Assembly (NCBI RefSeq): GCF_020103725.1
Contig: NZ_JAHXBG010000001.1
Span: 372,001-436,000 of the forward strand
Length of the DNA stretch: 64,000 bases
Direction of reading: 5' to 3'
DNA from: Hyalangium gracile
GTDB taxonomy: Bacteria > Myxococcota > Myxococcia > Myxococcales > Myxococcaceae
Part shown: piece by piece, positions 1-64,000 of the stretch
Layout: each line of letters opens with the position of its first letter
Position numbering within the stretch: the stretch's first letter is position 1
Notes under the pieces: generated by a model
The model's database searches: none
What the model was told of the DNA's origin: nothing
What the model saw: the letters and a program-made list of their open reading frames with translations, nothing else
Program-made: the position numbers and the translations under genes

Positions 1-1
1 C

Positions 2-643
2 GGGCACTGGCGGGTGCTCGGTGCCAGCGCCGGTGTGGGGCTCATGCTCGCCCTGCCTTCCGCCGCGCGCTACGGGCTCGAAGGGTTGCTCTCCCAGGGA
101 CAGGCGTGGCTGGAAACGCTCGCGCGGACCACCCCGCCGTGGGCGCTCGGGCACAACCCCCAGGGCCTTCCCACGCTGCTGCTGTCCCTCATCAGCCCCC
201 CGGACACCGTGCCCTCCGGCTCGGCGCTCACCGGGGCTCAGGCGCTCGCGCTCATCCTCTTCATCGCGGTGGTGGCCTGGAGCCGAGCCGGACCGGTGGA
301 CCTGCTCGCGCTGTGCTGCCTCGGCGTGACGCTGCTCTCGCCTCTCGCGTGGCGCGCGAACTTCGTCATGGCGTGGCCCCTGCTTCGAGTCGCCGCCGAG
401 CACAAGTCTCGCGGAGGGCTCGCGCTCGTCGTGCTCGCGGGCCTCACCGCCGTGCTCACCTCGGACGTGCTGCTCGGCGCCGAGGCGGCGCGCCAGGTGC
501 TCCTCTGGCGCCCCCATGCGCTCGTCTTCACCGCGCTGATGCTGTGGACGGCCTGGCAGTCACGCCAGGCCCTCGCTCCCGGCGCCTCGCTCCCCCTCCC
601 GCGCGGCTTCAGTGCGCCGCTTCCCGAGGCGGCTCGTCACTGA
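2..643 (+). CDS. C-terminal part of a GT87/DUF2029-like membrane glycosyltransferase (partial)
   Basis: The reading frame is already open at the left edge, so only the C-terminal ~213 residues are present. They form several hydrophobic segments separated by short polar turns, including an AWRANFVMAWPLL stretch. This pattern is typical of the C-terminal membrane half of polyprenyl-phosphate-dependent mannosyl/arabinosyltransferases of the GT87 (DUF2029) type, which act at the cytoplasmic membrane in glycan assembly. The catalytic N-terminal loop lies outside the window, so the assignment rests on overall character and is uncertain; another multi-spanning membrane protein is possible. Its 3' end overlaps the convergent ferritin-like gene by about 35 bases. 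Confidence 0.5.
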   Translation, partial: GHWRVLGASAGVGLMLALPSAARYGLEGLLSQGQAWLETLARTTPPWALGHNPQGLPTLLLSLISPPDTVPSGSALTGAQALALILFIAVVAWSRAGPVDLLALCCLGVTLLSPLAWRANFVMAWPLLRVAAEHKSRGGLALVVLAGLTAVLTSDVLLGAEAARQVLLWRPHALVFTALMLWTAWQSRQALAPGASLPLPRGFSAPLPEAARH

Positions 644-1709
644 CGCTCGCCACGTAGGCGTCCCTCGCCCCGCGCAGCCGCTCCAGCTCCGCCGCCACGT
701 CCTCGTCCGCTCGGCCCTGCTCCTCGGTGTCGAGCCCACCGAACTCCAGCACGCCCATGTCCGCGAACGCCCCTCGCAGGCGCTGCCCCCACAGCCCGAT
801 GTCCTTCAGCGTGGGCACGATGCGCGAGAACAACATCTTCTGGTACTCGCGCATCAGCTCCGACGAGCGCATGTGCGCCGTGCACGCCTCCACGTCCAGC
901 CCCAGCCTCTCGAACACCTCCTGCCCCTGGAAGCGATCCCTCATCAGGTAGCACGCCTCCACGGCGAACTCCTCGCGCTCGTCCCGCTCCTTCTCCGTCA
1001 GCCGCGGGTACAGCTCCTTGAGCGCCAGCCGCCCGAAGGCCACGTGCCGCGCCTCGTCCTGCATCACGTACGCCGTCAGCGAGCGGCCCAGCGGCTCGGT
1101 GGCGAAGTCCCGGATCAGCCCGAAGGCCGCCAGCGCCAGCCCCTCCATCAGCACCTGCATCGCCAGGTACGTCAAATCCCACCGCGCATCCCCGAGCGCC
1201 TGCCCCAGCAGCGTCCTCAAGTCCGGGTTGATGGGGTACATCAGCCCCAGCTTCTGGCGGCAGTAGCGCGAGAACACCTCCACGTGACGCGCCTCGTCGA
1301 ACACCTGCGTGGCCGCGTAGAACTTCGCGTCCAGGTCCGGCACCGTCTGGACGATGCGCGAGGCGCACACCAGCGCTCCCTGCTCGCCGTGCAGGAACTG
1401 GGAGAAGCGCCAGGCGTCCAGGTGCAGGCGCACCTCGCCGCGCTCCTTCGCGTTCATCCGCTCCCATATCTGGGAGCCGTGCAGCACCACGTAGAAGTCC
1501 GGGAAGCCCAGCGGGTTCTCCGGATCCACCTGCAACGACCAGTCCAGACGCGTGTTCGCGTCCCACTGCTTCGTCTTGCCCTTCTCATAGAGCGAGAGCA
1601 GCCGGCTGCGCCCTCCGTCGTACTGCCAATGGAAGACGGAGTTCACCTCCGGAGAGGGAACGGACCACCGCGAACCATCCAACGAATCCGTGGATGAGGG
1701 CGTCTTCAT
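609..1709 (-). CDS. Ferritin-like diiron oxygenase/oxidase family protein
   Basis: A 366-residue protein with two DEARH motifs about 80-100 residues apart (DEARHVEVF and DEARHVAFG). This is the E-x2-H arrangement of ferritin-like di-iron carboxylate enzymes (AurF/R2-like superfamily), in which four helices supply Glu and His ligands. Such proteins carry out O2-dependent oxidation, N-oxygenation or desaturation; the substrate cannot be read from sequence. The ATG at 1709 is preferred over longer in-frame options because AGGAG sits 7 nt upstream. No signal peptide is visible, so it is probably cytoplasmic. It is convergent with the membrane glycosyltransferase gene and stands about 200 bp from the next gene on its strand. 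Confidence 0.75.
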   Translation of the reverse strand: MKTPSSTDSLDGSRWSVPSPEVNSVFHWQYDGGRSRLLSLYEKGKTKQWDANTRLDWSLQVDPENPLGFPDFYVVLHGSQIWERMNAKERGEVRLHLDAWRFSQFLHGEQGALVCASRIVQTVPDLDAKFYAATQVFDEARHVEVFSRYCRQKLGLMYPINPDLRTLLGQALGDARWDLTYLAMQVLMEGLALAAFGLIRDFATEPLGRSLTAYVMQDEARHVAFGRLALKELYPRLTEKERDEREEFAVEACYLMRDRFQGQEVFERLGLDVEACTAHMRSSELMREYQKMLFSRIVPTLKDIGLWGQRLRGAFADMGVLEFGGLDTEEQGRADEDVAAELERLRGARDAYVASVSDEPPREAAH

Positions 1710-1905
1710 GATCTGGCTCCTGTCTGCCCAGGGGGGCGCGCCTGGAGTCCAGACGGTGTGTATGAACCTTTTCCGTGGCAACGCGGCACGGAGCAACGAC
1801 TGTCCGGGATCCGATGCCGGCTCGCACGCCGAGGACACGACGGCCCGGAAGCTCCCATGGAGCCCCGGGCCGCGGTGTTCCTCCCGCATATAAGGATGCG
1901 GGCGC

Positions 1906-2421
1906 TCAGGCCGTGTGCAACGTGCCGTTGGCCGACTCGGCCTCCACGGCGGCGATCGCCTCGGGCGACGCCCCTTCCGCGAACAGCGGCGCGCTCGTCC
2001 GAGCCTTCGGCGGACGGCCACGACGACGCGGCGCGCTCTCCTCTCCCTGCACCGCCGGAGCCTCCAGCGCCATGGCTCCGTCCGCCCGCGGCGCCTTGCG
2101 CACCGGACGCGGCAGGTTGATGCCGTCCAGCTTCGCGCTCAGCTCCGCGTCCTCCTCGGCGAAGATGCGCGCGTAGGCCAGCGCCCGCTGGCCCTTCTGC
2201 AGCAGCGCCTCCTGGCTCTCGAAGAGCGACTGGCGCGCCGCCTCCAGCACCGCCTGCGCCTTCGCCACCGCCTCCGCCTTCTCCTTCACCCGCTCGGCCG
2301 CCTCCTCCAGCACCTTGCGGTCCAGGTCCGGGAACTTCACCTGGGCCAGCTCCTGGCCGAACAGCTTCAGCAAGTCCTGCAAGGCAGGAGAGATGGGATC
2401 GTTTCCAGATGGATCGAACAT
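1906..2421 (-). CDS. Coiled-coil protein with C-terminal AT-hook
   Basis: A 171-residue protein. Residues ~30-95 are rich in Ala/Glu/Lys/Leu with heptad character (a long coiled coil). Residues ~131-141 contain PRRRGRPPKAR, a good match to the AT-hook (GRP core flanked by basic residues) that binds the minor groove of AT-rich DNA. The start at 2421 is supported by a strong GGAGGT 5 nt upstream. A coiled coil plus AT-hook suggests an oligomeric nucleoid-associated protein, or a phasin-like protein that tethers granules to DNA. Neither role is shown by the sequence. It lies downstream of the DUF2378 gene on the same strand, 125 bp away. Confidence 0.6.
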   Translation of the reverse strand: MFDPSGNDPISPALQDLLKLFGQELAQVKFPDLDRKVLEEAAERVKEKAEAVAKAQAVLEAARQSLFESQEALLQKGQRALAYARIFAEEDAELSAKLDGINLPRPVRKAPRADGAMALEAPAVQGEESAPRRRGRPPKARTSAPLFAEGASPEAIAAVEAESANGTLHTA

Positions 2422-2493
2422 GGCAGACCTCCGAGGTAGGGTTCCCTCTATCTGCACAGATGTTCAGTCCCGTTTCAAGAGGCTCCTTCCCCA

Positions 2494-2509
2494 GGCCGAA
2501 AAATCGGCC
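2494..2509. repeat. Short perfect hairpin GGCCGA-AAAA-TCGGCC
   Basis: Six-bp perfect arms with a four-base loop lie 37 nt downstream of the DUF2378 stop codon. There is no U-tract on either strand, so this could be a weak 3'-end hairpin rather than a classical terminator. Confidence 0.35.
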
Positions 2510-2546
2510 CTGGCGCTCGCGCCGCCCCCGTTCGCCAGCGGCGTGT

Positions 2547-3140
2547 TCACCAGTGGAGCTCCAGCGTGAAGTCCAGGTAGGGCACGAACGCCTCCGGCGC
2601 CAGCTCCACCGTGCCGGCGCGTCCGGCGATGCGCTCGAGCTCCGCCCTCAGCAGCCCGGTGGCCCAGGATGGGCCCGGGAGCTCCCCTTGGAAGGTGAGC
2701 CGGCCCCGGTCGTCGGCCACACGCTGGTACTCGCGCCTGCCGAAGATGGAGATCATCTTCGTGACGGCCGGCACCTCCGCCAGCCCCGCGTGCACGTCCT
2801 TCTCCGCGGCGGCCACGAGCATCTTCCCCATGGACGAGGCGAACAGCGCCTCCGCCGTGCCGTAGCCCAGCTCCTCCAGCGCCGCCGGGAACGTCCGTCC
2901 CCGCTCCACCAGCGCCTGCGCCCCCAGTTGCAGCAGCCGCAGGTAGTCGGACGCCGGATAGAAGAGGACCGGCAGCAGCGGCTTCTCCGTGGACTTCACG
3001 TGGGAGCGCAGCTCATTCGTCACCTCGCCGCCGATGAGGCGCTCCAGGTGCTCCAGCGTCCCCTGGAAGAACAGCCCCATCAGCTGGTGCGCCGGGCGAC
3101 ACCGCTTCAGCCGGGCCTGGAGGTTCAGCGCTGAGTCCAT
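2547..3140 (-). CDS. DUF2378/TIGR02265-type myxobacterial protein
   Basis: A 197-residue soluble protein. Its layout (hydrophobic QLMGLFFQGTLEHL near the N-terminus, a central YPASDYLRLLQLGAQALVERG segment, and a C-terminal part ending in LDFTLELHW) resembles the TIGR02265/DUF2378 paralogous family, which is expanded in Myxococcus and relatives and has no established biochemical role. Recognition is from remembered family character, not a search. The ATG at 3140 has GGAGG about 10 nt upstream. It reads in the same direction as the phosphoesterase gene, 65 bp downstream of that gene's stop, so co-transcription is possible. Confidence 0.55.
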   Translation of the reverse strand: MDSALNLQARLKRCRPAHQLMGLFFQGTLEHLERLIGGEVTNELRSHVKSTEKPLLPVLFYPASDYLRLLQLGAQALVERGRTFPAALEELGYGTAEALFASSMGKMLVAAAEKDVHAGLAEVPAVTKMISIFGRREYQRVADDRGRLTFQGELPGPSWATGLLRAELERIAGRAGTVELAPEAFVPYLDFTLELHW

Positions 3141-3205
3141 CCGTGCATGCCTCCCCAGACACCCCGACTCACGCCCCCCACTCTACCTCGCCCGGCCTCC
3201 TCGCC

Positions 3206-4303
3206 TCAGTCCACGCGCACCACCGCCACGTCCCTCACGCCCTCGGCGGGGTGCACGTCCACCGTGAGGTAGTGCCGCCCCAGCCCGTCGAAGCGCTCGG
3301 GGATGGCCCCACCTCCTCCGGAGATGTAGGCGGGGATGCCCGCATTCGAGTACGCGTAATACGAGTGCACGTGGCCGTAGAGGGTCAGGTCCACCTTCTT
3401 GCGCGCCATCTTGCCCACCAGCGCCGCCGCCTCGTTGCGGCTGGAGAACGAGCCGTTGCGCAGCCCCACCGGATCCAACGGCGCGATGTGCATGCCCACC
3501 ACGTGCACCGCGTCCTGGCCCTCGTCCAGCCACCCGTCCAGCCACTGCTCCACCAGCGGATCCACCGTGCCGTTGCCCGTGTCCAGCTGCGTGAAGTGCA
3601 CCCCCTGGAAGGTGAAGTGCTGGCTGCCGCGCCCCACGAACTCGTAGTACGGCAGGTCCAGCGTGAACGTCTCGTGGTTGCCCAGCGTGGCGTACAGCGG
3701 GATGCGCGATGTCGCCTCCAGCCGCTCCTGGAACTCCTGGAGCTCCTCGCGGCTGCCCCGCTCCGTCAGGTCTCCCGAGAAGAAGATGAAGCGCAGCGAC
3801 GGGTCCTGGTTGATGCGCGCGTAGATGTCTCCCACGCGCGGCAGCGCCTCCTGCACGTCCGCCAGCGCCACGAAGCGGAACGGCTCGGGCGCGTCCCAGC
3901 CCGGAGGCGCCACCAGCAGCCGCGCCTCGCTGCCCGGCCGCAGGCGCACGCGCCACGTCCTCGTCGTCGGCACCGGCGTCGGGCCCGCCTCCACCTCCAG
4001 CAGCTCGCCTCCCGCCTCCGCCGTCAGCCGCGCGTCCGGCATGGCGTTGCGCACCACCACCGTCCACCACTCGGGCGCGGCGGCCGCGGGGGTGGCTCGC
4101 ACGCGCAAGACGGGCGCATTGCCCCACAGCGTCAGCGCGCCGGACTCCACGCTCCGCACCGCCCCCAGCCCGTCCTCCACCACCACCGCGAGGCCGGCGC
4201 TCTCGGCCTTGCCGATCTCCAGGTCCTTCAGCGCGCGTCCCTCGGCCGGCCGCACACACCCGGCCAGCGGCAGCACCGCCAGCAGCAGCCCCAGGTACCT
4301 CAC
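3206..4303 (-). CDS. Calcineurin-like metallophosphoesterase lipoprotein
   Basis: A 365-residue protein starting with a lipoprotein signal (lipobox LAGC, Cys16), so probably membrane-anchored outside the cytoplasm. From residue ~143 it has the calcineurin-like phosphoesterase motifs: VALADVQ, SGDLTERG (GDxxxxG), GNHE, GMHIAP and YGHVHSYYAY (GHxH). The family uses a two-metal site to hydrolyse phosphomono- or diesters; here the first motif reads DVQ, where DxH is usual. The start is GTG, overlapping the TGA of the upstream gene by four bases (GTGA), with GGAGGTGA just before it. This indicates translational coupling to the outer-membrane-like protein gene. Substrate unknown. Confidence 0.8.
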   Translation of the reverse strand: MRYLGLLLAVLPLAGCVRPAEGRALKDLEIGKAESAGLAVVVEDGLGAVRSVESGALTLWGNAPVLRVRATPAAAAPEWWTVVVRNAMPDARLTAEAGGELLEVEAGPTPVPTTRTWRVRLRPGSEARLLVAPPGWDAPEPFRFVALADVQEALPRVGDIYARINQDPSLRFIFFSGDLTERGSREELQEFQERLEATSRIPLYATLGNHETFTLDLPYYEFVGRGSQHFTFQGVHFTQLDTGNGTVDPLVEQWLDGWLDEGQDAVHVVGMHIAPLDPVGLRNGSFSSRNEAAALVGKMARKKVDLTLYGHVHSYYAYSNAGIPAYISGGGGAIPERFDGLGRHYLTVDVHPAEGVRDVAVVRVD

Positions 4304-5535
4304 GGCTCACCTCCGATCGTGTACACCGCCGACAGCCTGGCCACGTACGCGGCGCCCACCTGCATGTCCGCGGACACGCCCCAGCGCTCGGTGAGCAGCA
4401 CGCGCCCGCGCAGCCCGACATACCCCGGCACCCCCGCTCCGCTCTTCACGCCGCCGGCGTAGTCGTCCTTGCGGTGGTCGTAATAGAGCATCGCCTCGCC
4501 ACGCAGCGGCCCCGCGCGCCCCAGGTACACGCCATAGCCGAAGGTGAACAGGAGCTGCTCGTGGAGCGCGTCATCCGCCGCCGGGCCGAAGAAGCTGTAG
4601 CCCTGGAAGGCCAGGCCCACGCTCGCCTCCGCGAACGAGCCCTCCAGCCGCGGGCTCAGCCGCGCCATGGCGTAGCGGCCGCGCAGGCCCAGCTCGGGGC
4701 CCCACAGCGCCATGCCCTCGGTGGGGAAGCGCTGATAGACAAGCCCCGCCTCGAAATCCACCGCCGTGCCGTCCGCGCCGCCTCGCGCCTGCTCGGGCTC
4801 GCCCAGCAGCCGGTACGCTCCGCCCAGCCGCACCCGCGTGTTGCCCTCGTCGGGAGACAGCCGCGCCGTGGCCTCCAGCCGCGCCGAGGACAGCCGCGCC
4901 GTGGCTCCCAGCGCCAGCAGGTGGCTGTAGTCGAAGTTCGGGTCCCCCACGTACTGGTAGCCGAAGTCCAGCTCCAGCGGCGGCAGGCTCGGCGCGGCCA
5001 CCCCCGGCGTGAAGGCCGGCGACACCACCGAGTAGATGTTCGCCATGGCCGAGATCGAGAACAGGCTCGCCCCCGCCAGCGACAGCGCATACAGCGGGCC
5101 GATGACGCGCCGCGAGGCCCCCGTCAGGGCGATGGGCACGCCCCCCACCGCGAGCAGCCCCAGCCCCGTGCCCTCCAGGGCGAAGAGCCGTCCCGCCGTG
5201 CGCGTGTCCCCCGCCGCCAGCGGACCGAGCCCGTGGAAGAGCAGCCCCGGCACGATCGACGCCACCACCGGCAGCACATGGAAGTTCGGCCGCGGCTGCA
5301 GCGACACGGACGCGGGCGAGGCCAGCGGAGGCAGCCCCACCAGCGGCCCCTCGATGGCGCCAGCGGAAGGCGCCAGGGCCGGGGCCTGAAGCGGCGCATC
5401 GGAGGCCGCGACGGCCGCGCCCTCCTCCAGGGCCGCGGAGGGTGAGTCCCCTTCCGCGACCGCCATCCCGGGCCACAGCGCCAGGACGCAGGTGAACCCC
5501 ACCCCACGCAACAGGGACATCAGCGGGTGTGACAT
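4300..5535 (-). CDS. Predicted secreted/outer-membrane protein, function unknown
   Basis: A 411-residue protein with a Sec signal peptide (MSHPLMSLLRGVGFTCVLAL, ending near AVAEG). A Pro/Ala-rich linker follows, then two hydrophobic segments around PVVASIVPGLLFHGLGP and ALSLAGASLFSISAMANIYS. The C-terminal half alternates polar and aromatic residues and ends in RLSAVYTIGGEP, consistent with beta-strands of an outer-membrane barrel. No family was recognised. The start at 5535 is chosen because it begins the signal peptide and has GAGGCGAGG just upstream; longer ORF extensions lack a signal. It is the first gene of a coupled pair with the phosphoesterase lipoprotein, suggesting a shared envelope role. 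Confidence 0.6.
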   Translation of the reverse strand: MSHPLMSLLRGVGFTCVLALWPGMAVAEGDSPSAALEEGAAVAASDAPLQAPALAPSAGAIEGPLVGLPPLASPASVSLQPRPNFHVLPVVASIVPGLLFHGLGPLAAGDTRTAGRLFALEGTGLGLLAVGGVPIALTGASRRVIGPLYALSLAGASLFSISAMANIYSVVSPAFTPGVAAPSLPPLELDFGYQYVGDPNFDYSHLLALGATARLSSARLEATARLSPDEGNTRVRLGGAYRLLGEPEQARGGADGTAVDFEAGLVYQRFPTEGMALWGPELGLRGRYAMARLSPRLEGSFAEASVGLAFQGYSFFGPAADDALHEQLLFTFGYGVYLGRAGPLRGEAMLYYDHRKDDYAGGVKSGAGVPGYVGLRGRVLLTERWGVSADMQVGAAYVARLSAVYTIGGEP

Positions 5536-5670
5536 TGCCTCGCCTCGAGTCCTCTCCAGGAGGACACCGGCCATGTCCTCCACTCCAGATGCGTCCGGCT
5601 CCACTCGCCCGGAGGGCCCCCAGGACGAGCCGCGCACCGCACGAACCCTTGAACACCCCTATGAGGAAGC

Positions 5671-5715
5671 AAACCGGGGTCATGGTCAACCCCAGCCCCC
5701 GAGGGGCCCCGGTTT
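5671..5715. repeat. Inverted repeat with 9-bp perfect arms in the divergent intergenic region
   Basis: AAACCGGGG (5671-5679) and CCCCGGTTT (5707-5715) flank a C/G-rich 27-base loop. The core AACCGGGGTC occurs again at 5757-5766. The elements lie in the 319-bp region between the outer-membrane-like gene (leftward) and the kinase gene (rightward). They could be an operator or an mRNA structure. No other gene is supported in this intergenic stretch. Confidence 0.4.
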
Positions 5716-5854
5716 CCATGACTCCCGCCTGGTTCCTTGCTCCCCAGGGAAGGTAACCGGGGTCCGCCCGCGGTTCTTTCTTATCGTCCGTCCAACTTCC
5801 GGTTTCCGCACGGGAATAGGGTATGCTGCGAAGTCCCTACCCCCTTCCTGCACC

Positions 5855-8611
5855 TTGGCGGAAAACGGCCCCCAGCCTCAGGTTTTTGGCAAGTACGTCC
5901 TGCTGTCCAAGCTCGCCGCGGGCGGCATGGCCGTCACCTACCGCGCGCGACTGACGGGCGCGGCGGGCGTGACGAAGCCGTGCGTCATCAAGCAGATCCT
6001 CCCCCACTTCGCCGACGACCCGGACTTCGTGGAGATGTTCGTCAGCGAGGCGCGGGTGGCCGCGGGCCTGAGCCACGGCAACATCGCCCAGGTCTTCGAC
6101 TTCGGCGAGGTGAATGGCCAGTACTTCATCGCCCTGGAGCTCGTCCACGGACAGCCCCTGTCCAAGGTGCTGCGCCGCGCCGCCAAGGAGGGCATGGGCT
6201 TGTTCCCCATCCCCCTGGCGCTGCACATCGTCAGCAAGCTGTGCGACGGGCTGGACTACGCCCACCGCCACGTGGGCGAGGACGGACAGCCGCTGGGCCT
6301 GGTCCACCGGGACGTGTCCCCGGACAACGTCCTCATCTCCTATGAGGGCGAGGTCAAGGTCATCGACTTCGGCATCGCCAAGGCCACCAGCGTCGTGGAG
6401 CAGAAGACGTCTCCGGGCGTGGTGAAGGGCAAGTACCCCTACTTCTCCCCGGAGCAGGCCCAGGGCCGGCAGGACCTGGACTCGCGCACGGACGTGTACG
6501 CCGCGGGCGTGGTGCTCTACGAGGCGGTGTGCGGCAAGCGCCCCTATGAGGGCGAGTTCGTCGCCGTGCTGCCGCGCATCCTCGCCGGGGACTACACGCC
6601 TCCGTCCGAGGTGAACCCCGCCGTCAGCCCGGAGCTGGAGGACATCATCACCCGGGCCCTGGCGCTGCGGCGCGAGGACCGCTTCCAGACCGCCAAGGCG
6701 CTCAGCGAGGCGCTGGTGGAGCTGCTGTACCGGGACAACCCGCGCTTCACCCCGTCCCTGCTCTCGCAGCTCGTGGCGCACCTGTTCGCCGAGGAGCTGA
6801 GCGCCGAGGGCCGCAAGGTGGAGCTGCCGCCCACCTTCGCCGATCAGCTCTCCGCGTGGCAGAGCGCTGGCCCCGCCTCCTCGCCTGGCCGCACCCGGAC
6901 GCCCTCGGGCGGCGGAGCGCGCAGCGCGGGCAGCAGCAGCCGGCCCTCCTCTCCGGGGCGCTCGACGGGCAGCCGCGGCGCGCTGTCCTCGGGGGGCGGC
7001 AAGGCCCCGAGTGAAGGGGGCGCGCGTCCGCAGAGCGCGGGCGGGCCCCGGGTCAACACCACCGGCATCCGCCGGGTGTCCTCGAGCGGCGCGGGAGGCC
7101 CCAGGCGCGTCACCAACCCGGGCATGCCCACGACGGGCTCGCGCCGGCAGCTCACCGGCGAGCGCCCCAACCTCCCGGAAGCCCCGCCGCGCTTCCTCAA
7201 GGAGGAGTCCACGCCTCCCCACGGCCTGCCCTCGCTGGCCATGCCGGTGGACGCTCCGATCGACGAGGGCAACGAGCCGACCGGGCCCGTGGCGGAGGAG
7301 GCCGGCCACACCGCGGTCGCCGAGCCCGCCACCCGGGTCTCCCCCCAGCGCCCCCCCAAGGAGAACAACGACCACCTGGCCGCCGTGAGGGCCGCCAAGG
7401 CCAAGGAAGAGGCCGAGCGCAACGAGCGCACCCAGAAGCTGGTGCGCAACATCAGCCTGGGCATCTTCGGGGTGGTCGTCGTCCTGATCCTCGTCCTGGT
7501 GCTGCGCCCCAAGCCCGAGGAGCCCCCTCCGCCCAGCACGACGATCTGGGTCACCTCCACGCCCTCGGGCGCCACGGTGAAGCTCAACGGGAAGGACGTG
7601 CGCGGCAAGACGCCGCTGTTCGTCGACGGCTTCACCATCGGCGAGGCCAACACGCTCGTCCTCACCCTGCCCGACCACCTGGCATGGACCAAGCGCTTCA
7701 CCCCCTCGGGCAACAATGATCCGCCCATGCACGCGGACCTGAAGCGCGCCGTGGTGGAGGAGCCTCCGCCCACGCCGCCCGTCGCCACCCCGGTGGTGGA
7801 CGCCGCGGACGGCGGCACGGATGGCGGAACCTCGGTCGCCGCGGCGCCCGCTCCGGAGGAAGAGAAGAAGGAGCTCGACTTCAACGAAGTCATGTACCCG
7901 GCGCGCCTGCTGGTGCTGCGCACGGCCTTCAACGCCGTGCCCATCCCCGAATACGAGACGGCCACCATCGAGCTGAGCCCGGGCGCCTCCTACACCGTGC
8001 GCACCCAGGGAGGCGCGGCGTACACGGAGCGCGGCCCCACCTCCAGCTCCCTCGCCTACTTCCTGGAGGGGGACATGCCGGTGGATGACTCCTTCGGCGT
8101 CATCACCAGCTCCCCGCGCACCATCAAGGGCGCGCGGCGCATGCACGTCTTCGCCATCGACGAGACGCCGCTGAGCGACAACCGCGGCACCGTCCGCGTC
8201 GAGTTCAGCGAGTCCAAGTACAGGCCCCCGCGCTTCCTCACCTTCGATGCGCAGAAGCACGCGCTCTGGCTCAAGCGCGAGCACCAGGTGTGGCTGCACG
8301 GGCTCAACCCGAAGTCCACCTACCTCTTCACCGTGCGAGACGCCTTCGCCGAGCTGCGCCGGGACGCCAAGGGCCGCGTCCACCGCGCCCTGTGCATCGA
8401 CCACGACGCGAACCGCGCCACCTCGCGCCCCACCTACCGCCTCCTCGAGACGGGCAAGCGCTACCAGCTCTCCGGCCTGGAGACGCTGCGCTGCACCTTC
8501 CCCGACACCAGGCTGACGGACAACGAGGGCGCGCTCGAGGTGGATCTCGTGGACATCACGAACATGACGCGCAAGGAGCGCGAGGAGTACATCCGCAGCA
8601 GCCGCCGCTGA
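5855..8611 (+). CDS. Ser/Thr protein kinase with transmembrane segment and PEGA-like extracytoplasmic part
   Basis: About 918 residues. The N-terminal Hanks kinase domain (~11-290) carries a glycine-rich loop (LAAGGMAVTYRA), the ATP-anchoring Lys in VIKQIL (~46), the helix-C Glu in SEARVA (~65), the catalytic loop HRDVSPDN (~151), DFGIAKA (~171) and YFSPEQA. A long Ser/Gly/Pro/Arg-rich linker follows, then one membrane span (~533-550) and a PEGA-like stretch (TPSGATVKLNGKDVRGKTP). The remainder resembles no family I recognise. It should sense outside and phosphorylate inside. The start is uncertain: TTG at 5855 fits the usual few residues before the kinase fold, but no Shine-Dalgarno is evident. 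A -10-like TATGCT at 5822 would place transcription just upstream. Confidence 0.85.
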   Translation: MAENGPQPQVFGKYVLLSKLAAGGMAVTYRARLTGAAGVTKPCVIKQILPHFADDPDFVEMFVSEARVAAGLSHGNIAQVFDFGEVNGQYFIALELVHGQPLSKVLRRAAKEGMGLFPIPLALHIVSKLCDGLDYAHRHVGEDGQPLGLVHRDVSPDNVLISYEGEVKVIDFGIAKATSVVEQKTSPGVVKGKYPYFSPEQAQGRQDLDSRTDVYAAGVVLYEAVCGKRPYEGEFVAVLPRILAGDYTPPSEVNPAVSPELEDIITRALALRREDRFQTAKALSEALVELLYRDNPRFTPSLLSQLVAHLFAEELSAEGRKVELPPTFADQLSAWQSAGPASSPGRTRTPSGGGARSAGSSSRPSSPGRSTGSRGALSSGGGKAPSEGGARPQSAGGPRVNTTGIRRVSSSGAGGPRRVTNPGMPTTGSRRQLTGERPNLPEAPPRFLKEESTPPHGLPSLAMPVDAPIDEGNEPTGPVAEEAGHTAVAEPATRVSPQRPPKENNDHLAAVRAAKAKEEAERNERTQKLVRNISLGIFGVVVVLILVLVLRPKPEEPPPPSTTIWVTSTPSGATVKLNGKDVRGKTPLFVDGFTIGEANTLVLTLPDHLAWTKRFTPSGNNDPPMHADLKRAVVEEPPPTPPVATPVVDAADGGTDGGTSVAAAPAPEEEKKELDFNEVMYPARLLVLRTAFNAVPIPEYETATIELSPGASYTVRTQGGAAYTERGPTSSSLAYFLEGDMPVDDSFGVITSSPRTIKGARRMHVFAIDETPLSDNRGTVRVEFSESKYRPPRFLTFDAQKHALWLKREHQVWLHGLNPKSTYLFTVRDAFAELRRDAKGRVHRALCIDHDANRATSRPTYRLLETGKRYQLSGLETLRCTFPDTRLTDNEGALEVDLVDITNMTRKEREEYIRSSRR

Positions 8612-9023
8612 GCGCTCTCCCCGGGCAGCCAGCCAGCCGGGCCCTGGGCGCTCCAGCCGAGCCACGGCCATGCTCCTCACCCCGCGCGGGGCGCTCCCCT
8701 CGCCCGAGCCGCGTGTGACTACCTTGTAGGGTATCCCGATGGGGGAGTCCCGCCGACACCGGGGACACTCCTGCCACCTGGATGGGCCTCAAGAACGATG
8801 AAAGCCACGCTCTTCCTGGATATGATCAAGGTGCAAGCACGCGGGGATGATCCATCCCCTGGCTCCAGATGAAGGCCGGTACGTCCCCGAGGGGACGAGC
8901 GGTCACCCGGTTCCTTCCGTAAGGGCCCCGAGGGTCTCCCCCTCGGTCAGTTCGACAAGGACGGGAAAGGCACGTGGGCGCGGCGCCGAGGTGGGCACCG
9001 GGCCCACGGGTCTTTCTGGGCCC
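8612..9023. other. Non-coding stretch downstream of the kinase gene
   Basis: No convincing gene was found in this stretch. Short ORFs lack Shine-Dalgarno sequences and codon bias. Just after the kinase stop, GC-rich complementary segments could form an imperfect hairpin. At 9000-9023 GGGCCCA and TGGGCCC form a 7-bp hairpin immediately left of an A8 tract. Confidence 0.5.
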
Positions 9024-9066
9024 AAAAAAAACCGCACCCGAGCCCGGACTGGCGCCTCGAGTGCGG
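9024..9066 (-). terminator. Strong orphan intrinsic terminator (leftward)
   Basis: On the minus strand CCGCACTCGAG pairs with CTCGGGTGCGG (11 pairs, including one U-G wobble) around a 13-base loop, followed directly by eight T residues. This is a textbook Rho-independent terminator for leftward transcription. No leftward protein-coding gene lies upstream of it, since the next gene to the right is read rightward. Confidence 0.75.
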
Positions 9067-9101
9067 TCCGCATCCCGGTACGGAGGGGTTGGAAACCGGG
9101 A
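9024..9101 (-). ncRNA. Candidate small RNA ending at the orphan terminator
   Basis: Just 5' of the terminator on the minus strand, TCCCGGT (9101-9095) pairs perfectly with ACCGGGA (9079-9073) around a 15-base loop that displays AACCCCTCC. This is complementary to GGAGGGG-type Shine-Dalgarno sequences. Two consecutive hairpins, the second a terminator, with an exposed C-rich loop, are hallmarks of antisense-acting bacterial small RNAs. The 5' end and promoter could not be identified; the RNA may extend right to about 9250. The range given is the structured core only. Confidence 0.45.
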
Positions 9102-9267
9102 CACGTCACAGCATTGCAAGTTCCCTCACGGTAACCTCCAGGTCTGACATTCGCTGGGCATTGGCGGGTGCGCTCACGTGGGGGCGGGCAGGTATTCTCC
9201 GGGCGGCGTCGTTGCCCACGGCCAGCGCACCGGCCGAGTCGCGCCCCCCTCTCAGGAGAAACCGAAC

Positions 9268-10386
9268 ATGATCGACGCACTGGCTCGCATCATCTCGGAG
9301 GTCATCGAGCCCCAGGCCTTCGCCGTCGATCAGAACGGCATGTTCCCCCGGGCGGCCGTGGAGGCGATGGGGCGTGAGGGCGTGCTCGGGATGATGAGCG
9401 CCAAGGGCGTGGGCGGCTCGGGGCAGGGGCTGCGGGCGGCCTCGTGGGTGGTGGAGCAGGTGAGCGCGAACTGCGGCTCCACCGGCATGGTGCTGTGCAT
9501 GCACTTCTGCGCCACGGCCGTCATCGAGCAGCACGGGCCGTGGGCGCTGCGGCAGGAGATCGCCGCGGGGCGGCACCTGACGACGCTGGCGTTCTCCGAG
9601 ATGGGCTCGCGCAGCCACCTCTGGGCGCCCCTGAGCACGGCGGTGCTCTCGGCCGGGAGCGACACGGTGCGCCTGGACGCGGACAAGAGCTGGGCCACCT
9701 CGGCGGGCCAGGTGGACAGCTACGTCTGGTCCAGCAAGCCGCTGGCCGCCAGCGGACTGAGCACGCTCTGGCTGGTGCCGGGCAAGGCCTCCGGGCTGAC
9801 GTACCCCAAGCCCTTCGACGGCCTGGGCCTGCGCGGCAACGCCTCCAGCCGCATCGAGGCGCGCAACGTCGTCATCCCCCGCTCGGCGATGCTGGGGACG
9901 GATGGGGGCGGGCTCGACATCATGATGGGCATCGTCCTGCCCCACTTCCAGGTGCTCACCGCCAGCTGCTACCTGGGCATCATGGACGCGGCGACGAAGA
10001 AGGCCGCGGCGCACGTGGCGAGGACGCCCCTGGAGCACCTGGGCGAGAAGCTGGCGGACCTGCCCACCATCCGGGCGTACCTGGCGCGCATGCGCCTGAA
10101 GACGGACATGGTGCGCGGGCTGCTGCGAGACACGCTGGACGCGCTCGAGGAGGGGCGCGAGGACGCCCAGCTGCGCGTGCTGGAGGTGAAGGCGGCGGCG
10201 GGCGAGCTGGTCGCCGAGGTGACGGAGCTGGCCATGCGCATCTGCGGCGGCGCGGCCTTCCGCAAGGAGGTGGGGCTGGAGCGGCACTTCCGGGACGCTC
10301 GGGCGGCCACCGTCATGTCGCCGACCACGGACCTGCTCTACGACTTCATCGGCAAGGCGGCGGCGGGGCTGCCCCTGTTCGAGTAG
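9268..10386 (+). CDS. Acyl-CoA dehydrogenase family protein
   Basis: A 372-residue protein of the usual acyl-CoA dehydrogenase length. The N-terminal helical part (QNGMFPRAAVEAMGREGVLGMMSAKGVGGSGQGL) is followed by a beta-domain with AFSEMGSRSHL (the family's FAD/substrate-contact region usually reads T/S-E-x-x-G-S). The C-terminal four-helix bundle contains MRICGGAAFRKEVGLERHFRDARAATVMSPTTD, matching the conserved Q/R-x-x-GG...RD-R segment. It should catalyse FAD-dependent alpha,beta-dehydrogenation of an acyl-CoA, or a related flavin reaction. The ATG at 9268 is preceded by AGGAG, and ORF extensions upstream lack family similarity. It is convergent with the AraC-type regulator gene. Confidence 0.85.
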   Translation: MIDALARIISEVIEPQAFAVDQNGMFPRAAVEAMGREGVLGMMSAKGVGGSGQGLRAASWVVEQVSANCGSTGMVLCMHFCATAVIEQHGPWALRQEIAAGRHLTTLAFSEMGSRSHLWAPLSTAVLSAGSDTVRLDADKSWATSAGQVDSYVWSSKPLAASGLSTLWLVPGKASGLTYPKPFDGLGLRGNASSRIEARNVVIPRSAMLGTDGGGLDIMMGIVLPHFQVLTASCYLGIMDAATKKAAAHVARTPLEHLGEKLADLPTIRAYLARMRLKTDMVRGLLRDTLDALEEGREDAQLRVLEVKAAAGELVAEVTELAMRICGGAAFRKEVGLERHFRDARAATVMSPTTDLLYDFIGKAAAGLPLFE

Positions 10387-10398
10387 GACGCGGGCGGC

Positions 10399-11511
10399 TC
10401 ACGCCTTGCCCGGGGCGCTGCGCGCGACGCGCCCCCGCTCTCCGAGCCCGCGTCGGCCCCGGCCCAGGCCAGCCTCCGCCGGGGACGCGGGCAGGGCCCA
10501 CGGAGCGGGCGGAGACATGGGCATGCCTCCACCGTTGGGCGACACCTCGATGGCGTCACGGGCCATCTCGCGGTAGCGCCCGGGCGGCACTCCGCGCAGG
10601 CGGTGGAAGGTGCGGTTGAAGGCGAACTCGGAGGCGTAGCCCACGCGCTCGGCGATGGCGGCCAGGGGCTGATCGCTGTCTCGCAGCATGCGCGCGGCGA
10701 CGTCCATCCGCAGCCGCGTGAGGTAGACGAGCGGCGGCTCACCCACCAGCTCGCGGAAGCGCCGGGCGAAGGTGGCGCGAGAGCAGGCCACCTCGGCGGC
10801 GAGCGACTCCACCGTCCAGTCCCGCCGGGGCTCGCCGTGCATGAGCGCCAGCGCGCGGCCCACCTGCGGATCCCTCACCGCGCCCAGCCACCCGGCGCTG
10901 CCCTCGGGCTGCTGCTCCAGCCAGCCGCGGATGATGTGGATGAAGAGCACGTCCACCAGCCGGGCCGTGACGGTGATGGTGCCGGGGCCGGGCTGGGTGT
11001 ACTCGGCCACGAGCAGGCGGAGCACCGACTCCAGCGGCCCGGACATGACGCCCGCGTCCGCGCGCAGGTGGATGACGGATGGCAACAGGCTCAGCAGCGG
11101 GTGGATGCCCTCGTGCTCGAAGCGGTAGGCGCCGCACAGCAGCACGGTGGAGGGCCCCTTGCCCTCCAGGTTCATGCTCATTCCATGCGAGCCCTGGGAC
11201 ACCTGGCAGCGGCCCACCAGCTTCAGGAAGGGCAGCGGCTGGACGTTGAGGGCGCTGGTGAGGCTGTGCCCCGCGCCGTGCGGCAGCAGGACGACATCCC
11301 CCTGCGCCAGGTGCACGGGCTCGCCCCGGCCCTGGGTGCGCAGCCAGCAGGAGCCTCGCGCGATGATGTGGAGGCCCGCGCGGGGCGCTGCCTCGAAGAG
11401 CATGCCCCAGGGCGCCGACAGCTCGGAGCGGCAGAACAGCGTGCCTCCGATGCGGGTGGCGGCGAGAACGTCAGCGAGCACATCCATCGCGGTGGGTTGC
11501 GAACGCTGCAT
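10399..11511 (-). CDS. AraC-family regulator with N-terminal cupin
   Basis: About 370 residues. The N-terminal half is an AraC-binding cupin (WGMLFEAAPRAGLHIIARGSCWL, then LAQGDVVLLPHGAGHSL). The C-terminal ~105 residues before the tail hold two helix-turn-helix motifs (DWTVESLAAEVACSRATFARRF and PLAAIAERVGYASEFAFNRTFHR), ending in GVPPGRYRE. This is the AraC/XylS layout of the cupin_6 subtype. A low-complexity Pro/Arg/Gly tail of ~50 residues follows. The start at 11511 lacks a clear Shine-Dalgarno, but TAGCCT lies 10 nt upstream; ATG 11487 is an alternative. It lies tail-to-tail with the acyl-CoA dehydrogenase gene; a regulatory link is possible but not shown. Confidence 0.85.
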   Translation of the reverse strand: MQRSQPTAMDVLADVLAATRIGGTLFCRSELSAPWGMLFEAAPRAGLHIIARGSCWLRTQGRGEPVHLAQGDVVLLPHGAGHSLTSALNVQPLPFLKLVGRCQVSQGSHGMSMNLEGKGPSTVLLCGAYRFEHEGIHPLLSLLPSVIHLRADAGVMSGPLESVLRLLVAEYTQPGPGTITVTARLVDVLFIHIIRGWLEQQPEGSAGWLGAVRDPQVGRALALMHGEPRRDWTVESLAAEVACSRATFARRFRELVGEPPLVYLTRLRMDVAARMLRDSDQPLAAIAERVGYASEFAFNRTFHRLRGVPPGRYREMARDAIEVSPNGGGMPMSPPAPWALPASPAEAGLGRGRRGLGERGRVARSAPGKA

Positions 11512-11668
11512 GGTGATCCGGAGGCTATCACGCGTCCCCCGCGCGAAACGAACCGGCCCCGGCTCCGGGAGAGCGCTCCCAGCAGCCAGGGCCGACGTGG
11601 CTCCCCCCACCTCACGGGGAAGGAGCCTGTGGGGACGCATGCGCCCTTTGACGATGCGCCTGCTCGCC

Positions 11669-13294
11669 CTACTCGCCAGCGGCCGTCTTCAGCTCCGCGA
11701 GGGTGCTGGTGTTGCCGTGGCCACCGGTGACGGTGGTGACGTCCAGCTGGTGCGTCTGGGTGATGGACCGGTACAGCTCCTTGGGGCCGTTGCCGATGCC
11801 ACCCTGGCCCGGGTTGTAGAGGTCCGAGGCGAAGACGACCTTCTCATTGGGCAGGTAGAACAGCAGCATGTCCGCCGCGTGCGCGTTGGTGAGCTCATAG
11901 GCGACGACGGGGTGCGTGGCGTCGTCGAGCCGCAGCGAGCCGCCCGTGGGCACCGTCCTCAGCTTGATCTGCGCGGGGGTGCGCGACAGGGTGTCCGGAC
12001 GGATGGTGGACGGAGCGCGGAAGATGTCCGGGTAGTAGCTGGCCGCGGCCTCGTGCACCACCACCGTGGCGCCCGCCGCCACGAAGGAGCGCAGGCCCGC
12101 CGTGTGGTCGGTGTGGTGGTGGGTGGCCAGGACGTGGGTGATGGGCTTGGTGGGGTACTTCTGCTTCGCCCAGGCGATGATGGCATCGCCGCGCTCCGGG
12201 TAGAGCGGCGCCTCGATGACGACGAGCCCGCTGGCCTGCTCCACGACGATCGAGTTGTGGGAGAAGCCCCTCAGGTACCAGACGCCCGGCGCCAGCTGCG
12301 TCTCCGCCAGGGAGAGGTCCTGCCCATCGATCGGGACGCCGAACGAGGAGAAGATCATGTGGAACTGGTGCTGCGAGGCGCCGCGCGCCGCGTCCTCGGC
12401 GTTGTAGGGCGGCAGGTTGCTGGCCGGCAGCTGGAAGAGCGAGGCCTCCAGGGTGCCGTTCACGGTCACCGCCTTGCGCGTCTCGGAGTGGACCAGGTGG
12501 CCGTCGACACCGATATAGGCGTTCTTCGGGAAGAGCAGGCCGCTCGGCGTCGTCTCCCAGCCGTCGTAGAAGACCTCGACGGGGACGTCGCGGTGGAGCG
12601 GCTCGTTCTCCACGGTGGACAGCTTGGAGAGCTGCCCGGTCTGCGCGTTCACGTAGAGGGTGAGATCGTGCACGGCATCATCCACCACGAGCAGGTTGTG
12701 GAGGACGCCGCCCAGCAGCGCCGCGCCGCCGTCCTTGGCGAGGCTCGGGTTGGCCGCGATGTCCTTGAAGATGAGGTGCGGGTTGAGCAGCCGCTGCTGC
12801 CGGCGGATGGCGGCGACGCGGTCCGGGAGCAGCCCGCCACCGGGAATCCCGAAGATGCTCTCGGTGCCGTTGAGGTAGCCCTGGTTGCCGTTGATGATCT
12901 CCTGGTAGTCCTGGGCGACGGGGAAGAAGAGCGTCAGGTTGCGCTTCTGGTGGATGTTGATCTTGTCGCCCGCCACGTCATAGCGGATGACGGTGCCGTC
13001 CAAGGTGCTGCCCAGCAGGGGCGCATCCGTGGGGCGGAAGCCCTCGCCGGCGGCGTAGTTCATGCCGGAGATCTGCAGCTCGAAGCTCCGCAGGTCCTGG
13101 ACGGCCTGCTTGCCGCCGATGCCGACGAAGGCCTTGTCCGCGGTGCCGAGCGACGGGTCGAGGACGGCGGAGTCACCCTTGGGGCCCGCGGGGCCCTGGT
13201 CTCCCTCGCAGCCAGCGGCGACGAGGGCGATGCTCAGGGTGGCGGCGCGCAGGGTGCGCAGTGGAGTCCAGCGGGTGGGGTTCAGCTTTCTCAT
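11669..13294 (-). CDS. Metallo-beta-lactamase-fold hydrolase lipoprotein
   Basis: A 541-residue protein with a lipoprotein signal (SIALVAAGC) followed by a short collagen-like stretch (GDQGPAGPKGDS). The C-terminal third holds the metallo-beta-lactamase fold: THHHTDHTAG (HxHxDH, two-metal site), a later His in LTNAHAADMLLFYLP, and FASDLYNPGQGG. The N-terminal ~300 residues resemble the substrate-side region of large MBL lipoproteins and were not assigned to a family. It is probably surface- or periplasm-anchored; substrate unknown. The start at 13294 opens the signal peptide and has GGAG 8 nt upstream. Its stop lies 157 bp from the AraC-gene start on the same strand. Confidence 0.8.
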   Translation of the reverse strand: MRKLNPTRWTPLRTLRAATLSIALVAAGCEGDQGPAGPKGDSAVLDPSLGTADKAFVGIGGKQAVQDLRSFELQISGMNYAAGEGFRPTDAPLLGSTLDGTVIRYDVAGDKINIHQKRNLTLFFPVAQDYQEIINGNQGYLNGTESIFGIPGGGLLPDRVAAIRRQQRLLNPHLIFKDIAANPSLAKDGGAALLGGVLHNLLVVDDAVHDLTLYVNAQTGQLSKLSTVENEPLHRDVPVEVFYDGWETTPSGLLFPKNAYIGVDGHLVHSETRKAVTVNGTLEASLFQLPASNLPPYNAEDAARGASQHQFHMIFSSFGVPIDGQDLSLAETQLAPGVWYLRGFSHNSIVVEQASGLVVIEAPLYPERGDAIIAWAKQKYPTKPITHVLATHHHTDHTAGLRSFVAAGATVVVHEAAASYYPDIFRAPSTIRPDTLSRTPAQIKLRTVPTGGSLRLDDATHPVVAYELTNAHAADMLLFYLPNEKVVFASDLYNPGQGGIGNGPKELYRSITQTHQLDVTTVTGGHGNTSTLAELKTAAGE

Positions 13295-13411
13295 GGCACG
13301 GCTCCGGGGAGATTGGGGGCAGCGAAACGAGTGGCGACAGCGGGCCACTGAGTAGCGCTGGAGCCGTCCGCCGAGCCATGCCCGGGAGAATCAATGTTTT
13401 GTCCGTTCGTC

Positions 13412-14035
13412 TCACGTGTCCCGCTCGCGCATCAGTGCGCCGACGGCGCGCTGCTCGGGGTCGTCGCTGCGCTCGAGGCGCTCCATGACGGCGCGGCGAT
13501 CCTCGGGCGTGCGGTTCTGGTTGAGCTTGAACTTGCCCTCCACGCGCGAGACGGAGATCTCGAAGGCGACGGTGCCGGGGAGGATGCGCGGCACGTACTC
13601 GCCCGCGCGCTCGACGGACCACGGCTGCTCGAAGCCGGACTCGTAGGTGGTGACGAGCTCGCGGATGACGCGCATCCACTCGTCCTGCTCGGTGATGATG
13701 CGGGGCCGGCCGTAGACGTGGACGGCGGCATAGTTCCACGTGGGGACGTTGGGCTCGGTGAGGTACCAGGACGGGGACACGTAGGTGTGCGGCCCCTGGA
13801 ACATGACGAGCACGTCCGTGTCCGGGGAGAGCGCGCGCCACTGCGGGTTGGCGCGGGCCATGTGGGCCAGCAGCCGGACCTGGGAGCCCTCGGGGCCGGG
13901 CTCGACGAGGAACGGCAGGTGGGAGGCGAACGGGGCGCCCTGCTCCACCGTGACGAGGGTGGCGAAGCTGTAGCGCCTCATGAAGGCGAGGAGGCGCTCG
14001 GGATCCTGCTCCTGGAAGTGACGCGGGAGGTACAT
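13412..14035 (-). CDS. PaiB-like FMN-binding split-barrel protein
   Basis: A 207-residue protein that starts MYLPRHF and contains HLPFLVEP, LLAHMARANPQW, FQGPHTYVSPSWY and NYAAVHVYGRPRI, then KLNQNRTPEDRR. These are hallmark segments of the PaiB/FMN-binding negative transcriptional regulator family (flavin reductase-like split barrel). The family binds FMN; the regulatory role was described for Bacillus PaiB and is not certain for homologues. Length is normal for the family. The ATG at 14035 matches the conserved N-terminus. It is divergent from the unknown gene at 14256, with a large palindrome between them. Confidence 0.85.
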   Translation of the reverse strand: MYLPRHFQEQDPERLLAFMRRYSFATLVTVEQGAPFASHLPFLVEPGPEGSQVRLLAHMARANPQWRALSPDTDVLVMFQGPHTYVSPSWYLTEPNVPTWNYAAVHVYGRPRIITEQDEWMRVIRELVTTYESGFEQPWSVERAGEYVPRILPGTVAFEISVSRVEGKFKLNQNRTPEDRRAVMERLERSDDPEQRAVGALMRERDT

Positions 14036-14104
14036 GGAGCACGGACGTGCCCCAAGCCTCCCGCGCCGTCAACCCGGCTGGTGCTCGGGATCAGTCTCAG
14101 GGCT

Positions 14105-14164
14105 CACTGTGCGGAAACGTCGGGACTTTTTGAGGCGCAAAACCCCCGACGTTTCCGAACAGTG
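14105..14164. repeat. 60-bp near-perfect palindromic element
   Basis: Left arm 14105-14124 and right arm 14145-14164 are inverted copies matching at 19 of 20 positions (core CGGAAACGTCGGG / CCCGACGTTTCCG). The 20-base centre can pair further (TTTTG with CAAAA), so the whole element can fold into one long stem. AGTGTCG occurs three times nearby (14161, 14186, 14224). It sits between divergent genes at the edge of the lower-GC insert. A REP/MITE-like repeat or a regulator site are both possible; no second copy was seen in the window. Confidence 0.7.
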
Positions 14165-14255
14165 TCGGCCGGGACCGCTCCGCCGAGTGTCGGTCGCTGC
14201 CCAGCCGCGTCTTCCACCCGTGCAGTGTCGCCAGGAGATCGCCATACTCCGGGCA

Positions 14256-14822
14256 ATGGGGTTCACCGAATACCTCGAACAGGTGCGGACCGAGACAGAG
14301 GGCGATGCCTTCTTCCGCCTGCTCAAGTCGCACCTGGCCTCCGGGCACCGCGTGCAGAAGGTATCCTTCGTTCCCGCCGAGGGCAGCCAGCCTCCCCGGT
14401 ACCGGTTCCTGCTGGCCAGGCTCGGGACGCTGACGACGGTGGACGTGCCTGCGGGCCAGGAAGCCGTCGAGCACTTCCTCGCCCAGACGAAGCAGCAGCT
14501 CGCCTCCCGCGACGACGAAGTGCGGCGCTGCCACCTGCGCCTCCATCGAGCTGTCGAGGAGCTATCCCGGGTTCTGGGCAGAGAGACCGCGAGAGACGCG
14601 GCACTGAGCGTGTCACGGGAGGTCGGCGGGCCTGAGTCGGCGCGGTTCGCCGCATCGGCGACACGGGGCAGTTCGAGCAGTGCAACACGGCTGGCGACGG
14701 AGCAACTGCGGCGAGCCTTCGATGCGAACGTCCGAGACCTCTACGTCGAGCGTGGCTACCCCCTCGCGGAGGCAGGAAGCATCGCAGACGAAGCCCTCGC
14801 ACGGCTCATCGAAGCTGGCTGA
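14256..14822 (+). CDS. Unknown protein of the accessory insert
   Basis: A 188-residue soluble, mainly helical protein with no recognised family, signal peptide or membrane segment. An N-terminal basic/aromatic part (GFTEYLEQVRTETEGDAFFRLLKSHL) leads into a charged helical middle. A Ser/Thr/Ala-rich spacer (~135-150) and a C-terminal helix ending ADEALARLIEAG follow. ATG 14256 is chosen because upstream in-frame codons run through the palindrome and because a CATACT hexamer lies 7 nt before it (possible leaderless start). Its 3' end overlaps the convergent TOPRIM-like gene by 17 bases. Base composition is less GC-biased than the surrounding genes, consistent with acquisition. Confidence 0.55.
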   Translation: MGFTEYLEQVRTETEGDAFFRLLKSHLASGHRVQKVSFVPAEGSQPPRYRFLLARLGTLTTVDVPAGQEAVEHFLAQTKQQLASRDDEVRRCHLRLHRAVEELSRVLGRETARDAALSVSREVGGPESARFAASATRGSSSSATRLATEQLRRAFDANVRDLYVERGYPLAEAGSIADEALARLIEAG

Positions 14823-15405
14823 AAAAGTCAGCGAAGCTCGGGCTCACCTCGGCGAGTGCATTCACATCGAGTGACTCGGCGATGGGAAGGGCAGCGCTCC
14901 GCATGGTGTCTCGATCCGGGTGCTCCATCCCGTAGAGCAGGCGCTTGAGCTTCGCTCGTCCAGGCTGATCGCGCCCCAGCGTCTCGCTCTCTCCCTTGAA
15001 GTCATGCCCACGCGCGAGGAGCAGCCACGTCTCGAGCGTCTGAACTGGGACCGCAAACAGGTAGCGCAGTGCCGGCAAGCCCTGACGCGGCCAGGAGAGC
15101 GGCTCATGGATCCTAGCCGCAGTGCGCAATTCACAAAGCCGGCAGCCCTTGGCCGCATCGTTGTGGGTCACCGAGTGCGTAGGTGCAGCGCCATCATTGT
15201 CGATGGCGAAGAGAGCCCCATCGAGCCCTTTATGGTACGCGTCCTTGGCGATGATGGGAGCCAGGCGGAGCGCGTTGGTCCACCCTCCGCGTGCGAACCG
15301 ATACTGCGTCTCGCTCGGAACCACCTCCGTACCGAGAGCTTTCGAGACCAGGACTCGAAACACTTCCTCGTCGGTATCATCCTCGACGCAGAAGGCGAGC
15401 TTCAT
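14806..15405 (-). CDS. TOPRIM-like partner of the AAA ATPase
   Basis: A 199-residue protein. The N-terminal VEDDTDEEVFRVL (Glu8 and Asp cluster) and later FAIDNDG (~67-72) match the acidic E...DxD pattern of TOPRIM-type nuclease/primase folds, as in the small partners of OLD/RloB/AbiLii-like pairs. A CRLC pair follows at ~93-96. Its ATG overlaps the stop of the ATPase gene by four bases (ATGA), so the two are translated as a unit. In known systems such pairs (AbiL, RloAB-like, OLD split forms) act in phage defence, with the ATPase gating a nuclease. That role is inference here, since family membership was judged by motifs only. Confidence 0.55.
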   Translation of the reverse strand: MKLAFCVEDDTDEEVFRVLVSKALGTEVVPSETQYRFARGGWTNALRLAPIIAKDAYHKGLDGALFAIDNDGAAPTHSVTHNDAAKGCRLCELRTAARIHEPLSWPRQGLPALRYLFAVPVQTLETWLLLARGHDFKGESETLGRDQPGRAKLKRLLYGMEHPDRDTMRSAALPIAESLDVNALAEVSPSFADFFSQLR

Positions 15406-16454
15406 CGGCCCGGCACGCCCCCTAGGACCCCCGAGTACCAGAGTTCTCCCAGGGGAGCCCCCTTGAGCTGCTCGGCCCAGTCCGGGCGGTCCGAGAGATG
15501 GGTGACGTGGGTACCTTTCTCGTCACGGTCGAAGATGAGAACGCTTTCGGGTGTATCCCGGAATTCGTCAAGCAGTGTTGGAGAGTGCGTCGTTAGCACT
15601 ACCTGGACGCCAGACTTTGTCAGCCGGAGCAGGTGATCGACGAGATCGCGTAGCCTGCGTGGATGGATCCCTCTTTCTGGCTCTTCGATGGCCAGAATGC
15701 AGGGTGTGCTGGCCCTCAATTGCGCGGCAACCGCCACGCCAATAAAGAGAAGGAGCCCGTCCGACACGTCCTCCGCTCCATAGACCCTACCGTCTTTTTC
15801 CTCGACCCCCAGGACCTTGGTCCCTGGCTCTGGGCCTGGTCGAGTCACAATCCGCTTCACTTCGTGGGCAGCGCGTTGGACGGTTTCATCAATTGCGTCT
15901 CTCAGCGATGGATGCTCACCGGCGAGCCTGTCGAGTACAGCCGCCGCATCCTTCCCGTCGGTTCCCAACTTCGCGTCTTGCCGCACAATGGCTGGAGCTC
16001 GGAGTGCCGCCACGGAGAGATCGTGAACGGTCGTGGCCTCCAAGAATTTTCGCAGGTGCTCCATCCATGTCTGCTCATGCCGCAAATCCAGTCGATCCCA
16101 TTGCATCTGGCCATATCTGAATTGCGGTTTGGCGAGCCATTCTCCTGCTTTGCGCCCATCAGGCGTCAGTTGAAAGCCGTAGATGCGCTCCTCCTCCATA
16201 GGTCGCCGGGTACGGAGGACGACTCTCACTGGGTCTGCCGCGTCCCGTGCGAGGACAGACTGCATCCCTCCCAGTGCAGATGTCGCAGCAAGATAATCGA
16301 GATGGCGCTCCCCCTCGCTCAGCAGCTTGAGCACCGCGAGCGCGTTGGACTTGCCGCTGTTGTTCGCACCCACCATCACGGTGATGCCCGGCGCGAGCGG
16401 AATCTTCACGTCTCGGAGGGTCTTGAAGTTCTTGACCTCGATCTCGGTAATCAA
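15402..16454 (-). CDS. AAA/ABC-type ATPase (AAA15/OLD-like)
   Basis: A 350-residue protein starting with the typical ITEIEVKNFKTLRDVKIPL of SMC/OLD-like ATPases. Walker A is GANNSGKSN (~32-40), a signature-like segment is DVSDGLLLFIGVAVA, Walker B is CILAIEEPERGIHP with an adjacent D-loop, and an H-loop is VVLTTHSPTLLDEF. There is no fused nuclease; that part is supplied by the coupled downstream gene. The start codon is TTG at 16454, with GGAGGGG 8 nt upstream. It lies immediately downstream of gyrB, separated by a 10-bp-arm palindrome. Probable role: nucleotide-gated subunit of a two-gene defence-like module; this is inferred from architecture. Confidence 0.75.
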   Translation of the reverse strand: MITEIEVKNFKTLRDVKIPLAPGITVMVGANNSGKSNALAVLKLLSEGERHLDYLAATSALGGMQSVLARDAADPVRVVLRTRRPMEEERIYGFQLTPDGRKAGEWLAKPQFRYGQMQWDRLDLRHEQTWMEHLRKFLEATTVHDLSVAALRAPAIVRQDAKLGTDGKDAAAVLDRLAGEHPSLRDAIDETVQRAAHEVKRIVTRPGPEPGTKVLGVEEKDGRVYGAEDVSDGLLLFIGVAVAAQLRASTPCILAIEEPERGIHPRRLRDLVDHLLRLTKSGVQVVLTTHSPTLLDEFRDTPESVLIFDRDEKGTHVTHLSDRPDWAEQLKGAPLGELWYSGVLGGVPGR

Positions 16455-16472
16455 GCTTCACCCCTCCTCTCA

Positions 16473-16495
16473 CCCCTCTCCCAGCGGGAGAGGGG
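16473..16495. repeat. Perfect 10-bp-arm palindrome CCCCTCTCCC-AGC-GGGAGAGGGG
   Basis: Perfect inverted repeat with a 3-base loop in the 56-bp gap between the gyrB stop and the ATPase start. This motif type (CCCTCTCCC-n3-GGGAGAGGG) recurs in many proteobacterial intergenic regions as a REP-like palindrome. There is no U-tract, so it is at most a weak terminator or mRNA stabiliser for gyrB. Confidence 0.6.
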
Positions 16496-16510
16496 CGCCT
16501 GACTCCCGGC

Positions 16511-19035
<2,525 letters not shown>

Positions 19036-19134
19036 GGAGGACGACCAGACGCAAGGCAGCGGAAATATTCAGAAAAGTCGTTCGGTTGCCTGCTCGCCGT
19101 TTCAGGGCCGGAGAGGGTGTCTTCCCCACGCCGT

Positions 19135-19593
19135 TCAGGCGTCGTGTCGAGGGGGTGGAAGCCGCTCCTCCAGCGCGGAAATCAGCTCTTCGAAAACAGC
19201 CTTGCGGGCAAAGAGATGCCGGGGAATCAGCACCCGGCCCTGCTCGTGGAAGAAGAGCCCCAGCACGTCCCCCTTGCGGCCGAGCCGGCGCAGCGAGCCG
19301 ATCTGCGCCCACGTCAGCTCCATGGGCGGGGCGTTGCTGAAGGGCCGGGCCACGCGCACCCCCATGGCACTCAGGGTGACGCCCCACTCGGGCCGGGGGC
19401 GCAGCCGGTGGAAGGCGTAGAGGAAGACGAGCATCAGCCCCGCGGTGATGCCGGCCCGGGCCTCGGCGAAGGGCTCGGTGTCCTGGCGGGCCGCCGCCAG
19501 CGCCCAGGCGGTGAGCACCGCGAGCGCGCACGCCCCCACCACGAGGGCCAGCCGGGTGGGGCGGGGATTGAAGGCGAAGAAGCGCGAGTCCAT
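19135..19593 (-). CDS. Small two-span membrane protein, unknown
   Basis: A 152-residue protein with two hydrophobic segments near the N-terminus (LALVVGACALAVLTAWALA and AGITAGLMLVFLYAF). A ~90-residue cytoplasmic part follows, with a WGVTLSAMGVRVARP...ELTWAQIGSLRRL pattern like the PH-like domains found in small bacterial membrane proteins (YdbT/DUF-type). The resemblance is weak and no function is proposed. ATG 19593 has no strong Shine-Dalgarno. It reads in the same direction as gyrB, whose start is 170 bp further left, and is divergent from the GNAT gene 100 bp to its right. Confidence 0.55.
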   Translation of the reverse strand: MDSRFFAFNPRPTRLALVVGACALAVLTAWALAAARQDTEPFAEARAGITAGLMLVFLYAFHRLRPRPEWGVTLSAMGVRVARPFSNAPPMELTWAQIGSLRRLGRKGDVLGLFFHEQGRVLIPRHLFARKAVFEELISALEERLPPPRHDA

Positions 19594-19693
19594 AGGGTGA
19601 GTTTCTTCAACCTAACCGTCCTGCCACCCCTCGCGAGGACTTTCCACGAGAGGGTTGTTCTCCAAGAGGCGGAGTCGTCCTACCCTGCTGGTC

Positions 19694-20452
19694 GTGACGG
19701 ACGCCGAGCTCTCCGCGCGCCTGCGCGCCAACATCGTGGCCTACAAGAAGTTCCAGGCGGCCCAGGGGGGCCTGCTCCATCTGGGACTGCCCGGGCTCTG
19801 GGCCTTCGCCCAGCCCAGCCACCCCGAGACGCTCTCCCAGCAGCAGGCCTTCTTCGAGAGCCTCGAGGCCCTGGAGGCAGGGCTGCCCCGGCTCGAGGAC
19901 TTCTACCGCGCCCACGGCATCCGGCTCTGGCGGGTGCCGCTGCCCCCGGGGACGACGGCCGCCGAGCAGCTCCTGGCCCGCGCCGGCTACCGGAAGGAGG
20001 ACGGCGGCACCTTCGCCATGGGCCTGGGCTTCGAGGACGGGCCGCTCACGCCCCCCAGCATCCCGCTCGAGGAGCTCACCTCCCAGGAGGAGCTCATCCC
20101 CCTCAACGCGGCGGCCTTCGGCCCCAGCACCTCCATCCACCTCGAGCCGTGGCACGCCCGGCACTTCCCGGAGCTGCACATCCGAGGCATCCGCGAGGGC
20201 GGCCAGCTCATCACCGGCGGGCTGACGCATGACGCGGGAGACACCGCCGGCGTCTTCCTGGTGGCCACCTCCCACACCGCGCGAGGCCGCGGGCTGGCCA
20301 CCGAGGTGATGCGCGGGCTGCTGCTCGACGCGCAGCGGCGGGGCCGTGTCGCCGCCGTCCTCCAGTCCACCGAGCAGGGCTACGCCGTCTACCGCCGCCT
20401 GGGCATGAGGGACCTGGGCCTCTGGGTGGACTGGGTGCGCCGTTCGGGCTGA
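19694..20452 (+). CDS. GNAT-family N-acetyltransferase
   Basis: About 252 residues. The C-terminal half has GNAT features: a strand segment AGVFLVATSHTARGRGLATEVMRGLLLDAQRRG, containing the R-x-x-G-x-G/A acetyl-CoA loop, and a late YRRLGMRDLG motif. The N-terminal half (KKFQAAQGGLLHLGLPGLWAF...) looks like a degenerate GNAT domain, so a tandem-GNAT layout is likely. The acceptor substrate is unknown. The start is uncertain: GTG 19694 is preferred because TACCCT lies 7 nt upstream (leaderless pattern); TTG 19655 is a longer option. It is convergent with the response regulator gene. Confidence 0.75.
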   Translation: MTDAELSARLRANIVAYKKFQAAQGGLLHLGLPGLWAFAQPSHPETLSQQQAFFESLEALEAGLPRLEDFYRAHGIRLWRVPLPPGTTAAEQLLARAGYRKEDGGTFAMGLGFEDGPLTPPSIPLEELTSQEELIPLNAAAFGPSTSIHLEPWHARHFPELHIRGIREGGQLITGGLTHDAGDTAGVFLVATSHTARGRGLATEVMRGLLLDAQRRGRVAAVLQSTEQGYAVYRRLGMRDLGLWVDWVRRSG

Positions 20453-20459
20453 GCCCCGC

Positions 20460-20825
20460 TCAGGTGAGCGCATGCTGGCTGACGACCTCCAGCAGCGCCT
20501 CCAGGTCCACCGGCTTGCGGACCCACCCGCGCGCGCCCAGCTCCTGGAGGTTGGGGCTGGCGCTGGCCGAGAAGACGACCACCGGCACGGCCGCGAACTG
20601 GGGATGCTTGCGCACCTCCGCCAGGAAGCCGGCGCCATCCAGCACCGGCATCATCATGTCCAGCAGCACCAGCCCGGGCAGCGGGTTGCTGCGGGCCAGC
20701 ACCTCCAGCGCGTTGCGGCCGTTGCTGGCGACGATGACTTCGTAGCCCGCGTCGCGCAGCACGTCGGTGATGGCCTCGCGCAGGTCCGCGTCGTCGTCCA
20801 CCACCAGCAGCGGTCGAGCCTTCAT
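20460..20825 (-). CDS. Single-domain response regulator
   Basis: A 121-residue CheY-like receiver: acidic pocket Asp10-Asp12 (VVDDDAD), phospho-acceptor Asp56 (LVLLDMMMP), Ser/Thr switch in FSAS and Lys104 (VRKPVD). No output domain. Its ATG overlaps the TGA of the upstream hybrid kinase gene by four bases, so the kinase and receiver are translationally coupled and should form a phosphorelay pair. Downstream target unknown. Confidence 0.92.
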   Translation of the reverse strand: MKARPLLVVDDDADLREAITDVLRDAGYEVIVASNGRNALEVLARSNPLPGLVLLDMMMPVLDGAGFLAEVRKHPQFAAVPVVVFSASASPNLQELGARGWVRKPVDLEALLEVVSQHALT

Positions 20826-22444
20826 GCGTGCACCTCCGCCGACTCCAGTGGCAGCTCCAGGGTGAAGGCGGCGCCTCCGCCCGGCCGGGCCTGCGCCCAC
20901 ACGTGCCCGCCGTGAGCTTCCGCCACGCGGCGCGCCAGGTACAGCCCCAAGCCCAGCCCTCCATAGGAGCGCGAGGAGACGGCGCGCTCGAAGCGCTCGA
21001 AGATGCGCTCGAGCTGCTCCGGCGGAATGCCGATGCCCCGGTCCCCCACCTCCACGCGTGCCACGCCTCCAGCGCCTGTCACCCGCACCTCCACCGGCTG
21101 TCCCGAGCCGAACTTGAGCGCGTTGCTCAGCAGGCTCGACACCGCCTGGTCCACGCGCAGCCTATCCCACTGGCCGTACAGGCCGGGGCGCGCTTCGAGG
21201 CGGACCTCGCAGCGCGCCCCCTGGGCCTCCGCGGCGTGCCGGTCCACCACCTCCGCCACCAGCTCCCCCAGGTCCACGCGCTCCGGCTGCAGCAGCATCT
21301 GCCCGCTGGACAGCCGCGACACGTCCAGCAGCGCCTCCACCAGCGTGCCCAGGCGCCGCACCTGGCGCTGGCAGCGCTCCAGGCGCTCGGAGAAGTCCGG
21401 CGCGGCGCTGTCCCGCCGGGCCCGCTGGGTGAGCGCGCCCAGCTGCAGCTGCAGCGTGGTGAGCGGGGTGCGCAGCTCGTGGGCCGCCACGGTGAGGAAG
21501 TCGTCGCGCAGGCGCACCGCGTCCTGCATCTCCTGGAAGAGCAGCGCGTTGTCCAGCACCAGCGAGACGCGGCGGGCCAGCTCCTGCGCCATCACCAGGT
21601 CCTCCCTGCCCAGCCGCCTGCGCCCCAGCGTGCCCAGCGCGAGCACCCCCAGCGCCCCCGGGTGGCCCCGCAGCGGCACGTAGAGCGCGGAGCGCAGCCC
21701 CAGCGCGCTGACGAAGCGCTGGTGCGCCGGGTCCTGCGTGAGCTGCGCCTGCCGCTCGGCCACGTCGGCGATCAGCTCGGGCTGCCCGGTGCGCAGCACG
21801 TGCGAGGGCCCGATGGAGGCCTCCGGGCTGCGCCGCGTGCGCGGCTCGTGCTCCAGGCGCTCGGCCTCGGACTTCTCGTGGGCCAGCGCCGCCAGCCGCA
21901 GGCTGTCGCCCTCCTCGCACAGGAAGATGGCGCAGCAGTCGGCCAGCGTGGGGATGGGCAGCCGCACCAGCCGGGCCAGCCACTGCTCGAAGTCCATGGG
22001 CGCGGTGAGCACCTCGCCCACCCGGGCCAGCAGCGCCCGCTCCATCTCCGCCCGCACTCTGGCCCGCCGCGCCTCCGCCTCGGCCAGCTCCCGGGTGACG
22101 GCCGCCGCCAGCCGGGCGATGCGGTCCTTGGGGAAATAGTCCCGCGCCCCCGCCCGCATCATCTCCAAGCCCTCCTGCTCTCCCACCGTCCCGGAGACGA
22201 TGAGCAGCGGAATGTCCAGGCCCGTCTCGTGGAGCACCCGCAGCGCCTCGGGCGCGCTGAAGACGGGCAGCCGGAAGTCGGAGAGGATGACGTCCCAGTC
22301 CCGCCCCCGCAGGGCCTCGCGCATCTCCTCCTGCGTCTCCACCCGGAGCATCTCCGGCGCGAACCCGCCACGCCGCAGCTCATGCTCCACCAGCATGAAG
22401 TCTTCCGGGTCGTCCTCCACCACCAGCGCCCGGAGCGGTTTCAT
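20822..22444 (-). CDS. Receiver-GAF-histidine kinase
   Basis: A 540-residue soluble kinase. Receiver domain 1-120 (Glu10/Asp11, phospho-acceptor Asp56 in VILSDFRLP, Lys106), GAF-like sensor ~125-305, HisKA with phospho-accepting His322 in VAAHELRTPLT, and HATPase_c with N-box NALKFG, G1 DRGIGIP and G2 GGLGLGLYLA. No membrane segments, so the signal is intracellular or comes through the receiver. ATG 22444 is preceded by GGGAGGCG. It is coupled to the single-domain receiver gene. The architecture closely resembles the PAS-GAF kinase at 57727, including the ERFERAVS...YGGLGLGLY segment, suggesting paralogy. Confidence 0.92.
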   Translation of the reverse strand: MKPLRALVVEDDPEDFMLVEHELRRGGFAPEMLRVETQEEMREALRGRDWDVILSDFRLPVFSAPEALRVLHETGLDIPLLIVSGTVGEQEGLEMMRAGARDYFPKDRIARLAAAVTRELAEAEARRARVRAEMERALLARVGEVLTAPMDFEQWLARLVRLPIPTLADCCAIFLCEEGDSLRLAALAHEKSEAERLEHEPRTRRSPEASIGPSHVLRTGQPELIADVAERQAQLTQDPAHQRFVSALGLRSALYVPLRGHPGALGVLALGTLGRRRLGREDLVMAQELARRVSLVLDNALLFQEMQDAVRLRDDFLTVAAHELRTPLTTLQLQLGALTQRARRDSAAPDFSERLERCQRQVRRLGTLVEALLDVSRLSSGQMLLQPERVDLGELVAEVVDRHAAEAQGARCEVRLEARPGLYGQWDRLRVDQAVSSLLSNALKFGSGQPVEVRVTGAGGVARVEVGDRGIGIPPEQLERIFERFERAVSSRSYGGLGLGLYLARRVAEAHGGHVWAQARPGGGAAFTLELPLESAEVHA

Positions 22445-22681
22445 GAGGCGCCTCCCACCGGCGGCGACATGGAGCGCGGAGTGTGACTCATGGAGTGACC
22501 TCCCCGAGTGTCAGGCGGAATGGGGCCAGAACGGTTGCCCACGCGGACCAGAACCCCTCTCCCCGGTGACCCGCACAGCGTACCGGCATTCCCCGACTCG
22601 AATCTCCGCGAAGGCCCGAGCGCTCGCCCCGGGCATCTCCTGGTGAACTTCCAGGGCGCGGCACGCGTTCCCTCCGCCGCC

Positions 22682-22721
22682 GGCTTCTGTACTTCTTTCG
22701 ACAGAACGCCCGTCATTTTTT
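22682..22721 (+). terminator. Terminator-like hairpin upstream of the sigma54 promoter
   Basis: GGCTTCTGT pairs with ACAGAACGCC (one bulged base) around a 10-base loop; TTTTTT follows 5 nt after the stem. It faces rightward although no rightward gene precedes it. It may end a short transcript from 22450-22680 or insulate the downstream promoter. The rest of 22445-22681 holds no supported gene. Confidence 0.35.
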
Positions 22722-22773
22722 CAGCCTGAGCCCCCGGCGTCTCCCCAAGTGCTCGACATCCCGAGCCCCCAGA

Positions 22774-22790
22774 TTGGCACGCAGCTCGCA
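22774..22790 (+). promoter_or_regulatory. Sigma54-type (-24/-12) promoter
   Basis: TTGGCACGCAGCTCGCA: the -24 block TTGGCACG matches the consensus fully. The -12 block TCGCA differs at one base from TTGCA, and GG-N10-GC spacing is exact. The predicted start site near 22801 lies 11 nt before ATG 22812. It would require RpoN and an enhancer-binding activator. Activator sites were not identified. Confidence 0.65.
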
Positions 22791-22811
22791 TTTCGGGTGG
22801 ACCGGTCCGCT

Positions 22812-23096
22812 ATGTTTCGTCAACACACACGGGTCGCTGGCGCCTACCGCGTCACCTTCAGCGCCGAGGCGTGGAAGGAGATCGGCCGACTCTCCAGCAA
22901 TACCTTCGTGGCGCTCCAGGAGGCGCTGGAACAGCTCGCGCAGCAGGCCCGGCCGCTGGCCGCCGCCGACCTGCTGCCCACCCCCATCACCTTCACCGTG
23001 GACTCCCTCGTCATCCACTGTGAGCGGGATGACCGGGCTCGCACCCTGACGCTGCAGCACGTCACCACCGCCCTGCCCGCGGCCGAGCGCAAGTAG
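22812..23096 (+). CDS. RelE/ParE-like small protein without an adjacent antitoxin
   Basis: A 94-residue protein. The segment YRVTFSAEAWKEIGRLSSNTFVALQEALEQLAQQ has the strand-two-helix opening of RelE/ParE-fold proteins. It is followed by predicted strands (ITFTVDSLVIHCERDDRARTLTLQHVTTAL), like the C-terminal sheet of that fold. The similarity is by pattern only. No antitoxin gene flanks it, so it may be a domesticated regulator rather than a toxin. The start at 22812 is set by the sigma54 promoter (predicted start site ~22801); the longer frame from 22749 would begin upstream of the promoter. It ends 163 bp before the B12-sensor operon and could be its leader gene. Confidence 0.55.
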   Translation: MFRQHTRVAGAYRVTFSAEAWKEIGRLSSNTFVALQEALEQLAQQARPLAAADLLPTPITFTVDSLVIHCERDDRARTLTLQHVTTALPAAERK

Positions 23097-23259
23097 CGCC
23101 GTGATATGAGGCCCAGCATCGCCGGGCTCCCGCCTGCTTCATCCCACGGCATCCGAGCGGCCGTGCCATGCCTGAGCAGCCTCGGGATGCTCGCGCCCGG
23201 GTGTTCATCCATGAAACTGTGCGCCGAACCTCTTGGTAGCAGAACGGAGCCCCCCCACC

Positions 23260-23940
23260 GTGCTGTCCGTGAACGACCGACCTTCCCTGGACGCCGATGG
23301 CGTGTCTTCGCTCCGAGAGCGCTACCTGGCCGCCCAGCTCGCGGGGGACCGTCGTGAGGCGCTGCGCCTGCTGGTGGATGAGGGCCTGCTGCGCGGCATC
23401 CCCCTGCAGGACATCCACCTCAAGGTCATCCAATCGGCGCAGTACGAGATCGGCCGGCTCTGGCAGGAGAACCGCATCTCCGTGGCGCAGGAGCACCTGG
23501 CCACGGCCATCTCCCAGCTCGCGCTCTCGCACCTCTACCGCCACCTGCCGAGGGATCCGTCCAACGGCAAGGTCGTGATGATGTCGTGCGTGGAGGGCGA
23601 GCTGCACGAGGTGGGCGCGCGCATGGCCAGCGACTTCCTGGAGATGGCGGGCTTCGACGTGCGTTTTCTGGGTGCCAACGTTCCCACGGACCACCTGGAG
23701 CGCATGGTGCGCGAGCAGACGCCGGACCTGCTCGCCCTCTCCGTGACGATGACGTACCACCTGCCCGCGCTGCGCGCCGCCGTGGACCGCGTGCGCGCGG
23801 TGGCGCCCCGGCTCCACATCGCCGTGGGCGGGCTGGCCTTCACCTGGGCGTCGGGCGTGGAGAATGACCTGAACGTCTCCTTCCATGGTAGGGATGCGCG
23901 CGAACTGGTCGCCGCGGCCTGCCGCATCCTCGGAGTTTGA
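23260..23940 (+). CDS. Standalone cobalamin-binding sensor of CarH type
   Basis: A 226-residue protein with a helical cap domain followed by a B12-binding Rossmann-like domain. The cap contains W-x9-EH (LWQENRISVAQEH), the signature that packs against the adenosyl group in CarH/LitR photoreceptors. The Rossmann part has E-x-H-x2-G (VEGELHEVGARM), the lower-ligand His motif, then SVTMTYHLPALRAAV and a GGLAF turn. No MerR DNA-binding domain is present, so output must pass to partners. The residue after the Trp is Gln, where TtCarH has the His that forms the light adduct. GTG 23260 has GGAG 10 nt upstream. It is the first gene of a four-gene operon with an unknown helical protein and two hybrid kinases. 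Confidence 0.85.
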   Translation: MLSVNDRPSLDADGVSSLRERYLAAQLAGDRREALRLLVDEGLLRGIPLQDIHLKVIQSAQYEIGRLWQENRISVAQEHLATAISQLALSHLYRHLPRDPSNGKVVMMSCVEGELHEVGARMASDFLEMAGFDVRFLGANVPTDHLERMVREQTPDLLALSVTMTYHLPALRAAVDRVRAVAPRLHIAVGGLAFTWASGVENDLNVSFHGRDARELVAAACRILGV

Positions 23941-23948
23941 GTCCCCGC

Positions 23949-24659
23949 ATGGAAACGCTCAGCCACCAGCTCGAGGCGCGCGCCGACCGGCTCGCCCGCT
24001 CTTCCGTGGAGTGGATGTACCAGGACCCCTTCTGGGAGGCGCGCTATGGCGCCGAGCGGGCCCGGCGCTTCGGAGGCGAGGACGCGCAATTCCACGTGCG
24101 CTACCTGGTGCAGTCGCTGGCGGAGCAGCGCCCCTCGGTGATGGAGGGCTACGCCACGTGGCTGCGCACGCTGCTGGCCTCGCGCGGCATGTGCACGCTC
24201 CACCTGGATCAGAACTTCGCCGGGCTCCAGTCCGCGCTGGCCGCCGAGGGCTTCACGCAAGGCTCACAGGCCCACGACTACGTCCAGGCGGCCCGCGCCG
24301 CGCTGCGCTACACGACCGAGCCCGCGCGCACCCTGCAGCAGCGGGCCCCGGAGCTGGCGCGCCGCGCCGCCCAGGAGCTGCACGCGGAGGTGCCCGCCGA
24401 GCTCCACCGCCGGCTGGAGGAGGAGCTGCTGCTGCACCTCTCCTACCTGGAGGACGCGGTGGGGCTGGGGCGCCCGGAGTTCCTCGCGCGGCACCTCGAG
24501 TGGTACGCGGGCTTCTGGCCCCTGCGCCAGCTGGGCGCGCTCCCCTTCCCCCGGCTGCTGGCGGCCCTGGAGGCGGCGCTGAGCGCTGGCCTCGAGGCCC
24601 ATGAGGCAGTCACGGCCGTGCTCGTCGCGGCACGCCCCCCCAAGGAGAAGTCCTCATGA
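23949..24659 (+). CDS. Internally duplicated all-helical protein of the B12-sensor operon
   Basis: About 236 residues, helical, no family recognised. Two ~50-residue repeats align without gaps: residues ~49-98 and ~163-212 share H-x2-YL-x7-RP-x8-W at identical spacing. This indicates an internal duplication, perhaps of a four-helix (globin-like or bilin/heme-type) sensor fold. The His at the start of each repeat is a candidate ligand position, but this is speculation. ATG 23949 lies 8 nt after the B12-gene stop; TTG 23937 overlapping that stop is an alternative. The 3' end overlaps the next kinase by ATGA, so it is part of the same translational unit. Confidence 0.6.
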   Translation: METLSHQLEARADRLARSSVEWMYQDPFWEARYGAERARRFGGEDAQFHVRYLVQSLAEQRPSVMEGYATWLRTLLASRGMCTLHLDQNFAGLQSALAAEGFTQGSQAHDYVQAARAALRYTTEPARTLQQRAPELARRAAQELHAEVPAELHRRLEEELLLHLSYLEDAVGLGRPEFLARHLEWYAGFWPLRQLGALPFPRLLAALEAALSAGLEAHEAVTAVLVAARPPKEKSS

Positions 24660-26704
24660 TGATGCCTCCCCCTGTCGCGCATCAGCTCGACGAGCTGAGC
24701 CGCGAGGTGGCGCTCGTCTGCGACGCCTCCGGCACCATCACCTGGGCGGACCTGCGGGCCGAGAACGTCCTCGCGGCCCAGCGCGGGCAGAAGCTGCGCG
24801 CCCTGGCCGCCCAGGGCACCGAGGAGAAGGTGGACCGGCTGCTCTTGCAGGCGCGGGACGAGAAGGTGGTGGGCTGGGAGCTCATCCTCTGCCGCGACGG
24901 CCAGAAGCCCACCACCTTCGCCTTCTCCGCCCAGCCGAGGGACGGGCACCTGGTGCTGGTGGGCAGCCTGGTGCCGGAGGACTACGGCGCGGCGCTGGCC
25001 CAGGTGAGCTCCACCCTGAGCGAGCTGTCCGCGCTCCACCGCGAGACGGAGCGCCAGCAGCGCGAGCTGCACCGGCGCGCCGAGGAGCTGCAGCGCGTCA
25101 ACCGGGACCTGGAGGAGTCCAACCGCGGCGTGCGCAGCCTCCACGCCGCCCTGGACGAGAAGGCCGAGAGCCTCCAGCGCGCCGCCGAGGTGAAGAGCCG
25201 CGTGGTGGCCAACGTCAGCCACGAGTTCCGCACCCCGCTGCACTCCATCCTCGGCCTGTCCAAGGTGCTGCTCAACCCGCTCAACGGCCCGCTGTCCGCC
25301 GAGCAGGAGAAGCAGGTCCAGTTCATCCGCACCTCGGCCGAGGCCCTCTACGAGCTGGTGAACGACTTGCTCGACCTGTCCAAGGCGGAGGCCGGCAAGG
25401 CGGTGCTGCGCCCCAGCCGCTTCGCCACCGACGAGTTCATGCGCGGCCTGCGAGGCATGATGCGGCCGCTGGTGCCGCTGGAGTCCTCGGTGGAACTCTT
25501 CTGCCCGGAGCCGCCCGCGGGCCTGGAGCTGGAGACGGACGAGGCCAAGCTCAGCCAGGTGCTGCGCAACCTGGTCTCCAACGCGGTGAAGTTCACCGAG
25601 CGCGGCAACATCACCGTCACGCTCACCCAGGGCCCGCGCGACACCGTCTCCTTCGCCGTGAAGGACACCGGCATCGGCATCCCCCCGGAGTACCACGAGC
25701 GCATCTTCGAGGAGTTCGTCCAGGTGGACACACCCATCCACAAGAAGGTGAAGGGCACGGGCCTGGGCCTGCCGCTGGCGCGGCGCCTGACGGAGATGCT
25801 GGGCGGCTCGCTCACCGTCCAGAGCGCGCCGGGCCAGGGCGCCACCTTCACCGTCACCATCCCGCGCGTGCACCCGGAGGTGAAGGAGATGACGGGGCTG
25901 ACCGAGCGCGCCGAGAAGCTGGATCCGGCCAAGGCGCCCGTGCTGGTGCTGGAGGACGACCGGCAGACGCTCTTCCTCTACGAGAAGTACCTGGAGCGCT
26001 CCGGCTTCCAGGTGCTCCCGGTGCGCTCGGTGGAGGAGGCGCGCCGCACCGTGCAGCGGGTGCGCCCGGCCGCCATGGTGCTGGACGTGATGCTGGAGGG
26101 CGAGACGAGCTGGAACTTCCTGGCGGAGATGAAGACGAAGGAGGAGACGCGGGACATCCCCATCCTCGTCGTCACCATCACGGACCGCGAGCAGAAGGCG
26201 CGCGCCCTGGGCGCCGACGAGTTCTGGCTCAAGCCGGTGGAGGCCACCCAGCTCTTGCGCAAGCTGGGCGAGCTGGCCCACCGCGGCCCCGTGGAGCGCA
26301 TCCTCATCATCGACGACGACGAGGTGCACCGCTACCTGCTCAAGCAGCTGCTCAAGGACACGCCCTATATGTTGATGGAGGCCACCAGCGGTAAGGAAGG
26401 CATCCGCCTGGCCCGGGAGAAGGCCCCGCACCTCATCTTCCTGGACTTCCTGCTGCCGGAGATGACGGCCTTCGACGTGCTGGACGAGCTGAAGGCGGAC
26501 CCGCGCACGCGCGACATCCCCGTCATCCTCCAGACGGCCCACGAGCTGAAGGAGGACGAGCGCTCGCGGCTGGCCCGGGAGACGGCGGCCATCCTCGCCA
26601 AGCACACGCTGAGCCGCGAGGTGGCCATCGCCCGCATCCGTGACGCGTTGTCCAAGGCGGGCCTGGGTTCCCGTGTGGAGGAGCGGGAGGTGCGCCGTGG
26701 TTGA
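24656..26704 (+). CDS. Hybrid histidine kinase with two C-terminal receivers
   Basis: A 682-residue soluble protein. The N-terminal PAS-like domain (~10-110) and a coiled coil (~115-180) precede HisKA with His189 in VSHEFRTPLHSI. HATPase_c follows (NAVKFTERG, DTGIGIP, GTGLGLPLA), then two receivers: one with Asp in AAMVLDVMLEG and Lys in FWLKPV, one with Asp in LIFLDFLLPE and Lys in LAKHT. It should autophosphorylate and pass phosphate to its own receivers or to the next kinase. ATG 24656 overlaps the preceding stop by four bases. No membrane span, so the input is probably the B12 sensor and helical protein encoded just upstream. Confidence 0.92.
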   Translation: MMMPPPVAHQLDELSREVALVCDASGTITWADLRAENVLAAQRGQKLRALAAQGTEEKVDRLLLQARDEKVVGWELILCRDGQKPTTFAFSAQPRDGHLVLVGSLVPEDYGAALAQVSSTLSELSALHRETERQQRELHRRAEELQRVNRDLEESNRGVRSLHAALDEKAESLQRAAEVKSRVVANVSHEFRTPLHSILGLSKVLLNPLNGPLSAEQEKQVQFIRTSAEALYELVNDLLDLSKAEAGKAVLRPSRFATDEFMRGLRGMMRPLVPLESSVELFCPEPPAGLELETDEAKLSQVLRNLVSNAVKFTERGNITVTLTQGPRDTVSFAVKDTGIGIPPEYHERIFEEFVQVDTPIHKKVKGTGLGLPLARRLTEMLGGSLTVQSAPGQGATFTVTIPRVHPEVKEMTGLTERAEKLDPAKAPVLVLEDDRQTLFLYEKYLERSGFQVLPVRSVEEARRTVQRVRPAAMVLDVMLEGETSWNFLAEMKTKEETRDIPILVVTITDREQKARALGADEFWLKPVEATQLLRKLGELAHRGPVERILIIDDDEVHRYLLKQLLKDTPYMLMEATSGKEGIRLAREKAPHLIFLDFLLPEMTAFDVLDELKADPRTRDIPVILQTAHELKEDERSRLARETAAILAKHTLSREVAIARIRDALSKAGLGSRVEEREVRRG

Positions 26705-28229
26705 GCCTCGAACCGGTGCCATCCTCGTCGTCAACGACGACGACGCCAGCCGCTACATGGTGGGCCGCATCCTGGAGATGGCGGGCCACCGCGTCGTGGA
26801 GGCCGCCACGGGAGGCGACGCGCTGCGCCTGGCCCAGCAGCTGCGCCCCGACCTCATCGTCCTGGACGTGAAGCTGCCGGACATCAGCGGCTACGAGGTG
26901 GCCGCGCGCCTGCGCTCCAGCCAGGAGACGGCCTCCATCTCGGTGATGCACACCTCGGCCACCTTCGTCACCGCGGACAAGCGGGTGCTCGGCCTGGACA
27001 GCGGCGCGGACGCCTACCTCACCGAGCCCTTCGAGCCCGCCGAGCTCATCGCCACGGTGAAGAGCCTGCTGCGCCTGCGCCACGCCGAGCGCGAGCTGCG
27101 CCAGCGCGCCAACCAGCTCGCCGAGGCGGACCGGCGCAAGGACGAGTTCCTCGCCATGCTCGCGCACGAGCTGCGCAACCCCCTGGCCGCCATCATGACG
27201 GCCATCGGCATCCTCGAGCGCAAGCCCACGGATGACTCCAAGGAGGTGCGCATGCGCTCCATCATCCAGCGCCAGACGCACCACCTGGCCCGGCTGGTGG
27301 ATGACCTGCTGGACGTCAGCCGCATCACCCGGGGCAAGGTGGAGCTGCGCCGCGAGCGGGTGGACCTGGTCGCCGTGCTCCAGCAGGTGCTCGCCCTCAT
27401 GCAGCCGGTGGCCGACGGGCGCAAGCTGCGCATGGACAGCGCGCTGCCGGACCGGCCCCTGTGGCTGAACGCGGACGCCACCCGCCTGGAGCAGGTCTTC
27501 ACCAACCTGCTGGACAACGCCACCAAGTACACGGACGCCGGCGGCTCCATCTGCGTGCAGGCCTTCCAGGAGGGCGTGGACGGCGGCGCCCGGGCGGTGG
27601 TGCGCATCGCCGACACGGGCATCGGCATCCCCGCGCACAAGCTGCCCTCCATCTTCGAGCTGTTCGCCCAGGTGGACGAGTCCCTGGAGCGCACCCGCGG
27701 CGGCCTGGGCATCGGGCTGACGCTGGTGCGCAACCTGGTGGAGATGCACGGCGGCGTGGTGTTCGCCACCAGCGCGGGCGAGGGGCGCGGCAGCGAGTTC
27801 GTCGTGAAGCTGCCCATGACGATGCCCCTGCCGGCGCTGGCCCGAACCACCCTGGCCCTGGACGACAAGCCGCGCCAGCGCCGCATCCTCCTGGTGGAGG
27901 ACAACTCGGACGCGCGTCAGGCGCTCAAGGACCTGCTGGAGCTGTGGGGGCACCAGGTGGAGGTGGCCCACGACGGCATGGACGGGGTGGCCATGGCCCT
28001 GGAGGGCCGGCCGGACCTGGCGCTGGTGGACATCGGCTTGCCGGGGTTGGACGGCTACCGCGTGGCGCAGGAGCTGCGGGCGCGGGTGGGCGAGGAGATC
28101 CGACTGGTGGCCATCACCGGCTATGGCGGGCCCGAGGACCGGCACCGGGCGATCCAGGCGGGCTTCGACCACCACCTGGTCAAGCCCGTGAAGCCGGACG
28201 AGCTGGACCGGCTCCTCACGGACCTCTGA
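26697..28229 (+). CDS. Receiver-histidine kinase-receiver protein
   Basis: A 510-residue soluble protein: N-terminal receiver (VVNDDDASRYM, LIVLDVKLPD), HisKA with LAHELRNPLAA, HATPase_c (NATKYTDAG, DTGIGIP, GGLGIGLTLV) and a C-terminal receiver (VEDNSDARQAL, LALVDIGLPG, LVKPVKPDE). In the first receiver the usually conserved Lys before Pro is Glu (YLTEPFEP), so its switch may be unusual. GTG 26697 has GGGAGG about 7 nt upstream and overlaps the previous stop by 8 bases, making this the last gene of the coupled B12-sensor operon. It is convergent with the XRE gene. Confidence 0.92.
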   Translation: MVEPRTGAILVVNDDDASRYMVGRILEMAGHRVVEAATGGDALRLAQQLRPDLIVLDVKLPDISGYEVAARLRSSQETASISVMHTSATFVTADKRVLGLDSGADAYLTEPFEPAELIATVKSLLRLRHAERELRQRANQLAEADRRKDEFLAMLAHELRNPLAAIMTAIGILERKPTDDSKEVRMRSIIQRQTHHLARLVDDLLDVSRITRGKVELRRERVDLVAVLQQVLALMQPVADGRKLRMDSALPDRPLWLNADATRLEQVFTNLLDNATKYTDAGGSICVQAFQEGVDGGARAVVRIADTGIGIPAHKLPSIFELFAQVDESLERTRGGLGIGLTLVRNLVEMHGGVVFATSAGEGRGSEFVVKLPMTMPLPALARTTLALDDKPRQRRILLVEDNSDARQALKDLLELWGHQVEVAHDGMDGVAMALEGRPDLALVDIGLPGLDGYRVAQELRARVGEEIRLVAITGYGGPEDRHRAIQAGFDHHLVKPVKPDELDRLLTDL

Positions 28230-28238
28230 GGAGTACGC

Positions 28239-28607
28239 TCAGCGCCGCAGCAGCGCCTTGGCCACCAGCCCCAGCAGCTTGATGTGAGAGGAGTCCAGCT
28301 GACGCAGGCTGCGCAGCAGCCGGCGAATCTCCGGCCTCTCACTGGGCGCGGAGGGTGCCTCGGCCGGCGCGCTCCGCGGGCTGGGGCCGTGCGGCGTGAG
28401 GCCCAGCGGCTCGTCCGAGGAGACGTTCAGCTCGTGGCAGAGCTTGAGGAGCGTCTGCACGCTGGGGAGCATGCCTCCGCGCTCGAGACGACCGTACACC
28501 TCCGTCGCCACGTCGATGCGCTCCGCCACGTCTGCTTGCGTGAGCTCCAGGCGCATCCGGGCGGCACGCGCCGCAGCGCCGATAGTCGATGCGAGTTTTT
28601 TGTCCAT
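28239..28607 (-). CDS. XRE-family helix-turn-helix regulator
   Basis: A 122-residue protein. Residues ~8-65 form an HTH_3/XRE domain (AARAARMRLELTQADVAERIDVATEVYGRLERGGMLPSVQTLLKLCHELNVS). A Pro/Ser-rich linker and a C-terminal helix (EIRRLLRSLRQLDSSHIKLLGLVAKALLRR) follow. ATG 28607 has AGGA 5 nt upstream; longer frames lack HTH similarity. It is tail-to-tail with the B12-sensor operon and head-to-head, across a 505-bp gap, with the chemoreceptor gene. Targets unknown. Confidence 0.85.
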   Translation of the reverse strand: MDKKLASTIGAAARAARMRLELTQADVAERIDVATEVYGRLERGGMLPSVQTLLKLCHELNVSSDEPLGLTPHGPSPRSAPAEAPSAPSERPEIRRLLRSLRQLDSSHIKLLGLVAKALLRR

Positions 28608-29112
28608 GCTTCCTACCCGACCCGAAAGGTGCGGTTGACGGCTTAGGACGTATGGAGGCAGACAGACAGAACTTGCCGGGTAGATCTGCGCGTCTTCACC
28701 TGACAGGTCGCGAACTCCAGCAGGATGGCGCAGCGCGGCGTCAGCACTCCGTGAGCGACTCGTCAAGTCGGGTCCCCGGACATGACGGTGTAGGACAGCT
28801 GCGGATCATCCTCCCCCGGGTCCGATTTCCCTCGGAGCCGGGCCCTCCTTCGGAGCGCCGCCGCCGGGCCGCCCAACCCAGGGTGGCTCGAGCCACGGCT
28901 GTAGCGGACGGGCCGTGAGCGTCGGATCCACGCTCGAATCCAACGAGGTCTTGGACGCGAATCCGACCCAGCAGGTTGCCCCCGCGGGGCCCCCAGAAGG
29001 CGTCCTGGAGGCTGTCCCGAATCCCTCCCGAAGGCTCCCCCACGCTCGCGGGCCAGGGCGGGCGACCGACCGAGCACCCTCCCGAGGCCAGAGTGCCCTA
29101 GGCTTGGAGGTG
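28608..29112. other. 505-bp divergent intergenic region
   Basis: No supported gene. The rightward frame is open from 28915 into the chemoreceptor but has Pro/Arg-rich content without family similarity, so it is treated as leader. It contains a 14-bp perfect palindrome at 28883 and a TAGGCT hexamer 8 nt before the chemoreceptor ATG. Confidence 0.45.
28883..28896. promoter_or_regulatory. 14-bp perfect palindrome GTGGCTCGAGCCAC
   Basis: It lies between the XRE regulator and chemoreceptor genes. Size and symmetry fit an XRE-type operator, but no second copy was found in the window and chance is not excluded in GC-rich DNA. Confidence 0.3.
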
Positions 29113-30780
29113 ATGGCGCTGGCACTGAGACACCGCAGTCTTCTGACGAAGTTGTACATCGCGATGGGGGTGGTGGCGCTGCCGCTGCTCCTGCTGCAGC
29201 CGCTGTACGTGCTCCCGGCCATACGGGCGCAGCTCGAGGAGGACCGCTCGCGTGGACTGCGGCAGGTGGTGGAGACGGCGTACGGCGTGCTGGAGACCTA
29301 CGAGGCCCGGGTGCGTGCCGGCGAGCTGACGACGGCGCAGGCCCAGACCGAGGCGGCGCGGCTGCTGCAGCAGCTGCGCTACGGGCGCGTGGAGTACTTC
29401 TGGATCAATGACTTGTCGACGCGGCTGGTGATGCACCCGTACCTGCCGGCGATGCTGGGCAAGGACCTGACGGGGTATCGCGACGCGGACGGCAAGGCCG
29501 TCTTCGTGGACATCGTCAAGCTGGCGCGAGACAAGGGCGAGGGCTTCATCCCCTACCTGGCCACGCGCCCCGGAGAGACGACGCCGCTGCCCAAGGAGTC
29601 CTACGTGAAGCTCTTCGCTCCGTGGGGCTGGGTGGTGGGCACGGGCGTGTACGTGGAGGACATCGACAAGGAGATGCTGGGGCTGCAGCAGCGGCTGCTG
29701 CTGGCGGTGTGCGCGACGCTGGTGCTGGCGCTGCTGGTGGGAGCGGCCTTCTCGCGGGCGGTGGTGAAGCCGGTGCGCGGGCTGGCCGCCGCCGCGCGCA
29801 GCGTGGAGAAGGGAGACTTCAGCGTCACGGTGCCGGTGCAGTCGCAGGACGAGCTGGGCAAGCTGGGGCACGCCTTCAACACCATGGTGTACGGCGTGCG
29901 GGACATGGTGAAGGGCCTGGCGGACGTGGCGATCGCCACCGTGGCGGACGCCGACCGCATCCGGCGCTCGGCGGACGCGCTGTCCAAGGCCACGCGCGAG
30001 CAGTCCGACCAGCTCCAGCAGCTGGCGGAGTCCGTCCAGCAGATGAGCCGGGGCCTCTCCCAGGACGCCGAGCAGGCGCTGACCACCGCCGAGGTGGCCG
30101 CGAGCAACGGCCGGATGGCGGAGGAGGGCGGCGACGCGGTGAAGCACGCCTCGCGGAAGATCTCGGAGATCGTCGAGGTGGTGCAGAAGTCGGAGGAGAT
30201 GGTGGTGCGGCTGCAGACGTCGGGCGCGGCGGTGGCGCAGATGCTCCAGCTCATCCAGGACGTCTCCAACGAGACGAACGTGCTGGCGGTGAACACGGCC
30301 ATCGAGGCGGCGCGCGCGGGCGAGCACGGCAAGGGCTTCGGCGTGGTGGCCAACGAGGTGCGCAAGCTGGCTCACCGCTCGCGCGAGGCGGTGGAGCAGA
30401 TTGAGCACCTGCTGAAGAAGAACCAGGAGGACACCTCCAACGCGGCGGCGCTGATGCGGCAGGGCACCCTGCGCGTGGAGGAGGGCATGCAGCTGTCCTC
30501 CACCACGGCGGAGGCGCTCTCGCGCATCGTCACCGGCACGCGGGAGATCCACCTGCGCGTGGGTCAGCTCGCCGTGGACGGGGCCCGGCAGTCCAGCTCG
30601 GGAGAGACCATCGCCGAGCGCATCAAGACGCTGTCGAACAACTCCCTGGAGGCGGTGCAGGGGGTGAACCACATCGCCCAGGCGGTGGTGGACCTGCACG
30701 CGCAGGCGCAGCAGCTCTGGGCGCTGGCGGCGCGCTTCTCCCCCGAGCACCGGGAGCCGAAGGGCGCGGAGAAGAGCTGA
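29113..30780 (+). CDS. Methyl-accepting chemotaxis protein with single Cache domain
   Basis: A 555-residue receptor: TM1 (~12-31), an extracytoplasmic sCache-type domain (~35-190) with LRYGRVEYFWINDLSTRLVMHPYLPAMLGKDL and a WGWVVGTGVY ending, TM2 (~194-215), HAMP, and a signalling domain with the hairpin tip DVSNETNVLAVNTAIEAARA followed by GFGVVANEVRKLA. It should sense a small ligand and control a CheA/CheW array; no che genes are nearby. The ATG at 29113 has GGAGG only 3 nt upstream but TAGGCT 8 nt upstream, so a leaderless start is likely. It is convergent with the acyl-CoA ligase gene. Confidence 0.93.
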   Translation: MALALRHRSLLTKLYIAMGVVALPLLLLQPLYVLPAIRAQLEEDRSRGLRQVVETAYGVLETYEARVRAGELTTAQAQTEAARLLQQLRYGRVEYFWINDLSTRLVMHPYLPAMLGKDLTGYRDADGKAVFVDIVKLARDKGEGFIPYLATRPGETTPLPKESYVKLFAPWGWVVGTGVYVEDIDKEMLGLQQRLLLAVCATLVLALLVGAAFSRAVVKPVRGLAAAARSVEKGDFSVTVPVQSQDELGKLGHAFNTMVYGVRDMVKGLADVAIATVADADRIRRSADALSKATREQSDQLQQLAESVQQMSRGLSQDAEQALTTAEVAASNGRMAEEGGDAVKHASRKISEIVEVVQKSEEMVVRLQTSGAAVAQMLQLIQDVSNETNVLAVNTAIEAARAGEHGKGFGVVANEVRKLAHRSREAVEQIEHLLKKNQEDTSNAAALMRQGTLRVEEGMQLSSTTAEALSRIVTGTREIHLRVGQLAVDGARQSSSGETIAERIKTLSNNSLEAVQGVNHIAQAVVDLHAQAQQLWALAARFSPEHREPKGAEKS

Positions 30781-30801
30781 GCCCTCGGGCGCACCGGAGG
30801 C

Positions 30802-32319
30802 TCAGGGAGCGCCGTGCCGGGCGGCCAGCTCGCGGCGGTCCACCTTGCCCGCGGCGGTGCGCGGCAGGACGTCCACGAAGCGCACCGTCCTGGGCGTCTT
30901 GTACCGGGCCAGCCGTCCCTGGCACCAGGCCAGCAGCGCCTCGGCGGTGAGCGAGGTGCCCGGCCGGGAGACGACGAGCGCGCGCGGCACCTCGCCCCAC
31001 TTCGGGTCCGGCACGCCGATGACGGCCACCTCCGCCACGTCCGGGTGCCCGGCGAGCACGCTCTCCACCTCGGAGGGGTAGATGTTCTCTCCGCCGGAGA
31101 TGATGAGGTCCTTCACGCGGCCGACGATGCGGTAGCAGCCGTCCGCGTCGCGCTCGGCCAGGTCGCCCGTGTGGAGCCAGCCGCCCGCCAGCGCCTTCGC
31201 GCTCTCCTCGGGCCGGCGCCAGTAGCCCGCGCACAGGTGGGGCCCGCGCAGGAGCAGCTCGCCCGCGGCACCGTCCCCGTCCAGCCGGACCTCGACGTGG
31301 AAGAGGGGCACACCCACGGCCCCCGGCTTGCGGCGCACCTCTGCCGGGGGCAGCCAGAAGTTGTTGGGCCCGGCCTCGGTGAGCCCGTAGCCCGTCTTGA
31401 AGTCCACGCCGCGCTCGAAGAAGCGCTCGAAGACGGGGCCGGGGCACGGCGCGCCGCCGCTGATGAGCAGCTTGAGCCGGGAGAAGTCCACCGTGTCGAA
31501 GCGCGGGTGGCGCTGCATCTCGATGAACATGGTGGGCACGCCGAACATGAGGCTCACCTCGCCCCGCTGCACCCGGTCGAACACCTGCTCCACGTCGAAG
31601 CCCCGGCACACCACGGAGGCGCCGCCCACGTACACCAGGGGCGTGGTGAAGACGTTGAGGCCTCCGGTGTGGAAGAGCGGCGCGTTGAGCAGCGCCACGT
31701 CATCCGCGGTGAGGCCCCAGCTCACCACGGTGTTGGCCGCGTTGGCGGTGATGGAGCCGTACGTGAGGATGGCCGCCTTGGGCAGGCCGGTGCTGCCTCC
31801 CGTGTAGCAGAGCACCCACGCATCGCTCGCCTCCAGCTCCACGGGCGGCAGCGGCGTGTCCGGCAGCGAGTCCCTCGAGGAGAAGAGCACGTCCGAGGCC
31901 GCGCGCGAGGGCGAGTCCTCCAGCGACACGACGTGGCGCACGCTCCGGGCGTGGGGGCGCACGGCGTCCACCTGCGCCTGGAAGTCCGGGCCGTAAATGA
32001 GGACGACGGGCTCCGCGTCCGCGAACAGCCCCTTGAGCTCCTCGGGGCTGAGGCGCCAGTTGAGCGGCTGGAGGATGGCCCCCAGCTTGGCGCAGGCGAA
32101 GACGACGTCCAGGTACTCCACGCAGTTCATCGCCAGCACCGCGACGCGATCGCCCCGCCTCACCCCGAGCGTGTCGTGCAGCAGCCGGGCGGTGCGGTGG
32201 GCGGCCGCGTTCCACTCGCGCCAGGTGACGCGGCGGTCCCCGCGAAGGGCATCGATGAGCGCGACGCGGTCCGGCGAGAGCTGCGCGCGGCGGGCCAGCC
32301 AGTCATGAACGATGGGCAT
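30802..32319 (-). CDS. AMP-dependent acyl-CoA synthetase/ligase
   Basis: A 505-residue member of the ANL (adenylate-forming) family: P-loop CYTGGSTGLPKAA, A5 GYGLTEAGPNNF, A7 HTGDLAERD, A8 RVKDLIISGGENIYPSEVE and A10 Lys in GKVDRREL. It activates a carboxylate to the acyl-AMP and then acyl-CoA; chain length is not readable. The start at 32319 lacks a Shine-Dalgarno but has TACCCT 8 nt before it. It is divergent from the hydroxybutyrate dehydrogenase gene (63 bp), suggesting linked acyl/ketone-body metabolism, and resembles the second ligase at 45472. Confidence 0.9.
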   Translation of the reverse strand: MPIVHDWLARRAQLSPDRVALIDALRGDRRVTWREWNAAAHRTARLLHDTLGVRRGDRVAVLAMNCVEYLDVVFACAKLGAILQPLNWRLSPEELKGLFADAEPVVLIYGPDFQAQVDAVRPHARSVRHVVSLEDSPSRAASDVLFSSRDSLPDTPLPPVELEASDAWVLCYTGGSTGLPKAAILTYGSITANAANTVVSWGLTADDVALLNAPLFHTGGLNVFTTPLVYVGGASVVCRGFDVEQVFDRVQRGEVSLMFGVPTMFIEMQRHPRFDTVDFSRLKLLISGGAPCPGPVFERFFERGVDFKTGYGLTEAGPNNFWLPPAEVRRKPGAVGVPLFHVEVRLDGDGAAGELLLRGPHLCAGYWRRPEESAKALAGGWLHTGDLAERDADGCYRIVGRVKDLIISGGENIYPSEVESVLAGHPDVAEVAVIGVPDPKWGEVPRALVVSRPGTSLTAEALLAWCQGRLARYKTPRTVRFVDVLPRTAAGKVDRRELAARHGAP

Positions 32320-32382
32320 CGCTCGGGAGGGTAGAACTTCGCGGTGGCTTGCTCCACCATGCCGAGCACCGAGGGAGGGCCC

Positions 32383-33153
32383 ATGGGAGAACTGTCGGAG
32401 AAGTGCGCACTGGTGACGGGGGCGGCGGGCGGCATCGGACTGGCGGTGGCGCAGGCGCTGAGCGCCCAGGGTGTCCGGGTGCTGCTGGCGGACATCGACG
32501 AGGCGCGAGGCCACGCGGAGGCGCTGAGCCTGCCCAACGCGGTGTTCCAGCGGGCGGACATGGCCTCGCGGGAGGACTGCCGGGCCGTGGTCGCCCGCGC
32601 GGAGAAGGAGTGGGGGCGGCTGGACATCCTGGTGAACAACGCCGGCCTGCAGCACGTGTCGCCCGTGGAGGAGTTCCCGGAGGACCGCTGGGAGCACCTC
32701 ATCCGCGTCATGCTGATTGGCCCCTTCCTGCTGACCCGCTACGCGCTGCCGCTGATGTACGCCCGGGGCTGGGGGCGCATCATCAACATGTCCTCGCTGC
32801 ACGGGCTGGTGGCCTCGCCGTACAAGTCCGCCTACATCTCGGCGAAGCACGGGCTGATGGGGCTGACGAAGACGGTGGCGCTGGAGGCCGCGGCCAAGGG
32901 CGTGACGGTGAACGCGGTGTGCCCCAGCTACGTGCGCACGCCGCTGGTGGAGAAGCAGATCGCGGACCAGGCGCGGGTGCACGGCATGTCGCAGAGTGAC
33001 GTGGTGGAGAAGGTCATGCTCGCACCCGCGGCGGTGAAGCGGCTGCTGGAGCCGAGCGAGGTGGCGGCCTACGTGAGCTTCCTGTGCTCGGAGGCCGCGG
33101 GAGGCATCACCGGCTCCGCCCAGGTCATGGACTGCGGCTGGACGGCACGCTGA
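32383..33153 (+). CDS. bdhA: 3-hydroxybutyrate dehydrogenase
   Basis: A 256-residue classical SDR: GAAGGIG cofactor loop, [40 protein letters not shown] (Ser, Tyr-x3-Lys catalytic residues), [18 protein letters not shown] and a C-terminal [17 protein letters not shown]. The [23 protein letters not shown] and TPLVEKQI segments are diagnostic of D-3-hydroxybutyrate dehydrogenase, which interconverts 3-hydroxybutyrate and acetoacetate with NAD in PHB/ketone-body use. ATG 32383 has GGGAGG 6 nt upstream. It is followed after 122 bp by the serine dehydratase gene on the same strand. Confidence 0.9.
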
Positions 33154-33275
33154 GCGCCAGCCTCCCTGCCTGCCATGCCTCGCCGGGACAGGGTGTCACC
33201 GGCAGTCAGCGCGGATGGGGGCGGGCGAGGCCGCATGTTACGTTCGGAACCCCCTTCACCCAGTCACCCCTCCTC

Positions 33276-34652
33276 ATGGCCGTCAGCGCTTTCGAGCTCT
33301 TCAAGATCGGGATCGGTCCGTCCTCCTCCCATACGGTGGGCCCCATGCGGGCGGCCCGACGCTTCGCCGAGGCCCTGGTGGAGACCGAGCTGCTCGGGCG
33401 CACCCACTCCGTGAAGGCGGAGCTGTTCGGCTCCCTGGGCGCCACGGGCAAGGGCCACGGCAGCCCCAAGGCGGTGATTCTCGGGCTGATGGGTGAGCTG
33501 CCGGACCAGGTGGACACGGACGCCATCCCCGCGATGCTCGAGCGCGTGCACGCCGAGCGCACCCTGCGCCTGCTGGGCCGCCACCCCGTCACCTTCAACG
33601 ATGCGGAGGACATCGTCCTGCACCGGCGCGCGTCGCTGCCCAAGCACCCGAACGGCATGCGCTTCTCCGCGTTCGACGCGTCCCGCCAGGAGCTGCTCTC
33701 GCGCATCTACTACTCGGTCGGCGGCGGCTTCGTGGTGAACGACGACGTGAGCGCCGAGCTGCCCTTCATGGAGGACAAGACGCCCCTGCCCTACCCCTTC
33801 ACCAGCGGGGGCGAGCTGCTCGGCCGGTGCAAGGTGAACGGCCTGTCCATCTCGACGCTGATGCTGGAGAACGAGAAGGCCTGGCGCCCCGAGAGCCAGG
33901 TGAGAGAGGGCCTGCTCACCATCTGGAAGACCATGGAGGCGTGCGTGAAGCGCGGCTGCGAGCGCGAGGGCGTGCTGCCCGGCGGGCTCAAGGTGGTGCG
34001 CCGCGCCCCGGCCCTGTTCCGCAAGCTGAAGACGGACACCCGCGCCGGAGGAGATCCCCTGCTGGTGCTGGACTGGGTCGACCTCTACGCCCTGGCGGTG
34101 AACGAGGAGAACGCCGCCGGCGGGCGCGTGGTGACGGCTCCGACCAACGGAGCGGCGGGCGTCATCCCGGCCGTGCTGCACTACCACATGCGCCACGTGG
34201 CCGGCTCGGACGAGGACGGCGCCGTCCGCTTCCTGCTCACCGCCGCGGCGATCGGCATCCTCTATAAGGAGAACGCCTCCATCTCCGGCGCCGAGGTGGG
34301 CTGTCAGGGCGAGGTGGGCGTGGCGTGCTCCATGGCCGCCGCGGGCCTGGCCGAGGTGCTCGGCGGCACCCCCGAGCAGGTGGAGAACGCCGCCGAGATT
34401 GGCATGGAGCACAACCTGGGGCTCACGTGCGATCCGGTGGGCGGCCTGGTCCAGGTGCCCTGCATCGAGCGCAACGCCATGGGCGCGGTGAAGGCCATCA
34501 ACGCGGCGCGGCTGGCGCTGCGGGGCGATGGCTCGCACAAGGTCTCGCTGGACAAGGTCATCAAGACCATGCGCGAGACCGGCGCGGACATGAAGACCAA
34601 GTACAAGGAGACGGCTCGCGGCGGCCTGGCCGTCAACATCATCGAGTGCTGA
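33276..34652 (+). CDS. sdaA: L-serine ammonia-lyase (single-chain, iron-sulfur)
   Basis: A 458-residue L-serine dehydratase with fused beta and alpha parts: N-terminal [24 protein letters not shown] and C-terminal [24 protein letters not shown], then [23 protein letters not shown]. These hold the cysteines of the 4Fe-4S cluster. It deaminates L-serine to pyruvate and ammonia. ATG 33276 matches the family N-terminus, and no Shine-Dalgarno is visible. Serine catabolism fits a myxobacterium that lives on amino acids. It is convergent with the MFS transporter gene. Confidence 0.95.
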
Positions 34653-34692
34653 GCGGCAGGAGCGCGCGGGCGCCCTCGCCTCTTCGAGTGCC

Positions 34693-36063
34693 TCAGGCGG
34701 CATCCCGCCCGGAGGCGGAGCCCTGTCCCGTGGAGGCCGTGTCCGTGCCCTCCTCACCCAGCCGCGCGCGGAAGGTCTCCGCGGAGAGGTACACCGCGAC
34801 GAGGGTGATGGCGATGAGCACGAGCAGGTAGACGGAGATGGGCCAGGACTGGCCGCCGTACTGGCGGAGAAGGTCCGTGGCGATGATGGGGGACAGGCCG
34901 CCGGCGAGCACGGAGGCCAGCTGGTACCCGAGCGACGCGCCGCTGTAGCGCACGCGCGTGCCGAACAGCTCCGAGAAGAAGCTGGCCTGCGGGCCATACA
35001 TGGCCGCGTGGGCAATCATCCCCAGCGAGATGGCCAGCCAGACGAGCCCCACCTGCTGGGTGTCGAGCATCCAGAAGAAGGGGAAGGCCATCAACCCCGC
35101 CACGGCCGCGCCCGCCAGGTACACCGGGCGGCGACCGAAGCGGTCCGAGGCGGCGCCGAACGCGGGGATGGCCACCAGGTGGACCGCGCAGGCGATGAGC
35201 ACGCCGTTGAGCACGGTGAGGCGGGGCAGCTTGAGCTTCTCGGTGCCGTAGGTGAGGACGAAGGTGGTGATGACGTAGAAGAAGCCGTTCTCCGCCATGC
35301 GCGCCCCCATGGCCAGGAGGACCTCGCGGGGGTGCTGGCGCAGCGCCTCGAGCGCGGGGATGCGGGGCTCCTGGGCCTCCTTCTTGCGCTGCTCGAAGAC
35401 GGGAGACTCGGCCACGCTCAGGCGGATGAACACGCCGATGCCGATGAGCACGGCGCTGAGCAGGAACGGCACGCGCCAGCCCCACGTGAGGAACTGCTCC
35501 TCGGGCAGCCGCGAGAAGAGGGAGAACACGAAGTTGGCCACCAGCATGCCGGCCGGAGCGCCCATCTGCGGCCAGCTGCCGTAGAAGCCTCGGCGGTGCG
35601 CGGGCGCGTGCTCCACGGCCATCAGCACCGCCCCGCCCCACTCCCCGCCCAGCCCGAACCCCTGGAGCACTCGCAGGAAGACGAGCAGCGCGGGCGCCCA
35701 CACACCGATGCTGTGGTAGGTGGGCAGCAGCCCCACGGCGAACGTCGCCACGCCCATGATCATCAACGTGGCGCTCAGCATCGTCTTGCGGCCGAGCTTG
35801 TCCCCGTAGTGACCGAAGACGACGCCTCCGAGGGGCCGGGCGACGAAGCCCACCGCGTACGTGGCGAACGCGGCCATGGTCCCCAGCAGCGGGTCCACCG
35901 AGGGGAAGAACAGCTTGTTGAACACGAGCGCGGCCGCCGTGCCGTAGAGGAAGAAGTCGTACCACTCGATGGCGGTGCCGATGAAGCTGGCCACCGCCAC
36001 CTTCACGATGGAGTCCGCCGGCTTCTTCGAGGAGGCCGAGGCATCGGCCGAGTGAGGCTGCAT
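34693..36063 (-). CDS. Metabolite:H+ symporter (MFS, MHS type)
   Basis: A 456-residue, ~12-span transporter: N-terminal [25 protein letters not shown], loop motif [29 protein letters not shown] and [11 protein letters not shown] are characteristic of the metabolite:H+ symporter branch (ShiA/KgtP/ProP-like). Likely cargo is a small organic acid or amino-acid derivative; not resolvable. ATG 36063 has AAGGAAAG upstream. A TGAA-N6-TTCA operator-like site lies ~106 bp upstream, placing it in the possible TetR regulon. Confidence 0.9.
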
Positions 36064-36168
36064 GGGCTTTCCTTCGCGGGGAACGTCGTGCCTGTCGTGC
36101 GCCGGCTCCTCTCCTACAGCACCCTGAGCGCGGGGAGGAAGTGGGGAGCCGAGATATCGACCGGCCAG

Positions 36169-36184
36169 GTTGAAGCCTGATTCA
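36169..36184. promoter_or_regulatory. TGAA-N6-TTCA operator-like site (MHS transporter)
   Basis: GTTGAAGCCTGATTCA, matching the GTTGAA-N4-GATTCA form shared with the sites at 40750 (reverse), 48769 and 49831. It lies between the transporter gene (leftward) and the 36348 gene. Confidence 0.5.
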
Positions 36185-36347
36185 GCTCCGCGGCGCGTCA
36201 TCCGGGCGCACTGCCGGTGCCGGGAGCGCGACACCGACGCACGGAAGGCGTTGAGGGAGCCCCACCCGTCGTGTGTAATTCGCCTCCTGCACGAGGACAC
36301 TGCCGCGCCCACCCGGGCGCGTCCCGGTCGCGCCAGAGGAGGGCACC

Positions 36348-36929
36348 ATGAAGCGCCGCAAGCCGAAGCAGCACGTGTCCTTGAGCGAAGCGGCCGTGCT
36401 GCACCGGCGCGCCTCGCGGATGAACAAGCCGGCCGAGGCGAGGGCCTCCCTGGAGCTGCTGGACGAGGTGCTGGAGACGTGCCCGGCGTACGTGCCGGCG
36501 CTGCTGCTGGCGGGCCGGCGGCTGCAGACGAGCGGCTCGGCGGGGCCGGCCGAGGCCCGTTCGGGGATACGCAAGGCGCGCCGGTACCTGCAGCAGGCGG
36601 TGCTGGCGTCGGACCGCTCGGCGGCGTCCATGGTGGAGCTGGGCTACTTCCTGCACTCGGCGGAGGGCGCGTCGGAGGCGGCGGAGCGCTACCTGCGCGC
36701 GGGCGTGGACAAGGCGCTGACGGTGCTGGAAGACGGGTGGAGCGGGCTCATCGACGTGCTGTACGCGCAGGGCCGGCTCGAGGAGGCGGTGGCGCTGGGC
36801 AAGCGCGCGCAGCAGCTCTTCCCGGGCTCGGTGCGCATCGCCACCGCCCTCACGCCGGTGCTGGCGGAACTCTCGACACCGAAGCGCGAGCCTGCTCGGA
36901 CCATGGGTCGCCGCATCTCCTTCGAGTAG
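36348..36929 (+). CDS. TPR-like helical-repeat protein
   Basis: A 193-residue soluble protein of alpha-helical repeats (residues ~15-170) with TPR-like spacing: LHRRASRMNKPAEARASLELLDEVLETCPAYVPALLLAGRRL, YLQQAVLASDRSAASMVELGYFLHSAEGASEAAERYL, LIDVLYAQGRLEEAVALGKRAQQLFPG. A basic N-terminus (MKRRKPKQ) and a C-terminal RRISFE tail are present. It is a probable protein-interaction scaffold; partner unknown. ATG 36348 has GAGGAGGG close upstream. It stands alone between the MHS transporter and zinc-ribbon genes. Confidence 0.65.
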   Translation: MKRRKPKQHVSLSEAAVLHRRASRMNKPAEARASLELLDEVLETCPAYVPALLLAGRRLQTSGSAGPAEARSGIRKARRYLQQAVLASDRSAASMVELGYFLHSAEGASEAAERYLRAGVDKALTVLEDGWSGLIDVLYAQGRLEEAVALGKRAQQLFPGSVRIATALTPVLAELSTPKREPARTMGRRISFE

Positions 36930-37055
36930 CGGCGCCTACGCTCCGAGGCCCGAACCCTCGAGCCAGGGGAGCCGCCTGGCCAGGCAGGCGCCCTGTGAGC
37001 GAACCGGTCCCCAACTGGTATGACAAGCAGACCAGTTCGGACAGCGTGCGCCGAC

Positions 37056-37328
37056 TCAGGGGCCGCCGTCCGCCCCGCCATCGGACGGGCCCGCGTCCGG
37101 GGTCTCCGGCTCGTAGCAGTCGAACGAGCCGTCCTCGCAGGGCGGAGCGCCGTAGCAGGCCATCAGGGTGAGCGCGGCCACTCCGGCACTGGCCAGCGCC
37201 CACCAGCCCACGGTCCAACGCGGTGCCGGCCCCGGACGGGACTCGAGCGCCTGCCCGCAGTGGAGACACGCGGTGGCGGAGGGCGGATTGAAGCCCTGGC
37301 AGGACGGGCAGCCGGACAGCTGTGACAT
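37056..37328 (-). CDS. Small zinc-ribbon membrane protein
   Basis: A 90-residue protein: N-terminal zinc ribbon CPSC...CLHC (residues ~7-24), one membrane span (WTVGWWALASAGVAALTLMAC), then a short Cys-containing outer part and a low-complexity DAG/DGG-rich tail. Such tails are common in myxobacterial envelope proteins. Function unknown. ATG 37328 has AGGAGT 8 nt upstream. It is divergent from the radical SAM gene 172 bp to its right; the tail does not look like a RiPP precursor. Confidence 0.7.
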   Translation of the reverse strand: MSQLSGCPSCQGFNPPSATACLHCGQALESRPGPAPRWTVGWWALASAGVAALTLMACYGAPPCEDGSFDCYEPETPDAGPSDGGADGGP

Positions 37329-37500
37329 GAGGTGACTCCTGGAGAGCACGAGGAGTCTGCCACAGACGCAAACCCCATGCCGTTGAAGGCCCCTGGCACT
37401 CCAGGCGAGGGCGTGGCTCACGAGGCCCGAGCAGGAAGCCGGGCAGGACACGCCTGTCACACCTGCGGGCCCCTCTTCAGTTCCGCTAGGCTCGAGGCGC

Positions 37501-38733
37501 ATGGTCCTGCGGCGCATCGACACCTCTCCCGAGGACTTCCACCCCGCCTATGTGGTGTGGGAGCTGACGCTGGCGTGCGACCAGCCCTGCACCCACTGCG
37601 GCTCGCGCGCGGGGACTGCCCGCCCAGGCGAGCTGAGCACGGAGGAGGCGCTCGGCGTGGTGGCCCAGCTCGCCGCGATGCGCGCCCGCGAGGTGGTGCT
37701 CATCGGCGGCGAGGCCTACCTGCACCCGGGCTTCCTGGACATCATCCGAGCCCTGAAGGCCGCGGGCGTGCGCCCCATGCTGACGACGGGGGGACGCGGC
37801 ATCACCGCGGAGCTGGCGCAAGAGATGGCTCGGGCAGGCCTGCACGGAGCCTCGGTGAGCGTGGACGGCCTGGAGGAGACGCATGACCTGATACGCGCGG
37901 CCCGAGGCAGCTTCGCGTCGGCCACGGCGGCGCTCGGCCACCTGAAGGCCGCGGGCGTGCGGACGGCCGCCAACACCCACCTCAACCGCCTCAACCAGGG
38001 AGACCTGGAGGGCCTGTACGCGCACCTGAAGGCCCAGGGCATCGGCGCGTGGCAGATCCAGATCACCGCGCCGCTCGGGAGGGCCGCGGACCGGCCGGAC
38101 CTGATGCTCCAGCCGTGGGACCTGCTGGACCTGATGCCGCGCATCGCCCGCCTGAAGGAGCAGGCCTACCGCGAGCGCATCCTCATCATGCCGGGAAACA
38201 ACCTGGGCTACTTCGGTCCGGAGGAGGCGCTGCTGCGCTCGGTGCAGGCGGGCGGGCGAGACCATTGGCGGGGCTGCCAGGCGGGCCGGTACGTGATGGG
38301 CATCGAGTCCAATGGCGCGGTGAAGGGCTGCCCCTCGCTCCAGACGGCCCACTACGTGGGCGGCAACCTGCGCGAGCAGCCCCTGGAGCGCATCTGGAAC
38401 GACAGCCCCGAGCTGGGCTTCACGCGCGCCAGGACCGTGGAGGACCTCTGGGGTTTCTGCCGCACCTGCCCCTTCGCCGAGGTGTGCATGGGCGGCTGCA
38501 GCTTCACGGCGCACTCCCTGCTGGGGCGGCCGGGCAACAACCCGTACTGCCACTACCGGGCCAGGACGCTCGCCGCCCGGGGAGAGCGGGAGCGGCTGCT
38601 GCCGAAGGCGCCCGCGCCCGGAAGGCCGTTCGACAACGGCCTGTACGAAGTCGTCCCCGAGCCCTTCGACGCGCCCGACCCCAAGCCGGAGCTGAAGCGC
38701 GAGTACGTGAAGACGCGCCGCTGGCCGAAGTGA
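37501..38733 (+). CDS. Radical SAM/SPASM enzyme
   Basis: A 410-residue protein: radical SAM motif CDQPCTHC (Cys-x3-Cys-x2-Cys, residues ~24-31) for the SAM-binding 4Fe-4S cluster, GGEAYLHP, and a C-terminal SPASM region with GCQAGRY...GCPSL and CRTCPFAEVCMGGC...C. This offers ligands for auxiliary clusters. SPASM enzymes often modify ribosomal peptides (PqqE, anSME-like). No convincing short Cys- or Gly-rich precursor was found beside it, so peptide or small-molecule substrates both remain possible. The ATG has TAGGCT 8 nt upstream (leaderless pattern). It is convergent with the MFS gene. Confidence 0.85.
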   Translation: MVLRRIDTSPEDFHPAYVVWELTLACDQPCTHCGSRAGTARPGELSTEEALGVVAQLAAMRAREVVLIGGEAYLHPGFLDIIRALKAAGVRPMLTTGGRGITAELAQEMARAGLHGASVSVDGLEETHDLIRAARGSFASATAALGHLKAAGVRTAANTHLNRLNQGDLEGLYAHLKAQGIGAWQIQITAPLGRAADRPDLMLQPWDLLDLMPRIARLKEQAYRERILIMPGNNLGYFGPEEALLRSVQAGGRDHWRGCQAGRYVMGIESNGAVKGCPSLQTAHYVGGNLREQPLERIWNDSPELGFTRARTVEDLWGFCRTCPFAEVCMGGCSFTAHSLLGRPGNNPYCHYRARTLAARGERERLLPKAPAPGRPFDNGLYEVVPEPFDAPDPKPELKREYVKTRRWPK

Positions 38734-38746
38734 GCCGCCACGGGCC

Positions 38747-39979
38747 TCAGGCGCTCTTCGAGCCCTCCTCGTAGTCGAGGTCGCGGGTGAACGTCTCCTC
38801 GATGCGCGTGAGTGACAGGAGGGCGAGGCTGAAGCAGATGCTGCCGACGACGAGCGCCGCGTGGGCCACGGGCATGTGGCCCTTCAGGGCCGCGAAGCCG
38901 CTGGCCGCGAGCGCCGCCGAGCCGCGCACGAAGTTGGGCACCGTCGTCGCCACGGTCGCGCGGATGTTGGTCCCGAACTGCTCGGCCGCCATGGTCACCA
39001 GCACGGCCCAGTAACCCACGGTGATGCCGATGAGGAAGCTCAGCACGTAGACCATCGTGCTCGTGAGCCCCGGGACGAGCCCGTAGACGAGCATCAGCCC
39101 GAAGCCCACGCTCAGGTTCAGCGCCACCGCGCGCTTGCGGCTCCTCAGCCACTGGCTGAAGAGGCCGGCCAGCAGGTCGCCGATCGTCAGGCCGATCGAG
39201 CCGTACAGGATGGCGTTGCCCGCCGTCACCGCGCCCTGGACGTTCAGGCCCTTGGTCAGCTCCGGGGCGAAGGTGAACAGGATGCCGGTGGTGAAGTAGA
39301 TGGGCACGCCGATCAGGATGCAGGAGATGTACTTGATGAAGCGCCCGCCCTGCAGCAGCAGGAAGGGGTTGGCGCGAGAGGGGTCCGTCTTCTTGGTGAA
39401 GAGCTCGGACTCGGAGACCTTGAAGCGCGCGAACAGCAGCGCCAGCCCCATCACGCCGCCCGTCAGGTACGCCGTCGTCCAGCTCATCTTCTGACCGACG
39501 AACGCCGCGGCGACGATGCCCAGCATGCCGAGCGTCGCGACGATGGTGGTGCCCAGGCCGCGCTTCTCCTTCGGCAGGGACTCGGCCACCAGGGTGATGG
39601 CCGCCCCGAGCTCGCCGGCGAGCCCCACGCCGCCCACGAAGCGGCACACCGCGTAGCTCGTCACATCCCAGGCGAACGCGTTGACGATGTTGGCGAACGA
39701 GTACATGAGGATGGACCCGAACATCACCGACAGGCGGCCCCGGCGGTCGGCGAGGATGCCCCAGAGCAACCCGCCCACCATCATCCCGACCATCTGACTG
39801 TTGTAGATGAGGAGCCCCTTGGCGAGGATCTCCCCCTCGTCGGTGAGGCCCAGGGCCTTGAGCGAGGCGACGCGCACCACGCCGAACAAGGTGATGTCGA
39901 AGAGGTCCACGAAGTAGCCGAGCCCGGCGACGAGGACGGTCAGGTTCAGGACCGAGCGGAGATCACGCAGGAATTTCAT
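38747..39979 (-). CDS. MFS transporter
   Basis: A 410-residue transporter with ~12 hydrophobic spans. LLWGILADRRGRLSVMFGS is the MFS loop 2-3 motif, and CRFVGGVGLAGELGAAITLVAESLPKEKRG resembles sugar/metabolite porters. Cargo is not resolvable. ATG 39979 has only a weak Shine-Dalgarno. It lies 45 bp downstream of the truncated oxidoreductase on the same strand and probably shares its promoter, hence the two TGAA-N6-TTCA sites at 40709 and 40750. Confidence 0.85.
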   Translation of the reverse strand: MKFLRDLRSVLNLTVLVAGLGYFVDLFDITLFGVVRVASLKALGLTDEGEILAKGLLIYNSQMVGMMVGGLLWGILADRRGRLSVMFGSILMYSFANIVNAFAWDVTSYAVCRFVGGVGLAGELGAAITLVAESLPKEKRGLGTTIVATLGMLGIVAAAFVGQKMSWTTAYLTGGVMGLALLFARFKVSESELFTKKTDPSRANPFLLLQGGRFIKYISCILIGVPIYFTTGILFTFAPELTKGLNVQGAVTAGNAILYGSIGLTIGDLLAGLFSQWLRSRKRAVALNLSVGFGLMLVYGLVPGLTSTMVYVLSFLIGITVGYWAVLVTMAAEQFGTNIRATVATTVPNFVRGSAALAASGFAALKGHMPVAHAALVVGSICFSLALLSLTRIEETFTRDLDYEEGSKSA

Positions 39980-40024
39980 GGGGGCGATTCACGGGGTTGC
40001 GACGGGAAGAAGAGAAGGAAGGCC

Positions 40025-40672
40025 TCAAGGCACGAGCACGAGCTTGCCCACGGTGGTGCCCGACTCGAGGGCGCGGTGGGCGTCGGCCACCTGGTCTAGC
40101 GGGAAGCGTGACACCGGCGGCGCGACGAGCTTGCCCTCCTCGACCCACGCGAGCATCCGGGCCATGGCGCTGGAGAGGATGTCGCGCTGCTCGAAGAGGT
40201 AGGAGAGGTTGAAGGCCAGCACGCTGGTGTTGTCGTTGGTGAGGGTGAGCGGGTTGTAGCGCGGAGTCCGCAGCCAGTCCCAGGCGAGCTTCAGCCAGCT
40301 GGGCCATCCGCCCTGGCGAGGCAGCATGGAGTGGAACCCATAGATGACGAGCTTCCCCAGCGAGGCCAGGTGCGCCGGCAACGGAAAGAGCTGGTGCCGA
40401 GGCACCACGACATGGGTGGAGTACCCACCGAACAGAGTGACGCCAAACACCTTGGCGCCCTGCAACTCGAAGCCCGGAGTGATGGGCCAGCCGACGAACT
40501 CCTTGGCCGAGGCATACAGGCCCATGCGGATGACGCAGTCGGCATAGTTCACGCCGATGGCCTCGGTGGCGACGAGCACCTCGCCCGCCTTCGGAACGGG
40601 GATGGCCAGCGGCTCCCGGGTGAGTCGTTCGTAACCTCCTGGGCGGTGAATGACCACCTGACGCGCCGTCAT
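40025..40672 (-). CDS. Quinone-oxidoreductase-like protein lacking its NAD(P)-binding core
   Basis: A 215-residue MDR-type protein. The N-terminal GroES-like part (MTARQVVIHRPGG ... VGVNYADCVIRMGLY) and the C-terminal part (AWVEEGKLVAPPVSRFPLDQVADAHRALESGTTVGKLVLVP) are well preserved. However, two stretches are missing: ~15-20 residues after PGFE (residue ~69) and ~130 residues after PAHLA (residue ~103), the whole Rossmann fold. Family members are 320-350 residues. The frame stays open, so it looks like two in-frame deletions, giving a decayed or repurposed protein. ATG 40672 has CATAAT 9 nt upstream, so the promoter seems intact. Catalysis by the usual mechanism is not expected. Confidence 0.7.
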   Translation of the reverse strand: MTARQVVIHRPGGYERLTREPLAIPVPKAGEVLVATEAIGVNYADCVIRMGLYASAKEFVGWPITPGFELQGAKVFGVTLFGGYSTHVVVPRHQLFPLPAHLASLGKLVIYGFHSMLPRQGGWPSWLKLAWDWLRTPRYNPLTLTNDNTSVLAFNLSYLFEQRDILSSAMARMLAWVEEGKLVAPPVSRFPLDQVADAHRALESGTTVGKLVLVP

Positions 40673-40708
40673 GCGCCGCGCATTATGACCGATGACGCAG
40701 CGCGCAGC

Positions 40709-40722
40709 TGAATGAACCTTCA
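40709..40722. promoter_or_regulatory. TGAA-N6-TTCA operator-like site (oxidoreductase side)
   Basis: TGAATGAACCTTCA, close to the -35 region of the leftward oxidoreductase promoter (CATAAT at about 40687-40682). The central CC resembles the 49831 site in reverse. Confidence 0.4.
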
Positions 40723-40749
40723 CGTTTTCCGCATGACGCACTGCAAAGG

Positions 40750-40765
40750 TGAATCACGTTTCAAC
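40750..40765. promoter_or_regulatory. TGAATC-N4-TTCAAC operator-like site (lipase side)
   Basis: TGAATCACGTTTCAAC, the reverse of GTTGAA-N4-GATTCA. It lies 41 bp from the neighbouring site, between the oxidoreductase (leftward) and the lipase (rightward, start 40881). Confidence 0.5.
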
Positions 40766-40880
40766 TTCGCGGCCAGTTGCCTGACGGTGTTTTCAGCGCG
40801 AGCCCGTACACTCCGGAGCACGCCCGCCACTCACTCTCTCCACGCGCGGGCGAATCCCCCACACTCCAAGGAGAAACACG

Positions 40881-41906
40881 ATGCGTCTGCGCTCATCCCT
40901 GTCTTTGCTGGGTGCGCTGTGCCTGGGCTCGCTGTCCGTCGGCTGCGGCGAGGGCACCGAGCTGGCGGAAGTCTCCACTGAAGTGCCCGAAACGGAGCTG
41001 GCCACGCAGGAGTCAGCGGCCACGACGACGGGCGTCACCCCGCACTTCCGCGCCTGGCTCGAGGCCAACGGCTACGAGCCCCAGTACAACCTGGTCCGCG
41101 CGGACCTGTCGGGCGGCAGCTACGGCGGCAAGGCGAGCAGCACCGACACGGTGGTGAACCAGCCGGTCATCTTCATCCACGGCAACTCGGACAAGGCCAT
41201 CGGCACGGGCACCGTGGGCCAGACGGGCTGGAACGCCTCCATCGATTACTTCGTGTCCCGGGGCTACAAGCCGAGCGAGCTGTACGCGACGACGTGGGGC
41301 CCGGCGAGCGCGGCGATGTCGCCCTACCAGTACCACTCGAAGACGAACGTGATGAAGGTGCGCAAGTTCATCGAGGCGGTGAAGGCGTACACCGGCGCGG
41401 CGAAGGTGGACATCATCGCGCACTCCATGGGCGTGACGCTGGCGCGCAAGGCCATCCTCGGCGGCTACGCGACCGACGCGCTCGAGGGCGGCAAGTACTA
41501 CGTGGGCGCGCCGCTCACCGCCTCGGTGGACACCTTCGTGGGCATCGCGGGCGCCAACCGCGGCCTGACGAGCTGCTACCAGTCGGGCGGCTCGACGTAC
41601 ACCTGCGCCGCCACCAACGGCCTGTACCCGGGCTACTGGAACGGCGTCGGCGTCTCGGGCCGCTCGGCGTTCCTGACCGACCTGATGGCCAGCAGCGGCT
41701 ACGAGGGCGCCTACCGCTACTCCATCTGGTCCACCGTGGATGAAGTCATCGGCTACGGCAACGTCGTCTACTACGACTACACCTCTCGCCTCCCCGGGCA
41801 GACGGGCGAGAAGGTGTACTCGGCGGTGCCGTACGGCCACTTCAACTCGAAGGACCTCACGCAGGCCGTGCAGTACAGCATGGTGCGAAACCACACCGTC
41901 CCGTAG
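40881..41906 (+). CDS. Secreted lipase, lipoprotein (alpha/beta hydrolase)
   Basis: A 341-residue protein with a lipoprotein signal (LGSLSVGC). After a ~35-residue linker come the lipase features: oxyanion strand VIFIHGNSD, nucleophile elbow AHSMG (Ser in VDIIAHSMGVTLARK), an acid in WSTVDEVIGYGN and a late His in YGHFNSKDL. This resembles class 2 (LipA/EstA-type) lipases. It would hydrolyse triglycerides or lipid esters outside the cell. ATG 40881 has GGAGAAA 4 nt upstream. A TGAA-N6-TTCA site ~115 bp upstream and the neighbouring fatty-acid genes suggest a role in lipid feeding. Confidence 0.85.
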   Translation: MRLRSSLSLLGALCLGSLSVGCGEGTELAEVSTEVPETELATQESAATTTGVTPHFRAWLEANGYEPQYNLVRADLSGGSYGGKASSTDTVVNQPVIFIHGNSDKAIGTGTVGQTGWNASIDYFVSRGYKPSELYATTWGPASAAMSPYQYHSKTNVMKVRKFIEAVKAYTGAAKVDIIAHSMGVTLARKAILGGYATDALEGGKYYVGAPLTASVDTFVGIAGANRGLTSCYQSGGSTYTCAATNGLYPGYWNGVGVSGRSAFLTDLMASSGYEGAYRYSIWSTVDEVIGYGNVVYYDYTSRLPGQTGEKVYSAVPYGHFNSKDLTQAVQYSMVRNHTVP

Positions 41907-41933
41907 CCCGCGCGGCTCAAGGCGAGGCCCGGC

Positions 41934-43043
41934 TCAAGGCGTCGGCGGCGGCTGCTCTCCCGCCGCCGCCGGGGCCGTCGCCGGCTCGGTCGCGGGGGGC
42001 GTCTCCTGCGTGGGCGCCCCGCTGGCCGGCAGCTTCTGGAGGAACGCGCTCACCGCCGCGTTGTACTCCTGGGGGCAGTCGAGCTGCACCGAGTGGCCGC
42101 AGCGATCCAGCCCCACCAGCTGGGAGCCCGGGATGCCCGCGTGGCCGTACTCCATGATGGCGCGGGCCCGCCCGCCGTGGAGGAACGGGTTGGGGATGAG
42201 CCGGTCATCCTCGCCGAAGACGATGAGGGTCGGCGCCTGGATGTGGCCGAGGTTGTCGCGCACGAAGTCGTTGTGGGACAGCCCGTCCACGGTGCGGACG
42301 TTGGCGTAGGCGTACGAGTCGAAGTCCGGCGTGGCCACCACGCGCACGCGCTCCTCGATGAGCCACTCGAGCTCCGGGCGCCAGCGCGCGAAGTTGGCCT
42401 GCCGCACGCTGCCCCAGATGGCGTACTCGGGCGAGCTCTTGATGAGGGTGGAGCTGAAGGCGCGCTTGAGCCACGCCTTGTCCTTCCAGGTGAACTTCTC
42501 GAAGCCGGCCGGCGAGGTGAGCACGAGCGCGGCGGGCTCCTCCGGGTAGCGGATGGCGTAGGAGAGCGCCGTCTGCCCGCCCATCGAGTGGCCCACCAGC
42601 ACGGGCTTCTGGATGCCGAGCGCCACCACCAGCTCGCGCACCGCGTCCGCCATGGCCTCCATGGTGTACGGGAACGTGGCCGGCTTGTCGGACTTGCCGT
42701 AGCCGGGCAGGTCCACGGCGATGACGCGGTAGCCCTGCGCGGCGAAGGCGTCGAGCTGGTAGCGCCAGAACTTCAGGTACGAGCCCAGCCCGTGGATGAA
42801 GACGAGGGTGCGAGCGCCCTCGGGGTTGAGCTCCACGTAGGCCATCTCGGGGACGGTGGCCACCCCATAGGTCTGCGCCGTCTTCGGCAGGGCCACGCGC
42901 TTCATCGGCCACGGCTGGCCCTGGAGCGAGGTGTAGGGGAAGTCCTGGAAGGGCAGCGGCGGCTCGTGGCGGTAGGAGCGGACACAGCCCGAGGCGAGCG
43001 CGGCGGAGAGCAGCAGGAGCGCGGCGGCGCGAGGAGTCTTCAT
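41934..43043 (-). CDS. Alpha/beta-hydrolase lipoprotein
   Basis: A 369-residue protein with a lipoprotein signal (ALASGC). Alpha/beta hydrolase motifs: FIHGLGSYLKFW oxyanion loop, VDLPGYGKSDKP, nucleophile GHSMGG, acid in VFGEDDRLIPN and His in DRCGHSVQLD. A Pro/Ala/Glu-rich tail follows. It is an esterase/lipase-type enzyme acting outside the cytoplasm. ATG 43043 starts 2 nt after the beta-barrel gene's stop, so the two are co-translated; it is the last gene of the TetR-led block on this strand. Confidence 0.85.
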   Translation of the reverse strand: MKTPRAAALLLLSAALASGCVRSYRHEPPLPFQDFPYTSLQGQPWPMKRVALPKTAQTYGVATVPEMAYVELNPEGARTLVFIHGLGSYLKFWRYQLDAFAAQGYRVIAVDLPGYGKSDKPATFPYTMEAMADAVRELVVALGIQKPVLVGHSMGGQTALSYAIRYPEEPAALVLTSPAGFEKFTWKDKAWLKRAFSSTLIKSSPEYAIWGSVRQANFARWRPELEWLIEERVRVVATPDFDSYAYANVRTVDGLSHNDFVRDNLGHIQAPTLIVFGEDDRLIPNPFLHGGRARAIMEYGHAGIPGSQLVGLDRCGHSVQLDCPQEYNAAVSAFLQKLPASGAPTQETPPATEPATAPAAAGEQPPPTP

Positions 43044-43045
43044 GG

Positions 43046-44704
43046 TCAGAACGCGTACCAGGTGAAGGTGGTGAAGGCCGCCCACGGGTTCTTCGTCACG
43101 CGCGGCGCGCCGTCATAGAAGCTGCCCTTGAACATGTAGCCGGTGTGCAGGCCCACCGTCATGAGGTAGCGGATGGTGTAGCGCAGCTCCGCGTTCACCT
43201 CGGCGCCGATGAAGCGCCCGCGCTCCACGTCATCGACCCAGCGCGGCGGCGTCACGTCGCTGGTGGCCAGCGCACCGCCCAGCTTCAGGTTCAGCTTGTT
43301 GGGGATGAGGTCCATCGCGCCGGTGGCAATCACCGAGCGCAGGCCGAAGCCCTGGTTGGAGATGTCCGAGACGGCGCCCGTGTAGTTGTTGGCCGTGCTG
43401 GTGAAGGGGAACAGCACCAGCGTCTTGTGGTTGAACCACACCGCGCCCGGCAGGCCGTACATGTTGAGGGTGAAGGCGCCCTTGTACCGGTCGTCGCTCA
43501 GGTCGCTGTCGCCCGTGGTGTAGATGCCCTCGAGCGTCACGATGTCGTTGGCCGTGCGGCCCCAGTTGTAGAGCAGCTCCGCGTTGGCGGCCAGGCCGCT
43601 GATCTTCACGTCGCGGTTGAACGTGGTCTCCGGGTTGCTGCTGGTGTACTTGCCCCCGTTGTACATGACGAAGCCGGAGGCTCCGAAGGGGCCGGTGCGG
43701 AAGTCGATGTTGTGGTTGAAGTGCGCGCCCGCCCAGAACACGGTGCCCGTGGGCCGCTCGATGTTGAAGGCCGAGGTGCCGGTGAAGCCGCTCAAGCCTC
43801 CGGAGGAGGGGCCGCTGCGCACCAGGCCCTCGAAGGCGAAGGCCTCGCCCTTGGTGTCGTCGCGCAGCGCCCAGGCGGACACGCCCACGTTCGTCCCCGG
43901 CTGCACCGGGTAGGTGTAGTCCCCGGTGATGAGCCAGATGTACTTCAGGCGCGGATCATCCTTGGCCACCTTGTCCGCCTGCGCCGTGCCCAGGGGCAGC
44001 AGGCTCAGCTTCGCGTGGCCCTTGTAGCTGCTGTAGAGCGACAGGCCCGTGGCGTCGCTGCCCAGGAAGGTCAGCTTGTAGCCGGTGCGGATGATGTCGT
44101 TGAGCGGCGTGCGCGTCGGATCCTGGTAGGTGTCGTAGACGGGCTGGCTGCCGATGATGAGGGCCAGCTTCGTCGGATCCCTGAACGGATAGAAGGCGAC
44201 GTTGATGTTCTTGGTCTGGAGGTTGACCTGGTCGGCGTTGAAGCCGCCGCCCTCGTTGGGCTGGATGGTGTTGGCCGCGCGGCCCCAGAGGAAGTCCACC
44301 TCGAACTGGGCCCGGAAGCTGGCCAGCCCGTCCACGAACCACGGGCTGTACTCGATGACGGGAATCCACCGCTGCTCGATGTAGTACGCGTTCAAGTCGC
44401 TGACGCGCACCGCGCTGCCGATGGGGCTGCCGATGGGCCCCAGCGACACACCCTTGAGACCGCTCGGATCGCCCACCTGGTTGGTGAGCGAGAGGCGCGA
44501 GAAGAAGTAGTTGATGAGGACGAACTCACGCGGCTCGGCGTCCTCGTCGCGATTCTTCTCGTCCTCCCACTTGCCGTGATACGCGCCCGGCACCGTCGTC
44601 GGGCTCGCACCCGCGGAGAGTGAGAACCCGGCCACGAACAAGGTGAGCGCCGTCGCGCCACCTCGCAGGGCCCTGCCTGCTTCAGCCTTCGACCACCACG
44701 TCAT
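43046..44704 (-). CDS. Beta-barrel outer-membrane protein, possible lipid/hydrophobic-compound channel
   Basis: A 552-residue protein with a signal peptide (LFVAGFSLSAGA). Regularly alternating strands are rich in aromatic and Gly/Asn/Thr residues, and a C-terminal aromatic residue (FTTFTWYAF) is typical for BAM-recognised barrels. Family not recognised; FadL-like or alginate-porin-like uptake is possible by context. ATG 44704 has GAGAGGGG 3 nt upstream. It sits between the lipoprotein and the hydrolase lipoprotein of the same operon, next to an acyl-CoA synthetase, which suggests uptake of a hydrophobic carboxylate or its ester. Confidence 0.65.
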   Translation of the reverse strand: MTWWSKAEAGRALRGGATALTLFVAGFSLSAGASPTTVPGAYHGKWEDEKNRDEDAEPREFVLINYFFSRLSLTNQVGDPSGLKGVSLGPIGSPIGSAVRVSDLNAYYIEQRWIPVIEYSPWFVDGLASFRAQFEVDFLWGRAANTIQPNEGGGFNADQVNLQTKNINVAFYPFRDPTKLALIIGSQPVYDTYQDPTRTPLNDIIRTGYKLTFLGSDATGLSLYSSYKGHAKLSLLPLGTAQADKVAKDDPRLKYIWLITGDYTYPVQPGTNVGVSAWALRDDTKGEAFAFEGLVRSGPSSGGLSGFTGTSAFNIERPTGTVFWAGAHFNHNIDFRTGPFGASGFVMYNGGKYTSSNPETTFNRDVKISGLAANAELLYNWGRTANDIVTLEGIYTTGDSDLSDDRYKGAFTLNMYGLPGAVWFNHKTLVLFPFTSTANNYTGAVSDISNQGFGLRSVIATGAMDLIPNKLNLKLGGALATSDVTPPRWVDDVERGRFIGAEVNAELRYTIRYLMTVGLHTGYMFKGSFYDGAPRVTKNPWAAFTTFTWYAF

Positions 44705-44755
44705 AAACCCCTCTCGAATGGGAAGAAGCCAGGGCGCGCGAGGCGCGCGGGCGTG

Positions 44756-45373
44756 CTACTGCGCGGAGACGGTGTAGACCTGCTGTGCGTTGCCGGTGAA
44801 GAGACCCTGGCTCGTGGAGACGCTCTTCGAGCCCACCGCCCCGTTCTGGCACCGGATGCCAGAGTGCGCGGTGCCCAGGTACAGCTCCAGGGTGAGCGTC
44901 TTGCCATCCGCGCTCAGCTTGCCCCGGCCCGACTGCGAGAAGCCGTTGAAGCTCACGGTGATGTCGAAGCAGTTGGCATCCGCCGCCACGTTCTCGATGA
45001 GGACGTTGGTCGAGTCGAACTTCTGGTTCCCGCTGACCGTCGTGCGGTCACAGTCGCTGGTGGCCGGATCCGTGGGGTTGCGCAGGGTGCCCAGGTCGCT
45101 GTCCACGTGGAAGACGCGGCTGGCGACGGTGATCTCCACCTGGTTGTAGCACTGGGTGGAGGCGCCGAAGTTGGTGTCCTCGTTGAAGCCGTTGGGGTGG
45201 GTGGGGATGTTGTTCCCCTCCATCACCATCTTCTTGCCCTCGAGGTAGTTGTAGATGTTGTCGGCCGTGTCGAACTTCGGCACCGTGGGCTGAGGGGTGG
45301 TGTCGTCGTCCCCGCCACAGCCGGCCAGACCCAGGGCGCACACCATGACCGCGGACAGCAGCTGCTTCTTCAT
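44756..45373 (-). CDS. Lipoprotein of the lipid-related operon, unknown
   Basis: A 205-residue protein with a lipobox (LGLAGC) and a GGDDD N-terminus after the Cys, then a soluble, beta-rich domain with five further Cys. No family recognised. ATG 45373 is preferred over ATG 45388 because AGGAG lies 8 nt upstream. It lies between the acyl-CoA synthetase (99 bp upstream) and the beta-barrel gene (51 bp downstream) on the same strand. It may be a periplasmic or surface partner of the barrel. Confidence 0.65.
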   Translation of the reverse strand: MKKQLLSAVMVCALGLAGCGGDDDTTPQPTVPKFDTADNIYNYLEGKKMVMEGNNIPTHPNGFNEDTNFGASTQCYNQVEITVASRVFHVDSDLGTLRNPTDPATSDCDRTTVSGNQKFDSTNVLIENVAADANCFDITVSFNGFSQSGRGKLSADGKTLTLELYLGTAHSGIRCQNGAVGSKSVSTSQGLFTGNAQQVYTVSAQ

Positions 45374-45471
45374 ACGCGTACTCCTCATGTTCTCCGGCGG
45401 GACTGCCGGGAAAGACGTGATGCGGGAGGCCTCCCGTCGTGCGCCCCCTGCGAGGTGCTTCACTTGCGGGC

Positions 45472-47037
45472 TCACCCGCCCTGCGACTGCCCCCGTGCGT
45501 CCGCCGCGATGGCGGCCTCCCTCAGCTCTCGCTTGAGGATCTTCCCGGCGGGAGACACGGGCAGCCGCTCCATGAGCTCCACCCGCTTGGGCACCTTGAA
45601 GCGCGCCACGCGCTCGCGCAGGTGCGTCAGCAGCTCCTCCGGAGTGGCGGTGGTGCCGGGCTTGAGCACCACGAAGGCGCGCCCCACCTCGCCCCACTTC
45701 GCGTCGGGCACGCCCACCACCGAGCACTGCTGCACGCAGGGGTGCTCGTAGAGGGCCGTCTCCAGCTCCAGCGGGTACACGTTCTCGCCGCCGGAGATGA
45801 ACATGTCCTTCTTGCGGCCGGCGATGGTGAAGAAGCCGTCCGCGTCCTTGCGGGCCAGGTCCCCGGTGTGGAACCAGCCCTGCGCGTCGATGGCCTCCTT
45901 CGTGGCGGCCTCGTCGTTGAAGTAGCCGGAGCACATGGAGGGGGCCTTGAGGACGAGCTCACCCACCTGGCCCACGGGCACCTCGCGGCCGTCGTCATCC
46001 ACCAGCCGCGCGTCGATGAAGTAGTTGGGCCGGCCGATGGAGCCCGCCTTGGAGATGGCGAACTCCGGCCCCATGCTGAAGATGCCGGGGCCGAACTCGG
46101 TCATCCCGAAGCCCTGCTTGAAGGGCACCGAGTGCACGGCCTGCCACGCCTGGATGAGGGGCACCGGCAGGGGCGCGCCCCCGCTCGTCATGAAGCGCAC
46201 GCTGGAGAAGCTGGTGGAGCGGAAGCTGGGCGAGTCCAGCAGCTGCTGGTACTGCGTGGGCACCGCGAAGAAGAGCGTCACCTTCTCGCGCTGGACGAGG
46301 GAGAGCAGCTCCTCGGGGTCCCACCGGCGCATGATGACGACGGTGCCGCCCACGGTGAGCAGCGGCACGGTGTACACGAGCAGCCCGCCCGTGTGGAACA
46401 TGGGCGTGTGGGTGATGGTGACGTCCGCGGGCAGCACCTCGTGCACCAGCGTGTTGAGCGTGTTCCACGCCACCATGCGGTAGGACACCATGGCGCCCTT
46501 GGAGCGCCCCGTGGTGCCGCCGGTGAAGAGCAGGCAGAGGATGTCCTCGGCGTCCACCGCGTCGTTCTTCACGGGCGTGGCGGCGCGGTGCAGCAGCGTC
46601 TCCGCGTACGGCATGCTGCCCGGCAGGCTGCTGGACTCCAGGTGGACCAGGCGCAGCGAGTCGCCGATGCGCTCCTTCACCTGGCGCACGTTGTCCTGGA
46701 AGTCGTCCCCGAAGAGGAGCACGCGCGGCGTGGTGTCACGCACCAGGTCCGTGAGCTCGTTGGCGTGCAGGCGCCAGTTGTAGGGCACGAAGACGGCGCC
46801 GATCTTCCCGCAGGCGAAGAGGACGTCCAGGTACTCCACGCCGTTGTGGGCCACCAGGCCCACCCGGTCCCCGCGCTTCACGCCCGCCACGTCGCGCAGC
46901 CAGCCGCCCAGCGCCTCGGCGCGAGCGTTGAGCGCGCGGTAGGTGAAGCGGCCAGCCTCGCCCCGAGCCACATCCACCACGGCCACGTGCTCTGGCCAGT
47001 ACAGGGCCCCGCGGCCCATCCAGTCGCCGATGAACAT
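45472..47037 (-). CDS. Long-chain acyl-CoA synthetase (ANL family)
   Basis: A 521-residue ANL enzyme: P-loop LLFTGGTTGRSKGAM, A5 GFGMTEFGPG, A7 HTGDLARKD, A8 RKKDMFISGGENVYPLELE and A10 Lys in GKILKREL. It activates a fatty or related acid to its CoA thioester. ATG 47037 has GGAGGAGGGG 3-10 nt upstream. The FabH-like gene ends 36 bp upstream and the lipoprotein gene starts 99 bp downstream, all on one strand. It is the activating enzyme of the presumed uptake-activation-processing block. Confidence 0.9.
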   Translation of the reverse strand: MFIGDWMGRGALYWPEHVAVVDVARGEAGRFTYRALNARAEALGGWLRDVAGVKRGDRVGLVAHNGVEYLDVLFACGKIGAVFVPYNWRLHANELTDLVRDTTPRVLLFGDDFQDNVRQVKERIGDSLRLVHLESSSLPGSMPYAETLLHRAATPVKNDAVDAEDILCLLFTGGTTGRSKGAMVSYRMVAWNTLNTLVHEVLPADVTITHTPMFHTGGLLVYTVPLLTVGGTVVIMRRWDPEELLSLVQREKVTLFFAVPTQYQQLLDSPSFRSTSFSSVRFMTSGGAPLPVPLIQAWQAVHSVPFKQGFGMTEFGPGIFSMGPEFAISKAGSIGRPNYFIDARLVDDDGREVPVGQVGELVLKAPSMCSGYFNDEAATKEAIDAQGWFHTGDLARKDADGFFTIAGRKKDMFISGGENVYPLELETALYEHPCVQQCSVVGVPDAKWGEVGRAFVVLKPGTTATPEELLTHLRERVARFKVPKRVELMERLPVSPAGKILKRELREAAIAADARGQSQGG

Positions 47038-47073
47038 GTCCCCTCCTCCCAGGTTCGTTCAGCGCCGTGCGGC

Positions 47074-48069
47074 TCAGGCCGTCCAGCGGTAGAGCGCCGA
47101 GGCCATGGAGAGCCCGCCGCCGCTGGCGCAGAAGGCCACCAGGTCCCCGCGCCGCACCTTGCCCTTCTCCACCGCGTCATCCAGCGTCATGGGGATGCAG
47201 GCCGAGCCCGTGTAGCCCCACTTGTCCATGGTGTAGTGCGCCTTCTCCATCGGCTGGCCGAGCACCTTCATGGTGGCCTCGATGGTGCGCAGGTTGAGCT
47301 GGGTGAAGACGAACTGGCCCACGTCGTTCAGCGTCAGCCCGGCGCGCTTGAGCAGGATGTCCAGCAGCTGCGGCCAGCGCTCGGTGTTGAAGGTGGCGGG
47401 GAACTTGCGGACGAACTGCACCGCGGGCTTGCCGCCGGTGAGCGGCAGCGTCTCGGCGGTGGCCGGACGGGACGTGCCGCCGGTGTAGATGCCGAGCGCG
47501 TCGTGGTACTCGCCATTGGCCAGCAGCCGCGCGCCCATGAAGCCGGGCTTGTCACCGGCGCCCAGCACCACCGCGCCCGCGCCGTCGGCGAAGAGCGTGC
47601 AGGTCTTCTTGTCCTTCCAGTTCACGTAGCGCGTCATGCCGTACGCGCCCACCACGAGGATGCGCTTGTAGCTGTCGTCCGCGGCGATGGTCTTGCTGGC
47701 CACGTCCAGCGCCGTCACCCAGCCGGCGCAGGCGCAGTTGAGGTCGTACGTGCCCGCGTTCGGCGCCCCCAGCTTGGCCTGCACCACCGAGGAGGTGGCC
47801 GGGCTGAGGTAGTCCGGCGTGTCCGTGGCGACGACGATGAGGTCCAGCTCCTCGGGGCGGGTGCCCGCGCGCTCCAGGGCCTGCTTCGCGGCGGCCACGC
47901 AGAGGTCCGAGGTGGCCTGGTCATCCGCCATCACGTGCCGCTCGCGGATGCCCACGTTCTGCACGAGCCAGTCGCCCACGGACTCGCCCAGCATGCGGTC
48001 CATGTCGGCGTTGGTGATGACCTTCTCGGGGACGTAGCGCCCGGTGGAGAGGATCTGCGCGTATCTCAT
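47074..48069 (-). CDS. FabH-like (KAS III/thiolase-fold) protein with incomplete catalytic triad
   Basis: A 331-residue thiolase-fold protein of KAS III length. Active-site Cys114 is conserved (NCACAGWVTAL), and the FADGAGAVVL and C-terminal GGGLSMASALYRW segments fit. The usual His of PHQAN is Thr257 (FTQLN) and the usual Asn of GNTSAA is Tyr287 (WGYTGSA). Decarboxylative condensation, which needs His/Asn, is therefore unlikely; acyl transfer or non-decarboxylative chemistry is more plausible. ATG 48069 overlaps the TetR stop by ATGA, so it is directly co-expressed with the regulator. Confidence 0.85.
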   Translation of the reverse strand: MRYAQILSTGRYVPEKVITNADMDRMLGESVGDWLVQNVGIRERHVMADDQATSDLCVAAAKQALERAGTRPEELDLIVVATDTPDYLSPATSSVVQAKLGAPNAGTYDLNCACAGWVTALDVASKTIAADDSYKRILVVGAYGMTRYVNWKDKKTCTLFADGAGAVVLGAGDKPGFMGARLLANGEYHDALGIYTGGTSRPATAETLPLTGGKPAVQFVRKFPATFNTERWPQLLDILLKRAGLTLNDVGQFVFTQLNLRTIEATMKVLGQPMEKAHYTMDKWGYTGSACIPMTLDDAVEKGKVRRGDLVAFCASGGGLSMASALYRWTA

Positions 48070-48785
48070 GTCGTGCTCCGGAGGGTGTTGCGCGCGGGAC
48101 GAGCGCCGCGCCTGGCGGAAGGGGTGGTGGCCTTGGCGGCCGACTTCGCGGGGGCCTTGCCGGCCCGAGGGGCCGGGCGTGGATCCAGGCCATGGCGGAT
48201 GAGGGACATGGCGGTGTCCAGCACGCGCTCCAGGCCGGGGTCCTCTTCCCAGATGATCCAGCGCATGCCGAGGAAGTCGCCGATGCCCATCAGGCAGTAG
48301 GCGAGCGTCTCCGCATCCATGTCGCGGATCTCCCCGGCCTCCATGGCCTGGGTGAGCCCGCGCACGTAGCCCTTGGCGAAGCGGTCGTAGTAGCGGCGGT
48401 AGCAGGCCTCGTCGACGAACTCGGCCTGGCGGACCACGCGGTAGAGGTTGGGGTGCTCGCGGGCGAACTCGAAGAAGGTGCGCAGGCCCTCGCGCTCCAC
48501 GTCGATGCGGTGGGTGAGCCCGGCCACGGCCTCGGCGATGAGGCGGCGCAGGCGCTCACCCAGCTCGTCCACCACCTCCACGAAAATCGACTGCTTGTCC
48601 GGGAAGTAGACGTAGAAGGTGCCGAGCGCGACGCCGCTCTTGCGGGTAATATCCGCGATGGATGCCCGCTCGTAGCCCTTCTCCCCGAAGATGGCCTCGG
48701 CAGCCCGCAGCAGCTTCTGGCGGGTCTTCTGGCCCCGAGGCGTCACGGGGAGCATGCGCTCGGATGAAGTTGAAGGGCGATTCAT
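48066..48785 (-). CDS. TetR-family regulator of the lipid-related block
   Basis: A 239-residue TetR protein: HTH region RQKLLRAAEAIFGEKGYERASIADITRKSGVALGTFYVYFPDKQSIF, a helical ligand-binding domain (~70-200), and a basic Ala/Pro-rich tail. Regulators of this type often bind acyl-CoAs and repress fatty-acid genes. A TGAA-N6-TTCA site (48769-48784) overlaps the first codons, consistent with autorepression. The start 48785 has no Shine-Dalgarno; ATG 48755 is an alternative that would free the operator from the coding region. Its stop is coupled to the FabH-like gene. Confidence 0.88.
   Translation of the reverse strand: MNRPSTSSERMLPVTPRGQKTRQKLLRAAEAIFGEKGYERASIADITRKSGVALGTFYVYFPDKQSIFVEVVDELGERLRRLIAEAVAGLTHRIDVEREGLRTFFEFAREHPNLYRVVRQAEFVDEACYRRYYDRFAKGYVRGLTQAMEAGEIRDMDAETLAYCLMGIGDFLGMRWIIWEEDPGLERVLDTAMSLIRHGLDPRPAPRAGKAPAKSAAKATTPSARRGARPARNTLRSTT
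48769..48784. promoter_or_regulatory. TetR operator-like site at the TetR start
   Basis: GTTGAAGGGCGATTCA, followed by TGTTTCATATAC. The extended 29-base region is nearly the same as that at 49831. It overlaps the annotated TetR start codon. Confidence 0.55.
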
Positions 48786-48920
48786 GTTTCATATACGGGT
48801 AGCACCGCGCGGACGGGCTTGTCAAAACCTCCCGCGCGGGACTTGCATGGCCTCGTGCGTCATGGGCTCGGAGTGCGGCGCACCGCGCCACTGCGTGTCC
48901 CGGAGTAGTCTGCCGGCCCC

Positions 48921-49796
48921 ATGCTCCAGACCGCTCTGCTCGTCCTGCTCACGGCAGCTCCCTCCGGTCCCGACTCCCTGCGCGACGCTCTCCAGGAGCG
49001 CATCGCCCAGGTGAAGGGCGCCTCCGTGGCCGTCGTCTATCGGAACCTGGGCAACCCGAAGGACACCGTCTCCCTGGAGGCGGAGCGCTCCTTCCACGCC
49101 GCCAGCACCATGAAGGTGCCGGTGATGATCGAGTTCTTCCGGCAGGTGGACGCCGGCAAGCTGTCGCTCGAGCAGCCCGTCCCGCTCGTCAACCAGTTCC
49201 ACTCCATCGTGGATGGCTCGCCGTACGCGCTGGACTCGAAGGAGGACGAGGACGCGGCCCTCTACGAGCGCCTGGGCAAGCCCGTCCCGGCGCGCGAGCT
49301 CGTCCAGCGGATGATCACCCGCTCGAGCAACCTGGCGACCAACTCCGTCATCGCCCTGGTGGACGCGAAGCACGTCACCCAGACGGTGCGCGGCCTGGGC
49401 GCCGCGAAGCTGACGGTGCTGCGCGGCGTGGAGGACGGGAAGGCGTACCAGAAGGGGCTCAACAACACCGCCACCGCGGGCGACCTGGCCACGCTGCTGG
49501 CCGCCATCGAGCAGGGCAAGGCGGCCTCGGCGAGCTCCACCCAGGCCATGCGCGACATCCTCCTGGCCCAGGAGCTGAACGCGGAGATTCCCGCCGGCCT
49601 GCCGCCGGGCACGCGCGTGGCGCACAAGACGGGGCAGATTCGCGGCGTCCTGCACGACGCGGCCATCGTCTACCCGGCCGGCCGGGCGCCCTACATCCTG
49701 GTGGTGCTCACCAGCGGCATCCCGGACGAGAAGGTGGCCCGCGCCCTCATCGTGGACCTCTCCCGGAGCGTGTACGCGCACGCCTCCAGGCCCTGA
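48921..49796 (+). CDS. Class A beta-lactamase-like serine hydrolase
   Basis: A 291-residue protein with a short signal peptide (LQTALLVLLTAAPSG). Penicillin-recognising motifs are SxxK (HAASTMKVPV), SSN (TRSSNLATN, in place of SDN) and KTG (HKTGQIRG). The E-x2-LN omega-loop motif of typical class A enzymes is not evident, so beta-lactamase activity is uncertain; related family members act as esterases or peptidases. The ATG has TAGTCT 9 nt upstream (leaderless pattern). It is divergent from the TetR gene and upstream of the SDR gene. Confidence 0.8.
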   Translation: MLQTALLVLLTAAPSGPDSLRDALQERIAQVKGASVAVVYRNLGNPKDTVSLEAERSFHAASTMKVPVMIEFFRQVDAGKLSLEQPVPLVNQFHSIVDGSPYALDSKEDEDAALYERLGKPVPARELVQRMITRSSNLATNSVIALVDAKHVTQTVRGLGAAKLTVLRGVEDGKAYQKGLNNTATAGDLATLLAAIEQGKAASASSTQAMRDILLAQELNAEIPAGLPPGTRVAHKTGQIRGVLHDAAIVYPAGRAPYILVVLTSGIPDEKVARALIVDLSRSVYAHASRP

Positions 49797-49830
49797 GCGG
49801 CGGGTGTGGGCGTACCCGGGCTCATGGGAA

Positions 49831-49846
49831 GTTGAAGGTCGATTCA
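49831..49846. promoter_or_regulatory. TetR operator-like site upstream of the SDR
   Basis: GTTGAAGGTCGATTCA followed by GGTTTCATGAAC; it matches the 48769 site at 25 of 29 bases. It lies 110-125 bp upstream of the SDR ATG. Confidence 0.55.
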
Positions 49847-49955
49847 GGTTTCATGAACCTCCCCCCTGGTCAGCGGCCCCGCGTTGGGCGTACCCTCCGC
49901 GCACTTTTTCCGGCGGCCCCAGTCCGCGTGCCGCCTTGCTCCACAGGAGAAGCAC

Positions 49956-50702
49956 ATGCAGCTCAAGGACCTGAAGGTGGTGGTGACGGGCGGTGCCCAG
50001 GGCATGGGTGCCCACTTCGCGCAGCGGCTCCACGAGGCCGGCGCCCAGGTGGCCGTGGGTGACATCAGCGAGGAGAAGCTCGCCGCGCTGCCCGCCGGCA
50101 TCCACCGCCGCAAGCTGGACGTGTCCAACGAGGAGGACTGCATCGCCTTCGTGAGCTGGGCGCACCAGGCCATGGGCGGCCTCAACGGCCTCATCAACAA
50201 CGCGGGCATCCTGCGCGACGCCCTGCTGGTGAAGAAGGACAAGACCACCGGCCAGGTGAAGAAGCTCAGCACCGCGGACTGGAACGCCGTCATCGGCGTC
50301 AACCTCACCGGCGCCACCTTCATGGTGCGCGAGGTGGTGGCCAAGATGGTGGAGACCGAGCAGAAGCCCGGCGTCATCGTCAACATGTCCTCCATCGCCC
50401 GCCACGGAAACCGCGGCCAGTCCAACTACGTCTCCGCCAAGGCGGCGCTCGCCGCCAACACCGTCACCTGGTCCAAGGAGTTCGCTCCGTTCGGCATCCG
50501 CGTGGGCGCCATCGCCCCGGGGATGATCGAGACGCCGATGACTCAGGGCATGAACCAGAAGGCCCGCGACGCGCTGGTGGCCAACATCCCCGTGGGCCGC
50601 ATCGGCCTGCCCGAGGACATCTGGGTCGCCGTGAAGTTCGTCCTCGAGTGCGACTACTTCAACGGCCGCACCATCGACGTGGACGGCGGCCTCGCCTTCT
50701 GA
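49956..50702 (+). CDS. SDR oxidoreductase (3-hydroxyacyl/3-oxoacyl type)
   Basis: A 248-residue classical SDR: TGGAQGMG cofactor loop, NNAGILRDALL, MSSIARHGNRGQSNYVSAKAA (Ser, Tyr-x3-Lys) and IAPGMIETPMTQGM. FabG/acetoacetyl-CoA reductase-like enzymes share this pattern. NAD(P)-dependent reduction or oxidation of a 3-oxo/3-hydroxyacyl substrate is likely. ATG 49956 has AGGAG 7 nt upstream. With the upstream operator it is a likely member of the TetR regulon together with the acyl-CoA synthetase and FabH-like genes. Confidence 0.9.
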   Translation: MQLKDLKVVVTGGAQGMGAHFAQRLHEAGAQVAVGDISEEKLAALPAGIHRRKLDVSNEEDCIAFVSWAHQAMGGLNGLINNAGILRDALLVKKDKTTGQVKKLSTADWNAVIGVNLTGATFMVREVVAKMVETEQKPGVIVNMSSIARHGNRGQSNYVSAKAALAANTVTWSKEFAPFGIRVGAIAPGMIETPMTQGMNQKARDALVANIPVGRIGLPEDIWVAVKFVLECDYFNGRTIDVDGGLAF

Positions 50703-50717
50703 GCCGGCGCGGTGTCT

Positions 50718-50744
50718 GGCTGCCCTGTGAGCAACCGGGCAGCC
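50718..50744 (+). terminator. Hairpin downstream of the SDR gene
   Basis: GGCTGCC and GGCAGCC form 7-bp perfect arms 15 nt after the stop. No U-tract follows, so termination is uncertain. Confidence 0.35.
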
Positions 50745-50792
50745 AATCCCTCTCTCATTCCTATCGGTCGATTGGCCGCCTCGAGAATCGGG

Positions 50793-50833
50793 AAAAAAAG
50801 GCCGTTCGCGAGAGAACAAAACATGCTCTCGCG
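50793..50833 (-). terminator. Terminator-like hairpin for the protease operon
   Basis: On the minus strand, CGCGAGAG pairs perfectly with CTCTCGCG around an 11-base AT-rich loop; seven T residues follow after a 7-base spacer. It lies ~230 bp downstream of the last protease-operon gene (stop 51061). The long spacer lowers confidence. Confidence 0.4.
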
Positions 50834-50860
50834 TGTCTAATGAATGACAGGGATTTAGGA

Positions 50861-50923
50861 CTTCCTGCCCCCTGGCAGGTTGCCGGGACAATCCTGAGTT
50901 TCTAGTTTGTTCAGGAAGGCAGG
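50861..50923. ncRNA. Structured intergenic RNA element with alternative pairings
   Basis: CCTGCC-CCCT-GGCAGG (50864-50879) is a local hairpin. CTTCCTG (50861) can instead pair with CAGGAAG (50912), and CCTGCC with the second GGCAGG (50918). The pairings are mutually exclusive, as in attenuators or riboswitch-like leaders. The strand of action is not fixed: a leader of the small rightward ORF, or the 3' region of the leftward protease operon. Confidence 0.3.
50880..50908 (+). promoter_or_regulatory. Candidate sigma70-type promoter
   Basis: TTGCCG, 17 bases, TAGTTT; predicted start near 50915, 26 nt before the small ORF at 50942. Confidence 0.4.
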
Positions 50924-50941
50924 AGACGGAGCGTCAGTTCC

Positions 50942-51070
50942 ATGGGACGAGAACTCACAAGAGCCGCGGACTTCCGGGAAGCGGCGTCCCGCAAAGCGCC
51001 GTCAGGGCCGTCCTTCCGACAGATGAAGGAGGGCCTCCAGAGGAGTGGGTGGGTGTCTCCCTACGAGTGA
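50942..51070 (+). CDS. Possible 42-residue small protein
   Basis: ATG with GGAG 10 nt upstream and a sigma70-like promoter (50880) at suitable distance. The product is 42 residues, basic and hydrophilic (MGRELTRAADF ... SGWVSPYE). Third-position GC is ~74 %, lower than in long genes here (close to 90 %) but above the local background. It overlaps the convergent gene at 51061 by 10 bases. No family recognised. Confidence 0.3.
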   Translation: MGRELTRAADFREAASRKAPSGPSFRQMKEGLQRSGWVSPYE

Positions 51071-51471
51071 AGCTCGAGGGGCATCGTCGTGCCCGCTTCG
51101 AACTCAGGCGTACGCCGCAGCTGGTCCAGCACGCGGGGCGCACAGCGAATCGTCAGCATGGGCAGTGAGCCGCCCGGCTCGCTCACGGAGCGTACGGCTC
51201 CCTGGAGCTTGTGGGCCTCGATCCAGCGCATGAAGCTGTCGCGAAAGCGCGCGTTCTCCGCCAGGCCCGCCTGGTAGAGCTCCGCCCGACTGCGCGGCGC
51301 ATGTGAGCGCTGCGGAGGGCTGCTCTCCGCCGGCATCACCGTGACGTCGATCCACTCGGACGTCGTGGACTCCTCGTGGCCCCTCCCCGGCAGGCCTCGA
51401 ACCGAGGGGACCGCCCGCAACGTGAAGACGCCGCTGGCGCTCTTGCCCGGCCCATTCTGCTTCCTGCTCAT
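51061..51471 (-). CDS. Unknown small protein of the subtilase operon
   Basis: A 136-residue basic, soluble protein. The N-terminal ~60 residues are low-complexity; the C-terminal ~75 residues (ELYQAGLAENARFRDSFMRWIEAH...LTIRCAPRVLDQLRRTPEFEAGT) form a compact domain. That part could imitate the inhibitor/propeptide (I9-like) fold of subtilases, but the resemblance is only general. ATG 51471 has GGAGGAAGG 4 nt upstream. It is the last gene of the operon after two subtilase genes, so a chaperone, inhibitor or substrate role is plausible. Confidence 0.55.
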   Translation of the reverse strand: MSRKQNGPGKSASGVFTLRAVPSVRGLPGRGHEESTTSEWIDVTVMPAESSPPQRSHAPRSRAELYQAGLAENARFRDSFMRWIEAHKLQGAVRSVSEPGGSLPMLTIRCAPRVLDQLRRTPEFEAGTTMPLELHS

Positions 51472-51528
51472 GGCCCTTCCTCCCCCAGGCCCGGCGCTCC
51501 CATGGCGCCGGCCCCGGACGCTACGTCG

Positions 51529-52935
51529 TCAGCGATAGACGGCCAGCCCCTTGCCCGTTCGGTGCACTGCCGAGCGCTTGAGCTTGACCGCGTTGGCCAG
51601 AATCAAATCCTTCACCTCGAGCGCCGTCAAGTCAGGCGCACGGCAACGATACAGTGCTGCGATACCAGCAACATAAGGGGCAGCCATGCTGGTGCCACTC
51701 ATTCGCTCGTAGAACGCCTGGTTGTTGCACCGCCGCTCGGTGCTTGAATAAATGTTAACACCGTAACCCATGACATCCGGCACGGAGCGCTTCCCTACCG
51801 CTCCGCTGGCCGAGAAGCTGGCCACTTTCCTGTCGAAGTCGACTGCACCGATGGCCAGTGCCTCGGGAAAGCCTGCTGGGTAACCGACCGTGTTCGGCCC
51901 ACTGTTGCCTGCCGCGACCACGGGCAGGACGTTGCTGTCGAGCAGGCGACGAATCATGGTCTGCAGGGCGCGCAGGTTGAGGCGGTAGTCCGCCTCGCCG
52001 ATGCCCGGCGGGCACTGCACCGGGAAGCCCAGCGACATGTTCACCACCGCGGGACGCGTGGAGTTCTCCGGCCGCGAGAACTGGTGCAGCAGCCACTCCA
52101 TGCCCGCGGCCACGCGGCCCAGGCTGGTGCGGATGGTCTCCGACTCGATGACCGAGGCGACGTAGAGGTCCACCTCCGGCGCCACGCCGTGGTGCACGCC
52201 CGCGGCGATGCCCGCCACGTGGGTGCCATGGCCGTCCGGATCAAACCCGCGCACGTCTCGCGCCGGGGTGTGCGGCGAGTTGGGGAAGAGCGAGACGTAG
52301 CGGAACTGGACCACCTTGCTGGCGTGCTCGGGGCGGTCGGCGTCGATGCCCGTGTCGAGGATGCCGAGCATGACGCCGGCGCCGCGGATGCCCTGGGCAT
52401 GAGCCAGGGGCACGCCGCACTCGGCGGGCCACTCGCGCTCGGCCAGCGAGGCCATGCCGCGGTTGCGCGGGCCCGTCTCTCCGGCCACCGGGCCGGGGAA
52501 GGACAGCGGCACCACGTCCGGGATGAACTCGAAGTCACGCGACAGCTCGCCGCGCGCGGAGCGCTCCGCCGTGTCCGAGTAGAAGTGCGCCATCGTCGCG
52601 CCGATGAGCGGCATGTAGCGGTACGAGCCAGCCTCCGAGCCGGTCAGCTCCTGCACCGGGCCGGGGATGGGCGTGGCGGCCACCTTGTTGCTGGCGCCGC
52701 GCCTGCCGCGCTTGCCGCGCTTGCCGCCGCTGGGTTCGCTGACCGAAGGCCGCGCGCCGGGCAGTGTCGCCGAGCGCAGGCCGAGCTGCTGCAGGGCCTC
52801 GGCGGCGCGCTCGGCGCCGACGAAGCGAAGCGCCGTGGAACGCTGGAGCTGCCGCTCGCCCCGCGTCGTTCCCCTCACCCCCACGCGCGCCTGGGTCTCG
52901 ATGCTCTCCTTGGGAACCAATAGATAGGACTTCAT
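51529..52935 (-). CDS. Subtilisin-like serine protease (S8)
   Basis: A 468-residue S8 protease: Asp in GILDTGIDADRPEH, His in DPDGHGTHVAGIAAG, oxyanion Asn in VVAAGNSGPN and Ser in SGTSMAAPYVAGIAAL. About 200 residues precede the catalytic domain (propeptide/unknown), with no signal peptide. It may act in the cytoplasm or leave by a non-Sec route. The last ~145 codons (51529-51960) are ~60 % GC, against ~72 % upstream, so the C-terminal part may have been exchanged. ATG 52935 has AAGGAG 13 nt upstream. It is the second gene of the protease operon. Confidence 0.9.
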   Translation of the reverse strand: MKSYLLVPKESIETQARVGVRGTTRGERQLQRSTALRFVGAERAAEALQQLGLRSATLPGARPSVSEPSGGKRGKRGRRGASNKVAATPIPGPVQELTGSEAGSYRYMPLIGATMAHFYSDTAERSARGELSRDFEFIPDVVPLSFPGPVAGETGPRNRGMASLAEREWPAECGVPLAHAQGIRGAGVMLGILDTGIDADRPEHASKVVQFRYVSLFPNSPHTPARDVRGFDPDGHGTHVAGIAAGVHHGVAPEVDLYVASVIESETIRTSLGRVAAGMEWLLHQFSRPENSTRPAVVNMSLGFPVQCPPGIGEADYRLNLRALQTMIRRLLDSNVLPVVAAGNSGPNTVGYPAGFPEALAIGAVDFDRKVASFSASGAVGKRSVPDVMGYGVNIYSSTERRCNNQAFYERMSGTSMAAPYVAGIAALYRCRAPDLTALEVKDLILANAVKLKRSAVHRTGKGLAVYR

Positions 52936-52954
52936 GGGAATTTCACTCCTTACT

Positions 52955-53000
52955 GGGGACTGCGACTGCGGGGGACTGCTGACTGCGCGGGGACTGCGAC
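52955..53000. repeat. Short tandem repeat GGGGACTGC-type
   Basis: Three imperfect copies of a 14-17-base unit built on GGGGACTGC(T)GAC lie between the two subtilase genes, within the mRNA leader of the second. They may result from slippage. Confidence 0.6.
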
Positions 53001-53031
53001 GGGAGGAGGAGAGAGGCACCTCCCAGGGGTT

Positions 53032-54714
53032 TCATGGAAGCTCCAGCCGTGCCCGGAGCCTCTCGGACACGACGGGGGCAATCGAGGCCTGAGCGGCCTG
53101 CTGTACGCCGGCGGTGTGCGTGGCCCAGAGCAGTTCAATCTGGTCCGCGTCCACCTGGGAACCGGAGGGGGCGACGGGAAGCCCGACGCCCAGCAGCTTC
53201 AGCAGCGCCCAGCTCACGTCGTCCCGAGGCTGGGGCTGCAGGCCGCGAAGGGGTTTGATGCGCAGGGTGGCCTCCACGTTCAGTCGGCCGTCTCCGAAGT
53301 ACTCGTTGTGCCTGCGAGACGGCTCTTCCGGTCGAGGATGATACGGGTAGGGTCCCACGTCGTCGGCGCCCAGCAGCAGCGCGCGCCGGCAGGCCTCCAC
53401 CCGCTCGATGGGCGAGAAGTCCTCGAGCGCCTGGCGGTGGAAGGAGAGCCAGAGCGCCGCGGCTCCGGCCACCTGGGGAGTTGCCGTGGAGGTGCCTCGC
53501 CCCAGCCGGTACTCATCGGGGGGGAAGGCCCACTGCACGTCGGGCGTGGGCGCGCACAGGTCCACCTCCGGCCCGTCGTTGCCCGACATGCGATCGTTGA
53601 AGCGGTAGCGCTTCAGCTCGTGGGTGATGCCCGACACGGCAAGCACGCGGTGGAACCGCGCCGGGTAGACGACGCTCGTCGGCGTGCGCAACGAGCCCCG
53701 GAGGGGGAAGTGGTTTCCGGCCGCCGCGCAGATGACCACGCCCCGCTCATAGGCGTGGTTCACCGCGTCCGCCCACAGCCGGCTGGGCAGCCCGCCCATG
53801 CTGATGGAGATGACCTGGGCGCCCTGGCTGACGCAGTGGAGGATGCCCAGCGCCAGCGAGTGCGTGGCCACCTGCACCACCGAGGCAGACACGCGCACCG
53901 GCAGCACCGAGGCGTAGGTGGCGATGCCCCGGTAGTCCTCGTGGTTGGCCGCCAGCAGGCAGAGCGTCGCCGTGCCGTGCCCGGGAGAGAACCCCAGGCC
54001 CGTCTCGAGCGGATCCCTCGCGTCCGGCCGGTGCCTGTCCCACAGGTCCACGCCGGGCATGAGCCGGTCCGGCCCCGGCACCGCCGGGTGCGCCGTCCAC
54101 CCGGTGTCCAGGTGGCCGATGAGGACGCCCTCGCCCGGAAGGCGCCCGGCCTTCTCCAGGAGCCGCCACGCCTGCGGCACGCGAATGGCGCGCAGGTGCC
54201 AGTCCTTCGGGAGGTTCTTCCCCTTGGGCTCCGGCAGCTCGACGACGGGGTGCACCATCACCGCGTCCGGCTCGGCGTACTCCACCTCCGGCTGCTCCAT
54301 CAGCGCGTGCACCGCGGCCCAGACGTCATCCGCGGAGGGGCCCGCGGGCGCAGCGGGTGCCGCGCCGCCGCGCATCGCCATGGCCACGCCGTGGGGGCCG
54401 CCCTCGGAGCGCGTGCTCTTCGACTTCCTCGAGCCGCCGCCTCCAGGGAGCTTCACGGTGTGCCAGCGCGCCAGCTCTCCACCCGGCTGCACGAGGGGCA
54501 GGTCCGCCGAGAGCCGGGTTCCGTAGGAGGTGGAGGTGGGCAGGGCGTCCACCACGGAGCCCACCGCGCGGACGCCCGCGGAGCGGGCAATGGCCGTGAG
54601 CGTGCGACGGCGCGGCGCTCGCGCCATCGCCAGGCGCGCCACCGGGGCGGTCTCTCGCAGCTTCACATGGATCTCGCCGGTGAAGTGCACCCCCGGCGCA
54701 GTCACGGCCTTCAT
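53032..54714 (-). CDS. Subtilisin-like serine protease (S8), first of operon
   Basis: A 560-residue S8 protease: Asp in GHLDTGWTAHPA, His in SPGHGTATLCLL, Asn in CAAAGNHFP and Ser in RGTSTATPQVAGAAAL. The N-terminal ~190 residues (GEIHVKLRETAPVARL...) look like a fervidolysin-type propeptide with a QPEVEYAEPDAVM segment that commonly ends such propeptides. A C-terminal ~90-residue extension is unassigned. No signal peptide. ATG 54714 (GGGGG 5 nt upstream) is chosen over GTG 54726. A sigma70-like promoter lies ~60 bp upstream. Confidence 0.9.
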   Translation of the reverse strand: MKAVTAPGVHFTGEIHVKLRETAPVARLAMARAPRRRTLTAIARSAGVRAVGSVVDALPTSTSYGTRLSADLPLVQPGGELARWHTVKLPGGGGSRKSKSTRSEGGPHGVAMAMRGGAAPAAPAGPSADDVWAAVHALMEQPEVEYAEPDAVMVHPVVELPEPKGKNLPKDWHLRAIRVPQAWRLLEKAGRLPGEGVLIGHLDTGWTAHPAVPGPDRLMPGVDLWDRHRPDARDPLETGLGFSPGHGTATLCLLAANHEDYRGIATYASVLPVRVSASVVQVATHSLALGILHCVSQGAQVISISMGGLPSRLWADAVNHAYERGVVICAAAGNHFPLRGSLRTPTSVVYPARFHRVLAVSGITHELKRYRFNDRMSGNDGPEVDLCAPTPDVQWAFPPDEYRLGRGTSTATPQVAGAAALWLSFHRQALEDFSPIERVEACRRALLLGADDVGPYPYHPRPEEPSRRHNEYFGDGRLNVEATLRIKPLRGLQPQPRDDVSWALLKLLGVGLPVAPSGSQVDADQIELLWATHTAGVQQAAQASIAPVVSERLRARLELP

Positions 54715-54776
54715 GTCATCCCCCACTTCGGACTTCAGCGGCCCACGGTGGAAATAGACCTTGGACCCCTGACAAA

Positions 54777-54806
54777 TAATTACGGATTTCCCTTAGTAGA
54801 CGCCAA
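54777..54806 (-). promoter_or_regulatory. Promoter candidate of the subtilase operon
   Basis: On the minus strand, TTGGCG, 18 bases, TAATTA in an unusually AT-rich stretch; predicted start ~54770, giving a ~55-nt leader. Confidence 0.45.
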
Positions 54807-54847
54807 TCCATGACGTACAGGTCCTTCGGCTCATTCCTGGAACGTCG

Positions 54848-54865
54848 GGAATCGGGAACGATTCC
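54848..54865. repeat. Inverted repeat GGAATCG-GGAA-CGATTCC
   Basis: Seven-bp perfect arms around a GGAA (GNRA-type) loop, between the subtilase operon (leftward) and the Lgt-like gene (rightward), ~42 bp upstream of the subtilase -35 element. Possible operator or RNA hairpin. The rest of 54866-55055 has no recognised gene. Confidence 0.4.
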
Positions 54866-55055
54866 ATGGAAGGTGCGCGAAAGTGACCGATCGCGTACAG
54901 AAGCGGTGTCGGCCAAAGAACCTGGGTGTATTCAGGGCACCCAAGCCCTCGCGCCGGAAGCCGGCATCGGGGGTGGATGATTCAGCGCCACGAATTGTTC
55001 GTCAGGCTCGTGGCATGCGGGTATGGGGGGAATCCCCGCCCGCCGGAGAGCTCTC

Positions 55056-55859
55056 TTGATTCCTTATGTGGACCCGCACTCGCTGAAGCTCGGCCCCATC
55101 GAGCCGTTCGGCGTCTTCGTCGCGCTCGGCATCTTCCTGGCGGCGCGCATCGTGGTGAAGCAGTCAGCCCGCCAGGGGCTCGACCCCAATCCGATTCACG
55201 ACTACGCCCCGTGGGGCGTGGGCGCGGGCGTCGTGTCGGGCCACCTCGTCCACCTGCTCTTCTACCACCCGGAGGAGCTCAACAAGAGCCCGTTCCAGAT
55301 CTTCAAGGTGTGGGACGGCCTGTCCTCCTTCGGAGGGCTGCTCGGCGGCGTCATCGCGGCCATCATCTACTTCAAGATTCGCAAGGTCAGCTTCGCGAAG
55401 TACGCCGATGCCTTCGCGCTCGGCGTGGCGCCCGGCTGGGGCGTGGCGCGCATCGGCTGCTTCGTCGCCCATGACCACCCCGGCGTGCGGACCGACTTCT
55501 TCCTCGCGGTGAACTTCCCCGCGATTCCCTACGGCGGGCCCCGGCATGACCTGGGCATGTACGACGCCATCCTCCTGTTCGCCATCACCGGGCTCCTGTT
55601 CGCCCTGCGCAACACCGGCAAGATGCAGAACCGCCTGCTGCACCTGCTCGCCATCATCTACGCCTGCGGACGCTTCTTCTTCGACACCCTGCGTGCGACC
55701 GACCTCAACTACGTGGACGCGCGCTACCTCGGCCTCACCCCCGCCCAGTACGGGTGCATCCTCCTCATCGTCTACGGCCTCTGGGGGCTCATCACGAAGC
55801 GCTCGTCCCAGACGGGTGCGACTCCCGCCTCCAGTGGCTCGGTAGGCACCGCACGGTAG
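55056..55859 (+). CDS. Divergent prolipoprotein diacylglyceryl transferase (Lgt) homologue
   Basis: A 267-residue protein with about seven membrane spans and Lgt topology. The YGxxRFxxxxLR-type C-terminal segment (YACGRFFFDTLRATD) and AxIGCF core are present. The catalytic-loop His of FHGG is replaced (LSSFGG), and the Lgt signature GRIGNFxNGE reads ARIGCFVAHDHPG. It therefore seems a paralogue of Lgt with altered chemistry, not the housekeeping enzyme. TTG 55056 is preferred (GGAGAG 5 nt upstream, start IPYVDPHS); ATG 55023 is longer. It is the first gene of a likely operon with a methyltransferase and a hydrolase lipoprotein. Confidence 0.75.
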   Translation: MIPYVDPHSLKLGPIEPFGVFVALGIFLAARIVVKQSARQGLDPNPIHDYAPWGVGAGVVSGHLVHLLFYHPEELNKSPFQIFKVWDGLSSFGGLLGGVIAAIIYFKIRKVSFAKYADAFALGVAPGWGVARIGCFVAHDHPGVRTDFFLAVNFPAIPYGGPRHDLGMYDAILLFAITGLLFALRNTGKMQNRLLHLLAIIYACGRFFFDTLRATDLNYVDARYLGLTPAQYGCILLIVYGLWGLITKRSSQTGATPASSGSVGTAR

Positions 55860-55874
55860 ACAGGAGCCGGGGTC

Positions 55875-56453
55875 ATGAAGGCGCTCATCTATGACGCGCT
55901 GATGGCCCCGCTCGGGTGGATGGGGCTCACCCAGGCCCGCCAGCGGCTCGTGGCGGGTGTCCATGGGCGCGTGCTCGAGGTCGGCACCGGCACCGGGCTC
56001 GCGCTCCCCGGCTACCCCCAGGACGTCGACTCCATCACCGCCCTCGACATCGACCCCGAGTCCCTCATGCGGGCCCGGCAGCGCCGCCCCGGCGTCGGCA
56101 TCGTCCTGGGCAACGTGCAGCAGCTGCCCTTCCGGGACAGGTCCTTCGACTTCGTCATCTCCAGCCTCGTCTTCTGCAGCGTGGACGAGCCGGCGCTCGG
56201 GCTCTCGGAGATCCACCGCGTGCTGCGGCTCGGCGGAGAGCTGCGCATGCTCGAGCACGTGCGCGCGCCTTCTCCCAGGCTGGCCCGCCTCCAGGACCGC
56301 GTCACCCCTCTCTGGAGCCGGATGACGGGCGGGTGCCGGCTCAACCGCGACACCTTCTCGCTCGTCCAGGCCGCGGGCTTCGATGTCACCCGCCGCGCCC
56401 AGCTCCTCGACGGCCTGGCCGAGGAGCTCACCGCTGTCCGTGTGAAGAAGTGA
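55875..56453 (+). CDS. Class I SAM-dependent methyltransferase
   Basis: A 192-residue protein with methyltransferase_11-type motifs: SAM-binding VLEVGTGTG, LDIDPESL, QQLPFRDRSFDFVISSLVFCSV and HRVLRLGGELRMLEHV. Related to phospholipid/quinone-type methyltransferases (PmtA/UbiE-like), but the substrate is not readable. ATG 55875 has AGGAG 9 nt upstream; it lies 15 bp after the Lgt-like gene and 25 bp before the hydrolase lipoprotein. The context suggests membrane-lipid modification. Confidence 0.85.
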   Translation: MKALIYDALMAPLGWMGLTQARQRLVAGVHGRVLEVGTGTGLALPGYPQDVDSITALDIDPESLMRARQRRPGVGIVLGNVQQLPFRDRSFDFVISSLVFCSVDEPALGLSEIHRVLRLGGELRMLEHVRAPSPRLARLQDRVTPLWSRMTGGCRLNRDTFSLVQAAGFDVTRRAQLLDGLAEELTAVRVKK

Positions 56454-56478
56454 CCGTGTGACGAGGCTCCCCATCCTT

Positions 56479-57381
56479 ATGAAGAACCTCACCGCCCTCC
56501 TGCTGTCCCTGTCGCTCCTGTCCGCCTGCAGCCACACGCCCGGCTCCGAGGGAGCCTCGGCGAGCTCCGATGAGGCGAGCGCCGCGCCCCGCGAAGGCTC
56601 CGTGCAGCTGAGCACCGGCGTCGAGCTGCGCTACCTGGAGCAGGGCTCTCCGGAAGGGGTGACGCTCGTCCTCCTCCACGGCTACACGGACTCGCATCAC
56701 TCCTTCGATCTCACCCTGCCGCTGCTTCCTCGCCGCTTCCATGTCTATGCGCTGGATCAGCGCGGCCATGGAGACTCCCAGCGCCCCGAGTGCTGCTACA
56801 CCCAGCAGGACTTCGCCAGGGACGTGGTGGCCTTCCTGCAGGCGAAGGGCCTGCGGCATGCCACGCTCGTGGGCCACTCCATGGGCAGCTTCATCGCGCA
56901 GCAGGTGGCCCTGGACTCTCCCGGCCACGTCCGGGCGCTGGTGCTCGTCGGCTCGGCGCCCACCGGGAACAACGAGGTGGTGCGTGGGCTGCGCGACTCC
57001 GTCAACGCGCTGCAGGATCCGATCGCTCCCGCCTTCGTCCGCGAGTTCCAGGCGAGCACCGTCGCCAGGCCCGTGCCGGACTCCTACCTGAACACGCTCG
57101 TGTCCGAGAGCCTCAAGGTCCCCGCCAAGGTCTGGAAGAGCGCGCTGGAGGGGCTCATCGACGAGGACCACTCCACGCGGCTGAACGCCATCGGCGTGCC
57201 CACGCTCGTCATCGGCGGAGAGCGGGACTCCATCTTCTCCGTCGGCGAGCAGCGGGCGCTCGCGGAGGCCATCCCGGGCGCCACGCTCAAGCTGTACCCG
57301 GAGGTGGGCCACGCCCCTCACGCCGAGGTCCCCCAGACGTTCGTGGAGGACCTCTCCAGCTTCCTCAAGGGCATGCGCTGA
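56479..57381 (+). CDS. Alpha/beta-hydrolase lipoprotein
   Basis: A 300-residue protein with a lipobox (LSLLSAC) and a Ser/Ala-rich linker. Alpha/beta hydrolase motifs: VLLHGYTDSHHSF oxyanion, DQRGHGDSQRP, nucleophile GHSMGS, acid in GGERDSIFS and His in VGHAPHAEVP. An esterase/lactonase-type enzyme outside the cytoplasm. The start 56479 is preferred because it opens the signal peptide; GTG 56458 is longer. It is the third gene of the Lgt-like operon and convergent with the rhodanese gene. Confidence 0.85.
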   Translation: MKNLTALLLSLSLLSACSHTPGSEGASASSDEASAAPREGSVQLSTGVELRYLEQGSPEGVTLVLLHGYTDSHHSFDLTLPLLPRRFHVYALDQRGHGDSQRPECCYTQQDFARDVVAFLQAKGLRHATLVGHSMGSFIAQQVALDSPGHVRALVLVGSAPTGNNEVVRGLRDSVNALQDPIAPAFVREFQASTVARPVPDSYLNTLVSESLKVPAKVWKSALEGLIDEDHSTRLNAIGVPTLVIGGERDSIFSVGEQRALAEAIPGATLKLYPEVGHAPHAEVPQTFVEDLSSFLKGMR

Positions 57382-57406
57382 GGCCCAGTCCTCGGGCCCG
57401 CCTGGC

Positions 57407-57688
57407 CTACCAGTACGCGACGGACTTCAGGTCGAAGACGTCCGGGTAGCCGCTGCGCATCAGCAGGCCGGCGGCCATCGCGCTGCGGCCTCCGCTGGCG
57501 CAGTACACCACCACCTTCGTCCCCGGCGGGCCCACCTCGGCCAGCCGCTGCGGCAGCTCCTGCACGGGGATGTTGCGCGCGGCCTCGGGGTGGCCCTGAC
57601 GGAACTCGTCCGGCGTACGCACGTCCAGCAGCACGGCACCCTCGGAAACGAGCCGCCGCGCCTTCTCTGAGAGCTCTTTCGGTGTCAT
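57407..57688 (-). CDS. Single-domain rhodanese
   Basis: A 93-residue rhodanese domain: LLDVRTPDEFRQGHPEAARNIPVQELPQRL and active-site loop with Cys in YCASGGRSAMAA. It carries sulfane sulfur as a Cys persulfide. ATG 57688 has TACAGT 9 nt upstream (leaderless pattern). It lies 38 bp downstream of the sensor-kinase stop on the same strand, so readthrough is possible. Confidence 0.9.
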   Translation of the reverse strand: MTPKELSEKARRLVSEGAVLLDVRTPDEFRQGHPEAARNIPVQELPQRLAEVGPPGTKVVVYCASGGRSAMAAGLLMRSGYPDVFDLKSVAYW

Positions 57689-57726
57689 GGGGCCGGGACT
57701 GTAGACCAGAACCCGGCCGCCGACGC

Positions 57727-59454
57727 TCAACCGATGGAGGGGATGATGGGTAGCTGCCCCCGAGGCAGCTCCAGCGTGAAGGTGGAGCCGTTGCCCGGGC
57801 TGCTGGTGACGCGCACCGTGCCGCCGAACGCCTCGACGATCTGCCGGGTGATGTAGAGCCCCAGCCCCAGGCCGCCGTAGTGCCGGTCGCTCACCGCGCG
57901 CTCGAAGCGCTCGAAGATGCGCCCCAGGTCCTCCTCCGCGATGCCGATGCCCTGGTCCTCCACCGTCAGCCGCGCTCGCTCCCCGTCCTCCTCCACCCGC
58001 ACCACCACCGGCCGCCCCGCGCCGTACTTCAGCGCGTTGGACAGCAGGTTCGTCACCACCTGCTCCACCCGCAGCCTGTCCCACCGGCCGAACACCGGCT
58101 CCGGCGCGTGCAGCTCCAGCGCGCAGCCCAGCTTCTCCGCCGAGGGCGCGAACCGAGAGAGCAGCTCGGCCGCCACCGAGGACAGGTCCACCTCCTCCAG
58201 CTCCAGCCGCAGCCGCCCCGCGCTGATGCGCGACACGTCCAGCAGGTTGTCCACCAGGTCCGTCAGCTTGCGCACCTGGCGCAGCGCCACGTCCAGCGAG
58301 TCCGACACGCGCTCGGCCGACAGCGGCGTGCCGCCCACCATCGCCTCGCTGGCCTGGCGCTGCATCGCCTGCAGCTTCAGCCGCAGCGGCGTCAGCGGCG
58401 TCTTCAGCTCGTGGCTGGCGATGCCGAGGAACTCGTCCCTCAGCCGCACCGCCTCCTCCGCCTCGTGGTAGAGCCGGGCGTTGTCCACCGCCGCCACCAC
58501 CCGCCGGGACAGCTCCTCCACCATCTCCAGGTCCTCGGGCCCGTAGCGCCGGCCCGCATCACACGAGGCGAAGGTGAACAGCCCCACCGCCTGCCCGCGC
58601 GAGCGCATGGGGATGAGCATCACCGAGAGCGCCTTCAGCTTCTCCAGCTGCGCGAGCTGCTCCGGGCTGCGCGTCATCTGCTCCAGGTGCTCCGGCAGGA
58701 AGTCCGGGTAGAGCCGGGACTCGCCCCGCGCCAGCGCCTGGAAGAGCGCGCTGCCCGCCTCCAATGACGCGGAGTAGCGCGGAGCATCGCGCAGCAGCGC
58801 CTCACGCTCCGGGTCCCGGTGCGCCGCCGCCACCCGCCGGAACGTCCCGTCCTCCTCCAGCAGGTCGACGAGGCACCACGTGGCCACCGAGCTGGCCGCC
58901 AGGTGCGCCACACCCGCCAGGATGGCGTCGGGCTCGGCGCGCACCTCGGCCAGCTCGCGGCTGGCGTCCGAGAGGAAGCGCAGCGCCTCCTCCGCCCGGC
59001 GCCGCGGCGTCAGGTCCTGCACCAGCACCAGCGTGCGCTCCGGCCCCTCGAGCCCCAGCGCCGCCAGCATCACCGGCACGCGGATGCCATCGGTGCGCAC
59101 GTACTCCGTCTCCAGCGGGCCCGCCGTGCCCAGCCGGCGCAGCGCGTCCACCGCCTGCGCTCCTGCGGACGGCGTCTCCGGCGCCGCGAGCGCGTCCCAG
59201 CGCACCTGCCCCGCCTCCACCGCCTCGCGCGTCAGCCCCGTCAGGCGCAGGAAGGTGTCATTGGCGTCCAGCAGCCGCCCGGTGGGGTCGGTGATCAGCA
59301 GCGCCGGGAGCGGCACGCGCAGCAGGCGCCGCAGCAGGCTCCCATCCACGGCGCGGCTCCGCCTGGCGCGTGGCACCGGCGTTCCAGCCTCTACTGCAGT
59401 CTCGGGCGCTTCGGCCTCTACCGACGCGGCCAAAGGAGCGCGATCCAATGCCAT
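57727..59454 (-). CDS. PAS-GAF histidine kinase
   Basis: A 575-residue soluble kinase: PAS domain (~45-150, LLITDPTGRLLDANDTFLRLTGLTREAV), GAF domain (~165-325), HisKA with His348 (IASHELKTPLTPL) and HATPase_c (NALKYGAG, DQGIGIA, GGLGLGLYIT). No receiver or membrane span; a response-regulator partner is not encoded nearby. ATG 59454 has a GGGGGGA about 10 nt upstream. It is divergent from the large kinase at 59750 and resembles the 20822 kinase, suggesting a paralogous set. Confidence 0.92.
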   Translation of the reverse strand: MALDRAPLAASVEAEAPETAVEAGTPVPRARRSRAVDGSLLRRLLRVPLPALLITDPTGRLLDANDTFLRLTGLTREAVEAGQVRWDALAAPETPSAGAQAVDALRRLGTAGPLETEYVRTDGIRVPVMLAALGLEGPERTLVLVQDLTPRRRAEEALRFLSDASRELAEVRAEPDAILAGVAHLAASSVATWCLVDLLEEDGTFRRVAAAHRDPEREALLRDAPRYSASLEAGSALFQALARGESRLYPDFLPEHLEQMTRSPEQLAQLEKLKALSVMLIPMRSRGQAVGLFTFASCDAGRRYGPEDLEMVEELSRRVVAAVDNARLYHEAEEAVRLRDEFLGIASHELKTPLTPLRLKLQAMQRQASEAMVGGTPLSAERVSDSLDVALRQVRKLTDLVDNLLDVSRISAGRLRLELEEVDLSSVAAELLSRFAPSAEKLGCALELHAPEPVFGRWDRLRVEQVVTNLLSNALKYGAGRPVVVRVEEDGERARLTVEDQGIGIAEEDLGRIFERFERAVSDRHYGGLGLGLYITRQIVEAFGGTVRVTSSPGNGSTFTLELPRGQLPIIPSIG

Positions 59455-59749
59455 TCAGACGATCCCCCCAGGGGGCGCTCCATCTTGCTCGACGAACCGG
59501 AGGTTGCGGAAGACACCCCCCCACCCTCATCCGGATGCAGGCCTGGCACCTACCCATGCCGACATGGCACAGCGAGCGCAGCGGCTGGCCTCTCTCCCGG
59601 CAGCCTGACGGGTGCCCCGTGACCCAACTTGTCGTACATCGGATTTTCGGGGACGTTCGGATCCCGTCTACCCGCTGCCGATCAACCAGCGGCATCAGCC
59701 CCCGCAACCGTGAGATACTGGGGGTCTGACCTCCGAGGCTTCTAGAGCC
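59455..59749. other. Divergent intergenic region between two sensor kinases
   Basis: No gene is supported. At 59565, TGGCAC-N5-GCGCA keeps the GG-N10-GC spacing of sigma54 promoters, but the -12 box is poor. ATACTG lies at 59714, 36 nt before the right-hand ATG. Confidence 0.35.
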
Positions 59750-62650
59750 ATGTCTCCGGCCCCCCCTGCGTCCAGCCCCAGCGAGCGCCTCTACCGGCAG
59801 ATCATCGATAGCCTCAAGGAAGTGGTCTTCCAGACGGACCTACAAGGCCGCTGGACCTTCCTCAACCCGGCGTGGGCGGAGCTGACCGGCTTCACCCCCG
59901 ACGAGGCCCTGGGCCGAGAGTCGCTGGAATTCGTCCACGCGGATGATCGGCCGCGCACCCAGGAAATGCTCCAGTCCGTGCTCGCGCGGAAGGTGGAGCA
60001 CGCCCGCCACGAGGTGGGCTTCCGCAAGCGCGACGGCAGCCCTCTCTGGGTGGAGGTGTTCGCCCGGCCGCTGCTGGGCGAGGACGGCTCGGTGCAGGGC
60101 CTGCACGGCACCCTCACCGACGTGAGCGGGCGGCGGCGCACCAGTGACGCGCTGGCCCGGCGCGAGCGCTACCTGAGCGCGCTGGTGGAGATGCAGCAGC
60201 GGCTGCTGGCCGCGCAGCAGGAGAGCAGCCTCTACCAGGAGGTGCTGGAGCCCATCGGCCGGGCCTCGGGCGCCAGCCGCGTGTACCTCTTCGAGGTGCG
60301 CCGGGGCGAGGGCGGCCAGCAGCTCATGAGCCAGCGCGCCGAGTGGTGCGCTCCCGGGGTGAAGCCGGTGTCCGGCGGCTCGCAGCAGAACGTGCCGGTG
60401 GAGAAGGACTTCAAGCGCTGGGGCGAGCTGCTGTCGCGCGGCGAGGTGGTGTCCGGGCGGGTGAAGGACTTCCCTCCCAGCGAGCGCGCCGTCCTCGAGC
60501 CGCAGGGCGTGCAGTCCCTGCTGGTGCTGCCGCTGCGCATCAACGACGCGTGGGCCGGCTTCATCGGCTTCGACAACTGCGCCGAGGAGCGCGAGTGGGA
60601 CCGGCTGGAGGTGGATCTGCTGTCGGCCGCGGCCGGCGCCATCTCGCTGGAGCTGGAGCACCGCCAGTCGGAGAGCGCGCTGCGCGAGCGTGAGACGCGC
60701 TACCGGCAGCTGGCGGAGAACGCCTCGGACATCCAGTACCGCTACCAGCTCGAGCAGCCGCGCGCCTTCGTCTACGTGAGCCGCGTGGTGGGCGACAGGC
60801 TGGGCTACAGCCCGGAGGAGCACTACGCCAACCCCGAGCTGTGGCGGCAGCTGGTGCACCCCGGGGACCTGCCCACGCTCACCCAGCTGCTGGAGTCGCC
60901 GCAGCAGGTGGGCTCCAAGCCGATGGTGCTGCGCTTCACGGCGCGCAATGGGCGCACGCGGTGGCTGGAGCACACGGTGGCCCCGGTGCTGGACAGCGCC
61001 GGCCGGCCCATCCTGGTGGAGGGCATCGCCCGCGACATCACCGAGCGGCGCGAGGTGGAGGAGGCACTCAAGCTCTCCGAGGCCAGCTTCCGCATCCTCC
61101 TGGAGGGCGTGCCGGACGCGGCGGCCATCCAGCGCGACGGACGCATCGTGTACGCCAACATGGCGCTCGTCTCCGCGCTGGGGTTCGACCGGCCGGATCA
61201 GCTCGTCGGGCGCGTGCTGGCGCAGTTCGTCGAGGACGACATCGAGGAGGTGCCGGGCCCGCCGCCGGACCCCAGCGGCATCAAGGGCATGGTCACCGGC
61301 GAGCGGCGGCTGGTGCGCCGTGACGGCAAGACGCGCGTGGCGGAGATCGTCTCCCTGCCGCTGCTCTTCGACGGAGCGCCCGCGGTGGTCTCCATCGCCC
61401 GTGACGTCACCGAGCAGCGCCAGCTCCAGGCGCGCCTGACGCTGGCGGACCGGCTGGCCTCGGTGGGCACGCTGGCGGCGGGCATCGCCCACGAGATCAA
61501 CAATCCGCTGGCCTTCGTCATCTCCAACCTCAGCTTCCTGTCCGAGGAGATGCGGCGCAGCCAGCTGGCGCTGGAGGCCAGCGGCGCCGGCTCGGGCCAC
61601 GCCATGGGCGCGCCGCGGCTGCGCAGCAGCGCGGAGATGGACCTGGTGGAGTGGCAGGAGGTGCTCAGCGAGGCCTACGAGGGCGCCGAGCGCGTGCGGC
61701 AGATCGTCCGCCAGCTCAAGACGTTCTCTCGCCCGGACGAGGAGCGCCTGTCGCCGGTGGACGTGCACCAGGTGCTGGACTCGGTGGTGATGATGGCGGC
61801 CAACGAGATCCGCCACCGCGCGCAGCTGCACAAGGACTTCGGCCCCGTGCCCAACGTGATGGCCAACGAGAGCCGGCTGTCCCAGGTGTTCCTCAACCTG
61901 GTGGTGAACGCGGCGCAGGCCATCCCCGAGGGCCAGGCGCACCAGAACGCCATCCGGCTCATCACCCGGCGGCTGGACCCGGGCCGCGTCCTCATCGAGG
62001 TGCAGGACACGGGCTCGGGTATTCCGCGCGAGGCGCTCAGCCGCATCTTCGATCCGTTCTTCACCACCAAGCCGGTGGGCGTGGGCACGGGCCTGGGCCT
62101 GTCCATCTGCCACAGCACCATCACCAGCATGGGCGGAGAAATCTCCGTCGAGAGCGAGCTGGGCAAGGGCACCACCTTCAAGGTGGTGCTGCCGTCGCTG
62201 GAGCCGCGCACCCGCTCGCGGCCCACCAGCCAGCCGACGCCGGTGCACCTCACGCAGCGCCGCGGGCGCGTGCTGGTGGTGGACGACGAGCCCGGCGTGG
62301 GCAAGGTGCTGCGGCGCATCCTCAAGGACCACGAGGTGGAGGTGGCCGCCGGTGGCCGTCAGGCCCTGGAGCGGCTGCAGCGCGAGCCGGACCACTTCGA
62401 CGCGGTGCTGTGCGACGTGATGATGCCGGACCTGGGAGGCAAGGACCTCTACGAGGCGGTGCGGCGCACGCACTCCGGGCTGGAGCGGCGCTTCATCTTC
62501 GTGTCGGGCGGTGCCTTCACCGCCAACGCTCGCGAGTTCCTCGAGGCCATCCCCAACCCGAAGCTGGAGAAGCCGTTCAACGAGCCTGCCCTGCGGCAGA
62601 TCGTCCAGGAGCTGGTGAGCCGAGGCCCCTCCTCCACCGGCGGCAGGTGA
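59750..62650 (+). CDS. Multi-PAS/GAF hybrid histidine kinase
   Basis: A 966-residue soluble protein: PAS (~10-135), GAF (~150-310), PAS (~320-435), PAS (~440-560), HisKA with His581 (GIAHEINNPLAFV), HATPase_c (NAAQAI, DTGSGIP, GTGLGLSIC) and a C-terminal receiver (VVDDEPGVGKV, Asp889 in VLCDVMMPD, Lys in LEKPFNE). The HEINNP box is the NtrB/HisKA_4-like subtype. ATG 59750 has GAGG ~12 nt upstream. It senses several intracellular cues and could feed a phosphorelay. Confidence 0.93.
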   Translation: MSPAPPASSPSERLYRQIIDSLKEVVFQTDLQGRWTFLNPAWAELTGFTPDEALGRESLEFVHADDRPRTQEMLQSVLARKVEHARHEVGFRKRDGSPLWVEVFARPLLGEDGSVQGLHGTLTDVSGRRRTSDALARRERYLSALVEMQQRLLAAQQESSLYQEVLEPIGRASGASRVYLFEVRRGEGGQQLMSQRAEWCAPGVKPVSGGSQQNVPVEKDFKRWGELLSRGEVVSGRVKDFPPSERAVLEPQGVQSLLVLPLRINDAWAGFIGFDNCAEEREWDRLEVDLLSAAAGAISLELEHRQSESALRERETRYRQLAENASDIQYRYQLEQPRAFVYVSRVVGDRLGYSPEEHYANPELWRQLVHPGDLPTLTQLLESPQQVGSKPMVLRFTARNGRTRWLEHTVAPVLDSAGRPILVEGIARDITERREVEEALKLSEASFRILLEGVPDAAAIQRDGRIVYANMALVSALGFDRPDQLVGRVLAQFVEDDIEEVPGPPPDPSGIKGMVTGERRLVRRDGKTRVAEIVSLPLLFDGAPAVVSIARDVTEQRQLQARLTLADRLASVGTLAAGIAHEINNPLAFVISNLSFLSEEMRRSQLALEASGAGSGHAMGAPRLRSSAEMDLVEWQEVLSEAYEGAERVRQIVRQLKTFSRPDEERLSPVDVHQVLDSVVMMAANEIRHRAQLHKDFGPVPNVMANESRLSQVFLNLVVNAAQAIPEGQAHQNAIRLITRRLDPGRVLIEVQDTGSGIPREALSRIFDPFFTTKPVGVGTGLGLSICHSTITSMGGEISVESELGKGTTFKVVLPSLEPRTRSRPTSQPTPVHLTQRRGRVLVVDDEPGVGKVLRRILKDHEVEVAAGGRQALERLQREPDHFDAVLCDVMMPDLGGKDLYEAVRRTHSGLERRFIFVSGGAFTANAREFLEAIPNPKLEKPFNEPALRQIVQELVSRGPSSTGGR

Positions 62651-62666
62651 GGCGCTGAGGGCGGGG

Positions 62667-62736
62667 GCCCTCCTCCCGATGACCGATGCGGCAAGGTGGG
62701 AGGAACCCGTGCCCTCCTCCCGCTGTCCGATGCGGC
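62667..62736. repeat. Direct repeat, two 26-base copies 44 bases apart
   Basis: 62667-62692 and 62711-62736 match at 24 of 26 bases (core TCCGATGCGGC / ACCGATGCGGC). Each is followed by a G-rich stretch that can pair with its CCTCCTCCC start, giving tandem hairpins between the kinase and the VWA gene. Confidence 0.6.
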
Positions 62737-62791
62737 GGGGAGGGAAACTCCCTAACCTGCGCCCCATCTCCGCCATCCGAGGTGTGTCCTC

Positions 62792-64000
62792 ATGAACCGC
62801 ACCACCCTGCTGCTCACCGCCGCTGGACTGCTCGCGCTCGTCGCGCTGGCGCTGGGGCTGCCCAAGCCCCCTCCCACCACCGACACGACGCACACGATGG
62901 CGCAGCCGGGCGAGCAGGAGCCCACGCTGACGCTGCCGCTGGTCACCTCGGGCGATGGAGCGCTTACGCTGGAGGGCAAGCTCTCCGGAGGCTACGTGCA
63001 GTCCGGGCCCAGCGAGGCCTTCGCGGTGCTGGAGGTGAAGGCGCACGCTCCGAAGGAGCAGCACCGGGTGCCGGTGAACATGGCGCTGGTGATTGATCGC
63101 TCCGGCTCCATGCGCGGGCAGAAGCTGGATGACGCCAAGCGCGCCGCGCGTGAGTTCGTCCAGCGGCTGACGGAGGTGGATCGGCTGGCGCTGGTGCACT
63201 ACGGCACGAGCGTCACCAGCTTCCCGAGCACGCTGGTGACGCAGGAGGCCCGGGAGCGGATGCTGGCCTTCGTGGACGCCATCGAGGATGACGGCTCCAC
63301 CAACATCAGCGGCGGCCTGGAGGCGGCGGTCCAGGAGCTGCGCCCGTACGTGAGCCAGTTCCGAGTGAGCCGCGCCATCCTCATGAGCGACGGGCAGCCC
63401 ACCGCCGGCCTGGTGCGCGAGGAGGAGCTGACGGCGCTGGCGCGCCAGCTGCGCGCCGAGGGCGTGGCCGTGAGCGCCCTGGGCGTGGGTGGGGACTTCA
63501 ACGAGAACCTGATGCAGGGCATCGCGGACCAGGGCGGTGGCTTCTCGGGCTTCCTCAACTCCCACCAGCTGGCCGAGGTGTTCAGCCGGGAGCTGGAGCA
63601 GGCCACCAGCACGGTGGCTCGCGCGGTGGAGCTGCGCCTGGAGCTGCCCTCGCAGGTGGTGAGCGCGGAGGTGATGGGCACCCAGGCCATCCGCGAGGGC
63701 CGCACGGTGCGCGTGCCGCTGTACGACATGGCGGGTGGCCAGTCCGCGCGCATGGTGGTGAAGCTGATGCTCGACACCCCGGCGTCCGAGCAGCCGCTCG
63801 AGCTGCTGTCCGCCCGGCTGACCTATATGGATGTGGAGAAGGACCGGCCGGCCGAGGCGCGGGTGGCGCTGAGCGCGCGCTCCACCGGGGATGCCCTGGT
63901 GGTGCGCAACAACCTGGACAAGGACGTGCGGGTGCACGCGGTGCGGGCGCTGGGCACGCAGCACCTGCGCGCGGCGGCCGAGGAGATGAAGAAGGGCAAC
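62792..64000 (+). CDS. VWA-domain protein (partial)
   Basis: The first 403 codons of a gene that runs past the right edge. A hydrophobic N-terminal segment (LLLTAAGLLALVALALGL) serves as signal/anchor. The VWA domain (~100-270) has an intact MIDAS: DRSGSM, Thr in DDGSTNISGG and Asp in LMSDGQPT. It is likely a periplasmic or surface metal-dependent adhesion/interaction protein, with the layout of VIT/VWA or YfbK-like proteins. ATG 62792 has no strong Shine-Dalgarno; TAACCT lies ~32 nt upstream. Confidence 0.85.
   Translation, partial: MNRTTLLLTAAGLLALVALALGLPKPPPTTDTTHTMAQPGEQEPTLTLPLVTSGDGALTLEGKLSGGYVQSGPSEAFAVLEVKAHAPKEQHRVPVNMALVIDRSGSMRGQKLDDAKRAAREFVQRLTEVDRLALVHYGTSVTSFPSTLVTQEARERMLAFVDAIEDDGSTNISGGLEAAVQELRPYVSQFRVSRAILMSDGQPTAGLVREEELTALARQLRAEGVAVSALGVGGDFNENLMQGIADQGGGFSGFLNSHQLAEVFSRELEQATSTVARAVELRLELPSQVVSAEVMGTQAIREGRTVRVPLYDMAGGQSARMVVKLMLDTPASEQPLELLSARLTYMDVEKDRPAEARVALSARSTGDALVVRNNLDKDVRVHAVRALGTQHLRAAAEEMKKGN

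Follow-up and report, generated by a model that had tools for sequence, protein, structure and literature searches.

The question raised by this locus is what a B12-binding protein senses when it carries no DNA-binding domain of its own, and how its signal could reach the two hybrid kinases encoded with it. The locus is a cluster of four genes, here called A to D, at 23260-28229 of a 64,000-nt window from the soil myxobacterium Hyalangium gracile.

Organization of the locus

The cluster consists of four ORFs on the forward strand, with no room left over (Table 1). Gene A runs from GTG 23260 to TGA 23940. Gene B most likely starts at ATG 23949, as this is the sole possible start in two relatives (L019 and L022), and stops at TGA 24659; an alternative start, TTG 23937, would overlap gene A. 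Gene C (ATG 24656 to TGA 26704) overlaps gene B by 4 nt, and gene D (GTG 26697 to TGA 28229) overlaps gene C by 8 nt. GTG 26640 is a possible earlier start for gene D, but was rejected on account of a stop within that stretch in 3 of 18 relatives (L023, L043 and L047). ORF, overlap and Pfam evidence thus bear out the four coupled genes and the motifs reported in the preliminary description of this DNA. Neither an HPt nor a DNA-binding regulator was found to be encoded by the four genes, and a search of the window gave no Rfam match to a cobalamin riboswitch.

Table 1. Positions of genes, domains and key residues in the window
Feature	Position	Strand	Basis
Gene A, standalone AdoCbl-binding domain, 226 aa; photocobilin-like CBD without MerR	23260..23940	+	Pfam, PDB matches
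A W68 (SasPcob W61) and Q69 (TtCarH H132 position; Gln in SasPcob)	23461..23466	+	both in 13/13 A proteins
A E78-H79, EH motif of the adenosyl pocket	23491..23496	+	kept in 13/13 A proteins
A E-L-H-E-V-G motif; H116 = cobalt lower ligand (SasPcob H108)	23599..23616	+	H116 in 13/13
A H145, aligns with SasPcob H137	23692..23694	+	12/13 A proteins
Gene B, tandem globin-like bilin protein, 236 aa; BBAG-2/photoglobin relative	23949..24659	+	profile match, RGMC, internal repeat
B globin-like repeat 1 (approximate), carrying the bilin-pocket residues	23952..24242	+	hhalign
B D45, aligns with SasPcob Asp270, key biliverdin ligand	24081..24083	+	46/46 B sequences (two identical)
B W71, aligns with SasPcob Trp296	24159..24161	+	45/45 B sequences covering the site
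B R79-G80-M81-C82, RGMC motif	24183..24194	+	motif named in PMC10151467
B globin-like repeat 2 (limits approximate); the window has Glu at the position of Asp	24315..24584	+	hhalign
Gene C, soluble hybrid kinase, 682 aa: N-terminal region, coiled coil, HisKA, HATPase, REC, REC	24656..26704	+	Pfam
Gene C HisKA, phospho-acceptor in SHEFRTPL	25193..25396	+	Pfam; His in 36/36 C sequences
Gene D, soluble hybrid kinase REC-HisKA-HATPase-REC, 510 aa from GTG 26697	26697..28229	+	Pfam; start from relatives

A B12-binding protein close to photocobilins

Pfam assigns gene A to B12-binding (PF02310, 2.6e-20) and B12-binding_2 (PF02607, 1.7e-13) and detects no MerR domain. The absence of this domain had been stated in the preliminary description, together with two motifs that we also find, W68-x9-E78H79 and E114-x-H116-x2-G119. 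The designation 'CarH-type' does not name the nearest kind, which is the photocobilins: the top PDB match is SasPcob (8j2x, 7.6e-29), followed by 8jbs (2.0e-26), the photocobilin AbPcob (8j2y, 7.6e-24) and TtCarH (5c8a, 1.2e-10), and gene A is 40% identical to the SasPcob CBD versus 26.5% to this genome's own CarH. The CBD protein 8jbs is, to our knowledge, not a photocobilin, and its rank between the two photocobilins counts against this assignment; a small CBD tree including gene A is weakly supported and carries no weight as proof.

Other identities for gene A were considered and rejected. A CarH that has lost its DNA-binding domain does not fit the score with the NCBIfam CarH model (63.4 bits, for a cut-off of 400) or the missing His132. 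As a corrinoid methyltransferase carrier, gene A falls far under the cut-off of every listed NCBIfam corrinoid-protein model, and Pfam detects no methyltransferase among its scanned neighbors.

Gene A contains the complete published light signature, with its elements GxxW, EH, GxxH and GxxxP; this adenosyl-pocket signature predicted light responses among the CBDs tested in PMC11796333. Since the TtCarH His132 is replaced, the preliminary description had allowed for a different photochemistry or for sensing of B12 only. The replacement itself is correct, with Gln in 13/13 A proteins and His in the genome's own CarH, but photoactive SasPcob likewise has Gln at this position, with a water- or hydroxide-ligated light state (PMC11796333, PMC10979010), so that the residue is no argument against light sensing. 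At the position of H145, L028 has Ser (the sole exception among 13), AbPcob has Ala and the genome's own CarH has Glu; in SasPcob the corresponding H137 is the putative partner in a salt bridge with the propionate of the other monomer's biliverdin (PMC10979010). The genome encodes a PduO-type cobalamin adenosyltransferase (PF01923); one of the CobA/BtuR type was not found in it.

A probable tandem bilin globin

Gene B was not assignable to any catalogued family, as Pfam and NCBIfam gave no match and PHROGs no useful one, and a PDB search with the single sequence found nothing (best E = 1). Only a profile of 13 B proteins succeeded, matching the globin domain of SasPcob (8j2x, E = 4.4e-4); this weak match runs through the second half of B, whereas D45 and W71 sit in the first. 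The two halves form an internal repeat (E = 1.7e-11). In hhalign, repeat 1 scores 65 against repeat 2, for maxima of 18.8 in 100 column shuffles and 50.9 in 60 block shuffles. Against the SasPcob globin, repeat 1 scores 29.7 (maximum of 100 shuffles, 20.4) and repeat 2 scores 37.7 (18.4). The register of D45 comes from the hhalign alignment, lengthened by five ungapped residues by eye. Among the 45 B sequences covering the RGMC motif, Gly and Met are found in all, Arg in 42 and Cys in 40 (otherwise Ser or Ala).

To judge from the profile match and the motif, gene B, previously called an unknown helical protein, is a recognizable globin-type bilin protein with two degenerate repeats, homologous to photoglobins and adjoining a B12-binding gene. 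With a bilin globin as partner of A, the sensor would likely have two chromophores.

Two hybrid kinases that accompany A and B

Genes C and D have the HisKA His, the ATP-binding boxes and the receiver Asp of hybrid histidine kinases, and lack any membrane-like stretch (maximum 19-residue Kyte-Doolittle values of 1.18 and 1.28, versus 2.76 for an MCP control), in agreement with their earlier description as soluble hybrid kinases. The receiver Asp residues of C are kept in 35/35 and 36/36 covering rows. In D, the HisKA His and the first receiver Asp are each kept in 36/36, and the second receiver Asp in 34/36 (Asn in L045, Ala in L027); the conserved Lys of the first receiver is replaced by Gln (30) or Glu (6) in all 36 covering sequences. 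Pfam finds no domain in the N-terminal region of C, which looks PAS-like by eye and is kept from Hyalangium to Nannocystis.

Conservation of the four-gene association had been named as a test in the preliminary description, and the association is indeed conserved. A, B, C and D occur together, in four arrangements and several families, in 32 of 39 database loci, a set gathered by a contig scan with two conserved peptides, which favors close relatives, and which includes duplicates (L032 = L018, L062 = L029; some further loci duplicate genomes of our genome set). A adjoins B in 37 of these loci, and each has an ORF to itself in the window as well as in 12/12 relatives, every A having its own stop. 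A-B, or B, without C-D is found in Thermomicrobiales and on one Kofleriaceae contig; the absence of kinases from L063, a 3.7-kb contig, says little. Two Myxococcus loci are incomplete (L034 lacks C; L048 lacks C and most of D), and M. xanthus strain AM003 (L040) carries A-B-C-D. Across 59 genomes, with at most 58 candidates scored in each, the N-terminal region of C has an end-to-end match in 13/13 B-positive versus 0/46 B-negative genomes. As far as gene order and co-occurrence can tell, C and D are dedicated partners of A-B.

Potential supply of biliverdin

In the window's family, a heme oxygenase is encoded in 59/59 B-positive genomes (including G105, in whose B match the stretch 59-106 is missing) versus 7/54 B-negative genomes examined (including 8 further ones from that family). 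Further genomes were searched with the gene B profile, 14 candidates being scored in each, and G082, which belongs to another family and matches along 49 profile positions, was not counted. The link was initially confounded by phytochromes, which 12 of 13 B-positive relatives have as well. Adding 54 further genomes resolved this: among genomes without phytochrome, a heme oxygenase is present in 17/17 B-positive versus 3/50 B-negative ones, counts uncorrected for phylogeny. In the M. xanthus AM003 genome (G154), heme oxygenase is matched twice and phytochrome not at all, and a 2025 review describes M. xanthus as devoid of bacteriophytochromes (PMC12288465).

One type of heme oxygenase often adjoins a phytochrome gene. 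In Nannocystis and Kofleriaceae, a heme oxygenase adjoins A (with Pfam confirmation for L058 and L061, and by tblastn with an HO2 query in the other five loci). In L029/L062 a bilin reductase gene separates B from C (PF05996, 1.9e-30), and one lies near B in Thermomicrobiales; PF05996 is absent from the window's genome and present in 1 of 59 genomes.

Proposed mechanism and alternatives

We consider it probable that A and B together are a photocobilin-like B12/bilin photosensor split into two polypeptides, which would control the two hybrid kinases in trans. The pair looks like a split photocobilin because of the matches of A and B to SasPcob and BBAG-2. Gene order, homology, residue conservation, the co-occurrence of C with B, and the availability of a heme oxygenase and a cobalamin adenosyltransferase are what the sequences show directly; chromophore binding, contact between A and B, the light response, the direction of kinase control and the output are what we infer. 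A would bind AdoCbl (base-off, with His116 as ligand) and form a dimer in the dark, and B would hold biliverdin against the corrin edge of A, most likely in globin repeat 1. The Co-C bond of A would be cleaved by green light, as well as by red light that biliverdin captures; the A dimer would loosen and the A-B surface would change. The soluble A-B complex could then shift, in trans, the autokinase/phosphatase balance of C via its N-terminal region and coiled coil, and phosphate would pass to the receivers of C and D and on to an output encoded outside the four genes. The phosphorelay that the preliminary description preferred to a direct repressor fits this scheme and the conserved association, and stands; its naming of A and its view of B do not.

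Alternatively, A might sense the AdoCbl level or green light and control the kinases by itself, B being a structural adaptor with a vestigial bilin pocket. AbPcob offers a precedent, as it keeps its globin yet binds biliverdin poorly (PMC10979010), and some pocket residues do vary (C82 of B is replaced in 5/45, H145 of A in 1/13). However, in AbPcob the Asp is replaced by His, whereas D45 and W71 are invariant in all covering B sequences; moreover, bilin-synthesis genes accompany some loci, and the link of B with heme oxygenase holds also in genomes lacking phytochrome. Sensing of B12 only, which the preliminary description had allowed for, is thus possible but, given the bilin-pocket residues and the links to heme oxygenase and bilin reductase, unlikely. 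The same neighboring enzymes could suggest that A-B monitors or buffers cobalamin and biliverdin from heme turnover, the kinases answering to the tetrapyrrole state rather than to light. The isolated BBAG-2 holoproteins are indeed photoinert (PMC10151467); SasPcob with biliverdin alone is light-silent as well (PMC10979010). Since the best solved relative of gene A is a photoreceptor, and gene A carries the signature predictive of light responses in tested CBDs (PMC11796333), we find tetrapyrrole handling rather improbable.

The kinases might also be mere neighbors, A-B acting alone or with another partner while C-D sense something else. Myxobacteria have very many kinases per genome, and Thermomicrobiales have A-B without C-D. 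Yet C-D stay with A-B through four gene orders and several families, and the N-terminal region of C tracks B exactly, which makes a chance neighborhood very improbable.

With some reservation, we propose that the split photosensor may occur across the Myxococcota, as a B12/biliverdin photoreceptor made of two proteins, one of them a duplicated globin, that acts in trans to drive a phosphorelay of two dedicated kinases. If so, broad visible sensing (green and red) would exist even in phytochrome-free species such as Myxococcus xanthus, where the system would be directly testable. A natural split photocobilin that has its own kinases would reveal how two-component signaling receives B12/bilin light signals. 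For optogenetics, the A-B pair would provide a two-component part that can be tuned separately; it is also a candidate second input to light-dependent development in Stigmatella.

Comparison with known systems

The photocobilins of PMC10979010 (SasPcob 8j2w/8j2x, AbDPcob 8j2y), characterized in 2024, consist of one polypeptide each, either on its own or with an enzyme fused to it, the fused output tested being a diguanylate cyclase. The window's pair shares with them an AdoCbl domain with the W/EH and ExH motifs, Gln at the H132 position (as in SasPcob) and, at the sequence level, the equivalents of SasPcob His137, Asp270 and Trp296, spread over A and B. In contrast, its B12 and bilin parts are separate genes, its globin is a tandem repeat and its partners are two hybrid histidine kinases. 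As A and B are separate ORFs, we call the pair 'split photocobilin-like' rather than a photocobilin. Without biliverdin, the oligomer state of SasPcob is unaltered by light (PMC11796333), a point against the route proposed above for the signal out of A-B.

BBAG-2 globins, for which the RGMC motif was reported, have B12-binding genes as partners, and biliverdin was present in two of them; Myxococcales globins without a pre-2 bilin reductase fall in the same clade (PMC10151467). The window's locus resembles them in having a separate B12-binding gene and an RGMC globin in a member of the Myxococcales with a heme oxygenase in its genome; it differs in that the cluster lacks the pre-2 bilin reductase. 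The A-B pairing has thus already been published, and the kinase partnership seems new: in the main text of PMC10151467, 'histidine kinase' and 'tandem' do not occur and 'kinase' occurs in a reference only, and the literature searched, which does not include the article likeliest to cover kinase links (Schneider et al. 2022, on photoglobins), makes no mention of kinases with A-B.

CarH (TtCarH, and the genome's own CarA/CarH at G000:C6) has the AdoCbl-binding fold and the light signature in common with gene A, which differs in lacking the MerR DNA-binding domain and the His132 of the bis-His light state. H-NOX and NosP heme sensors act on hybrid kinases in trans, and their layout, in which the gene of a hybrid kinase adjoins that of a soluble cofactor protein, is analogous to that of the A-D cluster, with another fold, ligand and signal; we claim no homology.

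Conservation of the operon

The four co-directional genes at 23260-28229 lie in an 11.7-Mb myxobacterial genome, assigned to the genus group that includes Hyalangium versicolor (G006). A and B are 8 nt apart, B and C overlap by 4 nt, and C and D by 8 nt. Gene A encodes a 226-aa B12-binding protein without any DNA-binding domain, and genes C and D encode soluble hybrid kinases. The preliminary description, which proposed tightly coupled genes for a B12-binding protein devoid of a MerR DNA-binding domain and for two soluble hybrid kinases, was correct in its motifs and coordinates. None of the four genes was found to encode an output regulator.

The conserved association that this description proposed to look for was found. 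Gene B is present in 13 of 59 genomes compared, counting the window's own, and in the 12 others genes A, B, C and D are adjacent and in unchanged order (12/12). Of 39 named database loci, 37 have A next to B and 32 contain the complete set, in four arrangements: A-B-C-D, A-B-reductase-C-D, D-C divergent from heme oxygenase-A-B, and C-D-A-B. The full set is lacking from seven loci: three contigs from Thermomicrobiales and one from Kofleriaceae, all without kinases (one of these contigs, L063, is only 3.7 kb long), one locus at the end of a contig (L068), and a pair of Myxococcus loci with A-B retained: L034, where C is missing, and L048, where C and most of D are missing and the A match is shortened. 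These two contain no runs of N, and appear from their sequences to be natural losses. A profile of the N-terminal region of gene C found full-length matches in the 13 genomes with gene B and in no others (E <= 4e-69); in the remaining genomes it hit the coiled coil alone. The case for kinases C and D serving A-B rests mainly on this linkage, kept through rearrangement, and on the exclusive co-occurrence.

Covering C and D sequences conserve their phospho-acceptor and ATP-site residues. In the first receiver of gene D, the conserved Lys is replaced by Q (30) or E (6) in 36/36 covering sequences, and Asn stands as the first residue of the acidic pocket, which suggests an atypical receiver. The Asp of the second receiver is lost in L027 and L045.

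The regulator and chemoreceptor 3' of the operon (see table) are syntenic with it in many Myxococcaceae loci, and were not found at Nannocystis, Kofleriaceae or Polyangiaceae loci; they are possibly its output, or mere neighbours. For the upstream kinase, the only close syntenic match among the loci compared is in H. versicolor (L018/L032).

Coordinates of the operon, its neighbours and features of other genomes
Feature	Position	Strand	Setting
Gene A	window 23260-23940	+	operon
Gene B	window 23949-24659	+	operon
Gene C	window 24656-26704	+	operon
Gene D	window 26697-28229	+	operon
XRE-type regulator	window 28239-28766	-	3' of operon
sCache_2/HAMP chemoreceptor	window 28915-30780	+	3' of operon
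REC-GAF-HisKA-HATPase protein and lone receiver	window 20460-22444	-	upstream of operon
Small ABM-domain protein	L063:1285-1599 and L064:6170-6475		between B and bilin reductase, Thermomicrobiaceae MAGs
Gene B, one open frame	G105:C1:2717950-2718504		Archangium-group genome
Shortened heme-oxygenase-like frame, 112 aa	L029 (= L062) 985-1323		directly upstream of gene A
Heme oxygenase type ~1 kb from phytochrome PHY domain	G002:C282:25048-27124, G005:C1:8567665-8569741		several genomes

A putative B12/bilin sensor pair

The best solved relative of gene A is SasPcob (8j2x, 7.6e-29), a photocobilin combining a B12 domain and a biliverdin globin. It is followed by 8jbs, a "putative cobalamin binding protein" (2.0e-26), and by the photocobilin AbPcob (8j2y, 7.6e-24), far ahead of the B12 photoreceptor TtCarH (5c8a, 1.2e-10). 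Identity reaches 40% with the cobalamin-binding domain of SasPcob, 34-35% with AbPcob and 8jbs, and 26.5% with the genome's own CarH. Residues W68, Q69, E78, H79 and H116 are conserved in 13/13 A proteins, and H145, at the position of SasPcob His137, in 12/13. The Gln replacing the TtCarH His, from which altered or absent photochemistry had been proposed, is indeed present. Gln also occupies the position of TtCarH His132 in SasPcob (PMC11796333), whose light state is described as water/hydroxide-ligated rather than bis-His (PMC10979010). Q69 is therefore no argument against photochemistry, and SasPcob-like chemistry is predicted.

Gene B has no match in Pfam or NCBIfam, and appears to be a tandem globin-like protein. 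A profile from 13 B proteins hit the SasPcob globin domain (E = 4.4e-4), aligned to the second half of gene B. The two halves match each other with an hhalign score of 65 (E = 1.7e-11), as against maxima of 18.8 in 100 column shuffles and 50.9 in 60 block shuffles, which preserve short motifs. Compared with the SasPcob globin, the first and second halves score 29.7 and 37.7, each above 100/100 shuffles (maxima 20.4 and 18.4). W71 of the first half aligns with SasPcob Trp296, and D45 of that half with Asp270 once the alignment is extended by five residues; the two SasPcob residues are reported to hold or contact biliverdin (PMC10979010). From Hyalangium to Nannocystis and Thermomicrobiales, D45 is found in 46/46 and W71 in 45/45 B sequences, two rows of this set being identical.

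Gene B also has the RGMC motif reported for the BBAG-2 biliverdin-binding globins of Rockwell et al. 2023 (PMC10151467). According to that report, BBAG-2 globin genes adjoin B12-binding genes in Myxococcales, two BBAG-2 globins carried biliverdin once expressed, and Myxococcales globins of this clade accompany heme oxygenase as well as B12-binding proteins. The A-B pairing is therefore not new; the word 'tandem' is absent from the main text of that paper. In the Archangium-group genome G105, profile positions 59-106, including W71 and RGMC, are unmatched, a possible loss of the bilin pocket judging from sequence. Elsewhere gene B adjoins a bilin reductase (L056) or a heme oxygenase (L065), with no gene A found at either locus, and may act there without a B12 partner.

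Chromophore supply

The window's genome encodes two heme oxygenases, a PduO-type cobalamin adenosyltransferase and no bilin reductase. The ligands to be expected are therefore biliverdin and AdoCbl. Heme oxygenase was found in 59/59 genomes of the window's family with gene B (two batches, 13 + 46; gene B matched nearly end to end in 58, its middle missing in G105) versus 7/54 examined without it. This association is confounded by phytochromes, present in 42 of the 59 (12 + 30). Among phytochrome-free genomes, heme oxygenase is present in 17/17 with gene B versus 3/50 without (G019, G022, G111), for a Fisher's exact test of 3e-13 on genomes that are not independent. One heme oxygenase type lies close to a phytochrome PHY domain in several genomes (see table).

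A heme oxygenase gene immediately precedes gene A at seven Nannocystis/Kofleriaceae loci (L057-L061, L067, L069), Pfam-confirmed in L058 and L061. In L029, a ferredoxin-dependent bilin reductase separates B and C (PF05996, 1.9e-30). The heme-oxygenase-like frame of this locus has N- and C-terminal parts, its middle being missing by eye, and a full-length heme oxygenase lies at another site of the genome. Two Thermomicrobiaceae contigs have consecutive A, B, ABM-domain protein and bilin reductase genes, the reductase being identified with Pfam in L064 and with tblastn in L063; the ABM-domain protein could be a non-canonical heme-degrading enzyme substituting for heme oxygenase.

Proposed mechanism and known systems

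By analogy with SasPcob, green light directly, or red light via biliverdin in B, would break the Co-C bond in A, which would loosen the A dimer. We infer that the A-B complex would then alter the kinase state of C. The nearest known functional parallel is the action of H-NOX or NosP in trans on hybrid kinases.

M. xanthus AM003 has the locus (L040), and its genome (G154) has heme oxygenase and no phytochrome match. A 2025 review (PMC12288465) describes M. xanthus as lacking bacteriophytochromes and Stigmatella as requiring light for fruiting. The hypothesis is therefore testable in a standard laboratory strain. A Myxococcus-type locus also occurs in L042 (BNCN01000009.1), titled Comamonas sp. 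KCTC 72670, probably a mislabelled Myxococcus-group genome.

Our literature search found no paper tying a B12/bilin-globin pair to histidine kinases, a term absent from the photocobilin papers (PMC10979010, PMC11796333) and from Rockwell et al. (PMC10151467), and we provisionally regard the kinase link as new. Judging from its genes, the putative A-B pair would work like a photocobilin, but it is not one, as the two proteins are not fused in a single polypeptide. Apart from the absence of bilin reductase in the window's genome, it fits a BBAG-2 globin with its B12 partner.
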